From assembly GCF_029784135.1 (NCBI RefSeq), contig NC_073746.1, positions 145,332,556 through 145,396,555 of the forward strand: 64,000 nucleotides of DNA. The letters run 5' to 3'. Positions 1 through 64,000 of this stretch are shown piece by piece (positions within the stretch are counted from its first letter, which is position 1; each line of letters opens with the position of its first letter). This stretch comes from Toxorhynchites rutilus septentrionalis (Eukaryota > Arthropoda > Insecta > Diptera > Culicidae). The notes below the pieces were generated by a model, which ran no database searches, was not told the DNA's origin, and saw only the letters and a program-made list of their open reading frames with translations. The position numbers and the translations under genes were made by a program.

Positions 1-1269
1 CGATTTTTTAGGCATGCTAACAGGAGGTATAACCGGAGGGGCTTGTCCTTGAACTTTGGGAGTGGTCACATTTTTGCGCCGGGGATTCCCTTGGAAAATG
101 AACGGTGTGCCCCCGTTAGCTGTGTCCGCTTCCATTTCGTCAACGGGTAACGTGGCGAAGACATTTTGTGTGATGATTGGTTGTTGTTGTTGGGCCAGTG
201 GAGAAGCGCCCTTTAAAATATCCGCAAAAGTGCGTTTCGAGCGTTCCTTCAAAGAGCGCTTCTGTTTCTCCCAGCGACTCTTGTAAGTTTCACAAACTGA
301 GAGCTCGTGTGGGGATCCCCCGCAATATGGACATTTATGCTCAGTCGCACTGCAGGATTTCCCCTCATGTTGCTCTCCGCAAGTGGCACAGCGCTCCTTG
401 TTGGCACAATAATCTGAAGTGTGACCAACTGACTTGCATTTTTGGCAAGTCATGGGCTTTGGCACGAAGAGTCGCACAGGCAGTCTTAATTTGCCCACCA
501 TGACGTAGTCAGGGAGAGCGGAACCAGCAAAAGATACTCGAAACGAGTCTGACGGCGTGAATTTAGTTTTTCCCTTTTCTTGGGATACTTTCCCTAGTTG
601 GCGGCTGTCCAAAATTTTAACGCCCACCAACGGGAGTCTTTTAAATTTACCAACTCCTTCCTTTATCATTTCACACGTCAGACCCGTTTCAGTTATCACC
701 CCCGAGATTTCTACGTCATGGGACGGCACGTAGACACGATACTCTAGGGAGAATCTCTCGTCGATCACAACTGCATTTGCGTGTTTCCGATCACTCACGA
801 CAACACGCAGTTTGTTCGGTCTAACCTTAGAGATTTCGACCACGGAGGAATAATATCTTGCCAGATCTTTCGAAACCTGAATGACATTGATGGATTTTCC
901 GTTCGGTTTGGGCCGGAAAAAAACAACCCATGGGCCAGCTCCAGGTGAATCTTCTGGATAGACCTTGACACGAGGAGAGGAAGCAACTGAGGGGGAGGTC
1001 GAGGTCGATTGTTGAGCGGGAGCGGGATCAGTAGGGCTGGGAGGCAAGTTCGGGAGTTGAGCGGAAACGGGAGCGGGAGAATGAGGGGGTGAAGAGGAAA
1101 GGTTTGCAAATTTTCTTGAGGGAGGCTTGTTGAGGTGAGTTAACTCTTCCTGTAAAGAGACATCTTCTGAGGGGGGAACGCGTTTAAGCGACTTCCCAGC
1201 ACCCGTAGCTGGGGAGGGGGAGACAGTGGATTCGATATCCATGTCAACGCTTTCTTCCCCTTCTGCCAT
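1..1269 (-). CDS. ORF1 (gag-like) protein of a non-LTR retrotransposon, C-terminus outside window
   Basis: Reading the minus strand from an ATG at 1269, the frame stays open for all 423 codons to the window edge, so the stop lies outside. The N-terminal ~110 residues are Pro/Ser-rich and low complexity. A globular part follows, then three zinc knuckles at about residues 275-326: CQKC..H....C (CX2CX4HX4C), CATC...H....C (CX2CX3HX4C) and CPYC....H....C. Three knuckles of this kind are typical of ORF1 nucleic-acid-binding proteins of Jockey/Loa/R1-clade retrotransposons, which coat the element RNA before target-primed reverse transcription. A Gln-rich tail follows the knuckles. No stop or frameshift was found, so this copy is well preserved. 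ORF2 should lie beyond position 1. It may be related to the Loa-type ORF2 piece at 34-36.5 kb, but that link is an inference. Confidence 0.88.
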   Translation of the reverse strand, partial: MAEGEESVDMDIESTVSPSPATGAGKSLKRVPPSEDVSLQEELTHLNKPPSRKFANLSSSPPHSPAPVSAQLPNLPPSPTDPAPAQQSTSTSPSVASSPRVKVYPEDSPGAGPWVVFFRPKPNGKSINVIQVSKDLARYYSSVVEISKVRPNKLRVVVSDRKHANAVVIDERFSLEYRVYVPSHDVEISGVITETGLTCEMIKEGVGKFKRLPLVGVKILDSRQLGKVSQEKGKTKFTPSDSFRVSFAGSALPDYVMVGKLRLPVRLFVPKPMTCQKCKSVGHTSDYCANKERCATCGEQHEGKSCSATEHKCPYCGGSPHELSVCETYKSRWEKQKRSLKERSKRTFADILKGASPLAQQQQPIITQNVFATLPVDEMEADTANGGTPFIFQGNPRRKNVTTPKVQGQAPPVIPPVSMPKKS

Positions 1270-1640
1270 TTAAAATGGCAGATGTACACTTTCTTATAAT
1301 TTTTGCAATTTTTTTTTTATAATTCCTTAACCTATTAATTTGAGTATACTTATTATGCACACCAGTGCGGATTATTTATAACGGTGCTGCGTGTTGATCG
1401 TTCGGTACAGCTGAACCCGTGTATCGCACCACGCGGTGATGATGTCGAAGACGGTGCTACGGCGATAACACACCAGCACTCAGCGCTCGCGTGCAGCGTT
1501 TCTTCCTCTCGCTTGTTGTGTCTGCTTCAATGAATTCACAGGGAATCCCGTTAGTGTCCAACACTCACTTCACCAGCCACGAAAATAACGGTATCACTTC
1601 AACGATGGACGATAACGATATAAAACCGTCCGGCGGCTTC
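1270..1640 (-). promoter_or_regulatory. Putative 5' UTR / internal promoter region of the non-LTR element
   Basis: This GC-richer segment (about 1370-1640) directly precedes the ORF1 start in the element's orientation and ends where AT-rich degenerate repeats begin. Non-LTR elements carry an internal promoter here. No specific promoter motif was pinned down, and the true 5' end is uncertain. Confidence 0.4.
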
Positions 1641-1679
1641 GAGCTTAGGAAGACGAATGTGAAAAAATCTTTTAATAAA

Positions 1680-2690
1680 ACCATTTAAAAACCATTTAAA
1701 ACCGTTTAAAAAATCCGCCTAATAAAACCCTTCGAAAAAAACCCGCCAATAGAACCGGTTGAAAGTCGTTTCAAACTCCTTTCTCCTTTATTAAAACCGT
1801 TGAAACTCCGCTCAATAACACCGTTCAATAATAATAAATACATTTAAAAAAACGTTTGATAGAACTAATCTATAATAATAAATCTAATTAAACCCCGTTT
1901 AATAAACTAAATTGAAAAAATCGCCTAAAACCATATAAAACAGTTTTAAATACTAAAACAAATCTAATACAATCGTTTAAACCGTTCAACGATCGTTTGA
2001 TAACGTTGAATAAAATCGGTTACATATAGTTCAAAAACCGTTCAATAGAACGACTCAAAAACCGCTTAAACCGCCCAATACGACCAATTAAATGCTGTTT
2101 AGCAAAGCCGTTTAGTAATAAAAAAAACTTTTAGAACTAGTTCGAAAACATTCTAATGGAAAAACGTTTAATAAAAACTATTAAATAATTTGTTAATAAC
2201 CGTTGAATAAAACCGTTTAAAATCGTTTAAAACCCGTTTCAACACCGTTCAATAAAATCATTTTAAATACCGTTTGATGACCATTCAATTATTTAAATAA
2301 AAGTTGGGTAAAACATTAAAATCGTCTAGAACTGTTTCAAACAGTTTGAAACACTCCAAGACCGTTAAACAAAAAAATATATAAAACCATCGAGAAAAAT
2401 CATCTAAAACCTTCCAAAACAATTTTAAACACTTCAATAAAACCGTTCATAAAAATTATTTAATAAAGCCCGTCCAAAACCAATCAGAACCGTTTAAAAT
2501 TCGCTTGAAAAAAAAAGATTAAAAGCCGTTCAAATCCCTTCCATGTGTTAAAACCGCAACCGCGCAAAACATTTGATAAAAAACATTCAACCGTTGAAAA
2601 TAAGTTTTAAACCTTTTAAATCTGTTCAATAAAACTATTTAGTACAACCTTTCAGTTAAACCGTATTATAAAACCGCTTCGCATCAAATG
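1680..2690. repeat. Degenerate short tandem repeat, core AAAACCGTTTAATA
   Basis: About 1 kb in which a 12-14-bp motif close to AAAACCGTTTAATA recurs at least fifteen times (for example near 1701, 1796, 1821, 1895, 1980, 2035, 2105, 2200-2255, 2362, 2442, 2487 and 2590), with variants CCGTTC, CCGTTG and CCATTT. One more copy sits at about 3176. Spacing is irregular, as expected of an old, mutated satellite. There is no open frame and no TE ends were recognised. Confidence 0.75.
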
Positions 2691-3361
2691 TCGTTTGATA
2701 CGTTGAGTCCCTAGAGTTCCTAGAGACTGACGTTGAGCTTTTCGTTAGAAAAACGTTGATCACTGGGACTGACAGTTACAAAATAAGGAAATATAAAAAA
2801 ACAATTGTTTGTTTTGCGATTTGTGACTACTTTCTAGTCGAATTTCTAACTATTTTCTTTCTATACAATAAATTCTTTGGGAGAGGGAATCGACACTGAC
2901 ATTGTGCAAATGCTCGTGATGCGAACTGAACGGAAAGCGTAACAAGAACAATTCGGGGCTCAACGTGTTAATTACATTGCGTTCAATAATAGTAAATCCC
3001 TTTAATAAAATAGAGATTTATTATAGAGTTATGGCACTTCTCAGCATTGAGCTGGAATATTCACGTACCCTCGGGCTTCTTGAACTTTATTATTGATTTG
3101 CTGGATTTAATATTATTATTATGATTATTATTACCCGGTTGGATAAAACGAGTGATGATAAGAAAACCGATGAAACGCCGTTTAATAAAACCAAATACCC
3201 TATTTATTTAGTGTTCTTTTTCATAAGAGTTCTAGATGAATCGCTTTTTGATTAAACCTCTACCGGATGATCCCTTCTGATCTTTTGAAGGATTCAAAAT
3301 AAGACTTCTGAAAAGATGAAATCCTTCCAGTAGATGATATAATGATTGATCACTGTCCCAA
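2691..3361. other. No gene seen
   Basis: AT-rich sequence with short TTATTATTATTA runs around 3105-3135. No coding frame, terminal repeat or RNA gene was recognised. Confidence 0.5.
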
Positions 3362-3363
3362 TA

Positions 3364-4654
3364 AAGTCTGCTTCATTTAATATTGGAACACAAACAATTA
3401 CGTGTAGTTCAGTCATTTATTAACGAATTCATAATTTGTTTTTCATACAAATGTAGCATTTTCTTTACTCTTTCATAAAAAAAATTTAAAATATTATTCA
3501 TTGCTGTTTCGAAGAAATTCTCGTACTTTTCCCGTAATACGGCACATTAGGCGGCGCATACCCTTTTCATCCACCGTTTTGGCGATTTGATTCCACCAGT
3601 TCTTCATTTGAGTCATGTTCCTAACAAGTTTTCCCTTTGCCTTAAGCCTCCGCCCAGTATTTCTCTATCGGCCGGAACTGGGGGCAGTTTGGGGGGTTGA
3701 GGTCCTTCGGTATTACGCTGACCCCGTTCGTTGCGTACCATTCCATAACCGTTTTGCTGTAATGGCAGCTTGCGAGGTCCGGCCAAAACATTACTGGACG
3801 GTCGTGGGCACGAATAAACGGCAGAATCCGTTTCTGTAGGCACTCTTTTTTGTAGACTTCTGATGTCATTGTCTTGTCAGTGAGAAAGACTTTGGTTTTC
3901 TGTCCACAACTGCATATCCCCTGCCAAATCATGTACTTGCGGGCGAATTTATCCGCAAACACGAACTTAAATTTTGCAGGTACATCCCCCCGAGCCGTCG
4001 CCAAATAAAATGTTTGACCTGGGATTTGCCCAAAGTCCGCCTTCACGTAGGTCTCATCGTCCATCAGAATACATCCGTCGAACTTGGTCAGCACTTGGTC
4101 GTACAGCTTTCGAGCACGGATTCTGGCCACATTGTTCTGCTTCAGCGTCCGATTTGGCTGTTTGCTGGCTCGGAATGACCTTATTCCTTCCCGGAGACGA
4201 ATTCGTCGCACCGTACTGTGAGCGGCCTGGAACTTATTGGCCAAATCGCGGTCTGAAAGATTGGGATTCCTCTTGACGGCCTTGATGACTTTCCCACGCA
4301 GTTTCCGGTCGACAGTTCCACTCCGACGCTTCGAATGCGGCTTCCGAGCCGTCGTCAATGTTTCCTTGTACTGCTTGATAACACGCCATACGGTATTTCT
4401 GGGCATTTTAAGCTGTTTAGCTAGCTTAGATGCCGACAACAATGGATTTTCAAGAAAACTGTGCACGATTTTATCTCTCCATTCGGCTTCCATGGCGGTT
4501 GTTTACAAAATGCTATCGTTTGGTGTTATGACATAAATACATGGTGAAAGGTAATGAATTTCCCGACACGTGGGTGAAAAAAGTTTCCAAATCCGTCCAC
4601 TAGGAGCGCACAATGAGCAAAAGAATTTGTTCCAATATTAAATGAAGCAGACTT
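3364..4654 (-). mobile_element. DD37E (ITm/mariner-like) DNA transposon, complete ends
   Basis: Inverted termini of about 28 bp begin AAGTCTGCTTCATTTAATAT at 3364, and the same sequence is read on the other strand from 4654. TA dinucleotides flank both ends (3362-3363 and 4655-4656), matching the TA target duplication of Tc1/mariner elements. Length is 1291 bp, usual for the family. It carries one transposase on the minus strand. Confidence 0.93.
3494..4493 (-). pseudogene. DD37E transposase with a late frameshift
   Basis: The main frame runs from ATG 4493 to a stop at 3642 (283 codons). The N-terminus has helix-turn-helix motifs (about residues 5-120) for TIR binding. The catalytic triad is visible: first Asp in LMDDETYVKADF, second in FWPDLASCHY, and Glu in PIEKYW, with exactly 37 residues between the second and third. 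A frameshift straight after this Glu moves the remaining ~55 codons (helical, Arg/Lys-rich, stop at 3494) into another frame. The family is normally about 330-350 residues, so the C-terminal tail is lost from the main product. The protein would have catalysed cut-and-paste transposition at TA sites; this copy is probably inactive. Confidence 0.9.
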
Positions 4655-4656
4655 TA

Positions 4657-6600
4657 CTCTCTCCATGTTCTTTTTTTATATGGTAAGTTAATAGATACGC
4701 GTATAGCAGTGCACGTCTTGCAAGTCCAGGCTTCACGAGACGAATCTTCCGGAGAGCACAACTCCCCGGATAACTTAGATATACTTTGGTATATAAGAGT
4801 ATTCCTTAAAATGAATGAAAGTAGACTTAAAAAAACTTGTTTTATTGCAAAATCCGCAAAAAAAAAGTTTTAATCCCAACAGTAGTTTGCTATCATCGTA
4901 AAACTCCATCTTCAAGTAATGGTCTGCTCCTAACACAGAGAATGGAATTTAGTTTGAAACCTCCTTTCAACCCACCATACAAATCAAAATCATTTTTAAA
5001 TTTTCGAAGTTCAAGATATCATAAAATCTAATACATTTCAAGTCAATAGCCATGTAAAAATAAACGAATTAATAAAAAAAAAAAAGTCAATTGCCAAATA
5101 TATTTCGAGACGAAATTTTAAATCTGAGAACGAAATGTCCGAACTTCACGAGAAATGATTGGCGGAAATTTTGTTTTTCATCTATCAAAATGAATAATAA
5201 GTTCTCATCAGACCGCTTCAAGACGTCAACAAGTTTGCATGAAACATCAAGGAAAAATTGAATAAACAACATGTATTTTCACGAAAGAAGCAACAGTAGC
5301 CGTTTATACCGTACTTTTGATACGCCTCGAAAGGTTTTTGAATATTTTTCACTCTGAATGCGTCAAAATCAGCAATTTGTTTTGTAAACATTGTTCCGCC
5401 GCAACATATCTGCAACCATCGTACCGTGCAGTGAACTTGAATCAACAAACCTTGACATATATATTTTGTACCAAAATGACTAATGAAAATCAAAGTTCAA
5501 AACCGGCTCACAGCAAATTGTTACGCTCCAAATCCTTGCATCCTTTAATCGTTGGCCCACGGGTTTCTTTCTGAGTCCGTGGATTACTAAATGAGTTACA
5601 TTGAATTTATATTTGTGTATGGTTTTTTGAGGTCAGAAGAATTTGGATCATAAACAATTTTAATACAAGTGCTTTGAATCAAGTTCACTCAGTGTAACAT
5701 AAATCCGTGTGTTAATATAAATTTTCATCGATATTAGTTGATGAACTGAACGAAATTGTTTTCCGCACGGTGGTTTAAACATAGATGGCAATTCATAAAT
5801 GAATTCTTTAAATTTCTTGAACCCTTCAGTTAAATCAACAAATCGGTAACCTAAGAATAAAAACATTTAAATATAATTTTCGCTAATCAAAAACGGAACT
5901 GGTGAATCTCACGAAAATGAACGAGTCATTTTAGAATAATATCCCAATCAACTATGTCCGTTGTCCAAGCAAAACGATTCTGAAGCCCAATACATTGTCG
6001 GGACAAAATTCTCCGCCATGTGAGATACAGTATAACGCAAATCGTGTGCAAAACGATGGAACAACACCGACAAACCCGAACTGATACCGAAACGTGGCGC
6101 AGCCCATTTCCGAGGAAACGCCACGATCTTTTGGGGGTAGAATTGGCGAAGGAGCCCGAAGCCAACATTGTGTTTTGCACCATACAAAAAGGAAGAAAGG
6201 AACAAGAAAAAAAAGTCAAATACCGAACAAGCGAGTGCTCTTTGGGCTCACCTTGGATATTATAATTGAGATATTAATCTGTACTCTCGGGTATGTTTGC
6301 GCTCGCCTACAATGGCAACATGTTGTACACATGGAGAGTGAATAATCAAACGACCTAACGAACATGTAGAATGTTGCGGCAGAGTGATACACTTTATATC
6401 ATGGGTTCGCCATGCCGTGTGGAGAGTCGTGGTGGGGTAAATGTTATTCCGGAACAAACGGTGCTCGGGGAGAATATTAAGTACAATGTGCCTCGAAATA
6501 GCTTGAAACCGCGTTGTGTTTAGGTATAGAAATGCGTAATCATGACTCTTTGACATTTGCCACAAATTGGACACAATGTTTTATAGTGCTACTATATAGT
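4657..6600. other. No gene seen
   Basis: AT-rich, with a GC-richer patch at about 5990-6190. Short frames on both strands there show no recognisable domain. No terminal repeats were found. Confidence 0.5.
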
Positions 6601-6623
6601 ATTATTTTTTCCTGTCTTTGCAG

Positions 6624-6691
6624 ATAAGTCAACAAAATTCTCCTTGATTGATTGTCAAGCGAACCAAGCGAACCTGGAAACAACATTTGAG
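6624..6691 (+). CDS. Candidate internal coding exon of an unidentified host gene
   Basis: A pyrimidine-rich tract ending CTGTCTTTGCAG precedes position 6624, and GAG|GTAAGTTAT follows 6691, giving strong 3' and 5' splice sites around 68 nt. One frame is open throughout (about 22 codons, starting KSTKFSLIDCQ). It could continue in phase after a 96-nt intron into a frame at 6788-7015 (starting DRQLCLRMTDIDSS), although that acceptor (TAGTTTAG) lacks a good pyrimidine tract. The product is not recognised. Chance splice signals in AT-rich DNA remain a real alternative. Confidence 0.33.
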
Positions 6692-6787
6692 GTAAGTTAT
6701 CATCTTTCAGTCACATCATCAGTAGCCATGACAAACCGCATACAACCACAATAAAACACCTACTAAATGAATGAAACTGTAGTTTAG

Positions 6788-7015
6788 GATCGTCAACTCT
6801 GCCTGCGAATGACGGATATCGATAGTAGCATGTCCGAAAAGAACCTGAAACTATTGAGAACCAGAACAGAGGGTCCAAAGCTCCTAAGAAGGATGGTTGT
6901 AATAGCTGTTATCCATTCAGAAAATATGACGGGTGGGTTAGAACGTCCCATTGAAGTATTTCAGGCAGGTTTCAACAACTTGAGCATCATGAGGCCAAGC
7001 GTAATCGTGCAGTAA
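6788..7015 (+). CDS. Possible next exon or small unidentified reading frame
   Basis: An open frame of 75 codons runs from an AG at 6786-6787 to a stop at 7013-7015. It is in phase with the candidate exon at 6624-6691. The peptide is basic and mixed in composition, without a low-complexity bias, but matches no family I recognise. It could be a terminal exon or a chance frame. Confidence 0.22.
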   Translation, partial: DRQLCLRMTDIDSSMSEKNLKLLRTRTEGPKLLRRMVVIAVIHSENMTGGLERPIEVFQAGFNNLSIMRPSVIVQ

Positions 7016-7949
7016 TATCGTTTCTTTGCTCACATTGTAGTCGTTTTTCTCTCAATGCTCGACTCAAACGCATAAGTTGTGCTCGGTCGCGAGGTTTCGT
7101 GATAGTATAACTAACGATAGTAGTTAGTATAATAGTGGTTTGAACAGTTCATAACGTACAACCGACGGCATTACAGGGTGTATTATATGCCGTCATCGAT
7201 ACCTCGCCATCTCATTCATGAAGCAGATATCATTGGCACAGCAATGCTGCCGATCGGTTATTTGTAAAAGGAACCTCATGTGTGCAGAGGTAAATAATCA
7301 AAAAGGTTTCATGAAAATTTCGTGATCCAGGAAATTTTGAAGATAAAGTTTACTTTCATATGTCTGTAATATACTTGTTCTAAACCTTCAAATGTTGCAA
7401 AAAGGATTCTTATGACATCTGATCCTCTGATAAACAGCTCGCGAAAACAAAGATCGAAGAATTTCTTTCGATTGAATTTCTTTCATCAACTGCAGTGAAA
7501 CTTTTGCAAAATATAGGAAACTGGAAACAAGAATCAAATATGGTAAATTAACATATTGTAAATAAACGTAGATGAAGTATGAAGAAAAAAAGGGTAAAAT
7601 TCGGAGCAAATAACGCTGCAAAAATTGACACAAGAGGTGATGTACCCGAAAATTCCCGACTCCGAAAAGCGGTGTGCGTATACCTCAAACAGACGTACAC
7701 ATTTTTAAGTCACATATTTGTGCATATACTGTGCATCATAATGGTGTCAGTAAAAACTATTAATGTCTTCGGCAGAATTATGTATTTCAATGTCACCTAA
7801 CACTTCGTGGAAGATGTTGAGTTGATATAATGTAATTAAGGAACAACTAACAGTGATAGGCACAAACAAATCCACACCCAATTGAAACCAAAGTATTCCA
7901 TTATTAAAAGTTTTTTCAAACTTTTCGGTATTCCAGTCAATACTACTTG
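7016..7949. other. No gene seen
   Basis: AT-rich sequence. A 32-codon open stretch near 7178-7270 lies between possible splice signals (TTACAG and GAG|GTAAAT), but it is too weak to call. Confidence 0.4.
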
Positions 7950-9057
7950 AAAGTAGGTAATTAGTAGACCATTTTGTCATTTCAATATTGTTGAATTATT
8001 AAAAAAAAAACAAACAAAAATGTAGAAGTCTCGACGAAACTTTACTGGGAAGTACTGGGAAGCCGTGGTGCGGTCCAGTCGGTCATTGGTTAGCATCAGA
8101 TGCTCGGAATCTCAATGCAAGAACGGACACGCTAATTATCCGGGAAGTAAAGAAAAACCCACGAACGACCATTCGGCCGATTTAATCAAGGTTGGATCTA
8201 GACCTTTCCAACTACACCATTCGACGACGCTAGGTGGAACGGGCCCTAAAGATCTACTTCGCCAAAAAGCGGTCGATAACCAGCAACATCAACCAAAAAA
8301 CGAGGGACCATGTCAACAAACCGCTGGAGTTCTGGAAGCGAGTTATTTGGTCGGACGAGTTCCAATTCGAGCTGTTTAACAAGAAAATGTGATTCCGAGG
8401 GTGTCGGAAAAGTGACGAAGGCCTCCAGGATAGGCATCTACAACCGACTATGAAGCAGGGTAGTGGAAGCTTCATGGTGCGAGGCTGTTTATCATGGGCT
8501 GGAGAGGAAAACTTAGCGGCGGTCAATGGTATTATGACTGCTGATGGTTACATCGACATTTTTTGTGAGAACCTAGAAGAACCATGCTGAAAATGAGATT
8601 ACACCATCCAGCAAGATAAGAACCCGAAGCATACTGCGAAAAAACAGCAACATTCTTTCGGTCGACCCGAATCAAACCAATGAACACCCCAAAGCCACGT
8701 CTTGAATGAGAATTTATGGGTGAATTTGGACAACAAGGTGGACAAAACTGATGTTACGAACAAGCAAAACTATTTTGCTACGTTGAAGAAGGCTTGGAAC
8801 GAGCTGGATCCCCAACACCTCCGGAACCTCGTGGAGAGTATGCCAAAGCGTTGTCAGTTGGTTATCGAGACCAAAGGGGGTCATATTGACTATTAACCTA
8901 ATGAATATTTGTTTTTATTGTTTTTTTTTTTTTGTAAATAAACCATGAAGTAGATTTTATGCCCGTTATACCCGTTTAGAAACAAAAGTCATTTTCTGTT
9001 TTTTTATAAAAAATAAAACAACGGAAATGGCAAAATGATCTACTAATTACCTACTTT
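7950..9057 (+). mobile_element. Tc1-like DNA transposon relic with both TIRs
   Basis: The left end reads AAAGTAGGTAATTAGTAGAC and the right end is its inverted complement at 9024-9057. The 34-bp termini differ at about two positions. TA follows the right end (9058-9059); the left flank reads TG where TA is expected. Length is 1108 bp. A decayed Tc1 transposase lies inside on the plus strand. Confidence 0.87.
8060..8896 (+). pseudogene. Tc1 (DD34E-type) transposase, several frameshifts and stops
   Basis: Pieces in different frames follow the Tc1 order: an HTH-like region (about 8060-8290), then VIWSDEFQFEL (first catalytic Asp, about 8345-8380), SFMVRGCLSW with an A-V-N-G-I-M stretch, TIQQDKNPKHTAK (second Asp, about 8600-8640), and a well-kept C-terminus at 8702-8896 ending ESMPKRCQ...KGGHIDY, typical of Tc1 transposases. 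Several stops and shifts separate the pieces, so no functional enzyme can be made. Confidence 0.88.
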
Positions 9058-9119
9058 TATCCAGTGTTTACTGGAACATCGCGTTATTTCAAGACCAATT
9101 TGGCCTACAGACGATTAAC

Positions 9120-10025
9120 GCCGTTTAAAATCCAACCCTAAGAGATTCTGGCAACACGTGAATACTCAAAGGAAGGAAACAGGGCTCCCCTCAACCATGA
9201 CTAACGGTGTAGTGGATGCTGCCACCATTCCGGATATTGCAGAATTATTTCGTAAACAGTTCAGTAACGAGCGATCAAGCAGTCAGCTCGCAACGTTCCT
9301 TTCTCGACCTTCTCAAGTGGACCGCTTGCTATTACCAGGGAAATAGTTATCTAAACCGGGAGTCAACTGAAAAGTTCAGGGGGTTCCGGTCCTGATGGTA
9401 TTCAGTCCTTGGTCCTGAAACGCTGCCAGCAACACCTCTAGCCAATACTTTCAATCTCTCCCTAAGGTCGAGTGACTTCCCATCGTGCTAGAATGAATCC
9501 TACGTTTTTTTTTATTCACAATAAAGGTTGCAAAAGGACTGTATCGAACTATCGTAGAATAGCCGCTTCAAGTGCTACGTCGAAGCTTCTCGAGCTAATT
9601 ATTCTCGAAGAATTGGTTCAAAACTTTGCCCACTGCATTTTGGTGGACCAGCATGGTTTCTTGCCCAAGCGCTCGACGACTACCAATTTAGTACATTTCA
9701 CTTCTATCATCATCCGTGAAATTAAACAAGGCCATCACAATGATGCTATATATACATTTGCAGCATTCGATAAAATGAATCACGACATTGCTTTGGCTAA
9801 GTATGACAGGTTAGATGTTCAGAACGACCTGCTCGCTTGGCTATCTTTTCATTTGACTGGTCGTAGCATGTCTGTCAAAATTGGGGACTATGTTGCTCCT
9901 CCCTTTTCCGTGACATCTAGCGTTCCTCAAGGCAGCCATCTAGAGCCATTCCTGTTTCTGCTGTATATGAATGACGCCAACTCCTTTCTGAAATGCCTCA
10001 AGTTGTTGTTGGTGTTGGATTCCAC
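9120..10025 (+). pseudogene. Jockey/CR1-type non-LTR reverse transcriptase fragment
   Basis: Starting just after the Tc1 relic, the frame encodes a pre-RT region (KRFWQHVNTQRKETGLPST, 9150-9346), then GPDGI at about 9385 in another frame. A long frame at 9472-10050 follows with fingers/palm blocks: VSNYRRIAASSATSKLLE, DQHGFLPKRSTTTNL, then FAAFDKMNH where family members have an FSKAFD-like block. Next comes SVPQGSHLEPFLFLLYMND. It stops before the catalytic YADD block. Endonuclease, YADD and 3' parts are missing, so it is a dead fragment. Its right edge abuts an unrelated antisense frame at about 10025. Confidence 0.85.
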
Positions 10026-10244
10026 CGTTCCCTTCGTTACATTCCAATAACGGGCGCTAACATCCATCTGTTGCTTTTGTGAAATCTTATTTAACGTTTC
10101 GTCGAATCCGATAACGATATCTTTGCAATTTTCAAGTAAACGAAGGATTCCATTCAAAAAGTATGGCTCAATATTGTGTGTGATCAGGTAGCTCATTTTA
10201 GTGCTAAGCTGCAACTTTGGTACCACTCCATTGTCCGGAAACAT
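10026..10244 (-). pseudogene. Fragment of a transposase-derived (possibly hAT-like) protein
   Basis: On the minus strand a frame from ATG 10244 contains a stretch around YLITHNIEPYF and then VIGFDETLNK..QKQQMDVSARYW. From memory this resembles conserved blocks of a widespread family of transposase-derived proteins in insects and fish. Homology stops near 10030, where the frame runs into the antisense RT fragment. The family assignment is tentative; the coding nature of the block is fairly convincing. Confidence 0.45.
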
Positions 10245-10970
10245 ATGCGGAAAGACCTTAGCACTAGAGCACTAGTGTTTCATGGGATCATGTCTACCAG
10301 ATTTCCCAAATGAGCTCACGACCTTACTCCTGCGTGTATTCTGCGTTTCAGTGGAAATGGACTAATTACAGGTGTCTTCAATTGTATCCACGACTGCGAT
10401 TTTCATTGAATCTTCTTTGGCAGCACCTATTTTCATTTTTATTATTTTTATTATTTTTATCATTTTTAGTAATTGATTTCTTAATACTCACGTTTTCCAA
10501 CAGTCTGAATTATTAATCAATCGAAAGTAATGGTGTAATTCTTTATGTTTGTGTTTGTTGGAAGATGGAAATCAATCATGCGTCGACTAGAGACTCTGAC
10601 TGTAGACGGGACTCTCGTGTCGACGAAAATTCCGTTGACTCTCTGATTGAAGATCAATGTCATAGATGACATACAAGAGCACTACATTTAAATAACAATT
10701 GAAAACATTAATCCATCTGATTTTTCCTGGTTTTGAATGAAAATTCCTGGTTTTACTGGTTTTCTTGGTTGAGTTTCCACCCTGAATGATAACACACTCA
10801 TCGACTTATTTAATTCAAAAGATTACAACGTGATTAACAGTGAAAGTGAACCTAAATGAAGTGATTCAAAATAATTTAAAACAGCGTAGCGTTCAGGATA
10901 CCTATCACCGAAAATTATGAATGTTCGGTTTTATTGGTTTTCGTTTTTTACGTTGATTGGTGCCTGATGC
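10245..10970. other. No gene seen; imperfect inverted repeat near 10580-10625
   Basis: AT-rich. An imperfect palindrome (CGTCGACTAGAGACTC against CGTCGACACGAGAGTC on the other strand) sits at about 10577-10624. TTATTTTTATTATTTTTAT runs occur at 10438-10470. Confidence 0.4.
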
Positions 10971-10974
10971 AAAT

Positions 10975-11735
10975 TTTATATACAATACTGTTCATACGCC
11001 ACATTAATTTGATGCAAGGTGCGGCTACTTGATGAGTTTCCCCAACACAGATTGCAATGGGCTTGGGGAAATCGGCATTGCGAAATAGATGCAAGATGCG
11101 GGTACTTTTGTACTCGCATACATTTTTACACTCGGGAGTATGTGCAGACTTCAAAAGCGGTATGAACACAATGCTTTGGCTCGGTTATTCAAGACTGCAT
11201 TGGAAGACATTCCTTGATGTCTTCAGCTAATTGAACTTCTACGTATACCGTTTGGCAAAATTCTGATAACAATTTGCTGCGATAACGTCGATAACGTCGA
11301 TTGAACAATATGCGTTCAACTTACATGTCGAAATCAAAACTGAGTGCATGAAGTTCAACAAATCAAGCAAATTTGCGGTTTGAGAAGTACGTACACTTGG
11401 GAGATGCTAAAAATTCAGAGGGGAATGTAAAATACATTGATGGTTTAGCCATTCTTTCGTTCATATATTTTGGAAGACCACGAGAAATGAATGAAATGAA
11501 CAAGGCATCATGCCATACGACTTGCAACAAAGAAAGTAATCTTTTAACAATACATGAATTGACCTAAGCTGGGTTTTGTTCGCATCTGAATTCGGGTATT
11601 GTTTCATTTAATCACTGGTTTAATCAATAATTCAATCAGTACACTCAAATGTCTACTAAGCCAACGTCAACGTCAACCTTGCGGTTGTATTTTAGGTATA
11701 ACCCACCCATAGTTTTTGACGTAGGATTACGTTTT
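10975..11735. repeat. Dispersed repeat family D1, copy 1
   Basis: Shares extended blocks with 25860-26370 and 39270-39680. The segment around 11490-11722 (ATGAATGAAATGAACAAGG through CAACCTTGCGGTTGTAT) matches 26140-26350. The segment around 11180-11420 (GGTTATTCAAG...GAGAAGTACGTACAC) matches 39478-39665. No coding capacity was recognised, so it is probably a non-autonomous transposon whose ends were not found. Confidence 0.7.
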
Positions 11736-12479
11736 TCCGGAACATATTTTTATCTTTGCTTTGCGATTTTAACGTTAGTTTCAAAAATTAATTACCTACT
11801 TAAGTATTTGTAAGTATTTAAAAATTATTAGTTACACTTGATATTTACTGAATTTTATGTATATATTTATTTTGTTGAATTTTAATAAGAAAATAAGGCC
11901 AAGTTTTCTCATTTCATCAACCGCAAAGTTTTTAAATTGGTAATTATTATGTATGAATAAGAATAAAACTAGAGATTTTAAAAGAAATTTTGCCATGAGG
12001 GTATTTGGTATCACTTCATTCTAGAAAAGGGGTCTCTCGCCCAAAGCAGTTAGAGAGCCCCTGATCTAGATCAATATTCTAAACAACTACTCTTAAGACA
12101 CACAATCTCTAAAATAAGGTACACTGTATCTCCTTTTATTTTCTCAGCTCAGCTCAGCTATGATCTTGGTTTGTCCGATTTGAGGCGTTTTTACGACACT
12201 AGTAAATGCAAATCGATTTTTCTTCATAAAAATCACATATAATCGATACGAGTTTGGGTTTGTTGAAAATCCCCAAGTCTCTAGTTGCTAATACTACCAT
12301 AAAGTGTTGAAATTATTCAATTTTTTATGTTTTTTCACGATTTTCCTCAAAGAGGAATTATGATCATGGTTTGACCACCTCTGATCATGGTTTGCCCAAA
12401 AAATGATCATAGTTTGTCCGGCGTTTTCTTGGGCATTTAAAAAGTGTTCTCCTCAACACACTCAACATAAAGAAACTTT
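11736..12479. other. No gene seen
   Basis: AT-rich. A GATCATGGTTTG-type motif recurs three times at 12360-12420, hinting at a small repeat. Nothing else was identified. Confidence 0.4.
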
Positions 12480-12771
12480 GGGCCTGATCACGAACGTCAC
12501 TTCACGGTGAAAATGAAGTGAATTGTATACAACCTTATTGCGGCTGTCACCATGTGTGTAGAATCCAGAAGAGTTCATCCGTCGTGACAACTTTGATGAA
12601 CTCGGTGTTATTATGAATATCACGATACTGTCATGTCACGGAGAATAACAGGTATATTTGTCACTTGTGTTTTAGATGGTGGAAGCTAGTCACGCGGAAT
12701 GGAGTAAGTTTAATTTCGTATTTATTTAGCTTTTTTGCTAACATTTTGAGTCTTGTCTTGTCTTGTTTCAG

Positions 12772-13078
12772 AAACGAAAGATAAACAAACAGCAATTTAC
12801 CCGTCTGGTGACATTTTTAGAACGAAATTCTGACGTATCCAGAGGACGTAAATTTGTTTATTTGGATTCGATAAATGCGCTATAAGATGTAATTAAAGAT
12901 CAAAAATGTAGTTCCCGTAGGTCCATTGAAACATGGCGGAGGTCTACTTCTGATTGTCCTGAATGAACAGAAATTTTTTGTTTCTATTTTTAGGATTAGA
13001 CTAAGAGAGAGTTGCAACACCTTAAAATGGCAATGGAGGCCACTGGCCCAAATACGACGATTATGATTGATTATGTAT
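12772..13078 (+). pseudogene. Zeste/Myb-SANT-like DNA-binding domain, broken
   Basis: After a strong acceptor (TCTTGTTTCAG at 12761-12771), a frame starting KRKINKQQFTRLVTFLERN matches the pattern of the Myb/SANT-like domain found in the regulatory protein Zeste and in transposon accessory proteins: helix, N-P/S-D, RGR, then a W-position and RRSIETWRR. At the expected Trp after NAL there is a stop (TAA, 12883-12885). A second piece, TKRELQHLKMAMEATG, follows from about 13000 after a TTTTTAG acceptor. An upstream GGA|GTAAGT donor at 12703 suggests an original intron. The role would be binding element DNA; this copy is dead. Confidence 0.62.
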
Positions 13079-13852
13079 AATATTGATTTGTTGATATTTT
13101 GAATATAAAATAATAACTGTAAAGTTTTCCCATCATTGCAGAGTTAGTTTTTTTTTGTTATTCAAACATTCACAATTGTCGGACCAGACCAGAATCAGGA
13201 CAATAGTTATAACTTTTTACGTTATAGATATTTTCAACTGTATTGTTTTGAAGACATACTTTGAATGAAAACATATTTAAAAACTGATAATAAGTTTCAA
13301 ACAAGCAAAAAATGAGTCTACCATTGCCAAGCATTCACGAGAGACTGTTTTTAAATTCTTCTCTAGTTCTTTTTCCATAATATTGATATCCGTCCAAAGA
13401 AAATCTGAATCACTTTCCGCTTTTGTCAAATTCCATGAAACCCATCAGATGTTTTCTATGAGGATTATGCTTCTGACCGACGCTGCTGATCGTTAGGTGG
13501 ATAAATTCGGGTTTGTTCTAAGATATAGAAGATATTATTATTCATCAAAATTGTAGAAACGGTTCATAAAAAATAATTCTAAATGTTTCTCACTATTCAA
13601 ACGAGTAAGACAGAGCTAAGTACAAGAGTATGCGAGATTTCGATTATTAAACATAATAGTCATGTTTTATCTCTAGCGTAGAATTACATTCCCATATGTT
13701 CTTACTATACATTATTCCCGAGCAACCAAGTATTCCTCCTCATCTTTGAGGCAGCATTTGACTCAGCAAACTAATCATAGAGATATAATCGCAAACTTGT
13801 CGTTCTAAAATATACGATTAATAAATGGAATGTTATCTCATACGCCGTATTA

Positions 13853-14041
13853 AGTGCGCTACACATACAGCGTCACCGCCAACGTCCCGTCAACTATTCT
13901 CTTGGACTTATTTTGCCGACGTCAAAGTTGCCGGTGATTGTGTATGTGAATGCTACCATACGATTTCCATGGGAGAATATTTGACATTTCATTCCTTCAC
14001 GTTGACTTCACGGTGACGGGACGGTGTATGTGTAGCTCACT
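13853..14041. mobile_element. MITE with TTA target duplication, copy 1
   Basis: 189 bp with inverted ends beginning AGTGCGCTACACATACA (right end with one change, AGTGAGCT), flanked on both sides by TTA (13850-13852, 14042-14044). A second copy in opposite orientation lies at 42512-42699, also TTA-flanked. It has no coding capacity. Confidence 0.9.
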
Positions 14042-14613
14042 TTAATTTTACCTACATAACGTTCAAATGTCCGAAATTATGCAACCGACACAACGTTGAA
14101 ACACCCGACATTATGCAACCAACATGTCTCTTATAAACGGGAATGAACACTTTCACTCCACGGAGTTCATTTTTACACGCAACTGTCCGTGACAATGATA
14201 ATAGACATAAAAATATTAAGTGAAGTGTAAGTGACGTGAAAGCGTACGTGGCAGTGATGTTCGTGATCAGGCCCTTTATTCCTGCCATACGCGAAAGACA
14301 CAAAAAACAAACTGCAGCGCGCCAAGCGGTTGCCATAGAAATCATGTGGACAAAACAACATTATTGAATTGGACAACTCATGATCAAAATTAAGTTCATC
14401 AAAATGCGTGAAATTAATGGTTTAGCTATGTAAAACTGATACAAATGGTGTGCAAGAATGATGTTTACAATATTTGTGAGTGTTATAATGCAGAAAAGGT
14501 CTGAATACGTGCCAAATAATCATCTGCTGATTGATTGAAAGTTTGCTCAAATGAGGGGCGCATCGACACCAATAAAATTTTATAATCCTTCAAAACATGT
14601 GATTCTGTAAAAA

Positions 14614-14655
<42 letters not shown>
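14614..14655. repeat. (TA)n microsatellite
   Basis: About twenty uninterrupted TA units at the left edge of the Helitron relic. It produces spurious Tyr/Ile frames on the minus strand. Confidence 0.95.
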
Positions 14656-14658
<3 letters not shown>

Positions 14659-15059
14659 CTCGTGTTTGTTACCGAACTCCTCCGAAACGGCTCGACCGAT
14701 TTTGATGAAATTATACTCAAAATACTTGGTAGGTATGAGAATAGGTTGTAAACTATATATGATACCGGTAGGATACCGATAACCATACATTTAATACCGA
14801 ATAGGGTGGCTCTATGCAGAAAAAAAGATCTGGATATTTTTTTTCTAAAATTTGACTTCATACCATACATATAACCTTAAATTTTGACCCCAATTCCCTA
14901 TTTTTAATCGCGATTTTATTATTTTTGTGTCAAAAATATTCTAATAATTTAACCGTTGTTCGTTTTTCAACAGAACGAATTCATTTAAGTTGTTCAATGA
15001 CTGATTTCGTAACGCCCGCTTCATTGAACATCTATCTACAAATACACAAGTAACATCAA

Positions 15060-15960
15060 TTCATCTAAAGCAAGGAGCATCTCCGACGAGCCTAAAGCCT
15101 TTTTGAATGAGCACAATGAGTTATCGATATTCTTCAAATCACATTTGCTCGGATTACAAAATGACAATCACGCTATTGCCATCAACCCTGATAAAACATC
15201 AGCTGGAGAGCACGTGTGTAGATCCTAAGCACAAGCGCTACTGGAATCATGATAGCACGGTAGCACGAGAAATTTAATGCGTAGAAAAAACAATAATCTG
15301 GAATTCATCGTTGACACACACCGTTCATACGACCCTCGCTATGTTCTTCTTCAATGGTACTAACGTTCCCAAGGTTTGCCTTCTCAACGTAGTACTACTT
15401 GCGTCATTTTATTAGTAAATAGTTGATATTTCGATGACGAACAATACGCTTTGAATGTATTCTGGAGTGGCAAGCTCAAGAATACGCGAGACTACAGTGC
15501 AAGTCAGAAGGGTTTCTTTAACGAAAAATCTCTTGCATTAACATTAGACCAACGAGACCCCGTCACAGATACTTAATTCATTATGAACATCATTTCTCAT
15601 TTTGATTTAATATTTATGAACATGCGACGAAACAAACAGAGGGCGCGCTCGAAGGATTTTTATGTTTATCATATGGTGATTTGACATGGTCAAGAAACGC
15701 CAATTCAAGATATCGTAAGCTGTGCCAACAATTTATGGTCGACATATACGCGAAGGTAGAGATTGAACGACTGCAATTCTTACTACACAATCAACAAAAG
15801 CGGTGCGAGGAATAATACATTCACTTGCGAGACACTATCATGAGCAACGCCGACACAGCTTTAGTTATAGCCAGGCCAAAGCGCAATACATTGTCATGAC
15901 ATTGCGCGTGTGTTCAAACACAAAATGAAGTTCGATCGTATTCGTCCCCACATATTGTTG
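15060..15960 (+). pseudogene. Helitron Rep/helicase polyprotein, N-terminal part
   Basis: Broken frames follow the conserved Helitron order: NEHNELSIFFKSHLLGLQND then NPDKTSAGEHV (about 15100-15215), NNLEFIVDTHRSYDPRY (about 15290-15345), a SINE, SHFDLIFMNMRRNKQRARSKDF (about 15590-15670), then IYAKVEIERLQFLLHNQQ and YIHLRDTI (about 15745-15840), and DIA-like RVFKHKMK (about 15900-15930). These precede the Rep catalytic region of rolling-circle transposons. Stops and shifts make it nonfunctional. Parallel pieces occur at 31-32 and 50-51 kb. Confidence 0.78.
15346..15575 (-). mobile_element. Diverged tRNA-derived SINE inside Helitron relic 1
   Basis: Read on the minus strand this aligns with the better SINE at 46496-46773: GTCAAAG/GTTAAAG-type start of the body, TTTC..GACTTGCACTG, ATACATTCA and the 3' part GGGAACGTT.ACGCCATT. 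The tRNA-like head is strongly decayed. It interrupts the Helitron frame at the same point as SINEs in the other two Helitron relics. Confidence 0.65.
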
Positions 15961-16160
15961 GTTGTATTCTGTTGAATGGAAAAAGCGCAATTTTGCATTC
16001 TGTTCAAGCTCAAGTCCAATCGAGTTGAGCAAATGTGACAACCTTGACGCGCAATTCGACGTAAACAACATTGGTCTCCATGTTCCATTTCTATGAAGCA
16101 AAAATAGTAATGGTTTCTCGGGTGGAATAAACACGCAAAATTTAGCATTCAAACACATTC

Positions 16161-17065
16161 AAAACAAATTTAGCATCCAAACGAAATCGAATAATAATTT
16201 TCATTCAAATTTCAACAATTTAGAATTATTTCCGGAATTATGCCGATCAGATAGAGAGTAAATTGAACCACAAATACGGATGACTTATTTTGACCATTGT
16301 TTCGCGACAAAGCGAACGAATTTAAGAGTGTAAAAGTCGATTACGATCGAATTGTAAAATCCGATCACTCATATGCATATATGAATATTGAGTTCTACAA
16401 ATCGGTGAAGAGTAATAAAAACATCCATGAATAAAGGAAGCAATATGGCTGTGTTTCAAACTTAGATTACCGATGTGAATACTCCTCGATTGAATGACAA
16501 CGATAAAATGACGCGATTCCAAACAGGCCGATTAATCAGCTCCATTGAAGTTAGCTGGCGTATCGCTGTTTTCCAATTTATGAACGAGACCAAGTTGTTA
16601 TAAACTAAGCCTTGTTGAAAATCACATGCACGTATTTTCTAACAAGGAGACAGCAATAAATATTGATTTTTTATATTTCATTTTTTCTACTTTACGACAA
16701 ACTTATATTACTTTTTTCAGTTGACGTTTATCTTTTAAGAGATCAAACATGTCAGTTACGTTAATGAAATACACCAAGAAACATCATATAACCTTTGGTT
16801 CAAGTCATTTAATTCGTTTTTTTATCGGTCACATTCGATTTATTTTAAATATCGTTAAAATATTCAAACACACTTACAATACATTAGTGTGTTTTATTCA
16901 ACACCCAAAATATTCACTAGAAATAATTTATTTGGCAGTTGCCTGGTCAGCTAGTATACTATAAAACTACTGTAAATCACGAAAAACAAAATTTATTTAT
17001 ATGTTTTGAAACATTCGAATACCTGATTTGACAAAGGTGTGCTGAATTAGAGCATTCAAAAAAGT
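16161..17065. other. No gene seen
   Basis: AT-rich. Frames of about 60-70 codons lack recognisable features. Confidence 0.45.
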
Positions 17066-17069
17066 GGAC

Positions 17070-17165
17070 AAACGCGTAAATCCCGAAATTCGCGTAAAAA
17101 TAAACCGCGTAAATCCCCAAAAACCGCTTGAAAAAGCCGCGTAAAATAAAAACCGCGTAAAAAGC
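17070..17165. repeat. Short degenerate array, core ACCGCGTAAA
   Basis: Six or so copies of (A/C)CGCGTAAA(AT) in about 95 bp: ACGCGTAAATCCC, TCGCGTAAAAAT, ACCGCGTAAATCCCC, GCCGCGTAAAAT and ACCGCGTAAAAAG. No flanking ends were recognised. Confidence 0.7.
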
Positions 17166-17994
17166 GACATCAGTGTATAACGATAAAGGATTCTAAGACC
17201 CTTTTATCAGGCCCCACTGCGCCATTTCGACCTCTTCTTCTTTACGATTCATTCTCCGTGTATCATTCCAAAACATTCAAGCCTTCCTGCTATCGATTCA
17301 TGTACGAAGGTTGCGTGATTTCCACATCTACATTGACACTCAAATGAAATCCTTGTTGACCAATCGCAATTGGAAAACCCGGTAATCCTTACTGTATGAT
17401 ACGAGAATGACCAGATGCCGGCAATTTTACTGAAAAAAAATAATTCCAAAATAACCTCGGAAAATTTACAACTTCGTTAGTTCAAAGTCATAATATGCCA
17501 CGTATACCATGACAATGAAAGTCCATGGTAAAACCTTCTCCGACGGCCTTCATAGTTTTCCATTGAGGTAACTCAAGATATCAATCAAAACAGGATTGCG
17601 TAAATCGACCCAACAGCAGCGAGAACATATTAAACAGCAATAATTTGCTAATATTAGCCGTCGTACGGAGTAATTGGAACACTTGTGGCAACCAACAAGT
17701 CCAACAAAAATAGCACAAAAGCAAAATTAAATTTACACTAAACATGCAATGATTATTATTAATTTCACGTAGGCTCCACCTGATAGCTGGCTAGCTAGCA
17801 GTGCACACGGGGAGTATGTATCAAGCGCTGATTAGAAATTGAGGTTGCATGCAATCCGATTAAAACTTTCAATCGGCAATCGGGTGCACGAAAGGGCTGC
17901 GCATAGAAAAGTGGCAAAAGTGGCTTCAATGGCTCTAGAAAATGCACATGGAACATATGTTTGCGAGCTGATCATTGCGATGTTGCGGCCTCGT

Positions 17995-18000
<6 letters not shown>
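17166..18000. other. Repeat-poor sequence, no gene called
   Basis: Mixed composition, GC-richer from about 17770 onward, with no transposon signature. It could be host intergenic or intronic DNA. Confidence 0.4.

Positions 18001-18052
<52 letters not shown>
18001..18052. repeat. (AC)26 microsatellite
   Basis: Uninterrupted AC dinucleotide run; a likely polymorphic marker in otherwise repeat-poor DNA. Confidence 0.97.
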
Positions 18053-18054
<2 letters not shown>

Positions 18055-18586
18055 GAATACACGAACAGTTGGCTCAATTGCACAAAATGCTGTACGATCG
18101 ACGTAAACATCCATTCATACAATGGTGCACAGCGTTTACCGTCAATTTGTAATAATTGATATGTGTGCAATATATAACAATAACATAGCTGTGCCGTGTT
18201 TAATAGTGGATTCCAGCTAGTCATCATAAGTGAACGCTGCTAAACCTGAGCCGCTGCACCCTTAATATAGTGCAACCAATACCAATAAAAATTATTAGCA
18301 AAACAAAAATCATTTAAACCGCCATCGGGCTCTAATCAAAATAAACGTGTCAAGGTGATATCACATTTGTTACTACATCAAATTCCATAACAATAACAAA
18401 CGGCGACCACAGGTGAGAAACACGTTCTGGGCTGCAAACAGTAACAGAACTGCTCCCTCTCTGGTCAAACTATTGCGGTTTATATTTGCGAATCATTAAC
18501 CCAGTAACTCCAACGTATCAAGCGACGAACTCGACCCGGCCGGTTCAGGAGCAATAATAAATACTCAATGGCCGCATAGCGTCGTC
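18053..18586. other. Repeat-poor sequence, no gene called
   Basis: No transposon signature or convincing frame. If the minus-strand exon candidate to the right is real, its first intron would lie here. Confidence 0.35.
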
Positions 18587-18847
18587 TCAAAACAAACCTG
18601 TTCTGGCTGACCACACACCACGTGGAAAACTGGTACGGCCCGCCGAGTTGGCCAACGGTCGAACGTGAGCAAATTTCAAAACTATCGCAACAAGCAGCAA
18701 AACAGCAGCGAAGGTTGGGCGTGAGAAATAGTTTTTCTTCGGTGAACAATCTGGATCGATTTTTCGCTCCATAGTCTTTACGATCGGCTCGGGTTTTGAG
18801 GGCCCCTCTGGGGGTGTTACGTACCCCGGCGGATGGCTCGCAATCAT
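18587..18847 (-). CDS. Candidate first coding exon with signal-anchor, unidentified host gene
   Basis: A minus-strand frame from ATG 18847 (or the in-frame ATG of MERKIDPDCSPKK, about residue 26) encodes a basic/polar stretch, then a hydrophobic segment FAAVLLLVAIVLKFAH typical of a signal peptide or type II anchor, then RPLANSAGRTSFPRGVWSAR. Near its end, ACAG|GTTTGT is a reasonable 5' splice site, after which the frame soon stops, as expected for a first coding exon. Upstream at about 18976-18986 a TATTTAAG box lies on the same strand. The segment is GC-richer than its surroundings and free of repeats. The protein family is not recognised; a secreted or membrane product is the most one can infer. 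Confidence 0.35.
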   Translation of the reverse strand: MIASHPPGYVTPPEGPSKPEPIVKTMERKIDPDCSPKKNYFSRPTFAAVLLLVAIVLKFAHVRPLANSAGRTSFPRGVWSARTGLF

Positions 18848-20180
18848 CTCGGGAGAAAATAGTGGTTATTGCCGCGAGTTTGGATCTTATTGGAGCGAAT
18901 CAATTGAATCGATTAGCAGACGAATCGACTAGTCGGGGGGGACCCTTGGAAATGATTGATCCGCTTGAACGTTCCTTAAATAGCAGCCTATTAAGTGTAG
19001 ACTGCCTGAAGCATTGACGGACCTTGGAGATTTGTTCATTTTTTCCGTTCATTCATATTTATGATGAATATCGATATGATGAAATCATAATTAAAACAGT
19101 TATAACACAAAAAGTACAAATGTTTATTCACTATTTTCAATTACTCAAGCAAGTCATCTGAATATCCTATAACTTTCGAGGATACAACAGGAGAACTCAC
19201 TTCTACACCGACAGCAAGATAATATGATCCACTACAACTCTGTTTTTCGTTAGGAACGGAAAATTTTTCTAGATGCTTCTAACCTTCATGTGAAAATAAG
19301 ACAAATATGTGGCATGATAATCACTTCAAAAAATTTAGTTTCACTCATTAATGGGGTGATGGGAAAAGTATTTCAAACAAATTCCTAGATATGCTTTTAA
19401 GCTAAGCCCAATGAATCAATCTTGCGTACTGAACAAACACTTGCGTACAGGCGAAATGAGTGTTTCCATTTTTTTTTTCATTGACCCGGGTACACTCCAA
19501 GTTCAACGAGCGATGATCAGCACATCTTTCACACTGATGAATAGCGAAACGAAAAAGTAGGAAACCGAATGACCTACAAATTTACAGACGCACAGAAGGA
19601 TTGAAAGTCGGGGGAAAGGGAAGGATGGTGATGACCAGGGCTATCGAAAATTGCACACATGCGGCCCCGTCGAACCAAACCATGGTATTTGGTTTTATTT
19701 TTTTTTCGGTCGCTGTGATGCAGCCATCAATTCAAACGATCCAATTAGTTTACTTCACGTGTATTTTCCCGCAGTTTGTGCTGGTACGTGGAATGATTTG
19801 ATGTTTTAGGTTATTTTTTTTTCTTGCTGAACAGGTGACCATTACGCATAGTTAAAAAAAATATACGCTCAAATATGTAGACTTTTACGTGTCAGAATGT
19901 CTACAGAAAAAACATTCCTCATTAAAAAAAAAATAAGGTTGATGGCCATTTCAGTCTAGGATAGCAACAACATGTAATTACTCCAAAACTCTACAAAAGT
20001 GTATTTTGATTCAAATGAATTGAACTACCAATTTTAAACAATACATCGTTTTGATCAAGTTGGTGTTAATGTAACAGCGTTTTTCAAATAATTGTTTAGC
20101 AGAAAGAAATCAATTGACAGACATGATTTTTTATGTAAAAATCGAATGTAGATAACATTCCTGTACTTATTTCAATTATA
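18848..20180. other. No gene called; possible upstream region of the 18.6-kb exon
   Basis: Contains a minus-strand TATTTAAG box (18976-18986) and AT-rich DNA beyond 19020. A frame at 19601-19801 has no recognisable domain. Confidence 0.35.
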
Positions 20181-21214
20181 ACGATACGTTCATGACGAAT
20201 TTCATGCCAACTCAACTGACCGTTGACAGCACCATCTCAGATAGCAGTGAAACGTTGTGGAGGTAAAAACATGGGTCAAAAACACGAAAAAACACAAAAG
20301 GGCCAAAAATGTCTCTTTTTTTACAAAAAAAAATATAACTCAAAAACTATAATACCTACAAAATTGTAATTAAAGGATGAAACATAGAAAATTGTTTAAA
20401 ATTTCATAAAAAATACCAAATTTTATTGGAAAATAAATCGCTGAAAAAAAATTGTTTTAAAACTTAAAATTCATTTTTCTCTAAAACGTATTTTTTTTTA
20501 AATTCTTTAAAAAAAAATATGTGAATAGCTCTTACAATTTCCAACAAATCGTCCATACATCGGAAGATGGGCACTTTTACAGGGGAAAAGTTTTTCTAAC
20601 AACAACTTTCTCATGTTTTCTTCGGAAAAATTACAACTTATCATAATTTTGTTTAAATTTAAGATAGCGATATAGTTTATTCGACAAAGTTTTTGATCTC
20701 ATTAAAATATGAACTTTTGTCAAAGACGTCAACGTTCTATCTCTTATAGATTCTAGAATATGACGCATTTTTGTATGGAGACCCCTGAAAAAATAATGTT
20801 TTACTCGTTACATTTTTGTGTGTAAATTCTAGCGTTTGACATGTTTATAAATAGAAAAAAAAATAGCAGAGTATGTAAATCGCAGTAATTAATACATAAA
20901 AATGTCGCAAATTAAACAATAACAGTAATTTTTCAAAAAAAACGTTTTCCCTGTAAAAATGCCCATCTTCCGATGTATGAGTGACTTGTTGGAAATTGTA
21001 TGGGCTGTTCATATCTATTTTCTCAGAATTAATAAAAGCATTTTTTGGAGAAAAATGAATTTTAATTTTCAAAACATTTCATTTTTCAAAGATTTTTTTT
21101 TTTTCAAAAATTTGCTTGATATTTTTTTATGAAACCATAAATAATTTCCTACATTTAATTCTATAACCAACATTTTGTAGATCTCATAATTTTAAAGTAA
21201 TATTTAAAAAAAAG

Positions 21215-21335
21215 TTTTTTTTTCATCCCATTTGTTTATTTTAGGCTCATTAGCATTTTAGCTGTAACAGAGCTAAATTTTATTCGTGTACATGTAACAT
21301 GTTTATCATATCTATAAATAGTTTTTATTTGTGAA
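21215..21335 (-). repeat. Partial copy of the long SINE 3' end
   Basis: TCCCATTTGTTTATTTTAGGCTCATTA..CTGTAACAGAGC..TCGTGTACATG matches 54725-54830, the 3' part of the SINE-like element there, in the same orientation. Confidence 0.6.
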
Positions 21336-21370
21336 ATTACTACAGGTCGGACTCGATTACCCGGATTTAC

Positions 21371-22040
21371 GAAAAATGCAAATCTAAGATGGCGGCCACT
21401 ACAAAATGGCGGATTACATATTTTCTCAGAACCCCATCAATATGGATATCAAACGAAAGGGATTGACTAGTAGAACACAGTTATTTATGAAAAATGCAAA
21501 TCCAAGATGGCGGCCACTACAAAATGGTGGATTGCATATTTTCTCAGAACTCCATCAATATGGGTATCAAATGAAAGGGCTTGACTAGTAGAACACAGTT
21601 ATTTCGGAAAAATGCAAATCCAAGATGGCGGCCACTACAAAATGGCGGATTTCATATTTTCTCAGAACCTCATCAATATGGGTATCTAATGAAAGGGCTT
21701 GACTAGTAGAATACAGTTATTTATGAAAAATTCAAATCCAAATGGCTACCACCACAAAATGGCGCCATATATATTTTTTCAGAACCCCATCAATATGGGT
21801 ATCAAATGAAAGGACTTGACTAGTAGAACACAGTTATACAGTTATTTATGAAAAATTCTAATCTAAGATGGCGGCTCTACAAAATGGCGGATTACCTATT
21901 TTTTTCAGAACCTTATCAATATGGGTATCAAATGAAAAGGCTTGACTAGTAGAACACAGTTATTTATGAAAAATGCCCAAAAATGTATCAAAAGAAAGTT
22001 CTCGACTAGTAGAACATAGCAGATAATGAAAAATCCAATT
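21371..22040. repeat. Tandem array of ~118-bp units
   Basis: Five near-full units start with GAAAAATGCAAAT or a variant at about 21371, 21488, 21607, 21724 and 21847, followed by shortened ones. Each contains AAGATGGCGGCCACTACAAA, CATCAATATGGGTATC and GACTAGTAGAACACAG. A decayed unit recurs at about 22240-22400. There is no spacer/repeat alternation, so it is not a CRISPR array. Confidence 0.92.
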
Positions 22041-22561
22041 TCAAGATGGCCGCAGTCTCCAAACAACTAATTACTTTTTGAATGGTTTCATTCAGCTTGA
22101 CCTGTTTCTATGTATGTTTGAATGTTTGTTGGGTTGTCCCACGTTAATAGAAAATTGACCCCGTTCCTGTTGAAGGATTGATCTGAAATTTGGAACATAC
22201 ATTTAATTCTACTGTCATTATAAAACTGCGTATTCCATGATCTTGAAAAAATCAATTTGGCCGCTGCAAAAAAAATGGCTGACTGGCTTGATTTGGAGAA
22301 TACACTACACTATGAACAACATAAATTCGAAAAGGTCGCCTATGTATTTTTTGTAATCCCCTCAATATTGGTATCAAATGAAATGATTTGACTATAGAAT
22401 ACAGTACAGATCGGACTCGATTATATACAGACTTGATTATATGTGATTCGATTATATACAATTTTCGACTCGATTATATTCAGTTTGGAAAAAAAATTAT
22501 TTTTTAAATTTCGAATATGACTTATTTCATGAAGAAATGTAACCTTCCAACGTTAAGGTGA

Positions 22562-22572
22562 AATTTAAGTGG
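22562..22572. other. Empty-site counterpart of the TTAA element at 33129-33917
   Basis: This copy reads GTGAAATTTAAGTGGC, uninterrupted, exactly where the related copy at 32.5-34.1 kb carries a 789-bp TTAA-flanked insertion. It serves as a paralogous pre-insertion site. Confidence 0.8.
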
Positions 22573-24117
22573 CTATTACATGTACAGTTGGATAAAAATC
22601 GCGATTTTTGAAGATGATGCTTGAATTTTCACCAGGAATTGTTTATATCGATATTGCAGCCAAATTAAGAAAGATAGAAGTTGTGCGTCAAAGAACAAAT
22701 TGTGGAGCGGTTAAGGAACTTCATTTTAATTGATAGAAACAATCTAGTTTAATATAAATTTTTAGGATAAAATTAATAATAACACATTAAAAATTATTAA
22801 ATTTTAAGTGTTTCACTTCCAAAATGTAGGAGGATTTTTTTCATCAAATATGATCGTACATCACCCCCTGAGAGAATCTGGATAAATTAATTTTTTTATG
22901 TGAGAAAGGTGTTTTCTGACTTTAAAGGGATGAATCAAAAATCAAATTCCTCTATTATTTTCAAAAAACGAAAAATACATGCAAAAAAACGAACAAAAAA
23001 TAATGTTTTGACTCGATTATCCGGAGGATTCGATTATACGGAGTGAAAAAAAATCAATACTCCGGATAATCGAGTCCGACCTGTATTAATGTTTGATTCG
23101 TGACTTTTTTATGTATGAATTGTCGCGATTTACATGCTCTGCCAACTTTTTTCAATTTAGAAACAAGTCAAGAACTTGTCGAACGCGAGAATTTACAAGA
23201 AAAAAAGTAACGAGTAAAACATTATTTTTTAAGGCTTCTCCGTACAAAAATGCGTTATATTCCAGAAACAGTAAAATATAGAAAGTTGATTGATTTATAT
23301 ATTTTATTGTATTTGTGAATGAATAGTGAATTAATTGTATTGCTGACTATCCAAGCGAGCTAACAGTAACCATTTCAAGCAACAGTGCTATTTTGCGTGT
23401 CAAAAGTTGTAATTTCATTATTTTGCTAAGAATTACTATCCTAATATGTCGAAATATACAGGAGAGATATGGTATGCCACGTTTCTCAACAAAACTATAT
23501 AAATCGTGTCATTGTTCACTAACTATTCATAAAGGGTCACTTGACCCGCTGTGGTAGGAATAGGTATACATGGAACATCGGTAGGTTCAGTGTTAAACAA
23601 AATTATAGTTTTACAACTAATTACAACTTTTTTCGAAGAAAACATGATAAAGTTATTGTTAGAAAAACTTTTTACCTGTAAAAGTGTCCATCTTCCGATG
23701 TATGGACGACTTGTTGGAAATTGTAAGGGATATTGATGTAAAAATTTTAAAAATTTAAAAATAATACTTTTTTGAGAAAAATAAATTTTAATTTTTTAAA
23801 TAATTTTTTTTCAGAGAAATATTTTTTCAAAAAAATGTAATTTTTGATCATTTTTTTTTAAATTCAAATAATTTCCTATATTTTATCCTTTGACCAGATT
23901 TTTTTTGGTATTATAGTTTTTGAGTTATAATTTTTTGTAAAAAGTCATTTTTTTTTGCTTTTTTCAAACAGTAGTTCTATTCTTTTTTGAATATTTGCAT
24001 ACTTAAAATAAAAAGTTGGTGTTGACATGTGTTTACACCAACAACGTTTCGCTGCTATCTAAGATGGTGCTGCAACTCCTGAGTCGAGTTGGTATGAAAT
24101 TAGTCTCATACGTATCC

Positions 24118-24732
24118 CAGATAATCTCATTCATGAAACTTGTGTTTTCTTCCAGTATGGTTCTTTTCTCGAATGTATACTATGCCCAGTGCATTCAATT
24201 TGTAATTTTCTTTCTGCGATTAATCGAATTAATTTGATCGGATTAACCATTCATGTATAAACACACTTCAGATGGATAGTTGGTGGTAATTATGAAAATT
24301 TTATAATTATCGATTATTTTTGAGTGTATCGGCTCGTAATAGCTGGTAACCGTTTAGAATTATTTGAATATTTTTTGCACAATTCCTTTACTTCAAAATA
24401 CATGTGAAAAATATATATAATTTGTATTCAGTCAAAATCATTGGCAGCTGCAGCGCCTGAATGTTGACAGCATTATTTTAGTCGAAAATTGTTTTTAATT
24501 CCATTTGAGCCGCAGATTGCCTCCATCATAAGTCCAGAGGTATTTCGCAGCATCTGTAATATTGATCGATTGAGTTGATGATCGAATGGATAGCATTATT
24601 TTCCCACCCTAGAGACAAGCACGAAACTGTTCGTATCCAAAAACCAATCCTATCCGCCTTTCGCAGTGCACTATTTCACGAGGATGTGATCCTAGGGTAT
24701 CTGAGGATCCGGCTATATTCACCAAAACACAA
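24118..24732. other. No gene seen
   Basis: AT-rich to about 24430, then more balanced composition. No transposon signature or long frame. Confidence 0.4.
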
Positions 24733-24861
24733 TTAAGCCGAAGTCTTTTCCGTTACGTACTCGTAAACCACATCGCATAGAATGAAAAGCACATCGAATG
24801 CGGTCACCAAGATTCCAATGAGCCAGAGATACCAAAGGAAAAGAATAATTTGTTTGAACAT
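24733..24861 (-). CDS. Small hydrophobic reading frame (42 codons), unidentified
   Basis: From ATG 24861 to TAA 24733 on the minus strand. Residues 5-35 form one or two hydrophobic, aromatic-rich segments (LFLWYLWLIGILVTAFDVLF), followed by an acidic end EYVTEKTSA. The codons are mixed, not a simple poly-T artefact. The frame is also open upstream of the ATG, through a T-rich tract, so it could be the last exon of a membrane protein. The surrounding 0.3 kb is less AT-rich than the rest and has no transposon features. No family match is known to me, and a chance frame cannot be excluded. Confidence 0.25.
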   Translation of the reverse strand: MFKQIILFLWYLWLIGILVTAFDVLFILCDVVYEYVTEKTSA

Positions 24862-25195
24862 TATCAAGAGAGATTTTCGTTCAAAACAAAAAAAAAGTTA
24901 CTGTCTCCAAAATCATTTTCCGAAAACAAGGCTTGCTTTTATTTGAATGCGTTATGGGGACCAACAATCAACAAACCGAAATTCATCAACATTTACATAT
25001 ATCGAATTTATTTACATCTATTTTCTCATGAATAAAATCATCTATTACTATAAATATCACAAGTATATACGTTGGTGCGTTATCGAGATGCAAGTCCATA
25101 AATGTTTTATAATATTCCCATAGTTTTGAAAGTGTGAAATACAAAGTTTTTTATTCTATTACAAAAGCTTTCATCTTTTCAAAAATGTTGTTGTG
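24862..25195. other. No gene seen
   Basis: AT-rich sequence without recognisable structure. Confidence 0.4.
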
Positions 25196-25765
25196 ATCAC
25201 AGAAGTGACTACCATGAACTTGCATTCATTCGAAGGATAATTCCTTGCCATATTCATTTGAACATCATTCCCGGCATGCGACTACCTCATCTGGCGTAAA
25301 GGAAGTCCAATAGGGAGATTCAACCACGATCACTTCCGGCAGTAATGTTGTCTCCAAGGTGCCAATCGTTTGCGACTTATCCGCAAAGGCCAGAGACTTC
25401 ACATAATCTCAAAATAGTCCAGCGTTGTTGAATCGCATAATTCAAGGGTTACGCGAACTTATAAGTCGTTTGTCGAACGTTTCTTTCAATAAATCAATTG
25501 TAGAACGCGCCGTGCGAAATGAATGTTGCACCGTTTTGTTGGAACAACACCTTCTTCTCATTTAGGTTCCTCTATTGTGTCACAAAAAGGTCGGTAAATT
25601 GACCCTGTAACGGTCACCATTAATTGTTCGTTCTAGCCGGCATTATTTTAAAAGAAAAACGGCCCAATGATTCCACTGGCCCATCAAGCGCACCAGACAA
25701 TGAATTTATCAGAATGCTACGGTGTTTTCACAATGGCACGAGGATACTCTTCACTTCAAATACGA
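25196..25765 (-). pseudogene. Tc1/mariner-superfamily (DDE_3-type) transposase relic
   Basis: On the minus strand, pieces in shifting frames give GQWNHWAVF and NGDRYRVNLPTF (about 25600-25680), VLFQQNGATF (second catalytic region, D changed to N, about 25530-25560), TIDLLKETF-like, then NNAGLF and YVKSLAFADKSQTIGTLETT (about 25330-25430), and a C-terminal WTSF region. This is the C-terminal half of an IS630/Tc1/mariner transposase in the usual order. Many stops are present, and no terminal repeats were found. Confidence 0.7.
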
Positions 25766-25859
25766 TATTTTTCTTATCGACTTACTACTGGAGGCGATCT
25801 GGGGTAGTGTTTAGCATCCGTATCGCTCACGTTAAAGGTCACGAATCCAATACTCACTC

Positions 25860-26370
25860 CCGACATTCTTCCTTCGGAATGGAAGTAAAGTTGTGGGCCG
25901 AGTACAAAAAAACCAACAGCAACTTTGTTTTGAGCCCATTCACAAAATGTACGACATTCCCGGATGCCGTGTGACTTGCTCGATTTGAATTTTGTAAGCA
26001 AGTAAACTCCGTTCTTTTCATCATAAAAAGCATGGGCAGTACTTTTGTACCCGCATGCATTTCTGCGGACCGAGATGAGTTTCCCCAACACAGACTTCAA
26101 AACCAAGGAGTCTGGAAAAATCGGCAATGTTCGGATATCGGATAAATGAATGAAATGAACAAGGTATCATGCCATATGTTAGATTTGGAACGAAGTACGT
26201 AATCTATCACAATGCATGAATTGACCTAAATTGGAATTTGTTTGCAATTGAATTCGGAAGCCATTTCTTTCAATCACTGGTTTAATTAATACACTCAAAT
26301 GATAAACCAACGGTAGTCTTACTTCAACCTTGCGGTTATATCATAGGTATAACTCACACATAGTTTTTTG
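25860..26370. repeat. Dispersed repeat family D1, copy 2
   Basis: Shares GAGTTTCCCCAACACAGA and neighbouring blocks with 11030-11050, and CAACCTTGCGGTTATAT and preceding blocks with 11490-11722. GTACTTTTGTACCCGCATGC is shared with copy 1 (11101-11120, more diverged). A 117-codon antisense frame here is a by-product of the repeat. Confidence 0.7.
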
Positions 26371-26389
26371 TAAATAGAATGATTGCATA

Positions 26390-26990
26390 AAGATGGGATG
26401 TACATCATTTTGAAGCTTAAATTCTCAGGTTTTAGAATATTTTACGAACAAATTTTTGACTTGGTGTGTAGTGTCCGCGAAAATGGTCATGTCAAATTTC
26501 AAAAATCAACCATGTAAATTTTGTTTATTGGCCCAAAGAACTGATTTGTGCAAAATTTCAGCACAATCGGATATGATTTAGGGGTGTCTAGAAACGCTCA
26601 AAAATTGTGATTTTGCTACTCTCGAAAATCTACCATGTACGTGAAATTTGGAAAATCGAAAAAAAATCGTTGCCAAATGACTTACAAATGCATAAAACGT
26701 CGAGATCTGGTGTTATCTCGCAAACAATTTTTGGCCGAAAATCGACCTTCTGGGACCTCATCTGAGTGGCAATCAATGTATGGAAAAAAAATTCTAAACG
26801 ATTTTAGAGAACTGGCCATGTACATTTTGTTTTTTGGCCCAAAAAATATTGGACTGCATATTGGATTGGAAATTACTCCAGTTTTCCTATTGATCGTACT
26901 CCATTTTCTACTAATATCGATTTTCAATTCAAATAACATGTCAATTGTTAAAAATGAGAAACATAAGAAAAAATCGAATATTCCGTGACT
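26390..26990. repeat. Dispersed AT-rich repeat with internal duplication
   Basis: Two related blocks, ACCATGTAAATTTTGTTTATTGGCCC at about 26510 and GGCCATGTACATTTTGTTTTTTGGCCC at about 26815, lie in the same orientation about 300 bp apart. This suggests a partial tandem repeat in a noncoding dispersed element. Copy number is unknown. Confidence 0.45.
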
Positions 26991-27298
26991 GGCCCTAACT
27001 AACTAACAAGAATGGGCTTTGTTTCTAATATATCTCACAAGTGCACTAGTAGGATTTAGTGCCTCTGAAATGAAAACTAGTCGGACACGACACGAGATAT
27101 TCCAATCCGTTTCGATTTTGACTACGAACAGAGCAGTTCCGATAGCATGAGATCAATGGGATAAATGTACCATGCTTGTGAAATAACTTAAACCAATGAA
27201 TCTATGAAGAATTTACGTAGCTGTGTCGTAGTTAGTACCATTGAGCTTATAAGATATTAAGATTATCAATGAATCATACCATAGCAGACCCACCTACC
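26991..27298. other. No gene seen
   Basis: AT-rich flank of the Tc3-like element. Confidence 0.4.
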
Positions 27299-27483
27299 TA
27301 CACTCTGTCCAACTTCTATAAGACCACCCTGATTCTATTTCGTTGCAACACAAACAGTTAGAATTTCAACAAGATACATTCATACATTGTTGAATGCTTA
27401 GAATAAAGTATATTGAATGTCAATTTCTTTCAAAAGAGTTGTTTGTTTATTTATTGTACTTAAATATGCTAATTTCAGCTGTT

Positions 27484-28928
27484 TCATTGCCCATTGAAAC
27501 CATGGGGACCATCCAAATTGTACTTTTTTTCGTCAGTGAAGATAGCCTATAGGGGAGGTAGGGGTAAAACGGACATGTTAAGAAGAATTTCAATTATATC
27601 TTTGGAAACTCATGTTTCCCAAAACATTGATGCAGTTTCTTACAATTCAATATACTGTTTTTCTACCTAATTGGCCAAATATTTTACAAAAAAAGTGTTT
27701 TTCAATGTTTTTTAATGAAACAGATCAAAAAGTTCAACATTTTTTCGATGCGAGTAATACGGACATATAGTGGGGGTAATACGGACAGGTTTGTAATATA
27801 TGAATCGTAGGGGTTTATCAATCGCGAAAGGTATAATTTTATTCAACCAAGGTCTGAACTCATCACGAATGTCCGATAAATGATGAAAAAATCGAATTCA
27901 GCAGTATAAACGGACAGACCCTCGACTATTTTGCTTTTGGTTCCAGTCAGCTTCTAAACAGTCCACATTTCGCTTTTGATTTCCATTTATATACGCAGGG
28001 CATTCCTTAGGAATAGATTAAACAGACTTTTCACAGTTCATCTCACTCCCACTGGCAACTGTCCGTTTTACCCCACCAGTACAATTATTTCAATAATTTA
28101 AATTTTCCACTAAAAAATGAATTTACTTTTCCGTACATACCTAATATCGCTTCTCTGTTAACTCACAAACCGAAATATAACCATTAGCGAATTAAATTTT
28201 GCAACTAAACCACTCAAAATGCTTAATATCGAAGCCGCAAAAGTTACATCCACACGCGGAATCATGTTTGATTTTCGGTCTTTGTTTCCCTTTTCCACTT
28301 TTGATCAGTATTCATTGCCATAGAGTGACTTAAATATCATAGAATAACATGTAGAAGGTGTTTGCATTAACAGAAATCGCAAATTCAAAATGTAACTATA
28401 CAAATCAACCACCTGTCCATACTACCCCCACTGTCCGTATTACCCGCGGTTCCCATACATTGAAGAATGTTTCGTTATGGTATATAGCAAAATGTATTCT
28501 TTTGGAAACATACTTTGTCACAACATACCATGTCCCACTATCGGTTCAAGTTGGCTTTGGCAAAACTCAGACGTCTTCCGATGTGAAATGGTGTAAGATG
28601 AGGAGCTTTAACCTTGAGCATTTTTTACCAAAATTTGACGAATTGTCACCCGAGTAGTTGAGAAGTTAAAATATTGCTTTAGTTGCATAAGCGATTTTGA
28701 GGTATTCGAAGCTGTACTAACTATTTCCCGCTTATCCCGGTCAGAGAGATTCGATTTACGTGGAGCTCTCTCCTTCATACCGTATCCTTGTGGATTCGCC
28801 AAATAATTGAGCACTACTGGATGGGATCGCCCAACTCGACGAGCAATTTCTCTGATACCAAGATTTTCTTGGTGAAATGCATCGATTTGTCTTTCTTCTC
28901 TCTCCGTGAGCTTTTTTCCCTTCGGCAT
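27484..28928 (-). pseudogene. Tc3-like transposase, interrupted and truncated
   Basis: From ATG 28928 the first 100 residues form a bipartite helix-turn-helix: KKLTEREERQIDAF, GIREIARRVGRS, RDKREIVSTASN and RVTIRQIL. After a shift near 28608 the frame continues with LTPFHIGRRLSFAKANLNR. A MITE (27552-28453) then intervenes. The first catalytic block, IFTDEKKYNLDGPHGFN, follows at 27484-27546. That DEKK.NLDGPDGF-like motif is characteristic of Tc3-type transposases. The second Asp and the Glu are missing. The gene is dead. Confidence 0.87.
27552..28453. mobile_element. MITE-like insertion with GGGTAA.ACGGACA ends
   Basis: The left end GGTAGGGGTAAAACGGACAT and right end TGTCCGTATTACCCGCGG are inverted relatives, with further GGACA/TGTCC motifs just inside (27770-27790, 28067-28078, 28415-28435). 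It separates the HTH and catalytic parts of the Tc3-like transposase, so it inserted after that gene. Exact borders and target duplication are uncertain. Confidence 0.6.
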
Positions 28929-29177
28929 TTTCCAGATTTATTGATCAAAACAACTAAAACAACGGAAAATCGAACTCATCTTATAGAAACTTGACAGTTG
29001 AAAAATACGAAAACATTCGTTTACGCTCAGCGCTTGCACACACACATATGAAAATAATGCAGTGTATGGTAGTCACCAATACCTACCCACTAGAATACAA
29101 ATTGAAGCATTGTTTGTTTACAATGGCACAAAGCAGCAAGATCATCACCTGGTCTTATAGAAGTTGGACAGAGTGTA

Positions 29178-30633
29178 TACTTATATATCTATATAAAATT
29201 GTTTATCGCATCATGAATCATTATTACTTTTTTCTATACTTTTTCATTTTTGAATAAACAATCGAATTTAGTTTTAAGAAAAATCACATTTATCAATCAT
29301 TCAATGTGTCCTATGACCTGAGATGAGCTTAACTTGAATGCACTGTTTTTGATGAAATCGATTCACCCCTGTAATATTTTATGACATTCAATACGAAATT
29401 AGAAACAGATCAATGGTTTTATTTAATTTTTATTTTTTGGTATTTTATGGAATACATTCAAGCTCAACAGATGTCAGCATGGGGATCTGTTAATATTGCC
29501 TTATTACGAATTGAAGTACCACACATTTGCATGGTGCGAAAATCCGTAGATTATACTCAACGTAACCGAGCGGCAACATCGGCTAGACTAGCGAAATCTA
29601 CCTTTCAAAATGCATCGCATCAGTGCGTCAATTATAGATCGATGACTGATAAAACTGGACTTTCCAATACGGTGCACATGCTGACCACGCTGACATGCAG
29701 TTTTTCGCCTTCTAGTTCCAGCGAGTAAGAAAAAACAGGTTAACGTACGACCTTCGTCGACCGCGCATTGTCTTATCACACACGTGTGCTCGTACCTTTA
29801 TTACGTTTCCAAACGCCCTGGGTACGACCCTCCACTCTCAGGGCGTGGGCGATAGCAAGTGTATTCTTTGGGAAGGAACTTAACCTAACCATAAACCGGA
29901 ATCCGCAACCATTGAAACGCCTGCGGTTTCACCAGAAAAACGATTTCACCAGGAAAACGAAACAAATGATAAATGAACCATAAAATGCAAAATATTTACG
30001 ATTATGATAAAACATGTCGGGAACCAAGAATGCCGCTTGCGGATAGCAATCACAAGGATAAAGGAAATTGCGCGTTTCGGTGATACGACCGATTGATTCA
30101 CTAGCGGCAGCTCAAACCAGAACGGTTGGTTCGCTGCAAGAACTTGACGTTCTTGACTTTGATGAATAACAGCGTGATTGATTACACGTGCATCAAGCTG
30201 GTAGATTCCAAAGCTTGAACGTTTCCTAGCTTATGCTTTGCTTTGGAGTGTACACAATTGGGTCTTTGTTTGATTTTCATTTACTTTTTCTGTCCATCGG
30301 ATCGGGTGATGCACAACTTATGATACTCTTCTACCCAGGTCCCTGCCCGAAAGCTGATATCCGCGCTGTTGAGTGAATTATAATGAATGGGTTTGTGTTT
30401 TACTGCGTTGCGTGCCTTGTGTATCGATATCAGGTGGCAAAATTTAAACATGTTCGTATGGCACATACAGACAGGGGAAGCACCAAATGTTGTTCGTGAT
30501 TGTCTAATACTCGTAATACCCCACAGAATGTCTTGATTCATGGCGCGAAATGATCGGATAATTGAGACAACTAAACTTCTTCTAGCGGCTCTGCCTCCTA
30601 CTAAATAGATGCTGGGTGAGAAAGTGATCAAAC
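29178..30633. other. Repeat-poor region, no gene called
   Basis: AT-rich to about 29450, then GC-richer and free of recognised repeats. A plus-strand frame at 29381-29728 starts with a hydrophobic stretch and ends near GCGA|GTAAGA, a possible donor, but the protein is unrecognised. Antisense frames are equally unconvincing. This may be host upstream or intronic DNA. Confidence 0.35.
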
Positions 30634-30671
30634 TATAAATGGACTGACAGTGAGCTCTGCCGTTGCCAGTT
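30634..30671 (+). promoter_or_regulatory. Possible TATA/initiator core promoter
   Basis: TATAAAT at 30634-30640 is followed about 34 bp later by CCAGTTAT at 30666-30673, resembling an arthropod initiator (A at 30668). It sits at the start of a GC-rich, repeat-poor island. No downstream gene was confirmed. Confidence 0.28.
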
Positions 30672-30673
30672 AT

Positions 30674-31369
30674 TCGAGTGTCATTACGCTCCGCTTTGGT
30701 GCCCGGGTGGGAGGAGGTTCGGCAGGGCAGTGTCTTGTTTCAAGCGCAAAACGCTTAGTCCTCATGTCTGGTTCAATCCGCCGCCGAGTTGACAGACGAG
30801 GCGACAGCCAAAAGCGCTTCCTACAGAACAATAAAATCATACAAACGAATTATTCGACTTCGCGGATTTTTCCGCTGATGCTAATGGAACGTGCCCTGGG
30901 CTTGCCTTAGCTAGCCGACCGCCACTATTCTATCTATCCACCGCTTTTGTTTCGAGTCTGTTGACAGCTACAGCAAAAGCGTGGCGGTGTTCGGTTACAC
31001 GACTCGGAGGATTTACGCTGATTCAAGCTGACATGTGTGACGTAATACCCCGTACCTGGTAATCGTCTAGTTTGAATGTTTAGAAGATGCATCTTTAGTG
31101 TTTGATATTTTTGTACCTTCGGTTAACTACCCGCCCACATATGACAATTTTTCGACCGAATTTTCAGAATTGTGTTCTACCGATTTTAATTGAGATATTT
31201 TTTTTTATAAAATCGGCTGAACTGGCACATTTCGTCCCGCCCAAAATTGTTTTTTTGATATGAATACTTCAAAACATTCACGTTTTCTCAATAAGCGAAC
31301 ATTCGTGGGTCCAATCTCAGTACTCTTAATTTTTTTCATTTTTCATTTTTGGAATTGGAATCAAAATTA
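30674..31369. other. GC-rich then AT-rich, no gene called
   Basis: 30674-31050 is the GC-richest repeat-free stretch nearby. A frame ending at 30910 has no ATG at its reported beginning and no recognisable domain. AT-rich from 31080. Confidence 0.35.
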
Positions 31370-32280
31370 TTACTCGATATTGTTTAACACGTTGAGCCTT
31401 GAATTGTTCTCGCTGCGCTTTCCATTCAGATAGCTACAGCGACGTGTGAGGCTGAATACGCGTAATGTTGTAATGAAGCTCATTAAAGACTTCATGTTTT
31501 GTATGAACGCACGTGCTGTAATATCATGACAATGCATGCATTTTGGCCTGGCAATAGCAAAGGCTGTGTCGGTGTTGCTCATGATAGCGTCTCGCAAGTG
31601 AATGTATTTTTTCTCACGCCACTTCTGTTGATTGTGTCGTAGGAAAAGCAGTCGTTCGCTCCCTACCTTAGCGTATATGCGTATGTGTACCATAAAATGT
31701 CAGTAAAGCTCACGACATCTATGAATGATGTTGTTTCTGACAGCGTCGAATCATTGTACTACAACATAAAAAAACATCGAGCGCACTCTCGTGTTTGTAT
31801 CATCCCCTCTAACATGTTCATAATTATTAATCTGAAATGAGTAACGATGTTCTTAATGGAAGAAGTGCCTGTGGCAGGATCTCGTTGTTTAACGCTTATT
31901 CAATATTCGCGATGTGCCTTCAGAGTGGCCGGGGGATTTGTCGTCAAAGAAATTTCTTCAGATTTGCACTTTGTCAGACATATTGTAGAGCTTGTCACTC
32001 AAAATACATTCGAGGCGTATTTCTTGGCATAGAAATATCAACTATGTACTAAGAAAAAAGACACAAGTTATACTACGTTAAGACGGCGAACGTTAGGGAC
32101 GATAGTACCATTGAAACGAAGATGAAGAGCGTCGCATGAAAGGTGTTTATCTACGATGGACTCCAGACTATTGCTTCTTCTTCGAATCAAAATTTCTCGT
32201 GTCGCTGTGCTGTCGCCTACCATGATTTCAGCAATGCCTTTAACAACATGTGCATTGGATCTACTACACACGAGCTCTTC
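31370..32280 (-). pseudogene. Helitron relic 2 (polyprotein N-terminal part)
   Basis: Minus-strand pieces: EIMVGDSTATREILIRRRSN..LESIVDKHLSCDAL (about 32130-32235), a SINE, ISHFRLIIMNML (about 31800-31840), then VGSERLLFLRHNQQK and KKYIHLRDAIM (about 31580-31665), and HDITARAFIQNMKSLM (about 31480-31530). These match the order of Helitron proteins ahead of and into the Rep domain and parallel the relics at 15 and 50 kb. Rep catalytic HUH residues and the helicase are not present. Confidence 0.75.
31862..32115 (+). mobile_element. Diverged tRNA-derived SINE inside Helitron relic 2
   Basis: GTGCCTGTGGCAGGATCTCGTTGTTTAACG corresponds to the tRNA-like head (A box region) of the SINE at 46496. 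GTCAAAGAAATTTCTTC, ATACATTCGAGGCGTATTTCTTGGC and GACGGCGAACGTTAGGGACG match its body and 3' part. It lies at the same Helitron position, and opposite to the Helitron frame, as in relics 1 and 3. Confidence 0.72.
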
Positions 32281-32306
32281 AGCCGGTGTTTTATATGTAT
32301 TTTTTT

Positions 32307-32382
32307 AAGCCAAATTTAAGTAAAAAATGCCAATACAAAATTCCCGAATATTTTTTTTTGCATTTTTGTTTAAATTTGGCTT
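32307..32382. repeat. Small hairpin repeat
   Basis: AAGCCAAATTTAAGTAAAAAATGC (32307-32330) pairs with 32360-32382 on the other strand with one mismatch and one gap, leaving a ~29-nt loop. It lies just outside the pogo-like element. Confidence 0.7.
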
Positions 32383-32539
32383 CCAAAAATACAAAAAACA
32401 CATCGTGACACGAAATTTATACATATACAGTCAACTCTCCCTAACTCGATATTCAAAGGGACCATCGAGTTAGGGAGGTATCGAGATACAGAACATTTTT
32501 TCATAATTTTTTTATGTAATAAATTGTCATATATTAGGG

Positions 32540-34062
32540 TGTCCCAATTATGGTATGAATTTGAATTTTTAATCCATTCCCTTGAAGTGAAAAAACCTTT
32601 CTCATATAAAAAAAATATTTTTTCCATAATCTCTCAGGAGGTGATAGACGGTTATATTTCACGAAAAAATCATTCTACGCATATGTTCGAATTTCAACGA
32701 CGATGAAGTTATAGAACTTTTTCTCTCTTTTTTCGGACTCTGTTGGCTCAAACTGACTCTACATTGAAAAGTACGCTACGTAATCCGATTCTGTTGCTTT
32801 CATTTGAAAGATGAGAAAATTTAGTACAGGATGTAGTAGTGGAACACCTAAATTAGTGGATTAAAATAACATTTTGGAAGCGCAAAATTTAAAAGTTTTT
32901 TTTAATTCTGTAATTATTAGTTTTATCCCAAAAATTCATACTAAACTTTATTGTTTCTATCAATTAAATTAAAGCTCTCTAACCTCTCTACAATTTGTTC
33001 TTTGACGCCCAACTTCTATCTCTCTTAATTTTGCTGCAATATTGATATAAAAAATTCCTGATGAAAATTCAATCAAGATGTTCAAAAATCGCGATTTTTA
33101 ATCCACTGTACTTATAAAAGCCACTTAACCCTTTGCGGTCGTATTAAATTTGGGCATGGGTATCGTACTGGTCGGAATTATTTTTCGTTGAAAGAGCAGA
33201 GATACATGCAAAATTACGAAAAAGAAACACTTTTTACATTTTGTTAGGTGAACTATATATGTATTAACTTAAAAATGTATTTTGATGTGATGTTTTTATA
33301 TAAAAATTATATTCGATAATTCGTCTCCGTGTGAAATCTTTCGAAAAGTGTCCAAGAGTGAATCATATGAGGATTATCAATACATAATTTTATTTTTTAT
33401 TATCCGTTTAATATGAGACACTTTTGCCATTGATATAATAAATGTGTAATCAATACTAGCAATGTGTATCAGAAAAGATCAGCACTTTTCACTTTAAACA
33501 AATAAAGTTTTTTTTACATGAGATTATTCAGATGACATAAGACACTTTCAAATTTTTTTTTTATTCAAATAACATGACCAATCTTTTCCATCACACCAAA
33601 GTGTTACAATGGCTAAATTCTACTGTTATGATTTTTGTCCCACATTCCTATGCATTCAACGCACTGTGCGTTGTCTTGTGTGGGTGACCACTTTGTTTGA
33701 TACTCAGTACCGTTATCTATTACTCTAGGAGCACCGTATTGATTCATGAACAGGTTCACTAGACATCAAGCTTCGTTTAGGAAAAGCCTAAACTGATACT
33801 TGGCTGAGTAAAATAGAAGATTCGCATGGTTTCTTGTTGTGGTGGCTGAGATCAGACAAACGACCAGAACGGTAAAAAAGGTATGGTGGCTGAGAGCAGA
33901 CAGACGACCACAAAGAGTTAAATTTCACTTTAACGTTGAAAGGTTAATTTTATTTCTTGAAATTATTCATATTTGAATTATAAAAAAAAACTTTTTAAAC
34001 TCTATATAATCGATTCCTAAATTTTACATAATCGAATCATATATAATCGAGTCCGACCTGCA
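32540..34062 (-). repeat. Relative of the 22405-23083 element inside the pogo-like element
   Basis: Read on the minus strand from 34062 (GTCGGACTCGATTATATATG) this follows 22405 onward: GTTGGATAAAAATCGCGATTTT-like, TTGTGCGTCAAAGAACAAATTG-like, ATTGATAGAAACAAT, and then CCTGAGAGA.T.TGG..AAATTA..TTTTTTTAT.TGAGAAAGG to about 32540. There the similarity gives way to the CAGTCAACT-type terminus. So the two families share an internal body but differ at one end. Confidence 0.72.
33129..33917. mobile_element. TTAA-flanked element (piggyBac-type target)
   Basis: 789 bp, flanked by TTAA at 33125-33128 and 33918-33921, with ends CCCTTTGCGGTCGTAT and, inverted, CTCTTTGTGGTCGTCT. The homologous position at about 22562-22572 is uninterrupted and has a single TTAA, proving a TTAA target duplication. 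No transposase was recognised. Confidence 0.88.
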
Positions 34063-34271
34063 TGAGGAACTAGGTTAACAAATAAAATATTGATTAAGTA
34101 TGTCATTCAAACTAAATTGTAACGATCACGCAGGAACTCTTCAATCACAAAGAAATGTTCGAATAGTTTCACTGAAACATTTTCAGTTGATTTCAATATT
34201 CCGGACATATTCTTCAGGTTTGATTTAACGTTCAAAGATGTAATTCGCAGTCATTGCGCAATCGTACGGTA

Positions 34272-35577
34272 AAGGGTGTGTCACATCAAATTGCATCACG
34301 GAAAAAACGCTGTAGAAATTCGCCCAGTAGAACGATCGTTTTGAAAATTTTAGACAGTAAAATAAAAACTATTAAACAACTTTTGGCATTCTTTGGCAAC
34401 TTTTTATTCATACTTCGAGCCCAAGCCCGTATGCTCGCACCTTCCTCTTTACCCCGTCCATAAGGTTCTGTACAACGTCAGGTTGTAGTTTTTTTTTGAA
34501 CAGAAATCCATTTTCTCTTGAAGTCCGCCTTCGATTTGACAACTTTTGGGTTCTTCCGGAGGGCCTGCTTCATAATCGCCCAATATTTCTCTATTGGGCG
34601 AAGCTCCGGCGCGTTGGGCGAGTTCATTTCCTTTGGCACGAAGATGACCCCGTTGGCTTCGTACCACTCCAACACGTCCTTTGAATAGTAGCACGAAGCG
34701 AGATCCGGCCAGAAGATGGTCGGGCCCTCGTGCTGCTTCAATAGTGGTAGTAAGCGCTTCTGTAGGCACTCCTTAAGGTAAACCTGCCCGTTTACCGTGC
34801 CGGTCATCACGAAGGGGGCGCTCCGCTTTCCGCGAGAGCAGATCGCTTGCCACACCATGTACTTTTTGGCAAACATGGATAGTTTCTGCTTGCGAATCTC
34901 CTCCGGAACGCTGAATTTGTCCTCTGCGGAGAAGAACAACAGGCCCGGCAGCTGACGAAAGTCCGCTTTGACATAGGTTTCGTCGTCCATTACCAGGCAA
35001 TGCGGCTTCGTCAGCATTTCGGTGTACAGCTTCCGGGCTCGCGTCTTCCCCACCATGTTTTGCCTTTCGTCGCGGTTAGGAGCCTTCTGAACCTTGTATG
35101 TACGCAGGCCCTCCCGCTGCTTGGTCCGCTGGACGAATAAACTTGACAAATTCAGCTTATTGGCGACATCCCGGACCGAACTTCTCGGATCACGTCTAAA
35201 CTGCTTAACTACGCGCTTGTGATCTTTTTCACTGACGGAGCATCCATTTTTGCCGTTCTTCACCTTCCGGTCGATGGTTAGGTTCTCGAAGTATCGTTTT
35301 AGTACTCTGCTGACCGTGGATTGGACGATCACCAGCATCTTACCGATGTCCCGATGTGACAACTCCGGATTCTCGAAATGAATGCACAGGATTAATTCAC
35401 GACGCTATTTTTCGTTCGACGACATTTTTCCACATTTACGAAAAATTGACAGTGAAGCATGGCCAACGTGATCTATACACTCTTATCTGATTATAAGCGA
35501 AAGCTGAAGATATAATTCCTAAAAATTAAATTTCTACAGCGTTTTTTCCGTGATGCAATTTGATGTGACACACCCTT
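34272..35577 (-). mobile_element. DD37E DNA transposon (second family), inserted in the retroelement
   Basis: Inverted termini of about 48 bp begin AAGGGTGTGTCACATCAAAT at both ends, flanked by TA (34270-34271, 35578-35579). Length is 1306 bp. The termini differ from those of the 3364-4654 element but match the copy at 42376-43933, so two DD37E families are present. Confidence 0.94.
34408..35425 (-). pseudogene. DD37E transposase with nonsense codon and late frameshift
   Basis: The original start is probably ATG 35425 (MSSNEK), followed by a TAG six codons later. The longest frame then uses ATG 35362 to 34478 (294 codons). HTH motifs occupy the first ~115 residues. Catalytic residues: LVMDDETYVKADF, IFWPDLASCYY and PIEKYWAIM, with 37 residues between the second and third. 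A run of nine A in the coding sense near 34490 marks a frameshift; the remaining C-terminus (LQPDVVQNLMDGVKRKVRAY) ends at 34408. Two simple lesions make it inactive, so the copy is fairly young. Confidence 0.92.
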
Positions 35578-36479
35578 TATATTTGGGACATGTAATCAAG
35601 GTCTAACCGAGCCAACACATCTCTCACCGGCACATTGGGCTGCCTTCCTCTATTCCGAAGAGAGTTTTCTAAATTCGATCTGGCAACAAGATACTCCTCG
35701 CACGACCAAACAACGTGTTCGATGTCGTGGTAACCTTGGCCACAAGCACAGATATTGCCATCGGCAAGATTAAAACGAAAGAGTAGCGCGTCTAACGAAC
35801 AGTGGTTGGACATGAGTCTAGAGAAGGTGCGAATAAAGTCCCGACTCAAGTCCAGACTTTTGAACCATGGTTTGAGGCTAACCTTAGGGGTAATCGAGTG
35901 AAGCCACCGACCCTATTCATCTTCGTTCCACTTACGTTGCCAGTTAGCGATGGTATTTTTACGGACTAAAGAATAAAATTCATTGAAAGCGATTTGACGC
36001 TGATAAATATCGCCTTCAATTCAACCTACCTTTGCCAATGAGTCAGCCCTCTCATTACCCGGAATTGAGCAATGTGAAGGGACCCAGACAAAGGTAATGA
36101 CATAACAGCGTCTGGTTAAAGCACTCAAAGTTTCTCGTATTCTCTCAAGGAAGTACGGCGAGTGCTTTTCCGGCCTCACTGAACGGATAGCTTCGGCAGA
36201 GCTAAGACTATCCGTTACAATGTAATAGCGTTCGTGAGGCGACGCTGTCCAGCGCCCAATGTATTGCTGCCAATTCAGCAATATACACTGAGCAAGGATT
36301 CTGAAGACTGTGGGAGGTGCTAAAAATTTCGTTGAACACTCCAAATCCTGTGGACTCATTCATAGAGGACCCATCAGTAAAGTACATATTATCACAATTG
36401 ACACGCCCATACTTTGCATTGAAGATCGTAGGAACGATCCCCGATCGATGATAATCTGGAATTCCATGGATTTTCTCCT

Positions 36480-37060
36480 TCATGAACAGATCAAAATGTA
36501 CAGAGGAACTGATGTAGTCAGGAAAACAAACACGGTTGGGAGTGATTTGAGCTTTGGTTGGAGAGATTTTGGGAGCGCTGTATAGTTATCAACGAACATG
36601 ACCACCTTCGAGAAGAAATAGATATAAGTATGATACATTACCATAACACATAATTCCAGGAATAATACCTTTCTATTTCCATTGGAAAATTTTTCGTCAA
36701 ATTGCATGATCCATTCCTCAAAAAGCATTAAGGCCATCCAGACATTGGTTGCTCTCGTATATCACTGGTAATGACTTCTTCTTATTGAAACACTCTTTTA
36801 CTCTTTCCATTGATCAGCAACGGTAGTTTATCGCTTCGGTCCATGTTGGTTGTTGCATTGACCGCTCCAGCTTTTCGATTCCGACCAACCTTGTATTATT
36901 TTGGTCTAGATTCAATTTTCCATTCCGATTCCATTTTTAGTTTAGTTTAAATAGTGTTGATACCGTAACATTGTGTGCTCGATGATGCTCAAACGTTGCG
37001 CATTGGTTAGCGTTTTGATTGTTCGTTTGAAAGGTTTCGCGTGGTTTTCCATACTTGAAA
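36480..37060 (-). pseudogene. pogo/Tigger-like transposase fragments
   Basis: On the minus strand a start MENHAKPFKRTIKTLTNAQRLSIIEH (about 36975-37053) resembles the N-terminal HTH of pogo/CENP-B-type transposases. Then MDRSDKLPLLINGKSK (about 36795-36850) and LFEEWIMQFDEKFSNGNRKV (36660-36725) and VVMFVDNYTA..LQPKLKSLPTVF (about 36530-36605) are DDE-domain blocks (DN motif after LFVDN). The middle DNA-binding part and the C-terminus are missing, and a ~20-codon extra stretch splits the last two blocks. This identifies the TIR element around it. Confidence 0.8.
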
Positions 37061-37343
37061 AGAAATTGTTTGATGACACGAACACTCCGTCTTCACTTTC
37101 AAGAGCAATTGAAATAAGAGATAATAACGCACAAAAACATGTACGCGAAAATCAATCGAGTTAGGTAGGTGAAAATCCACGGAAAAATGAATCAAAACAC
37201 ATCGAGTAAGGGAGGCATCGAGTTAGGGAGGTATCGTGTTATGGAGAGAAGAATGCTTGTAAAATCGAAGATGTCATGAAATCCATAGATTTAGGGGAAA
37301 TATCGAGATACAGAACATCGAGTTAGGGAGAGTTGAATGTATA

Positions 37344-37710
37344 TAGATTTCATGCCAACTCGCCTTAGGAGTTGGCAGCAACATGTCAGAAACCAGTGAA
37401 ACGTTGTGGGTGAAAAGACATTGGTCGTTTAAGAAGCTTTGCATACTTGTAATATTTGAAAAAATAATTAGACTACTTCTTAAAAAGGGTCAAGGTATTT
37501 TTTTCGTTTTTTACAAAAAAATTATGACTCACAAACTATAATACCTCAAATGTCAAAGAATCGAATGTAGATTTTTTTGAATTTTTGTTGAAAAAAAAAT
37601 TAAAAAATAATTTAAAATTTGTAATTTATGTTTCTCAAATACGCTTTTTTTTTTAATTCTCAAAAAAATATGAATGAATAGCCAGTCGAGTTGGCATGGA
37701 ATTCGTCATA
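37344..37710. mobile_element. MITE related to the 20-24 kb foldback element
   Basis: The left end (GATTTCATGCCAACTCG..) and right end (CGAGTTGGCATGGAATTCGTCAT) are inverted. The inner left block CAGTGAAACGTTGTGG.TGAAAA matches 20240-20265. About 370 bp, AT-rich, noncoding. It directly abuts the pogo-like element's right TA. Confidence 0.75.
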
Positions 37711-38285
37711 AGGGATAAAACTAAAGATCCTACATTCAAAAAATCATAGCTTGATTAAAAATTACCTAAACACTTACTCAGAATCATGTCCAAAATACAG
37801 TTCCCTGTTTTTCCAAATACTGACTTACTAGCAACAAATCAAATGTTCTAGCAAAACAAATCAACAAATCAATAGTCCCGAATTGTGATCAAGCGCTGCC
37901 AGGGAGAGATTTTTTATGAATTTCTTTATAGGTTGCCTAAGATGTGAAAAAAAAAGATAAATGAAAAGTACTCTACTCCTCTGTTTAAGTGTGAAAACCA
38001 AGAACAAACATCTCAACGTTGGAAAATAAATACAATCACCCAAAATAAATTTATCTCGAACTCAAATTGAATAAAAATGAAAAAAGCAGCTATTCAGTTA
38101 TTTTTTGTGCATTCTGTAAACGTGAGATAATACTAATCTACTCGACTAAGGCCCAACATTCACTTTATGATGCAGAAAGGAACTGGATTTGCATTTTAAT
38201 CTTCAAAAAAACATATTTGTTAAGAATTCCAAAGCATAACTGCTGGAGCGCTATCACATAAAATATCCGAAAAGAACAAGTTCCC
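37711..38285. other. No gene seen
   Basis: AT-rich, with frames of about 60 codons only. Confidence 0.4.
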
Positions 38286-38830
38286 CGCATTTTATCAGCA
38301 ATCACTTCGCGGCGACAGTGTCAGTGCACTGCCAGCTTACGTTCTTTTTTGTGGTTTTTTTTTGTGAAAACTTGTTTTGTTTTCCTCCTCGTTTTGTGTC
38401 GTCGAACTGGACCGCAACATCTTCATTTCTTCTGCATGCCTCAATTTTTGCACTCAAACCAAAACAACATGCGAGGTTCGGTGATCATGGGTCACTGACC
38501 GCGAGGAAATCACCCTTTTTGAAAAATAATCCGCCTTATTTGGCTGGTTGTGAGTTCTTGCATTGGAGTTTTATTTTTGAACAGAGCGTTGTAGGAAACG
38601 AGGCGCGGTAAAAAAACGGTTCGGTGACGTGAAAATGTGGGAGTCGTCCCGCTGTCTATTGGCCAGAGTATGTCTTCAACAGCTGACACATTCGTTGGTA
38701 TATTGTGGGCTGATATTATCATAATGAACGCGAATTACCTGGACAGGTTTCCTGCGCTTGCTAATGAACCGGCGAATGGCTGTGACACACATGGAGGGTT
38801 AACCCCTCCGGGGCTTTGAGTTTGATTTGG
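38286..38830. other. Repeat-poor GC-richer island, no gene called
   Basis: Balanced composition without transposon signature. It contains TCAGTG (initiator-like, about 38319) and plus-strand frames (38318-38611, 38637-38819) of unknown meaning, the second lacking an ATG at its reported beginning. A host promoter or 5' exon is possible but unsupported. Confidence 0.25.
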
Positions 38831-39265
38831 ATTTGAATCCGTTTCGAATGAATTTGCATAAATTTGCCCTTGATTGGGAATTCGCTTTGTAGAACATCTC
38901 TAAGCCGAATCAATATGTCAAGTATGTTTGCTACGCAAAAAGAGGAATATCTAACAATGAAACTGAAAGTATATGGAAATCGTGGGATGTGAAGGCATGA
39001 ATTATCAAGGTCATACCACTCGGAAGCGAAAGAACAAACATGAATATAATGAGCGGTATATTGATGTTTAAATTTCGCTAAGTTATTGTTATTATGAAAC
39101 GAACATTCTAAATTGGGAAAACAGCTCGTCTCTCGTCATATTCAATCATTTAAGCTATATATTTCAAAACAAATAATATAAATATTCACCCGAATAGGAA
39201 TATTTCCTGACATGGCTTGTGTGGAACGTAAGAATGGTAAATATCGTTGTACTATTTAAGTATGA
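38831..39265. other. No gene seen
   Basis: AT-rich sequence without recognised structure. Confidence 0.4.
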
Positions 39266-39269
39266 AATT

Positions 39270-39680
39270 AAATTACAGCCGTATACGATTTCCACAACAC
39301 AGACTTCTAAACCAAGAAGCACAGGAAAATCGGCAATGCAAATCCATGCAAGCCGAGGGCACTTTTGTTCCCTCAAGCAGATTGGAATACATTTTACGAA
39401 CACAGACTTCAAAATTAAGGATCCAGGGAAAATCTGCACCGAATATATATGCTAGTTGCGAGTTGTGAGTTGCGACTCGGTTATTCAAGGTGGCATTGGA
39501 AGATATACAAAATGCAAAATGTTGATAACAGTTTGCTGCAATAACCTCGATTAATTCATCAATATGCGTGAAACGTGCATGTCAAAATTAAAACTGAGTG
39601 CCTAAAATTTATCAAATCAAGCAAATTCGCGGTTCGAGAAGTATGTAAACTCGAGAGATGCAATAAATTCAGATATATTT
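39270..39680. repeat. Dispersed repeat family D1, copy 3
   Basis: CAACACAGACTTC and AGGAAAATCGGCAATGC match copy 2 (about 26085-26130). GCGACTCGGTTATTCAAG through CGCGGTT.GAGAAGTA matches copy 1 (11180-11400). Two nearby CAACACAGACTTC/GAACACAGACTTC blocks (39294, 39398) suggest an internal duplication. Confidence 0.68.
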
Positions 39681-39954
39681 CATATATTTTGCACTCATAT
39701 TCTCGGTTTTTTTTTCTCTCATCAAAACCCAAATCAGCACTTCGAGATACTCATTTTTAGTCGATTGAAGATTATTACTTCCGAGTTTAAGAGCACGAAA
39801 CCAAAGAGACCTAAGCTTTTTATGTTACTTTTGGAAAAATGATACTTTTTACATAACATATCAATAATAAGGATAGAATTTTGTCAAAACGCAACTATTT
39901 TGAGATTCCTTCCTCGTTTAACGGGAGTCTTATGGTTTCAAATCACATTTAGAA

Positions 39955-40395
39955 GATTCATCTGACGAAACACGCTTACGCTTACTAAGCGAACGCTCAA
40001 CCAATGTGGCTACAAAGACCCCCTTTTTTAAAAATGATAATATTTAACACTCACTGGTTCGATCGTGAGTTCAAAACTCAGGGCCCTCACTGTCCATCTT
40101 TGTGTTGTTACAGAATAATTACGTCCACGCAACAATCATCAGCGATGGAGATCGATCCACGGTCGAAATAAGATCGATTCATCCATACAACTACTCTGCA
40201 AGACACATCGGGCTGCTGTTCTATGAATAACTCAACAATTATCAATCAACTGTCTCCGCTGTTCAGTCTAACTGGATAATAGAATAACAGAAGGAAAAGT
40301 CTTACGCCTAAATGGCTACTGTGTAAATGTGTACCATATGCTATGGTATAGAAGGGAATACTTTAACGCCGAATACTCTAACGCCTAAAATGCTA
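39955..40395 (+). mobile_element. Long SINE-like element with inverted 5' end
   Basis: 40060-40330 aligns with the long SINE at 54725-55235 (GATCGTGAGTTCAAAACTCAGGGCC, CTTTGTGTTGTTA.AGAATAA, CAACTGTCTCCGCTGTT, ACGCCTAAATGGCTACT). The tRNA-like A-box part (GTAGCCACATTGGTTGAGCGTTCGC read on the minus strand) sits at 39985-40012 in the opposite orientation. This fits a 5' inversion made during target-primed reverse transcription. Confidence 0.68.
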
Positions 40396-40399
40396 ATGA

Positions 40400-40613
40400 G
40401 TGTAAAATGAGCAAAAGGGATAAACAAAAACGTTCACTGATATTCAAAAACTCGTATATTGCGTGGGTAAAGCAAAAACGAGAAAAGGCGGCGTTGCATA
40501 CTATATTTTCCAATGTAATGAAAAAGATAAACATTAATATATTATAAAACTATTAATGTTGTATGAATGATAGACTTTTAAGTTCGATTATACACATTAT
40601 CCAGCCATTTGGA
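40400..40613. other. No gene seen
   Basis: AT-rich gap between the SINE and the hAT relic. Confidence 0.4.
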
Positions 40614-41422
40614 TCACGTAGCCCATACACGTAGAAGAAAGTTGTCAAAGGCAGTCGATATAAAAATCATAGAATGAAATACGCTCGCCAACGCTCGGTC
40701 GGACTTAACTAAAGGATCGTCTACTATGTTCAAACTAACCGGGCAATCGGTTGAACATAGGTTTGCTTGCGAGAGACCATTGCTTCCAACGGTCCTTTGA
40801 TGCCCTCTGTACGAAAACTCTTGTCCGAGGGTTTTCATCAATCCGTTTATAGACGTTGAGCTTGGACTGGACTCTGATACCTTTGATTGATGCAATCGTC
40901 GTTCAAGTTTTTCCTTGATACTCAACTGTAGGTTTCGCATCGTCCAGTGGATTTTTTTCCTCCTGTTGTCCAGCTACTGAATAAATATCATCATGATCAA
41001 GTCAGGAACAATTTGAATTCTTTTCCAAACTTGATCAATGTAGTCCGTAACGTTTGATAGAAGACGCCAAAATCATAATTAATTGTGTCACGATCACGAG
41101 CAGAATGATTATTGATATACGGAAACAAACCTGCATATACGAAACGTCTTTCTGCAATCCTTCCAATCAGGGCGTCAAGCAGCTGCTTCGAAATTTCCGA
41201 TGGTTGCTCCGATAGCTGTTCTAGCATAAATTGCAATCTGACGTCTGCTTCATAAAGGGTACATTTCTTCCGCAATAGCAGTTCAACAGCGACCAGAACT
41301 GGTTCGAGGGCATCAACCAATTCCTTTATCGCGGTCAGTTCTTTATCGCTGAAGTTTATCTTGTGTTTCGTTTTCAGATCGAGCAGCGATTTTTTGAACT
41401 GAAGTTCGGAGGTCGATTTCAT
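40614..41422 (-). pseudogene. hAT-type transposase C-terminal region, frameshifted
   Basis: The frame from 41422 to 40997 encodes KELVDALEPVLVAVELLLRKKCTLYEAD, RFVYAGLFPYINN and a helical end. A second frame (40940-40614) continues with KEKLERRLHQSKVSESSPSS and, further on, FHSMIFISTAFDNFLLR. The LEP..VAVE.L pattern followed by a variable linker and a late hydrophobic dimerisation-like block resembles the C-terminal half of hAT transposases. There is no RNase H-like catalytic Asp in this part. Terminal repeats were not found. Confidence 0.55.
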
Positions 41423-41477
41423 TTGATCTTATTAGATTCTCGAGTAATACATTGCGTTTCACAACTATAGAACCACT

Positions 41478-41725
41478 CATTTTTTCTGAGTTTCCAGAGA
41501 TATGTAAGAAGTCGGTTGAATTGAAGTTTGTAGTGTAGAATACAATAACTATCTTCATTTATAAGACTGGCTATTTCAACTTTATTGTTTTGTTCAGGCG
41601 CGAAACATTTAAAAATCTAAAATTCCAGTGTTTCATAACTATAGAACCAATTCTACTTCAATATACTTCAATATATACTTCAATTCAACCGACATCTTAC
41701 ATATCTCTGGAAACTCAGAAAAATG
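41478..41725. repeat. Inverted repeat with ~49-bp arms
   Basis: 41478-41527 and 41677-41725 are inverted copies differing by about one substitution and one gap (core CTGAGTTTCCAGAGATATGT), separated by ~150 bp. The block TTTCA.AACTATAGAACCA also recurs directly (41455, 41630). Confidence 0.85.
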
Positions 41726-42004
41726 GGTGGCAATTATGCTTTATATTTTTTATGTTAGAATTACCTGCTTGGGTTTCGAAATATTTCATAACCCGTGCTC
41801 ATTTCTAAATGATCTCTTGGCCTTAAAGAGCAATTCGGGAAAGAAAGAAGACGGCAACATGAGACAACATCGTTTTCAAATTTCCCCATTACAATTTCTC
41901 ATTTTACTTCGCATTTTTGTTGCTCTTCCATGTTGTTTTGATTAAATCTTATTTATCAACAGAAGATTCGAAAAAATCATAATTTGATTTGTCGGACTTT
42001 TTCC

Positions 42005-42112
42005 TTCTTCATTCGGGTAAACGTTTCATTCGGGTAAATGTTGCATTCGGGTAAATGTCCATTCGGATAAATGTTGCATTCGGGTAAACGTTCATTCGGA
42101 TATATGTTGCAA
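42005..42112. repeat. Minisatellite, core CATTCGGGTAAATGTTG
   Basis: Six consecutive units of 15-18 bp (CATTCGGGTAAACGTTT, CATTCGGGTAAATGTTG, CATTCGGGTAAATGTC, CATTCGGATAAATGTTG, CATTCGGGTAAACGTT, CATTCGGATATATGTTG). Confidence 0.92.
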
Positions 42113-42511
42113 TGAAAAAACAAGGGCATCATAAGTGGTCTCCATGGCGGCTACCATCTTGATCTGTTATCAAACAGCGAGATATTATTGAATATCCTAA
42201 ACAATATGAAAGCGTTAGTGCAAACTGCTCATATCATGGAGCTAAAAACTCAGTTTCCATTTCGTCAAAGAAAATTCTTTCAAACATTACAGGTACGTGC
42301 GTATTGTTTAGTTCGCAATTCAAAACACCATCAAAGATGGTTATTTGTAATAGGAATCTTAACAAAGAAGTATTAAAGGGTGTCCCATATCAAATTACAT
42401 CACGGAAAAAGCGCTGTAGGAAATCTGTGCAGTCCCGAACTAACGTTGGGAAATAAGGGGGAGTGAAACCGGGTTTCCGCACGTCTCACCTGCTTGACGG
42501 TTGAAGAGTTA

Positions 42512-42699
42512 AGTGCGCTACACATACACCGTCCCGTCATCGTGAAGTAATCGTAAAGGAATGAAATGTCAAATATTCTTCCATGGAAATCGTATGGTAG
42601 CATTCACATACACCATACCGGTATCTTTGACGTCGGCAAAATAAGTTCTAGAGAATAGTTGACGGGACGGTGACGGTGACGCTGTATGTGTAGCGCACT
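42512..42699. mobile_element. MITE with TTA target duplication, copy 2
   Basis: 188 bp, inverted ends AGTGCGCTACACATACA, TTA on both sides (42509-42511, 42700-42702). It is the reverse-oriented sister of 13853-14041. Confidence 0.92.
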
Positions 42700-42929
42700 T
42701 TAAAGAGGACGAAATAACGTGGGTCGCTACGATCAGCTCAAAAAGTGGGCATTGATGTTTACAGCCAACGCGCATGGTTGCCGTATATGGTCAGCACATG
42801 GTACACTGCCTCATATACTTCAGTCCGTGCCACACACCATCGGCCATTTTCTCTTGAAAATTTGGGTAGAAGCAGTTTAGAGTGTATTGTATACACTGTA
42901 TTTTTATCACTGACGGTTTTTCGAAAATT

Positions 42930-43850
42930 GAAAAAAAAGGCGTCACCCGAAAAGCAACGTCGCGAATTGATTTTATGCAAGTACCTGAAAAATCCTCAAT
43001 TCTCTCATCGCGACATCGAAAAACACCTCGTAATCGATGAGTCGTGTGATTAAACGTTACTACGAACTCTGAACTCTCTACTAACTCTGAGCATCGAACG
43101 GCAGGAGAAATGCGGTCAGAATGGATGTTCTATCAGCGATCTAGATCGAAAGCGTGTTGTCAAGACGTTTAACCCTTTCGTTACGAGTGTCGTCTATAGA
43201 CGACATCCGCGCGGCGAGCTGTGTGTACGAGCGTCGTCTTTAGACGACATGAAATTCGTACTGCTCTTCGATCACACCAGCGCGATGTGCATACTTTTCG
43301 GCGCAGTGCTCCGTACAGGGGTAGCACTTCGGCGGAGCACACTACCGTAATGAACGGGTTAAGCGGAATCCCAATGCTTCGGTCAGGGATGTGGCTAAAA
43401 AGTTGAATCTGTCCAAGCCTCGTTCAGTGAGCCAAGGACCGGGAGGAACTGCATACGTAAAAGTGCAGAAGGCTCTAAATGGATGATGAGATTTACGTCA
43501 TGGCGGACTTCTAGCAGCTTCTGGGGCTACTGTTCTTCACCGGCCAGCACAAGTTTGATATTCCGGAGAAAGTAAGGAAGCAGAGTCTTCAAAGTTTCCC
43601 AAGAAATACATGATTTGACAAGTGATCTGCTCATGTGGCAAACGAAGTGTGCCGTTCATGACTACCGGGACTGTAAACGGGCAGATCTACCTCAAGGAGT
43701 GTCTACAGAAGCGTCTGCTTCCTCTGTTGAAGCAACACGAGGGCCCCATAATCTTCTGGCCGGATCTAGCTTTGTGCCATTATTCAAAGGATGTCCTGGA
43801 ATGGTACGAAGCCAACGAGGTCAATTTGGTAGTGTAGTTGAATGAAATAT
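42930..43850 (+). pseudogene. DD37E transposase, decayed
   Basis: HTH part KKASPEKQRRELILCKYL..PQFSHRDIEKHLVID (42930-43040), then CGQNGCSISDLDRKRVVK (about 43110-43165). A TTAA MITE lies exactly inside the codons for KTFKRNPNASVRDVAKK. DDEIYVMADF (about 43478-43510), CSCGKRSVPFMTTGTVNGQIYLKECLQKRLLPLL (43628-43735) and IFWPDLALCHYSKDVLEWYEANE (43750-43820) follow in several frames. The PIE..W part is missing. Several shifts make it inactive. Confidence 0.88.
43173..43358. mobile_element. TTAA-flanked MITE, 186 bp
   Basis: TTAA at 43169-43172 and 43359-43362, with ends CCCTTTCGTTACG and, inverted, CCCGTTCATTACG. It carries two internal GTCGTCTATAGACGACAT-like palindromes (43189-43205, 43228-43242). 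Deleting it with one TTAA restores the DD37E coding frame (KTFKRNP), so the borders are certain. Confidence 0.93.
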
Positions 43851-43935
43851 GTCAAAAGCTTACTAATGGGTCGGCCAACTAGGTAATTTTCTACAGCGTT
43901 TTTCCGTGATGCAATTTTGTTGGGGACACCCTTTA

Positions 43936-44415
43936 ATATGACGCAAATGGCGCTACTTTGGAAAGCAAAGTTTATTAGGAACATTATTCTTAATTGAAAT
44001 AGACATATTCCTTCCAAAAACATCATCAAGATATAAAAAAAGCTATTCATTTCAATGACCTCAAAAGCTATTTGGGTGATAGTTGTAATACTTTACGCGG
44101 CATTCAAACAAACGAACTGAAATACTGTTGTTCTATTAAATAATATCTACAGTACGCTTTTGTTTCACCGTAATAGCTATTGTCCCGGCGATTTCAAAAC
44201 TTAAGAACAATCCGAGCAACCTTGTAAATTGGAAGAATAAAGCGGCAATTTTAAACCGTGTGGGAATTTGCATAGCCATAACGCAAACATACGATACGTC
44301 GCAAATGAACCAGCACAAACAATGAGTCTTTGCTCACGGCATTTCTCTCGGTTCATTCAAAACTGGCATTAACCTTCCACAAATGTGTCACACTCGAAAT
44401 TGCTACTCCCAACCC
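43936..44415. other. No gene seen
   Basis: AT-rich up to about 44330, then more balanced. Confidence 0.4.
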
Positions 44416-44420
44416 CCGAC

Positions 44421-44492
44421 TATAAAACATAATGGCCAACATTGTGCCTTGAAGGTCAGTCGGTACGCTTTTCTCGAACTCTCAAACACAAT
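44421..44492 (+). promoter_or_regulatory. Candidate TATA/Inr promoter with short leader and ATG
   Basis: TATAAAA (44421-44427), then GTCAGTCGG with an arthropod initiator TCAGT (A at 44458, spacing 37 bp, a little long). A pyrimidine/A-rich leader CTCGAACTCTCAAACACA runs directly into ATGGCATGC at about 44491. Such compact arrangements with a very short first coding exon are common in insect cuticle and secreted-protein genes. Here only three codons follow before GTCTAAGTAG, a poor donor, so the gene may be dead or differently spliced. Confidence 0.33.
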
Positions 44493-45900
44493 GGCATGCG
44501 TCTAAGTAGCCAAACCCAAAACCGCCCAACAACAAAGCAAAGGACAGTTCACACCGCAATGACTTACAGCTTGATTCAATTTCCCAGATTCGTTCTTGTT
44601 TTGTGCCAGCTTGGCTAGCTGACTACGTGCCGAGCGACCCAGCTGCCGGGTGGTGGTAATGCATGTGGAGGGCCTAAAGGTAGAGAGAGACATAGACACT
44701 GCAAACCGGCTTTTGCCTTTCGCGCTGTCGCTGTCTCGACACTCCCGTGGACCCCTCGATGTGCACAACCCTCCCAGCGATCTGTTTACTTCGCAAAAAC
44801 CAGTTTCCTCGAAAGCATCACGTGTGTGTTCAGCATCCAAGTACCGAGCCGAAGTTTGCGGCCTCTCCACGATTATCTGAGCGTCTGAGTTCCTGGCAAG
44901 GAACGCTAGTGGAACTGGAACACGGCACACGTAACTCAATTTGCGACCCGGCCGTCGTGTACATTGGGCTCGTGCTAGGCCCGTTGTGGACTCATTGGTG
45001 CTTTCGTATGCATCCGGACCAAAAAACGCGAAATACAGCCTCGATGATATCACACTTATTTTTCATTACCTCATACACAAGCGGAGCTGAGGGCTGCACA
45101 AAACGCACAGCGGAAACCTGTTTTTTGCACTTCGTGATCGGGATCCAATCGATTATGGAATATGCACAAAACGTACGAACAAATGCGCGAGTTAATAAGA
45201 TGCTACTTATGGTAACATAGTAACGGCTTCCGAGGGACTATGGTGCGATGAAGTATGCAAAAGTCAGCAGTCGGCGGATTCAGAACAGCCCTTGCTCCTA
45301 TCAAAACAAACGAAGTGGATTGTGAATATGTTATACAGGGGGTGTTGTCACCTAAAATCTGCCATATCAGCATGCAAAGTCAATACGGAGAAACCTTCGA
45401 ACGGCAAATATTTATCATGACTAATGCCTCGCAGTGTGACTCAGTCAGTTTCCCCTGGTAGTCATTGGAAGAGAATAATTTATTTCACAGCACTCCGCCT
45501 GGCAAAGTTTTTGCGTTTTCTGATTCGAGTTGGACAAATCGTTGATTGTTTGATTGATCGTGCATTTAAATTCAACATCTAATTGCATTCAAAACTGTAT
45601 TTTTCGAGGTTTTTTTTCTAAAGTAAAAAAATGCGTGATTTCATAAAACTTTTCTAGAAATATTCAGTGGAATTATACATTTTCTGATTCTTCCGACTGT
45701 GACAGACTTCTTGACTATCAAAAGACGCCGTTATCTGTGAAAACTATTTCATTATTTGTGTTTTTTTTTAAATGTGAAATTTTAATTTCAGATGATCTGT
45801 AGTTTCAATTGTTCATTTAATTTATTTGTCGTCAATCTATGTAGACCAATACATCCTTAATGTAAACTTAATACTATTTACTTAAAAATAAAGAAATCTA
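44493..45900. other. GC-richer host-like island then AT-rich DNA; no gene called
   Basis: 44500-45230 is GC-richer and without transposon signature. Overlapping frames of 157 (plus) and 183 codons (minus) show no recognisable domain and overlap each other extensively, so neither is called. AT-rich from 45480. Confidence 0.35.
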
Positions 45901-46495
45901 GCTGGGAAATTCATTTATTTAATTTTCAAAGACAAATTTAACAAGTCACATAAAGGATATGAATACCAGCCTGGTTTACGAAGTGTATATAATAAAAAAA
46001 TAGTTTTTGTACAGATTCAGTTCTGTCTTCGAGTGAAGTTATGAAGGGCGACCATACAATACTACAATATTCGAGAATTGATCTGACGTATGTAACGTAA
46101 TTTTTTTTTATTGTGTACGGATCCTGGAAATGGTAGCTAAAACGTTTTGTGAAGCTCAGCATATTATTTTCTCTATGGATTATTGTACTACAATGGTCAA
46201 GGAAGGTTAGTTTCGAATCTATAACCACACCCAAATCTCTTACTAGTTTACATCTATTTATGGATTGATTTCCCAGCTTAACACCATTGTTTCATAATGT
46301 TCTTCTTCTTGTAAAAGACATCAAAGTGCATTTTCTATCGTTGAACTGTAATAAACTCTTAGTGCACCAATTATAAAAGATGTGAACTTCATTTTTGAAT
46401 GTTTGAAATTCTTCTACATTCTTTATTTTCATATACAGCTTCACATCATCTGCGTAAATGAGTGACTTAACATTTTTAAGTGACTTAACATTTTT

Positions 46496-46773
46496 CGTGC
46501 ACCCGTGGCCGAGTGGTTAGCGTCTCACATTATCATGCCGGGTGTTCGGGTTCGATTCCCATTCTGGCCGGAGGAGTTTTCGTCAAAGAAATTTCCTTCG
46601 ACTTGCACTGTGGTCACGCGTATTCAAGACCTTACCGCTCGGAATACATTCAAGGCGTGTTATTTGGCTTAAGAAATCTCAACTAAGTATTTATAAATGA
46701 CTAAGTATTTATTAATGCATACATTGAGACGGCAAAAGTTCCACAGGGAACGTTAACGCCATTCAAGAAGAAG
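46496..46773 (+). mobile_element. tRNA-derived SINE, complete, with target duplication
   Basis: The head CGTGCACCCGTGGCCGAGTGG carries a pol III A box (TGGCCGAGTGGTTAGCG), with a B box about 45 bp later (GGGTTCGATTCCC). A ~200-bp tRNA-unrelated body follows, then a GAAGAAG tail. AACATTTTT flanks both sides (46487-46495, 46774-46782). It is transcribed by RNA polymerase III from the internal promoter and mobilised by a LINE in trans. It sits inside the YADD region of the RT relic. Confidence 0.9.
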
Positions 46774-46990
46774 AACATTTTTAAGAAGAACCCAAACATA
46801 ATTAACAAATAAAATGAAAAAAGTGGTCCAGATGTAACAAATATTGGTTTCGAAAATTTTCCATTAAATCGTACTATTTGCATACAGCCAGTCAAATATG
46901 ATTCGAACCATTTTCAATAGCTTGACTTCTATCCCTATTTTTTTAAGTTTAAGGAGGAGTAATGGTATATGAACACGATCGAAAGCTTCA

Positions 46991-47050
46991 AGGTCAATCA
47001 CGGAGAGCAACTACGAATTGTACAGTCTACCCAAGCTCAAGCTCAATCTC
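46991..47050 (+). mobile_element. 60-bp 5'-truncated retroposon with 22-bp target duplication
   Basis: AGGTCAATCACGGAGAGCAA...CTACCCAAGCTCAAGCTCAA lies between two exact 22-bp repeats, ATGAACACGATCGAAAGCTT plus CA (46969-46990, 47051-47072). Its sequence equals the last ~60 bp of the larger insertion ending at 48736, including the (AAGCTC)n tail. So it is an extremely truncated copy of the same non-LTR family. Confidence 0.9.
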
Positions 47051-47302
47051 ATGAACACGATCGAAAGCTTCACTAAAGTCAGTGTATAGAGCTTCAACTT
47101 GATTACCATTATATACTAATAAGGACAAAGACCTCTATGATAGAGACATTATGAAGCTACCTTTAGAATGGTAACAAATTTTCGAACAAAACGTTGTATA
47201 TTTGACCCAAATCGAATAATCCGAAGCATATCAAAAATAGTTTTGAATTTCACTCAAACATAATAGATTGCCTTTTCCCCAACCTAATATATTATTGATT
47301 AA

Positions 47303-47927
47303 CCCATTAACGACCAAGCTGTAAAAATTATTTTTTTGACGAAAGCCATTGTTGTATTTTCGATTATTAACACTAAAGGAACTCCAATGTTCAAGAATTA
47401 TTTTTTCCCCATCTTCCATTTTCCGGGAAATGACTGTTCGAAAAATCGAACATTGGCCGAAACCCGCCCTTTTTTTTGCAGGTACAAACATACTGCGAAC
47501 ATAAAAGTCACTTCAATTAGCAAATATACGGTATTCATAAATGAATCAAGTTTGGATTCCCGGAAAAACAAGAACAGGAGAATGGAGGTCTCTAAGTATA
47601 AATCCAAATTAATCCACCTAAGGTGAGATGTGACATTTCTTATTTCATGTAATTTTAACTTATTACTAACAGGCTTTTTCTTTCAAACGAAAGCATATGC
47701 TGTTATTTTTTTTGTTAAGTGTGGAGAAATGTCAATGCTTAAAAACTAGTCTCTCCAATTATTCATTTCCCGAAAAAATCGAACATTTTCCAAAACCTGA
47801 AACCTCAACATTGAATGAAATCGATATAAGTGGTAGCTAATGAACATTACCATATGGTTCCTGTCCAAGGACATGAAAAATTATCAAAGTTGCTGTTCGA
47901 TTTTTCGAACGCTTGGCCTAAAATGGG
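47303..47927. mobile_element. TTAA-flanked MITE, 625 bp
   Basis: TTAA at 47299-47302 and 47928-47931, with ends CCCATTAACGACCAAGC and, inverted, CCCATTTTAGGCCAAGC. The motif AAAAATCGAACATT recurs inside (47444-47455, about 47776). Noncoding. Confidence 0.85.
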
Positions 47928-47984
47928 TTAATTTTAGATAAGTTCTCTAGGTTACCTTCTTCGGTTTCCTAAAGTTTATTTTCG

Positions 47985-48335
47985 CCGTCCCGATTAGATA
48001 TCTATTAATTTCTATGAAGCGTACTCGGATACCTTCTCAAGTTTCCCAAAGTAATTTTTCTGCGATGAAATTTCGACAAAAAAAGATGCATTAAATAATT
48101 AAATAACAATAAGTGGTACAATAAATTGTTTAGGCTTTCCTTCTCAGGTTACCTATAGATATTAAGTTCTATGAAGCGAAATTACTTTGGGAAACCTGAG
48201 TACTTCTCAGGTTTCCCAAAGTAATTTTTCTGCGATGAAATTTCAACAAAAAAGATGCGTTAAATAATTAAATAACAATAGCTGGTCCAATAAATTGTTT
48301 AGGCTTTCCTCCTCAGGTTACCTAAAGATATTCTC
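47985..48335. repeat. Tandem duplication of a ~170-bp unit
   Basis: TCTATGAAGCG, then TTTCCCAAAGTAATTTTTCTGC, TTAAATAATTAAATAACAATA and AATTGTTTAGGCTTTCCT, through GGTTACCTA.AGATATT, appear twice (about 48010-48165 and 48167-48335) with a few differences. Confidence 0.88.
48179..48227. repeat. Perfect hairpin, 22-bp arms
   Basis: AAATTACTTTGGGAAACCTG plus AG (48179-48200) is perfectly complementary to 48206-48227 across a 5-nt loop. Only the second unit of the tandem duplication has both arms. Confidence 0.95.
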
Positions 48336-48736
48336 TGCAGCGCGTTGTGACACATGAAGATTTTGTTTCGTCGAGTAGTCAATAGCTCGCGTTTACATAA
48401 TCACATCTCTTACCGCAGTGAATCCTGATTCTTACCCCCTCCCACTAACAACTATCCCTTCCTTGATAAACGCTAGGAAACCACGTTATAGAGGCGACCT
48501 TTCTAGCCTTCGGGCGGCGAATATCATACTAACATTCCTTTCCTTCCCCTGGTGTCTGTAAGGACGTGGCCGGCGTCGTTATTGACCATTTAAAGCTCGA
48601 ACCAGCGAAAATTGTACAACGAGAATGATTTGCTAGTCCCAAGCGTCATTGTGTTCTGTGTGCAATTTGGTTGGTTCAGGTCAATCACGGAGAGCAACTA
48701 CGAATTGTACAGTCTACCCAAGCTCAAGCTCAAGCT

Positions 48737-48757
48737 CAACTTGATTACCATTATATA
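48737..48757. repeat. Right copy of the 21-bp target duplication
   Basis: Matches 47095-47115 and marks the 3' border of the retroposon. Confidence 0.85.
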
Positions 48758-49270
48758 TTGCATTCAAAGTGAATGTGACAAATTTCAGCAAAGACAAAGT
48801 TTTTTGTTGTTGAGCGTCCTTTGAAAAAATCGTGTTGCTTATTCGTGATTCGTGTTTTCAGTTGTTGAACATTTTTTTGGTTTATTATGGCCTCAAAGTG
48901 TTTTGGGATGCATGAAATAATTGCTGTTTCACGATAATTTCTTACATCGGATCTATTACCGGATTTGAAGATTGACACAAGAAAGTAGTTTTTCCATATT
49001 CGATTCCAATGATCTATTGAAAAGCCCTAAAAGTGAATGAGTTAATTCAGCTGCAATTTTTTTCATAAATACCGGTGACGACGGAGCTTATTCAATGCGT
49101 CAAAAATTTCACTGTAAGTTAGCCGTCTGATGCCAACATCACATGGAAATTCTGGAAGAAAAACAAAAAAATCACGGTCGGTCCTCTTCAGATTTTTCAA
49201 TATAAACTTCTTGAAAAATGTTGGAAAAGGTTGTAATTTTTTTTGGGTCATTCCCCACGGTTTCGTCAAG

Positions 49271-50480
49271 GTGCAGGTGATGGAAAACCATTGTTCTTTA
49301 TTTTTGTTTCTATGTTATCGAAAAAAAAATCGGGTTAGACTTTATGTCGGACTCTGTTTTTGAGTTGTAATCTTCAAAGGCGTTTTAACAGTTGAGCTGT
49401 TCGCAAATGTCAAATAATTTTCAAGGTTAGCGTCAGATTTGTATTACTTATGAATTTTATGTGCCGTTTGTTTTTTATTTAATTTTTTTAGATTCTTTAT
49501 GTTTTAATTAAACCAAATCGGATATTTTGTGTTTATGTTCCTTCTCTTTCGTCTTGTTGGTATCTCCTCCTCTATAATTGATTATCGAGTAAAAAATCGT
49601 CACTGCTACTTCTGTGTTTTCCACACTTCTAAATATACCATGCCAATTGATATAGTTAAGTCTACACCTAGTTTATTGGTAGTATGAAGAAATCCAAGAA
49701 GCATTTCTGTCGATTATAAACATTGTTTAATTGATTCAATCCAAGACCGGCTATTTTATCAAAAACTAGCTGACGCGCCAAACGTTGTTCTGCCATTTAA
49801 TTATTTCTAGAGAATATTTTGGGTGTTAAATAAAACATAACTAATGTATTTTAAGCGTGTTTGAATGTTTTAACGATCTACAAAATTATTCGAATGTGAT
49901 CGATAAAAAGAACGAATGAAACGGTTTCAACGGAAGTTGGTATACAGATACGAATATGGTACTACTCAACGATTTTCAGCCTGCGTTGTTGATATTTGTA
50001 AATGACATTATCAGTATTTATTCGTTGATATATTAGTTAGTAAATTCTCTAGTAAAACACTTTGTACATATTCTATCTGCCATGCAAGACCATAAAGGTT
50101 TCCAATCACCGCATGGACCATACACCACTATTGGGGTAACAGTACTAATAAGTTCTTCATATTCCGGAATCCGATTGGTTTGAAACTCGATCGAATTTCA
50201 CGATCACTCGATGTCGTTTGAATACATAGAAGACATAGTCCTAACCCTAACTTAATATTTTATCTATACATTTCCTTGCATTTCCACCAAAACTTTATAC
50301 ATAACATAAAATGATCGTCAGGCACAATTTCCGTTCAAGATGTATCCCCCGATTGCAGAGAATGTGTAGCTTTTTCACATCGAACACATTTTTGATATGT
50401 AGAATTGAATTTTCTTATAAAAAAGGGTTTAAAAGCGTGTCTATTCCTCCTGAATATCCATTTTGCATTTTTGCCTCACA
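49271..50480. other. No gene; contains a fragment of the ACTAGCTGACCCGGCAAAC repeat
   Basis: AAAACTAGCTGACGCGCCAAACGTTGTTCTGCC at 49765-49797 is a diverged copy of the repeat starting at 63725. The rest is AT-rich without recognised features. Confidence 0.5.
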
Positions 50481-51335
50481 GAAGTGGAACACGGAGCTCA
50501 ATGTTGTCTATATCGAATTGCGTCACAAGGTTGACACATTTGCACAACTCGAATGGACTTGAGTCGAACGGATAATTTTAACTCTAACGCTGTTACGGCG
50601 TTGCTCATGAGAGCGTTTTCCAAATTAATGTATTCTTTCTCATGCCACTTATGTTGATTAGGTCGTAGGAATCGCGGTTGATTGCTCTCTACCTTCGTGT
50701 GCATGTCGACTATGAATTCTTGGTACAGCTCACGACATCATATAATTACATCATACGATACACATAAAATCCATCGAGCGCACTCCTTTATTTTATTCGT
50801 CTGATATAGCTATTCATTAATATTATTTCAAAATGAGCAATGATGTTCATAATGAATGGAGTACCTATGGCAGGATCACGTTGTCTAATGTTTGCGCAAT
50901 AGTCATCTTGCTCTTTCAGAATGGTCGGGCATTTTTCGTCAAAGATATTTCTTCTGACTTGCATTGTGGTCACACACATTCTAGAGCTAGAGAAGTACTA
51001 CTAAAAATGATGCAACTATGAACGATGAACGTTAACGATGAATTCCAGATTATTGTTTTTTTTTTAAATCACAATTTCTCGCGTCATTGTGCAGACACCT
51101 TCTATGATTTTAGTAACGCTTGCGCACTGAATCTAGACACATGCTCTCCAGCAGATGTTTCATCAGAATTGGTGACAATAACGTGATTATCATTTTGTAA
51201 ACCGAGCAAGTGTGATTTGAAGTATTTCAATAACACGTTGTGCTCATTCAAAATACTCGCTCGCCGGCGATACGCCTGGCTTTAGACGAAGTAAGGTTAC
51301 TTGTTTTAATGCGCTTGAAATTTTGGCAGTATATA
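50480..51335 (-). pseudogene. Helitron relic 3 (polyprotein N-terminal part)
   Basis: Minus-strand pieces in Helitron order: LNEHNVLLKYFKSHLLGLQND..NSDETSAGEHVSRF (about 51130-51265), NNLEFIVN.HRS (about 51020-51065), a SINE, and KVESNQPRFLRPNQHKWHEKEYINLENALMSN (about 50605-50700). A 3' block (LKSIRVVQMCQP, about 50490-50570) matches the corresponding part of relic 1 near 16010-16060. Stops and a poly-A expansion make it dead. Confidence 0.75.
50865..51015 (+). mobile_element. Diverged, shortened SINE inside Helitron relic 3
   Basis: The head CCTATGGCAGGATCACGTTGTCTAATG and body TTTTTCGTCAAAGATATTTC..GACTTGCATTGTGGTCACACACATTC match the SINE at 46496, but the 3' half is largely lost. It has the same Helitron position and relative orientation as the SINEs in relics 1 and 2. 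Confidence 0.65.
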
Positions 51336-53315
51336 AAAATTTCAAATGCATTCTGTTGTTGAGGTGAGGAAGTTGGTTCAGTATCTACTACACGTTATGA
51401 CGATGCATCGAAATTGTTCGAGCGAAATCACGAATGCAACGTAATTTCAAATCGAGATTGCAGGAAAACTAAAGCCAAAATTTGGACATTTGAAACTATG
51501 GCTTGTGATCTTCAAAATGTTTTGCATGACTCGGAAGAAATATCATTCATTGATTGAAAGTATTCTACTGGATGACACATCCGTTTTTTTTCTATTTATA
51601 ATACAAATCAAACAACAGAAGCATATACATTTACATAACAACATGGACTGGCAACATATCTCGATTCGACAGATTTTATTGCCTGTTTCTAGATAACACC
51701 GGTCCAACACCTTTTTTAATTCGAAACATGCATACTAAATTGGACCAAAAATATTGCCTTATGCAAAAGGCAAATACTTATACAGTTTTATTTATCGACA
51801 GGACATTTTTGAATTTGTCGCGAGCTTGATCTGTTTAGGGGTATTTTTAAATTTTCTCGTGTCCCCAGGCGATTTTGTTAAGCGTACGTTTTATCTAATC
51901 TATTTAAATGAGATATAACCGGATAAACATGGAGTAGAATGGATGACATTTCACTGTTCCTGAATGCCGAACGAAGCTATAGAGAAAATCTGCAAATATC
52001 TTCATCAATTTTTTCAGATATATAAACGCTACATTCTATGTGAATTAATGGCTAAATATGAAATAATTTTCGGTAAACGAGATGAATTCGAACAAGCTTG
52101 AACCCTGAACCTATACATTCGATCGTTTACCACAGAAGAGACACCGAACGAAAATGTAGGGTCTAAACGTTTACCTGCAATGTCATTATTCGTGAGCCGA
52201 ACGACCATGAAAGCCTCGTGCTATATTGAGGAAGTGAAGCGAAAAACATGCATTTCATCGACACAAACGACACTTCGTCACCCCGCGGAAGCAACGCAGC
52301 CACCGTCGATCTGAGCAACGGAGTCACTAAGTACCCTCGAGCAAACATCCGCTGTCATCTTGTTCTCAGATTGAGAGCTCTTCAGAATATTCAACACTAA
52401 CTGTGTTCGCTTGATCTCAATTAATCAAAAATTGAACTCCGCGGAAGTTAAATGCGTTTGAGTTGGGAATTTTAATTATCGAAACAAAGCTTCCGTAGAT
52501 GCTGACTGCTAGAAACCATTAGATCATTAACCTTAGATCGCCAACACGAGATCTACACGGTGGTCGCAATAGAAAGTTAATAATTCCCAGTCAGTAACTT
52601 ACGGACTCCTGTCAAAGCGCTCGGTGGTCATCTTGCTAATCAGACTTCGCCCCTAATCACTCGAGCGCGAGGCCGGCCCTTTTCGCTTCACGTCGACGAA
52701 AGCTGCAACTTAATTATAGCAATCCCCAGTGTCATACTGCGCTGATTAATAATCAAAAATAGTAATTGTTTGTTTTCTCTTTTTTTTTCTTCCCCAGAAA
52801 TGATGTGTTGAGTGAACACACGCCTCGTATGCAGAGCTTCCCGGCTGCCCAAGGTAAGATATGTATGGATATGTCAATACCGAAGCCCCGTCACTCATGA
52901 TTATATAATTGCGCCGCGTTAAGTATCCAAAGTGCCCCGATATTAGTTTTGTTGCCAATGCGCAAAAAAAAACGACAAACAACCACAGTAAATATTAGTT
53001 GTGCGAGTGTAATGCACTTTCCGCATCCAGGCGGAAGATTGCCGAGCATACGTGGGTAGATAAGAAAGCGGTCGGTTTGTGGCTTAGAAAACTCATAAGT
53101 GCACTTTTATCATTCGCCGCAAAGCGTTTCTCCGTTGTACAAAAGGAAAAGTAATGAGCATTGACATGGCACAAAGAAATTGTGCTTCGTTTACCCAGGT
53201 GTGCAACGAGCCGTCTCAAGTGACGGCATTGCTAGGAATTTGCCCTTGATCGTAGACTGTGATACTGGACAAAGATACTCATTCTAGATCTGAGTATAAT
53301 TGGAAGGAAGAATAT
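51336..53315. other. No gene called; 52.1-53.2 kb is repeat-poor
   Basis: AT-rich to about 52090. From there to 53240 the composition is balanced, with no transposon signature and only short, unrecognised frames. Host regulatory or intronic DNA is plausible. Confidence 0.35.
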
Positions 53316-53319
53316 AAAC

Positions 53320-53565
53320 AATAGATAATAAATGACAAATAATAAATAATAAATAATAAATAATAAATGATAAATAATAAATAATAAATAATAAATAATA
53401 AATAATAAATAATAAATAATAAATAATAAATAATAAATAATAAATAATAAATAATAAATAATAAATAATAAATAATAAATAATAAATAATAAATAATAAA
53501 TAATAAATAATAAATAATAAATAATAAATAATAAATAATAAATAATATATAATAAATAATAATAT
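53320..53565. repeat. Heptanucleotide array (AAATAAT)n
   Basis: About 33 head-to-tail copies of a 7-bp unit (AATAAAT in rotation), nearly perfect in the middle and degenerate at both edges (AATAAATGACAAAT, AATAATATATAAT). Antisense frames of Ile/Tyr/Leu/Phe are artefacts of it. Confidence 0.95.
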
Positions 53566-54720
53566 GACGGTTTTGGCAAAATTAAATTTTTAGATAAGTT
53601 GCCAAAATCGATTTTTTGGACGCATGAATAACAGCTAGTTTTTGTTTAACCCCCACAGAATTATGCCAATAGGTATTTAGGATCATGTTTCTGACCCTCG
53701 CATTCGCCGAGTATCATTAGCATATGAACACATATTAGTTTTAGCTATTCCCTTCGAATCAGATGAATTAACCCAATAAAAAATAACGTTTGTATAATTA
53801 GGAGTTGAATATTATACAGCTGTTATTTTGGTCATTTAAAGCAACCCAAATTGGGTCATTATTATAGTGATCATGTAGGGAACTACAAAAAATGCTCGCT
53901 GTTGTCAAAAAATTGATATACGCATACAGAACATTGAATTATTGTTATGGTTTATATGATCATAAAGGGCGAATATTATGCCAAAAGGCCGAATTATAGG
54001 ACTATTGAGATGCTTTCCAATAAGCATTACTAAACATCCTAGCATTGGTGTCGAGGTACAATAGGAACGTAAAGTTGATTTGTATCTGTTTGTTTAGAAA
54101 TGAAACAAACTATGGATCCAGTGGTTGTTTGATGCCAAAACTACTGTGGGAAGCGCTTTAGCGCTCTTCTTGTTTTATGTTAACATTTTTGACATGGCAC
54201 CTTTGAACGTAGGATTTTGTCTTACGGGAAAATATCAGGGGTACAAATTAAAGAAATTTAGATTCTATCGGTTATTCCTCATCCATTTATCGAAAGGTTC
54301 AAGAGATTTTGCACCAATCCACATAATTAATCATATTGGCTCTGAGACGGTCACTAAAACTGATCTAAGAGAAGAAATAGATTTTTTTTGTGTATATACC
54401 ATCACAGCATGGCCAGACAATTTGCAGTACTGGTTGTTCAGGTAGTTGAGAAAATTTAAAGTTTATTGTAGTCGATATTTCAGGATCCTTATTCAGCCTT
54501 GGTGTCTGATCGAGTTAACAGGACCAAATATGATAAATATTATAATTGAAGATAGGGAAGAAGTCTCCTGTCATACTTTTGTATCACCAGCTCGATATTT
54601 TTATCTATGAAATATGTAATCAAAATCTGTTATACAAGTTTTATGTGTGAAGTCCTACAGTTTTCGAGAAATTCGAATAAAATGTGTCAACAATCCTTGA
54701 TAATCGGAGAGTAATTTTTT
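53566..54720. other. No gene called
   Basis: AT-rich. A 106-codon plus-strand frame at 54125-54445 has a hydrophobic start and mixed composition but no family I recognise. It lies next to SINE sequence, so a transposon origin is possible. Confidence 0.35.
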
Positions 54721-54724
54721 TTTT

Positions 54725-55235
54725 AACCCATTTATTTATTTATCAGGCTCATTATCATTTTATCTGTAACAGAGCCGGGTTTTTATCGTGTACATGTACA
54801 TATGTTTATGTTTCTATAAATTGTAAATTACACAGTAGTAGTAGTAGCCATTTAGGCGTCAGGTTTTCTGTTCCTTTACATTATGGTAAATTGCAATGTA
54901 GTAGTCATTTAGGCGTAAGGGTATTCTATCTGTTCTTCCATTGTTCAGCAGACCGGCAGCAACAATGATCAATATCAACAGCGGAGACAGTTGATATTGA
55001 TCATTGTTGGGTTATTTATAGAGCAGCAGCCCGATGTTTCTTGCAGAGCAGAGCAGTTGTATGGATGAATCGACCTTTGTTCCACCGTGGATCGATCTCC
55101 ATAGCTGATGATGGTTGCGTGGACGTAGTTATTCTATAACAACACAAAGATGGTCAATTGAGGGCCCTAAGTTTGAACTCACGATCGATCGCTTAGTAAG
55201 CGAACACGTAACCAAGTGGCTACGAAGACCCCCGT
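54725..55235 (-). mobile_element. Long tRNA-derived SINE-like element
   Basis: On the minus strand the head GTCTTCGTAGCCACTTGGTTACG has an A-box-like TAGCCACTTGG, followed by GATCGTGAGTTCAAACT (B-box-like). The body includes CTTTGTGTTGTTATAGAATAAC and ACGCCTAAATG repeated, and the 3' end is GGCTCTGTTACAGATAAAAT...(AAAT)n. A rearranged relative lies at 39955-40395 and a 3' fragment at 21215-21335. Flanking duplications were not identified. Confidence 0.7.
54961..55008. repeat. Perfect hairpin, 19-bp arms, inside the SINE
   Basis: AACAATGATCAATATCAAC (54961-54979), a 10-nt loop AGCGGAGACA, and the exact complement at 54990-55008. The related SINE at 40 kb lacks the complete hairpin, so it arose in this copy or subfamily. 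Confidence 0.95.
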
Positions 55236-56160
55236 CGGAGAGTCATTGACCGGGGAAGAAAATCACACTGATACAAGCGTAAATCCCACCAAACCAGCAA
55301 TAACTTCGATTGAGAGTCCAGAATTGTATTTTCAACCCATTGCTGTCGATTTTTATTCTGATAAAGTAAAAATCGGGCGAAATCAGTATTATTTCTGAAA
55401 AAATCTAGAAAAAAAACAAGAGCTATGGAAAATATTGTATAGGGTACAAAATTTGAAAATAAGGTAATTTTTCTGAATCCCCATATGGCTCAATATACAA
55501 GCTATGGAGAAAACGTTGGTTTTTACTCCATTCTCAATATGCTTGAGAATGAAAATTTGAAAAAATACTCAAAGTGCGTCTACTATGGTGTTCCACGATA
55601 AATTATTAAAAAAAATCCATCGAAAATGAAAATTTTAAAATTAAAGCCATTTTTTTGGTATTTCGAAATTTTGGATTTTTTCAAATTTATAGATCCATTC
55701 AAACACGATTTTCATTCAAATGCACGTGTTTTTGATTTGTGATTTTATTTTCATAATTTTGTGCGGTACAATGTTTTGGAAGTTTGAAACTTTGGAATTT
55801 TTAAATAAAGTTTTGAGGCACAGTACTGCTTTAAAATGTGTTCGTACGTGTTTTTTTTTTATATTTGAGATTTGTTTTACAATGTTTCAAGGATTGAACA
55901 TTCTATTTTTTTCCTAACGTCTATATTATTTAAAAATTTTCAAATTTAAAAATGGTAAACAATCGCCGCCGCAACATTTGCAGTTGGTAGAACTATATAA
56001 CGTGTTCGCGAAATGCTTCTTGTTTCGACGACATTTTAAGCAAAACTAAGCAAGCATAAACGAAATAAAAAAAAACCTATCAGAAAAAGTAGAGACAGGA
56101 CAGCTAATGCCAAAATTTTAGATGCCACCTATCATGTAATGCGATATCGTCTCATTCAAT
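55236..56160. other. No gene seen
   Basis: AT-rich flank of the LTR element. The last five bases before the LTR (GTGAT, 56161-56165) are its left target duplication. Confidence 0.5.
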
Positions 56161-56165
56161 GTGAT

Positions 56166-57175
56166 TGTGGCTGCAGGGTATCGTGCTGATTACGCTGGAG
56201 GAAAGATCCTCTCTGGAGCCACCAAATGTGGCTGCAGTTCGAGATCGTGCTGATGACACGAAGGGAAAGCCCTTTACTGGACGCTATGTGGTAGGCCAGA
56301 TCACGTAGAGCGCATAACGAGTATGCGCCTACTGGTGCGATCCGGTAGTACCGCGTCACTTGGGAGTTTGGCCGGGCGGAGCCAAGGGAAGGAAAAGGGA
56401 GAGGAAGGGTGGTTGGAATTTCGGATCTTTGGAGGAGGGGTGTTCAATACTTACCAGCGCTTGTTGCGCTGGGATCTGCCGGCGATGATGTCCAGGGTGC
56501 TCCCGATGGTGTCCAGGATGCTCGGGCGATGTCCAGGGTTGTGATACGTTTATGACAAAAAAGAGGGGTTCGGTACTTCGCCACGACGCTCCTACGTCCG
56601 TGGTATGGTTGAGAGTGTCCAGTTGAGAGTGCCTTTATTCTGTTCAAGTTTTCTCTTATATACATTAATTTGTTACAGACATTGCCTTCTTATCTACCCC
56701 AGAAGGGTGTAGCATAAGAGAGAGAAAATTACAATTATTTATTCTAAGCCAGACGGGCGAACGAGGGATGATTATTAACACGCTCGCAGGCGTGTTATCT
56801 TTTCCTCTCCGTTTTATTACTTATTGTCCTAGCTCGGAGATAGGCTCCGTTTATAGCACCCATAGTGCTCTCTTTTTGGGATTTCTCCCGTCCTTCGGTA
56901 TTTACGATCGGAGATAGGCTCTGATCGTAAACACATTACGTCGTTTTGCTTATTTTTGTTTTGTTCTCCTTCCCGGCGGGTTATCGCTGGCCGGAGGAGT
57001 TTTATGATATTTAGGTTTTCAGCTAGCAATAATCGCACTTCGGAAAAACCTCATTAGTTACGATAAAGCCACTGCGCAAGCTATTCTGTGTATTTAGGAT
57101 AGAGCGCGATCTAAGCATCCGCTCTATCGTTCTCGCCATGAATCACGCTCTAAAGGCATGATCCGTGCGGCGACA
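56166..57175 (-). repeat. 3' LTR
   Basis: 1010 bp, TGTGGC...GCGACA as read on the plus strand. Compared by eye with the 5' LTR, the only difference seen is T/C at about 56783 against 62882. It has the same internal 61-bp duplicated end (56166-56226) as the other LTR. Confidence 0.95.
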
Positions 57176-57228
57176 TACCGGCCCTCGTAAATCGCGTAAG
57201 GCAGATTTACCAATTGAGCTACGCCGCA
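57167..57228 (-). other. tRNA-like fold across the 3' UTR / 3' LTR junction
   Basis: On the minus strand GCGGCGTAGCTCAATTGGTA (acceptor half and A-box-like D arm) is followed by an anticodon-arm-like CTGCCTTACGC. CGCCGC, formed by the first bases of the LTR, can pair with GCGGCG. The T arm is missing, so this is not a tRNA gene. The LTR begins inside the stem. Confidence 0.45.
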
Positions 57229-57891
57229 TCTGTTTCTAATAATTTTTTCTTCTATGCTTCTGATGCTGTATCTTTTATTACTGTATAATTCGCAATTGTT
57301 TCATCTTATATTCTTTTTTCAATATTATGTTTTTCTTACATTCAATTTCCTAACCTGAAGTTATACAATGCAATTCGTTTGCTATGAGCGGATGACTTCC
57401 GTTTATTCTTCATACATGGTGTGTTATAAATTCATTCTTTGCTTCGTTACAATTTATTAGCCACTTTGCCTTCAGATTCATTTACAATGCAAATCCTATT
57501 CATTTTAGCTTTGTGTTACACTTCATTTTACTCTCGCAGGAGTATTCAATTTTCAAATTCAATACTTCTTCTATCCATAGAAGAGTCTTCAACTTTATGT
57601 ACTTTAATAGCCATACAACGGCGCCTAATTGCTTCTTTCACTGAACAAATTATATTTTTTACTATTACATTAGACGACATATCTTCTCGTCAGTTTATGC
57701 AACCCTTTGTTGCTTATATTTCTTATTCATTGTCAGATTCCTCATTTTGACTACAATTATTTCATATTCAATTATTTTCTTCTATTTTACATTTTGTGTA
57801 CTTATGGTCTAACAGAGTTTTAAATCACTTTTTCTCTTCAATTCTTCGGCATGCCGCCTTGCTTCATTGAACGTCCCTCCAATGCTTGGTT
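57176..57891 (-). other. 3' UTR of the LTR element
   Basis: AT-rich, noncoding. No long purine tract directly precedes the 3' LTR (sequence there is GAGGGCCGGTA), so the polypurine tract is unclear. Confidence 0.7.
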
Positions 57892-60800
57892 TTAAAGCGC
57901 TGTGTCTTCTAATTGTTGCCGGTTCAATAGGTTGTCCATTCGGATATGGACATCGGGTCCTGCTGTGGCTCTGGATCTGGTGCAGCATCTTCGTCTGCAG
58001 CAACGTAGATAAATGATCCCGATTATAATCATTAGTATGCTTACGAAAAGGGCGGCGTTCCTCCAAAGATACTTCGATTTCGGATGGAAGGGATCCAAAC
58101 TGTTGTACACGGTTATCATAGCGTTGTTATCGTAGGGATTATCGGGCTTCGGCTCCACCACATCTTTTACGGTGTCATTGAATTCGTCCAATAGGTGATC
58201 GGCCACCTGGTATTTAGATTTGAAGTATGTTGCAATCTTCTTGTTCATGCCATTTAAACTTGCATGTATCGTTTTGTTGTTGGATTGTATACGGCAATCT
58301 GGCTGGAGAGTTACTACTGCTGCCTCATAAGGTGGTGACATTACCACGTTGTCGCAATGTATAACTATTGCCTTTGTATCGGATGCATAGTATAAAACGG
58401 TATTAGGAGTGGACAGTGTCTCCATCATAGCGTAAGGCGTGGTTAACAGTTTTGTTGCACATTTGCGGGTACTTGCGATATGCAGTATGACAGCCGCTAC
58501 GCAATCCACTTCCTTACTCAGTTCTGGTTGAACCGTAATTAAATGCGTATCATTCAGTTTTGTTAGTTCGATCGATGGGTAGAAGAAGTCTTGGTTGTGG
58601 CCTACCGCGATGCGATCATGTTCTGTTACAATAATTGAGCCATTCTCAGCCCGTGGGATTGGTATTATCTTAAATACCTCGAACTCAACTTTGTTGATGA
58701 CAACACTCGTCATGGTAATTATGAGGGAGCCGTTGACTACACGCGTGTTGTATTTTACGGCTGATGGGTGATCCAGGACAATGTAACCAGTTGGCAACGC
58801 TTGTGAAATGTTTTTTCTGGTTTGGGCTAGTTCGTCGACGGACAAAGGAAACGTTCGAACTTTCCTATATCTATTCAATGTTCCATCGATAACTTCTCGT
58901 GCCAATATCGTGGTTTCTAACATCGTTGTTCGTAACCTTTGAACCTTATCCGCAGAATATAATTGTTTTAATTGAGTCATGTCTTTGTACAATTTATAGT
59001 ATCTCTCGTTAAGCTGTTCTCCCATTTTGGACGCCTTGGTATTCATTTTTACCATTGACTCCGATATTTGGTGAATTTTTTCGTCTTCATGAACCCTCAT
59101 TGCCTGTAGCTCGTTTTCCATATCGTCGCTACCAAATATTAAGTCCGCCAAAAAACCGAAGAACCCTTTGCTTCGTTTAGTTCTCGTTGTCTGCTTGATC
59201 TCATCAATCGCATCATCGCATAAACGTTCAACAGATGTTGCAATTTGCTCTAGGAGAGAGTCTTCGATGACAAACTCCATGTCTTTCATCGCTACTGTCA
59301 CATTATTCCGTATCGAGTTAATTACTTCAATGTCTTCATCGGGCACTACGTTGGTTTGTATATTCGTTTGCCATATGCCTCTATGTAATAAGCACGTTCC
59401 TTCGTGGTCGAACATTAGACCGTCTTTGTCAACGGGTTTTATGGATATAGCGTTGATCAACGTGAACGACATTACGAACAACATCATTATTTTCAATATA
59501 CGTGAGATGTTGAACCAAGATTTAGAAATGCCTTTTGTTGTAGTCTTATTTCTACGTCTTTTTTTTCGCGTTGATTTTTTTGATTTATCTTCGGTCGAGG
59601 TTATCAGCATTACGTTGTTAGAACTCGCGGTGGTATACTTGTTGACCGGTTCTAAGGGCAAGGGGTTGTCGTTGACTCTTATTGGTTGTCTGATGCTAAA
59701 TTCATCGATTGAGAAGTGCGCAGCCATCATATCTCGTAGTTCTTTATCGTGTTGCAATAGTTCATGATCGTTTTGATAAATTGATCTGACATTACCGAAA
59801 ATAAACCATCCAAGCTTACTTCGGACTGCTATTGGGTCATTGTCACTTCCCCTTCTTGTTTCCATGGCGGTAAGCAAATGGCTTTGATTCAGCCCTATGA
59901 GAATTGTTGGCCTTGCAAGCTCGTAGCTTTCGATCGGAAGGTTTTCCAAATGCGGATATTTTGTAGCCATTGCTTTGTAGTTCATTGTCTGAGTCGGAAG
60001 TTGTAAGTTTTTAATGGTTCTTACACCGTCAAGTCGGTACGACCTTCTGGACGACCCCTGAATGCGAACTTGTACTTTTCTACTGTTCAGCTCGTTTCGA
60101 GACACGTCCTGTGTCCATTTTAATTGTAGTGGTTCTTCTCTGCCGTATAGGTCCAAGGAGTTTGCCATTTCCTCATCTAGCAATGTCAGGGAAGACCCTG
60201 TGTCTAGGAAGGCATATGTATCGACTGAATGCCTTCCGTGTTGAAGTGTTACTGGAATCACCTGGTAGTATATCTCGTTTGCTGAGGACTTGTGAATATT
60301 GCAGTTGGCTTCAAGCGGAACTGTAGCGGACGTATTACGAGGTGTTGGTTCCATGTCTGGATTCGAGTGTAACATTCTGTGGTGGTGCTTGTTACATCCA
60401 CTCAAGCCGCACCTCCTAGATCGTCTGCAATCTTTAACCATATGTCCGGTGCCTAGACATCCGAAACATATTTTACATTGTACTGCCAATCGACATCTTT
60501 TTTGGATGTTGGAGTTCTTAAATTCCGTGCAATCGAAGATTTTATGGTTATTCGAGCAAACCGGACATTTCATGCGTGGCATCTCTTGATGGACATGTAT
60601 CTGGCTTCTAACTGTAGAAGGTAGAGGAGAAGCCATATTCCTCATTATTTTGGCGTGAGGTTTCAGCCAGTTACTCATTTCTTCTAAAGATGGGGCATCA
60701 CCAGTCGTCGTTCTATGGCGTGTCCATTCTATTTGCAGGTTATAAGGTAGTCTCTTAACTAGGTCTTCTATTAACCTCGCATCTAGTAGGTAACCTCTTT

Positions 60801-61749
60801 GATTTATGATCGTCATGTTTGCCACCATATTTTCTAAAGCATCTGACATTTCGATTATTATTGATCTACTTTCTCTTTTAAGCTTCTGTAGATCGTGCAG
60901 TAGTTCCTCATATATGAATTTAGGGTTTCCGAAATTTTCCTCTAGTCTCTCTATTATACTCGGAACATTTTCCGAGTTTATAAATAGTTGCTGCACGCTT
61001 CTAGCTGCGCGTCCTTCAAGGGCAGCTTCAAGTCTGGAGAGATTTTCATGATTGGAAAACGCACATTCTCTCGTGCTGACTTCGTAGATCCTTTTGAATT
61101 TAGCCCAATCTTTGGGCGACCCGCTGAATTTTGGCAAGGGAGTCAAAGCTTGCCTCTTCATTAGAATCGTAAAATCTCCATGCTGTGGAGCTGGCATCAT
61201 TGCACTCTGCTCCCAGCCAATTGATGGACCGGATCTCATTGGTAGTGGTGTTTGAATCGTTGCTCGGTCACGTTGTTGCCCGGAGATATTGATTAGGGGT
61301 TCAGTTGACTGCGCTTGCGCCGGAGAGCATGGTAATTCTGTTTGTCGCTGTGTTGCTATTGTCGTTGCGCCCACGACTAAAGCGTTGAGTGATGCCTGCA
61401 TTGTTACTATTTCCTTTTTTAATGTGGTTATGTTGTTGCGTTCGCTAACATGCATCTCAGCTAGTTGTGTAACTAGATTCGTCAGCTCCTCTATCTGTTT
61501 TTGTTCCCTCGAATTAGTTGAGGGATGAGACGCTGCAGGTGCCTGTGCCTTTCCCTCACTTTCGTTTGTTTTGGTAGGGGAACAAAGCGAGCATACTAAA
61601 TAGGTTTCCTCTTCAGTGGGTGTATGTCCTACACAGGAATGATGATAATTCCTTTTGCACTGTCTGCATTGGACCAGATTGTCTAGTTCAATTTTCTTGC
61701 CACATGCATCACAGCACGGGCGTGATGATCTCGTAAAGCTTGATATCAT
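57892..61749 (-). CDS. Fused Gag-protease-envelope polyprotein of the BEL/Pao-type element
   Basis: One uninterrupted frame of 1285 codons from ATG 61749. Residues 13-57: PHD-like zinc finger (CDAC, CRQC, HHSC, CSLC). About 80-120: coiled-coil-like stretch. About 200-365: DUF1759-type Gag (LPKFSGSPKDWAKF). 395-455: Cys/His knuckles (CPVC, CKIC..GHMVKDC). About 495-655: aspartic protease with FLDTGSS at 514-520. At about 700 the pre-RT linker ends and sequence turns in frame into an envelope-like part: hydrophobic signal segment 753-769, N-glycosylation sites, furin-type RTKR at 856-859 followed by a Gly/Phe-rich fusion-peptide-like segment (862-873), heptad-rich region about 875-950, transmembrane segment about 1231-1248, and a Cys/Arg-rich tail. 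RT, RNase H and integrase (over 1000 residues in relatives) are absent. No stop or frameshift, so it seems translatable. This is an insect endogenous retroviral element; function of the fusion is unknown. Confidence 0.93.
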   Translation of the reverse strand: MISSFTRSSRPCCDACGKKIELDNLVQCRQCKRNYHHSCVGHTPTEEETYLVCSLCSPTKTNESEGKAQAPAASHPSTNSREQKQIEELTNLVTQLAEMHVSERNNITTLKKEIVTMQASLNALVVGATTIATQRQTELPCSPAQAQSTEPLINISGQQRDRATIQTPLPMRSGPSIGWEQSAMMPAPQHGDFTILMKRQALTPLPKFSGSPKDWAKFKRIYEVSTRECAFSNHENLSRLEAALEGRAARSVQQLFINSENVPSIIERLEENFGNPKFIYEELLHDLQKLKRESRSIIIEMSDALENMVANMTIINQRGYLLDARLIEDLVKRLPYNLQIEWTRHRTTTGDAPSLEEMSNWLKPHAKIMRNMASPLPSTVRSQIHVHQEMPRMKCPVCSNNHKIFDCTEFKNSNIQKRCRLAVQCKICFGCLGTGHMVKDCRRSRRCGLSGCNKHHHRMLHSNPDMEPTPRNTSATVPLEANCNIHKSSANEIYYQVIPVTLQHGRHSVDTYAFLDTGSSLTLLDEEMANSLDLYGREEPLQLKWTQDVSRNELNSRKVQVRIQGSSRRSYRLDGVRTIKNLQLPTQTMNYKAMATKYPHLENLPIESYELARPTILIGLNQSHLLTAMETRRGSDNDPIAVRSKLGWFIFGNVRSIYQNDHELLQHDKELRDMMAAHFSIDEFSIRQPIRVNDNPLPLEPVNKYTTASSNNVMLITSTEDKSKKSTRKKRRRNKTTTKGISKSWFNISRILKIMMLFVMSFTLINAISIKPVDKDGLMFDHEGTCLLHRGIWQTNIQTNVVPDEDIEVINSIRNNVTVAMKDMEFVIEDSLLEQIATSVERLCDDAIDEIKQTTRTKRSKGFFGFLADLIFGSDDMENELQAMRVHEDEKIHQISESMVKMNTKASKMGEQLNERYYKLYKDMTQLKQLYSADKVQRLRTTMLETTILAREVIDGTLNRYRKVRTFPLSVDELAQTRKNISQALPTGYIVLDHPSAVKYNTRVVNGSLIITMTSVVINKVEFEVFKIIPIPRAENGSIIVTEHDRIAVGHNQDFFYPSIELTKLNDTHLITVQPELSKEVDCVAAVILHIASTRKCATKLLTTPYAMMETLSTPNTVLYYASDTKAIVIHCDNVVMSPPYEAAVVTLQPDCRIQSNNKTIHASLNGMNKKIATYFKSKYQVADHLLDEFNDTVKDVVEPKPDNPYDNNAMITVYNSLDPFHPKSKYLWRNAALFVSILMIIIGIIYLRCCRRRCCTRSRATAGPDVHIRMDNLLNRQQLEDTAL

Positions 61750-62252
61750 TATTCCTGAGTGAGGAGCCTGGTTGCCGTCACTCGATGTTTAAACTGTGTT
61801 ATAATGCGCAAGTGGCGAGGCGCCTGGTTGCCTTCGCCTTGTCTTAACCAAGCGTGGCGCCTAGTTGCCTACGCTGATTTCAAACGTTGCACAATATTCG
61901 TCTTCCGGCCCTCGTGACCGGATTACAGTTGATGTTGACGAGGCGCCTGGTTGCCTTCGTCCAACTATGCCTGACTGGCGATCGGTCTGTTTATAAAGCT
62001 GGACTTGTTTCAACAAGATGCCGATTTCTACGGCCTAATTTGTCCGTCTTTCAGGACCCAATTTCTGTTTCTTGAAATGCGCAATTTGCCTCTTGGCTAA
62101 ATGGTGATGTCCACAGACAACCTCACCTTGTTCGTCTTTACAAGACCGAACCTCTCCGTTCAACGACGGGCGCAAATCAATTTAACAGGATTCTCAACTC
62201 AACCGAGCGTGTTGTGAGTTCGTACAGTGTCTTTAGGAAAAGACTCCTCTCT
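61750..62252 (-). promoter_or_regulatory. 5' leader with four copies of an AGGCAACCAGGCGCC-type motif
   Basis: Plus-strand copies are GAGGAGCCTGGTTGCCGTC (61761-61779), GCGAGGCGCCTGGTTGCCTT (61815-61838), CGTGGCGCCTAGTTGCCTACG (61853-61873) and ACGAGGCGCCTGGTTGCCTT (61938-61962). Their position between primer site and gag suggests RNA structure or packaging signals, which is an inference. Confidence 0.7.
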
Positions 62253-62264
62253 GGAGCCACCAAA
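62245..62264 (-). other. Primer binding site candidate
   Basis: Directly after the 5' LTR the minus strand reads TTTGGTGGCTCCAGAGAGGA. TGG at the third base fits pairing with a tRNA 3' CCA end. The tRNA species was not identified. Confidence 0.6.
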
Positions 62265-63274
62265 TGTGGCTGCAGGGTATCGTGCTGATTACGCTGGAGG
62301 AAAGATCCTCTCTGGAGCCACCAAATGTGGCTGCAGTTCGAGATCGTGCTGATGACACGAAGGGAAAGCCCTTTACTGGACGCTATGTGGTAGGCCAGAT
62401 CACGTAGAGCGCATAACGAGTATGCGCCTACTGGTGCGATCCGGTAGTACCGCGTCACTTGGGAGTTTGGCCGGGCGGAGCCAAGGGAAGGAAAAGGGAG
62501 AGGAAGGGTGGTTGGAATTTCGGATCTTTGGAGGAGGGGTGTTCAATACTTACCAGCGCTTGTTGCGCTGGGATCTGCCGGCGATGATGTCCAGGGTGCT
62601 CCCGATGGTGTCCAGGATGCTCGGGCGATGTCCAGGGTTGTGATACGTTTATGACAAAAAAGAGGGGTTCGGTACTTCGCCACGACGCTCCTACGTCCGT
62701 GGTATGGTTGAGAGTGTCCAGTTGAGAGTGCCTTTATTCTGTTCAAGTTTTCTCTTATATACATTAATTTGTTACAGACATTGCCTTCTTATCTACCCCA
62801 GAAGGGTGTAGCATAAGAGAGAGAAAATTACAATTATTTATTCTAAGCCAGACGGGCGAACGAGGGATGATTATTAACACGCTCGCAGGCGTGTTATCCT
62901 TTCCTCTCCGTTTTATTACTTATTGTCCTAGCTCGGAGATAGGCTCCGTTTATAGCACCCATAGTGCTCTCTTTTTGGGATTTCTCCCGTCCTTCGGTAT
63001 TTACGATCGGAGATAGGCTCTGATCGTAAACACATTACGTCGTTTTGCTTATTTTTGTTTTGTTCTCCTTCCCGGCGGGTTATCGCTGGCCGGAGGAGTT
63101 TTATGATATTTAGGTTTTCAGCTAGCAATAATCGCACTTCGGAAAAACCTCATTAGTTACGATAAAGCCACTGCGCAAGCTATTCTGTGTATTTAGGATA
63201 GAGCGCGATCTAAGCATCCGCTCTATCGTTCTCGCCATGAATCACGCTCTAAAGGCATGATCCGTGCGGCGACA
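62265..63274 (-). repeat. 5' LTR
   Basis: 1010 bp, nearly identical to the 3' LTR. Flanked on the right by GTGAT (63275-63279), the partner of 56161-56165. Confidence 0.95.
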
Positions 63275-63423
63275 GTGATAGATGTAATTCTACACCATTT
63301 AATGTCCTTGCACTATCCACACTATCTGCAATATCCTTTTTTGTCAATATTTTGACAATTTTTCTTATCATCTGTGTAAGTAATATGTAACCGATTAAGG
63401 AGTGTATCGAAAAGTAGTCTTAA

Positions 63424-63652
63424 CCCTCTACAGCCCAAGCCCGCCTTTAGACGGTCTTCACGGATTCTCTTTTCAAATTATTCACACATTATTTTCAATG
63501 TTCACCCCCACTAGAACGTCTTTAGATTATTTTCATCTATCACACATACACATTGTTTTTTATGCTGGCAGCTTCCTGCTAGGAGTATTTTATGTTGAAA
63601 GTCGGAAATTTTAGGTTTTTTCAGATAAATAAAAAACTTGGCCGGTAGAGGG
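63424..63652. mobile_element. TTAA-flanked MITE, 229 bp
   Basis: TTAA at 63420-63423 and 63653-63656, with ends CCCTCTACAGCCC and, inverted, CCCTCTACCGGCC. Noncoding, close to the right LTR. Confidence 0.87.
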
Positions 63653-63724
63653 TTAAACTTTCAAACATCAAAATAAAACTGAAAATATTCAGAAAGTGTT
63701 TACAAAAGTGAATTTTATAAAAGA

Positions 63725-64000
63725 ACTAGCTGACCCGGCAAACATCGTCCAGCCCAAAATTTATGTTTCGTTTTTACATCCACGGTTTCTTACCAAGCGC
63801 GCGTTTATGGGTCTGGCAGCCCCCATGCCCTTAGAGAGGGGGTAGGTGTGTCGAATCATCATAGAAACATTTCGTGCCCCCTAAAACCTCTACATGCCAA
63901 ATATGGCTCAATTTGCTTGACTAGTTCTCGAGTTATGCAGAAATTGTATATCATTTGTATGGGAGCCCCCCTTAAAAGAGGAGGGAAGAGTGTCGAACTA
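63725..64000 (+). repeat. Dispersed repeat starting ACTAGCTGACCCGGCAAAC, cut by window edge
   Basis: ACTAGCTGACCCGGCAAACA opens the element; a diverged copy lies at 49768. GTGTGTCGAATCATCATAGAAACATT (63847) is echoed by GAGTGTCGAACTA at the window end, so a tandem repeat of roughly 150 bp seems to begin. Flanking G-rich/C-rich blocks (GGGAGCCCCCC) accompany each unit. Confidence 0.65.

What the first reader, a model, noticed from the sequence alone, without database searches (positions are those of the whole stretch)
57892..61749. Intact Gag-protease-Env fusion frame in a pol-deleted BEL/Pao element
One 1285-codon frame joins a PHD-finger Gag and a DTG protease straight to an envelope-like glycoprotein (signal segment, RTKR cleavage-type site, fusion-peptide-like segment, heptads, transmembrane anchor). 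The whole RT-RNase H-integrase block is missing, with no frame break. LTRs differ by about one base in 1010, so the deleted form itself transposed recently and must have been replicated in trans. A membrane-anchored Gag-Env fusion would be an unusual product: a parasite of full-length relatives, an interfering restriction-type protein, or a step toward co-option.
Basis: partly seen in the sequence, partly recalled or inferred. Interest (0 to 1): 0.9.

Follow-up and report, generated by a model that had tools for sequence, protein, structure and literature searches.

The report
Env-carrying half of split retroelement
This mosquito jumping gene carries capsid, protease and a virus-type coat protein but no copying enzymes, and the same genome holds partner elements with nearly the same ends and capsid that carry the enzymes but no coat protein, so the two look like halves of one retrovirus-like system.

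Summary
Window 56166-63274 is a BEL/Pao element (LTRs 1009/1010 identical, 5-bp target duplication) with one 1,285-codon Gag-protease-Env frame and no RT, RNase H or integrase. The pol-less layout is old: of ten diverged Env loci (71-83%), nine run Gag-PR straight into Env and one is truncated; Env dN/dS between clades is about 0.1. A matched Gag-Pol partner without Env was found in two copies; one shares the focal LTR (99.5%), 5'UTR (97%), capsid (99%) and 3'UTR end. In 20 focal copies, 63 of 78 Gag variants are the partner's base, including 33 of 33 shared ones: traces of co-packaging and template switching. Two other Gag-Env lineages also have Gag-Pol look-alikes. Best reading: a coding element mobilised in trans by its partner. 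Boldest: a two-part retrovirus-like system.

The parts
56161..56165 (.). target-site duplication, copy next to the 3' LTR (GTGAT)
56166..57175 (-). 3' LTR, 1010 bp
   Evidence: 1009/1010 identical to the 5' LTR
57176..57891 (-). 3' UTR; its second half is 95.7% identical to that of the Gag-Pol partner; its last bases (GAGGGCCGG, polypurine-tract-like) recur in the other Gag-Pol families
57892..61749 (-). single Gag-protease-Env frame, 1,285 codons
   Evidence: open in 28 of 36 junction copies at 1,297 codons or more stop to stop
58003..58071 (-). C-terminal membrane anchor, residues about 1227-1249
   Evidence: hydropathy
59131..59172 (-). hydrophobic fusion-peptide-like segment SKGFFGFLADLIFG, residues 860-873 (function inferred from position)
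   Evidence: sequence; conserved in L030-L033 with changes
59173..59184 (-). RTKR cleavage-type site, residues 856-859 (RTNR in L032)
59449..59514 (-). internal signal-type segment before Env, residues 746-767, preceded by a basic stretch
59680..59700 (-). junction zone where RT-RNase H-integrase is missing (residues about 684-690)
59785..60279 (-). protease region (residues 491-655) with LDTGSS
   Evidence: sequence; homology to P0002-P0004
60712..61128 (-). DUF1759 (capsid region), residues 208-346
   Evidence: E 2.3e-15
61582..61713 (-). PHD/C1-type zinc finger, residues 13-56, weak
   Evidence: below curated cut-offs
61750..62264 (-). 5' leader, 97.1% identical to the Gag-Pol partner
62245..62264 (-). 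primer-binding-site-like 20-mer directly after the LTR, identical in L032, L034 and L036, one mismatch in L031
62265..63274 (-). 5' LTR, 1010 bp
63275..63279 (.). target-site duplication, copy next to the 5' LTR (GTGAT)

Best explanation
A protein-coding but pol-less BEL/Pao element that is copied in trans by an Env-less Gag-Pol element with the same ends and capsid. Shown: a young family with one junction; an open Gag-PR-Env frame; an old pol-less clade with low dN/dS in Gag and Env; a Gag-Pol partner with nearly the same LTR, leader, capsid and 3' end; partner-type tracts inside focal copies. Inferred: one message gives Gag-PR-Env; the internal signal segment sends Env into the ER and signal peptidase frees it; Gag-PR co-assembles with the partner's Gag-PR-RT-RH-IN; both RNAs enter one particle through the shared leader; the partner's RT starts at the shared primer site and its integrase inserts the copy with a 5-bp duplication; Env may coat the particles.
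For: 36 junction copies; LTR pairs with 0-1 differences in the aligned piece in 19 of 20 fetched copies and 18 of 20 perfect duplications. Nine of ten diverged Env loci pol-less. Env NG86 dN/dS medians 0.10-0.14 in three bootstrapped pairs, highest upper bound 0.19. A partner predicted from the other pairs was then found: LTR 99.5%, leader 97.1%, CA 99.3%, no Env. 63 of 78 Gag minor alleles are the L050 base, 33 of 33 shared ones, chance about 2.7%. The P0002-type Gag-Pol family is a mosaic of both sides.
Against: No expression, particle or mobilisation data. Only two partner copies were found and one has a broken frame. Within the focal family Env changes look neutral (8 silent, 18 replacement, ratio 0.84, P 0.41). 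Only 3 of 10 diverged loci have a near-full frame; two carry stops; L030 lacks about 50 N-terminal codons; L032 has RTNR in place of RTKR. dS is near or above 1 in several pairs and 8 of 24 dN/dS comparisons failed. 27 of 78 Gag alleles also equal L030.
Confidence: 0.85

Rival explanations
1. A plain deletion derivative that hitch-hikes: pol was lost by a template jump, the ends still work in trans, and the Gag-Env protein has no role.
For: Such deletions recur in the related Gag-Pol-Env family, two with open frames and 9-nt overlaps. Env changes within the young family look neutral.
Against: Between clades Env and Gag dN/dS is about 0.1; linker gaps are whole codons; L031 and L032 keep open frames.
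Confidence: 0.2
2. An interfering or co-opted host protein (restriction-type Gag-Env).
For: Intact frame with Env, no pol.
Against: 36 copies in the genome, LTR pairs nearly identical and separate target duplications in 18 of 20: it behaves as a mobile element. No synteny or expression was tested.
Confidence: 0.03
3. Retrocopied spliced RNA: the missing block was an intron-like segment of a Gag-Pol-Env transcript.
For: The leader holds a donor-like AAGGTGAG (sequence), but not at the junction.
Against: By eye no clear GT..AG pattern at the junction against L050, L034 and L033; short-overlap deletions give a simpler route.
Confidence: 0.04
4. Assembly misjoin or collapse.
For: None found.
Against: 36 places with the same junction, separate flanks, and the same layout in diverged loci.
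Confidence: 0.01

Closest known systems
roo (Drosophila BEL/Pao element with one gag-pol-env frame; PMC3087523, passages)
   Same: BEL/Pao type, Env at the end of one long frame; the local L033 family has this layout.
   Different: The focal element lacks RT-RH-IN, and its matched partner lacks Env.
BARE2/BARE1 of barley (PMC3735527, passages)
   Same: A dependent LTR element that uses a partner's proteins and is packaged into the partner's particles.
   Different: Copia type; BARE2 lacks Gag expression. Here the dependent element keeps Gag, protease and Env and lacks pol. Packaging was shown for BARE2, not here.
EAV-HP of chicken (PMC3554524, passages)
   Same: An endogenous retrovirus insertion described as lacking the whole pol gene.
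   Different: That insertion also lacks part of gag and env; vertebrate alpharetrovirus-like.
Anakin, mosquito BEL/Pao elements with a chuvirus-like glycoprotein (PMC7642597, passages)
   Same: Mosquito BEL/Pao elements with a glycoprotein; defective forms are reported there.
   Different: The focal Env matched no known family by sequence; no direct comparison with the chuvirus protein was made.

Membership tests
BEL/Pao LTR retrotransposon (non-autonomous member) | LTRs and short target duplication | tested here: met
BEL/Pao LTR retrotransposon (non-autonomous member) | BEL/Pao-type Gag and protease | tested here: met
   DUF1759; Gag-PR homology to proteins with Pao Pol domains
BEL/Pao LTR retrotransposon (non-autonomous member) | RT, RNase H and integrase | tested here: not met
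   absent from the window element; present in the partner, whose Pol is 53% identical to that of the 1,762-codon family. Hence filed as non-autonomous only.
Trans-mobilised element with a named partner (BARE2-like way of working) | shared ends, leader and primer site with an enzyme-coding partner | tested here: met
Trans-mobilised element with a named partner (BARE2-like way of working) | RNA found in the partner's particles | not testable with these tools
   only indirect: partner-type tracts in focal copies
Retroviral-type Env (class I-like) | signal segment, basic cleavage site, hydrophobic segment, C-terminal anchor | tested here: met
   motifs and hydropathy only
Retroviral-type Env (class I-like) | sequence or fold match to a known fusion protein | tested here: inconclusive
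   no sequence match; fold not obtained

The most novel reading that the evidence does not exclude
A two-part (bipartite) endogenous retrovirus-like system: ancestral Gag-Pol-Env split into two co-packaged units with common ends and capsid, Gag-Pol without Env and Gag-PR-Env without Pol, both kept because each supplies what the other lacks. The Env unit also adds Gag relative to Pol, which a one-frame Gag-Pol element cannot otherwise adjust. Env units change partner by swapping LTR, leader and Gag through template switching.
Probability: 0.3. Interest if true: 0.93.

Novelty: new variant of a known kind. Interest (0 to 1): 0.8.

Why it matters
Dependent LTR elements are best known for losing proteins and keeping their ends. 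Here an old lineage kept Gag, protease and Env with low dN/dS while lacking the copying enzymes, and matched Env-less Gag-Pol elements sit in the same genome. If the two cooperate, this would be a retroelement with a divided genome; it makes testable how Env can be maintained in elements that cannot copy themselves.

Tried and rejected
Assembly error: rejected. Host gene or restriction factor: not favoured. Intron retrocopy: no support at the junction by eye. Selection inside the focal family: first read as purifying (0.59, P 0.006), then withdrawn, because 63 of 78 Gag variants are partner-type. Env identity: Pfam, PDB sequences, the 5.8-billion-protein set and viral contigs gave no relative outside the same genome. 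Env fold: single-sequence model with pLDDT 35, not used. The partner of L030 was not sought. L051 was beside a single LTR and held nothing. A Gag DNA search of the genome did not complete. Notebook corrections: entry 2 says 13 of 20 fetched copies have the full frame, one search gives 14 of 20 at 1,297 or more (12 at 1,298); entry 4 says the primer site is absent in L033, but only 362 bases before its frame were fetched, so that is not informative.

Literature: ten answered PMC searches listed no paper on a Gag-PR-Env BEL/Pao element with a Gag-Pol partner; I judged from listings, and saw passages of five papers.

Full report
What is there. The window holds one LTR element at 56166-63274, minus strand: LTRs of 1010 bp that differ at one base, a 5-bp target duplication, a 515-bp leader, one frame of 1,285 codons (57892-61749) and a 716-bp 3' UTR. 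The frame has a BEL/Pao Gag (DUF1759, E 2.3e-15), a DTG protease, then a signal-type segment, an RTKR site with a hydrophobic stretch behind it, and a C-terminal anchor. Relatives with pol go on from the same place into RT.

Where it is. The genome has contigs of 333,097,027, 345,355,930 and 206,424,179 bases. The first and third are the contig lengths listed for Toxorhynchites rutilus septentrionalis proteins P0002 and P0008, so I take it to be that mosquito.

It is a family. A search with 301 bp across the junction gave 36 full matches at 99-100% (the window's own included) and one partial match. The partial one, L029, is a copy with a further loss of about 0.3 kb. In the Env search 28 of the 36 have a stop-free frame of 1,297 codons or more and one has 1,287; the other seven have stops, deletions or shorter frames. 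I fetched 20 of the 35 other copies whole. In 19 of them an LTR pair could be compared, with 0-1 differences in the best aligned piece (in L019 only 534 bp); 18 of 20 have perfect 5-bp duplications (L027 does not, L020 was cut). Among such young copies open frames alone say little about selection.

The layout is old. The Env search listed ten loci at 71-83% identity (75 of 265 candidates scored). I looked at all ten: three nearly whole (L030-L032), seven by the stretch upstream of Env (L038-L044). Nine run Gag-PR into Env without RT-IN; L044 shows Env only. L030, L031 and L032 are 79, 71 and 71% identical to the window frame; L030 lacks about 50 N-terminal codons, and linker gaps are whole codons. 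The other seven have shorter frames, two of the ten carry stops. Env dN/dS (NG86) has medians of 0.10-0.14 in three between-clade pairs (window-L030, window-L032, L030-L032), highest upper bound 0.19; Gag CA-NC-PR 0.05-0.12, with only 59 of 100 replicates computable for window-L032. For the close pair L031-L032 the ratio is about 0.3-0.4 on few changes; 8 of 24 comparisons failed, and dS near or above 1 makes several values approximate. No locus with this Env and with pol was seen among those examined, so I read the constraint as having acted in the pol-less state; that is an inference. Within the young family Env changes look neutral (8 silent, 18 replacement).

The partner. Two other Gag-Env lineages have ends that match Gag-Pol families. 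L032 matches L036/L037: 97.0% over 1,083 bp and 98.6% over 212 bp on the 5' side, 99.4% over 637 bp and 96.2% over 788 bp on the 3' side; their Gag N-termini are identical over 177 aa. L031 matches L034/L035 at 84% over 1,349 bp. No Env was found in the fetched 3' pieces of these Gag-Pol elements. I therefore predicted a Gag-Pol element with the focal LTR and searched with that LTR: 40 of 782 candidates were scored; one LTR pair lay outside the known copies, besides one single LTR. The pair encloses L050: focal leader and Gag-PR, then RT-RNase H-IN, a stop and the focal 3' UTR end, no Env. A second copy has a 1,900-codon stop-free frame and LTRs that differ at one base of 998. Against the focal element this second copy is 99.5% in the 5' LTR, 97.1% in the leader, 90.0% in the Gag N-terminus, 99.3% in CA, 95.4% in NC, 85.0% in PR, 71.9% in the 57 linker bases that align, without match in Env, and 95.7% in the second half of the 3' UTR. 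Only these two copies were found among 44 scored of 5,649 candidates. L050's own frame is broken. For comparison, the 1,762-codon Gag-Pol family shows 29 of 35 listed copies at that exact frame length.

Traces of co-packaging. Over the Gag part of the window copy and the 20 fetched copies there are 78 minor alleles where L050 has a base; 63 are the L050 base, among them all 33 seen in two or more copies, against about 2.7% by chance; 27 (11 of the 33) also equal L030. They lie in runs (frame nt 5-161, 211-432, 1008-1251), as template switching in mixed particles would leave them. Focal and L050 are identical over frame nt 601-1000. The P0002-type family is itself a mosaic: capsid of the Gag-Env side (92% to L032), protease and Pol of the Gag-Pol side (PR 93%).

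Origin. The local family L033 has Gag-Pol-Env in one 2,314-aa frame; 19 of 25 listed copies show 2,321 codons stop to stop. That is the roo layout (PMC3087523, passages). L050's Pol tail aligns to L033's Pol-Env linker up to the Env signal segment (E 2e-17, 31% identity; most of the score lies in the integrase end), so the partner looks like such an element minus Env, and the focal element like one minus pol. Of four L033-family copies looked at, L057 and L055 lost internal pol with 9-nt overlaps at the joint and open frames, L054 has a 6-nt overlap and a frame break, and L056 shows no deletion in the fetched stretch. The deletion is an ordinary event; its spread and retention are not.

How it probably works. 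One message gives Gag-PR-Env. The basic stretch and hydrophobic segment before Env act as an internal signal; signal peptidase (inferred) frees Env into the secretory route and leaves Gag-PR in the cytosol. Gag-PR joins the partner's Gag-Pol in particles, both RNAs enter through the shared leader, and RT and integrase come from the partner. Whether Env is used, and by which element, is not shown.

Limits. One assembly, no expression data, no fold for Env, no named relative of Env in the searches made, and counts that are lower bounds.

Noticed in passing
LTR 3' ends: window 56166-56260 and 62265-62360; L010-L014, L017, L020-L022, L026, L028: The LTR end carries near-copies of the primer-site segment, and 11 of 20 fetched copies show an extra 61-bp LTR-end unit, as if priming had slipped between tandem primer sites.
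   Followed up: partly
window 57176-57236: A segment before the 3' LTR looks tRNA-like by eye, but ARAGORN found no tRNA; its last part, a short stem and GAGGGCCGG, recurs in the other Gag-Pol families.
   Followed up: partly
G000:C2:36000-49500: Two focal copies 6 kb apart with three LTRs, apparently a tandem that shares an LTR.
   Followed up: no
L055, L057: Independent in-frame pol deletions in the distant Gag-Pol-Env family; L057 has the same Gag-PR-Env layout as the finding.
   Followed up: partly
window 3642-4493 and 34478-35362: Frames of 283 and 294 aa that look like Tc1/mariner-type transposases (recalled, not searched).
   Followed up: no
window 53311-53562: Tandem repeat with a 7-base step.
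   Followed up: no
G000:C2:325125009 and C3:24563463: Frames of 2,465 and 2,320 codons with Pol 50-52% identical to L050, perhaps further Gag-Pol-Env families.
   Followed up: no
L035:2964-4001: An RT-like frame of non-LTR type (recalled) directly beside a Gag-Pol copy.
   Followed up: no
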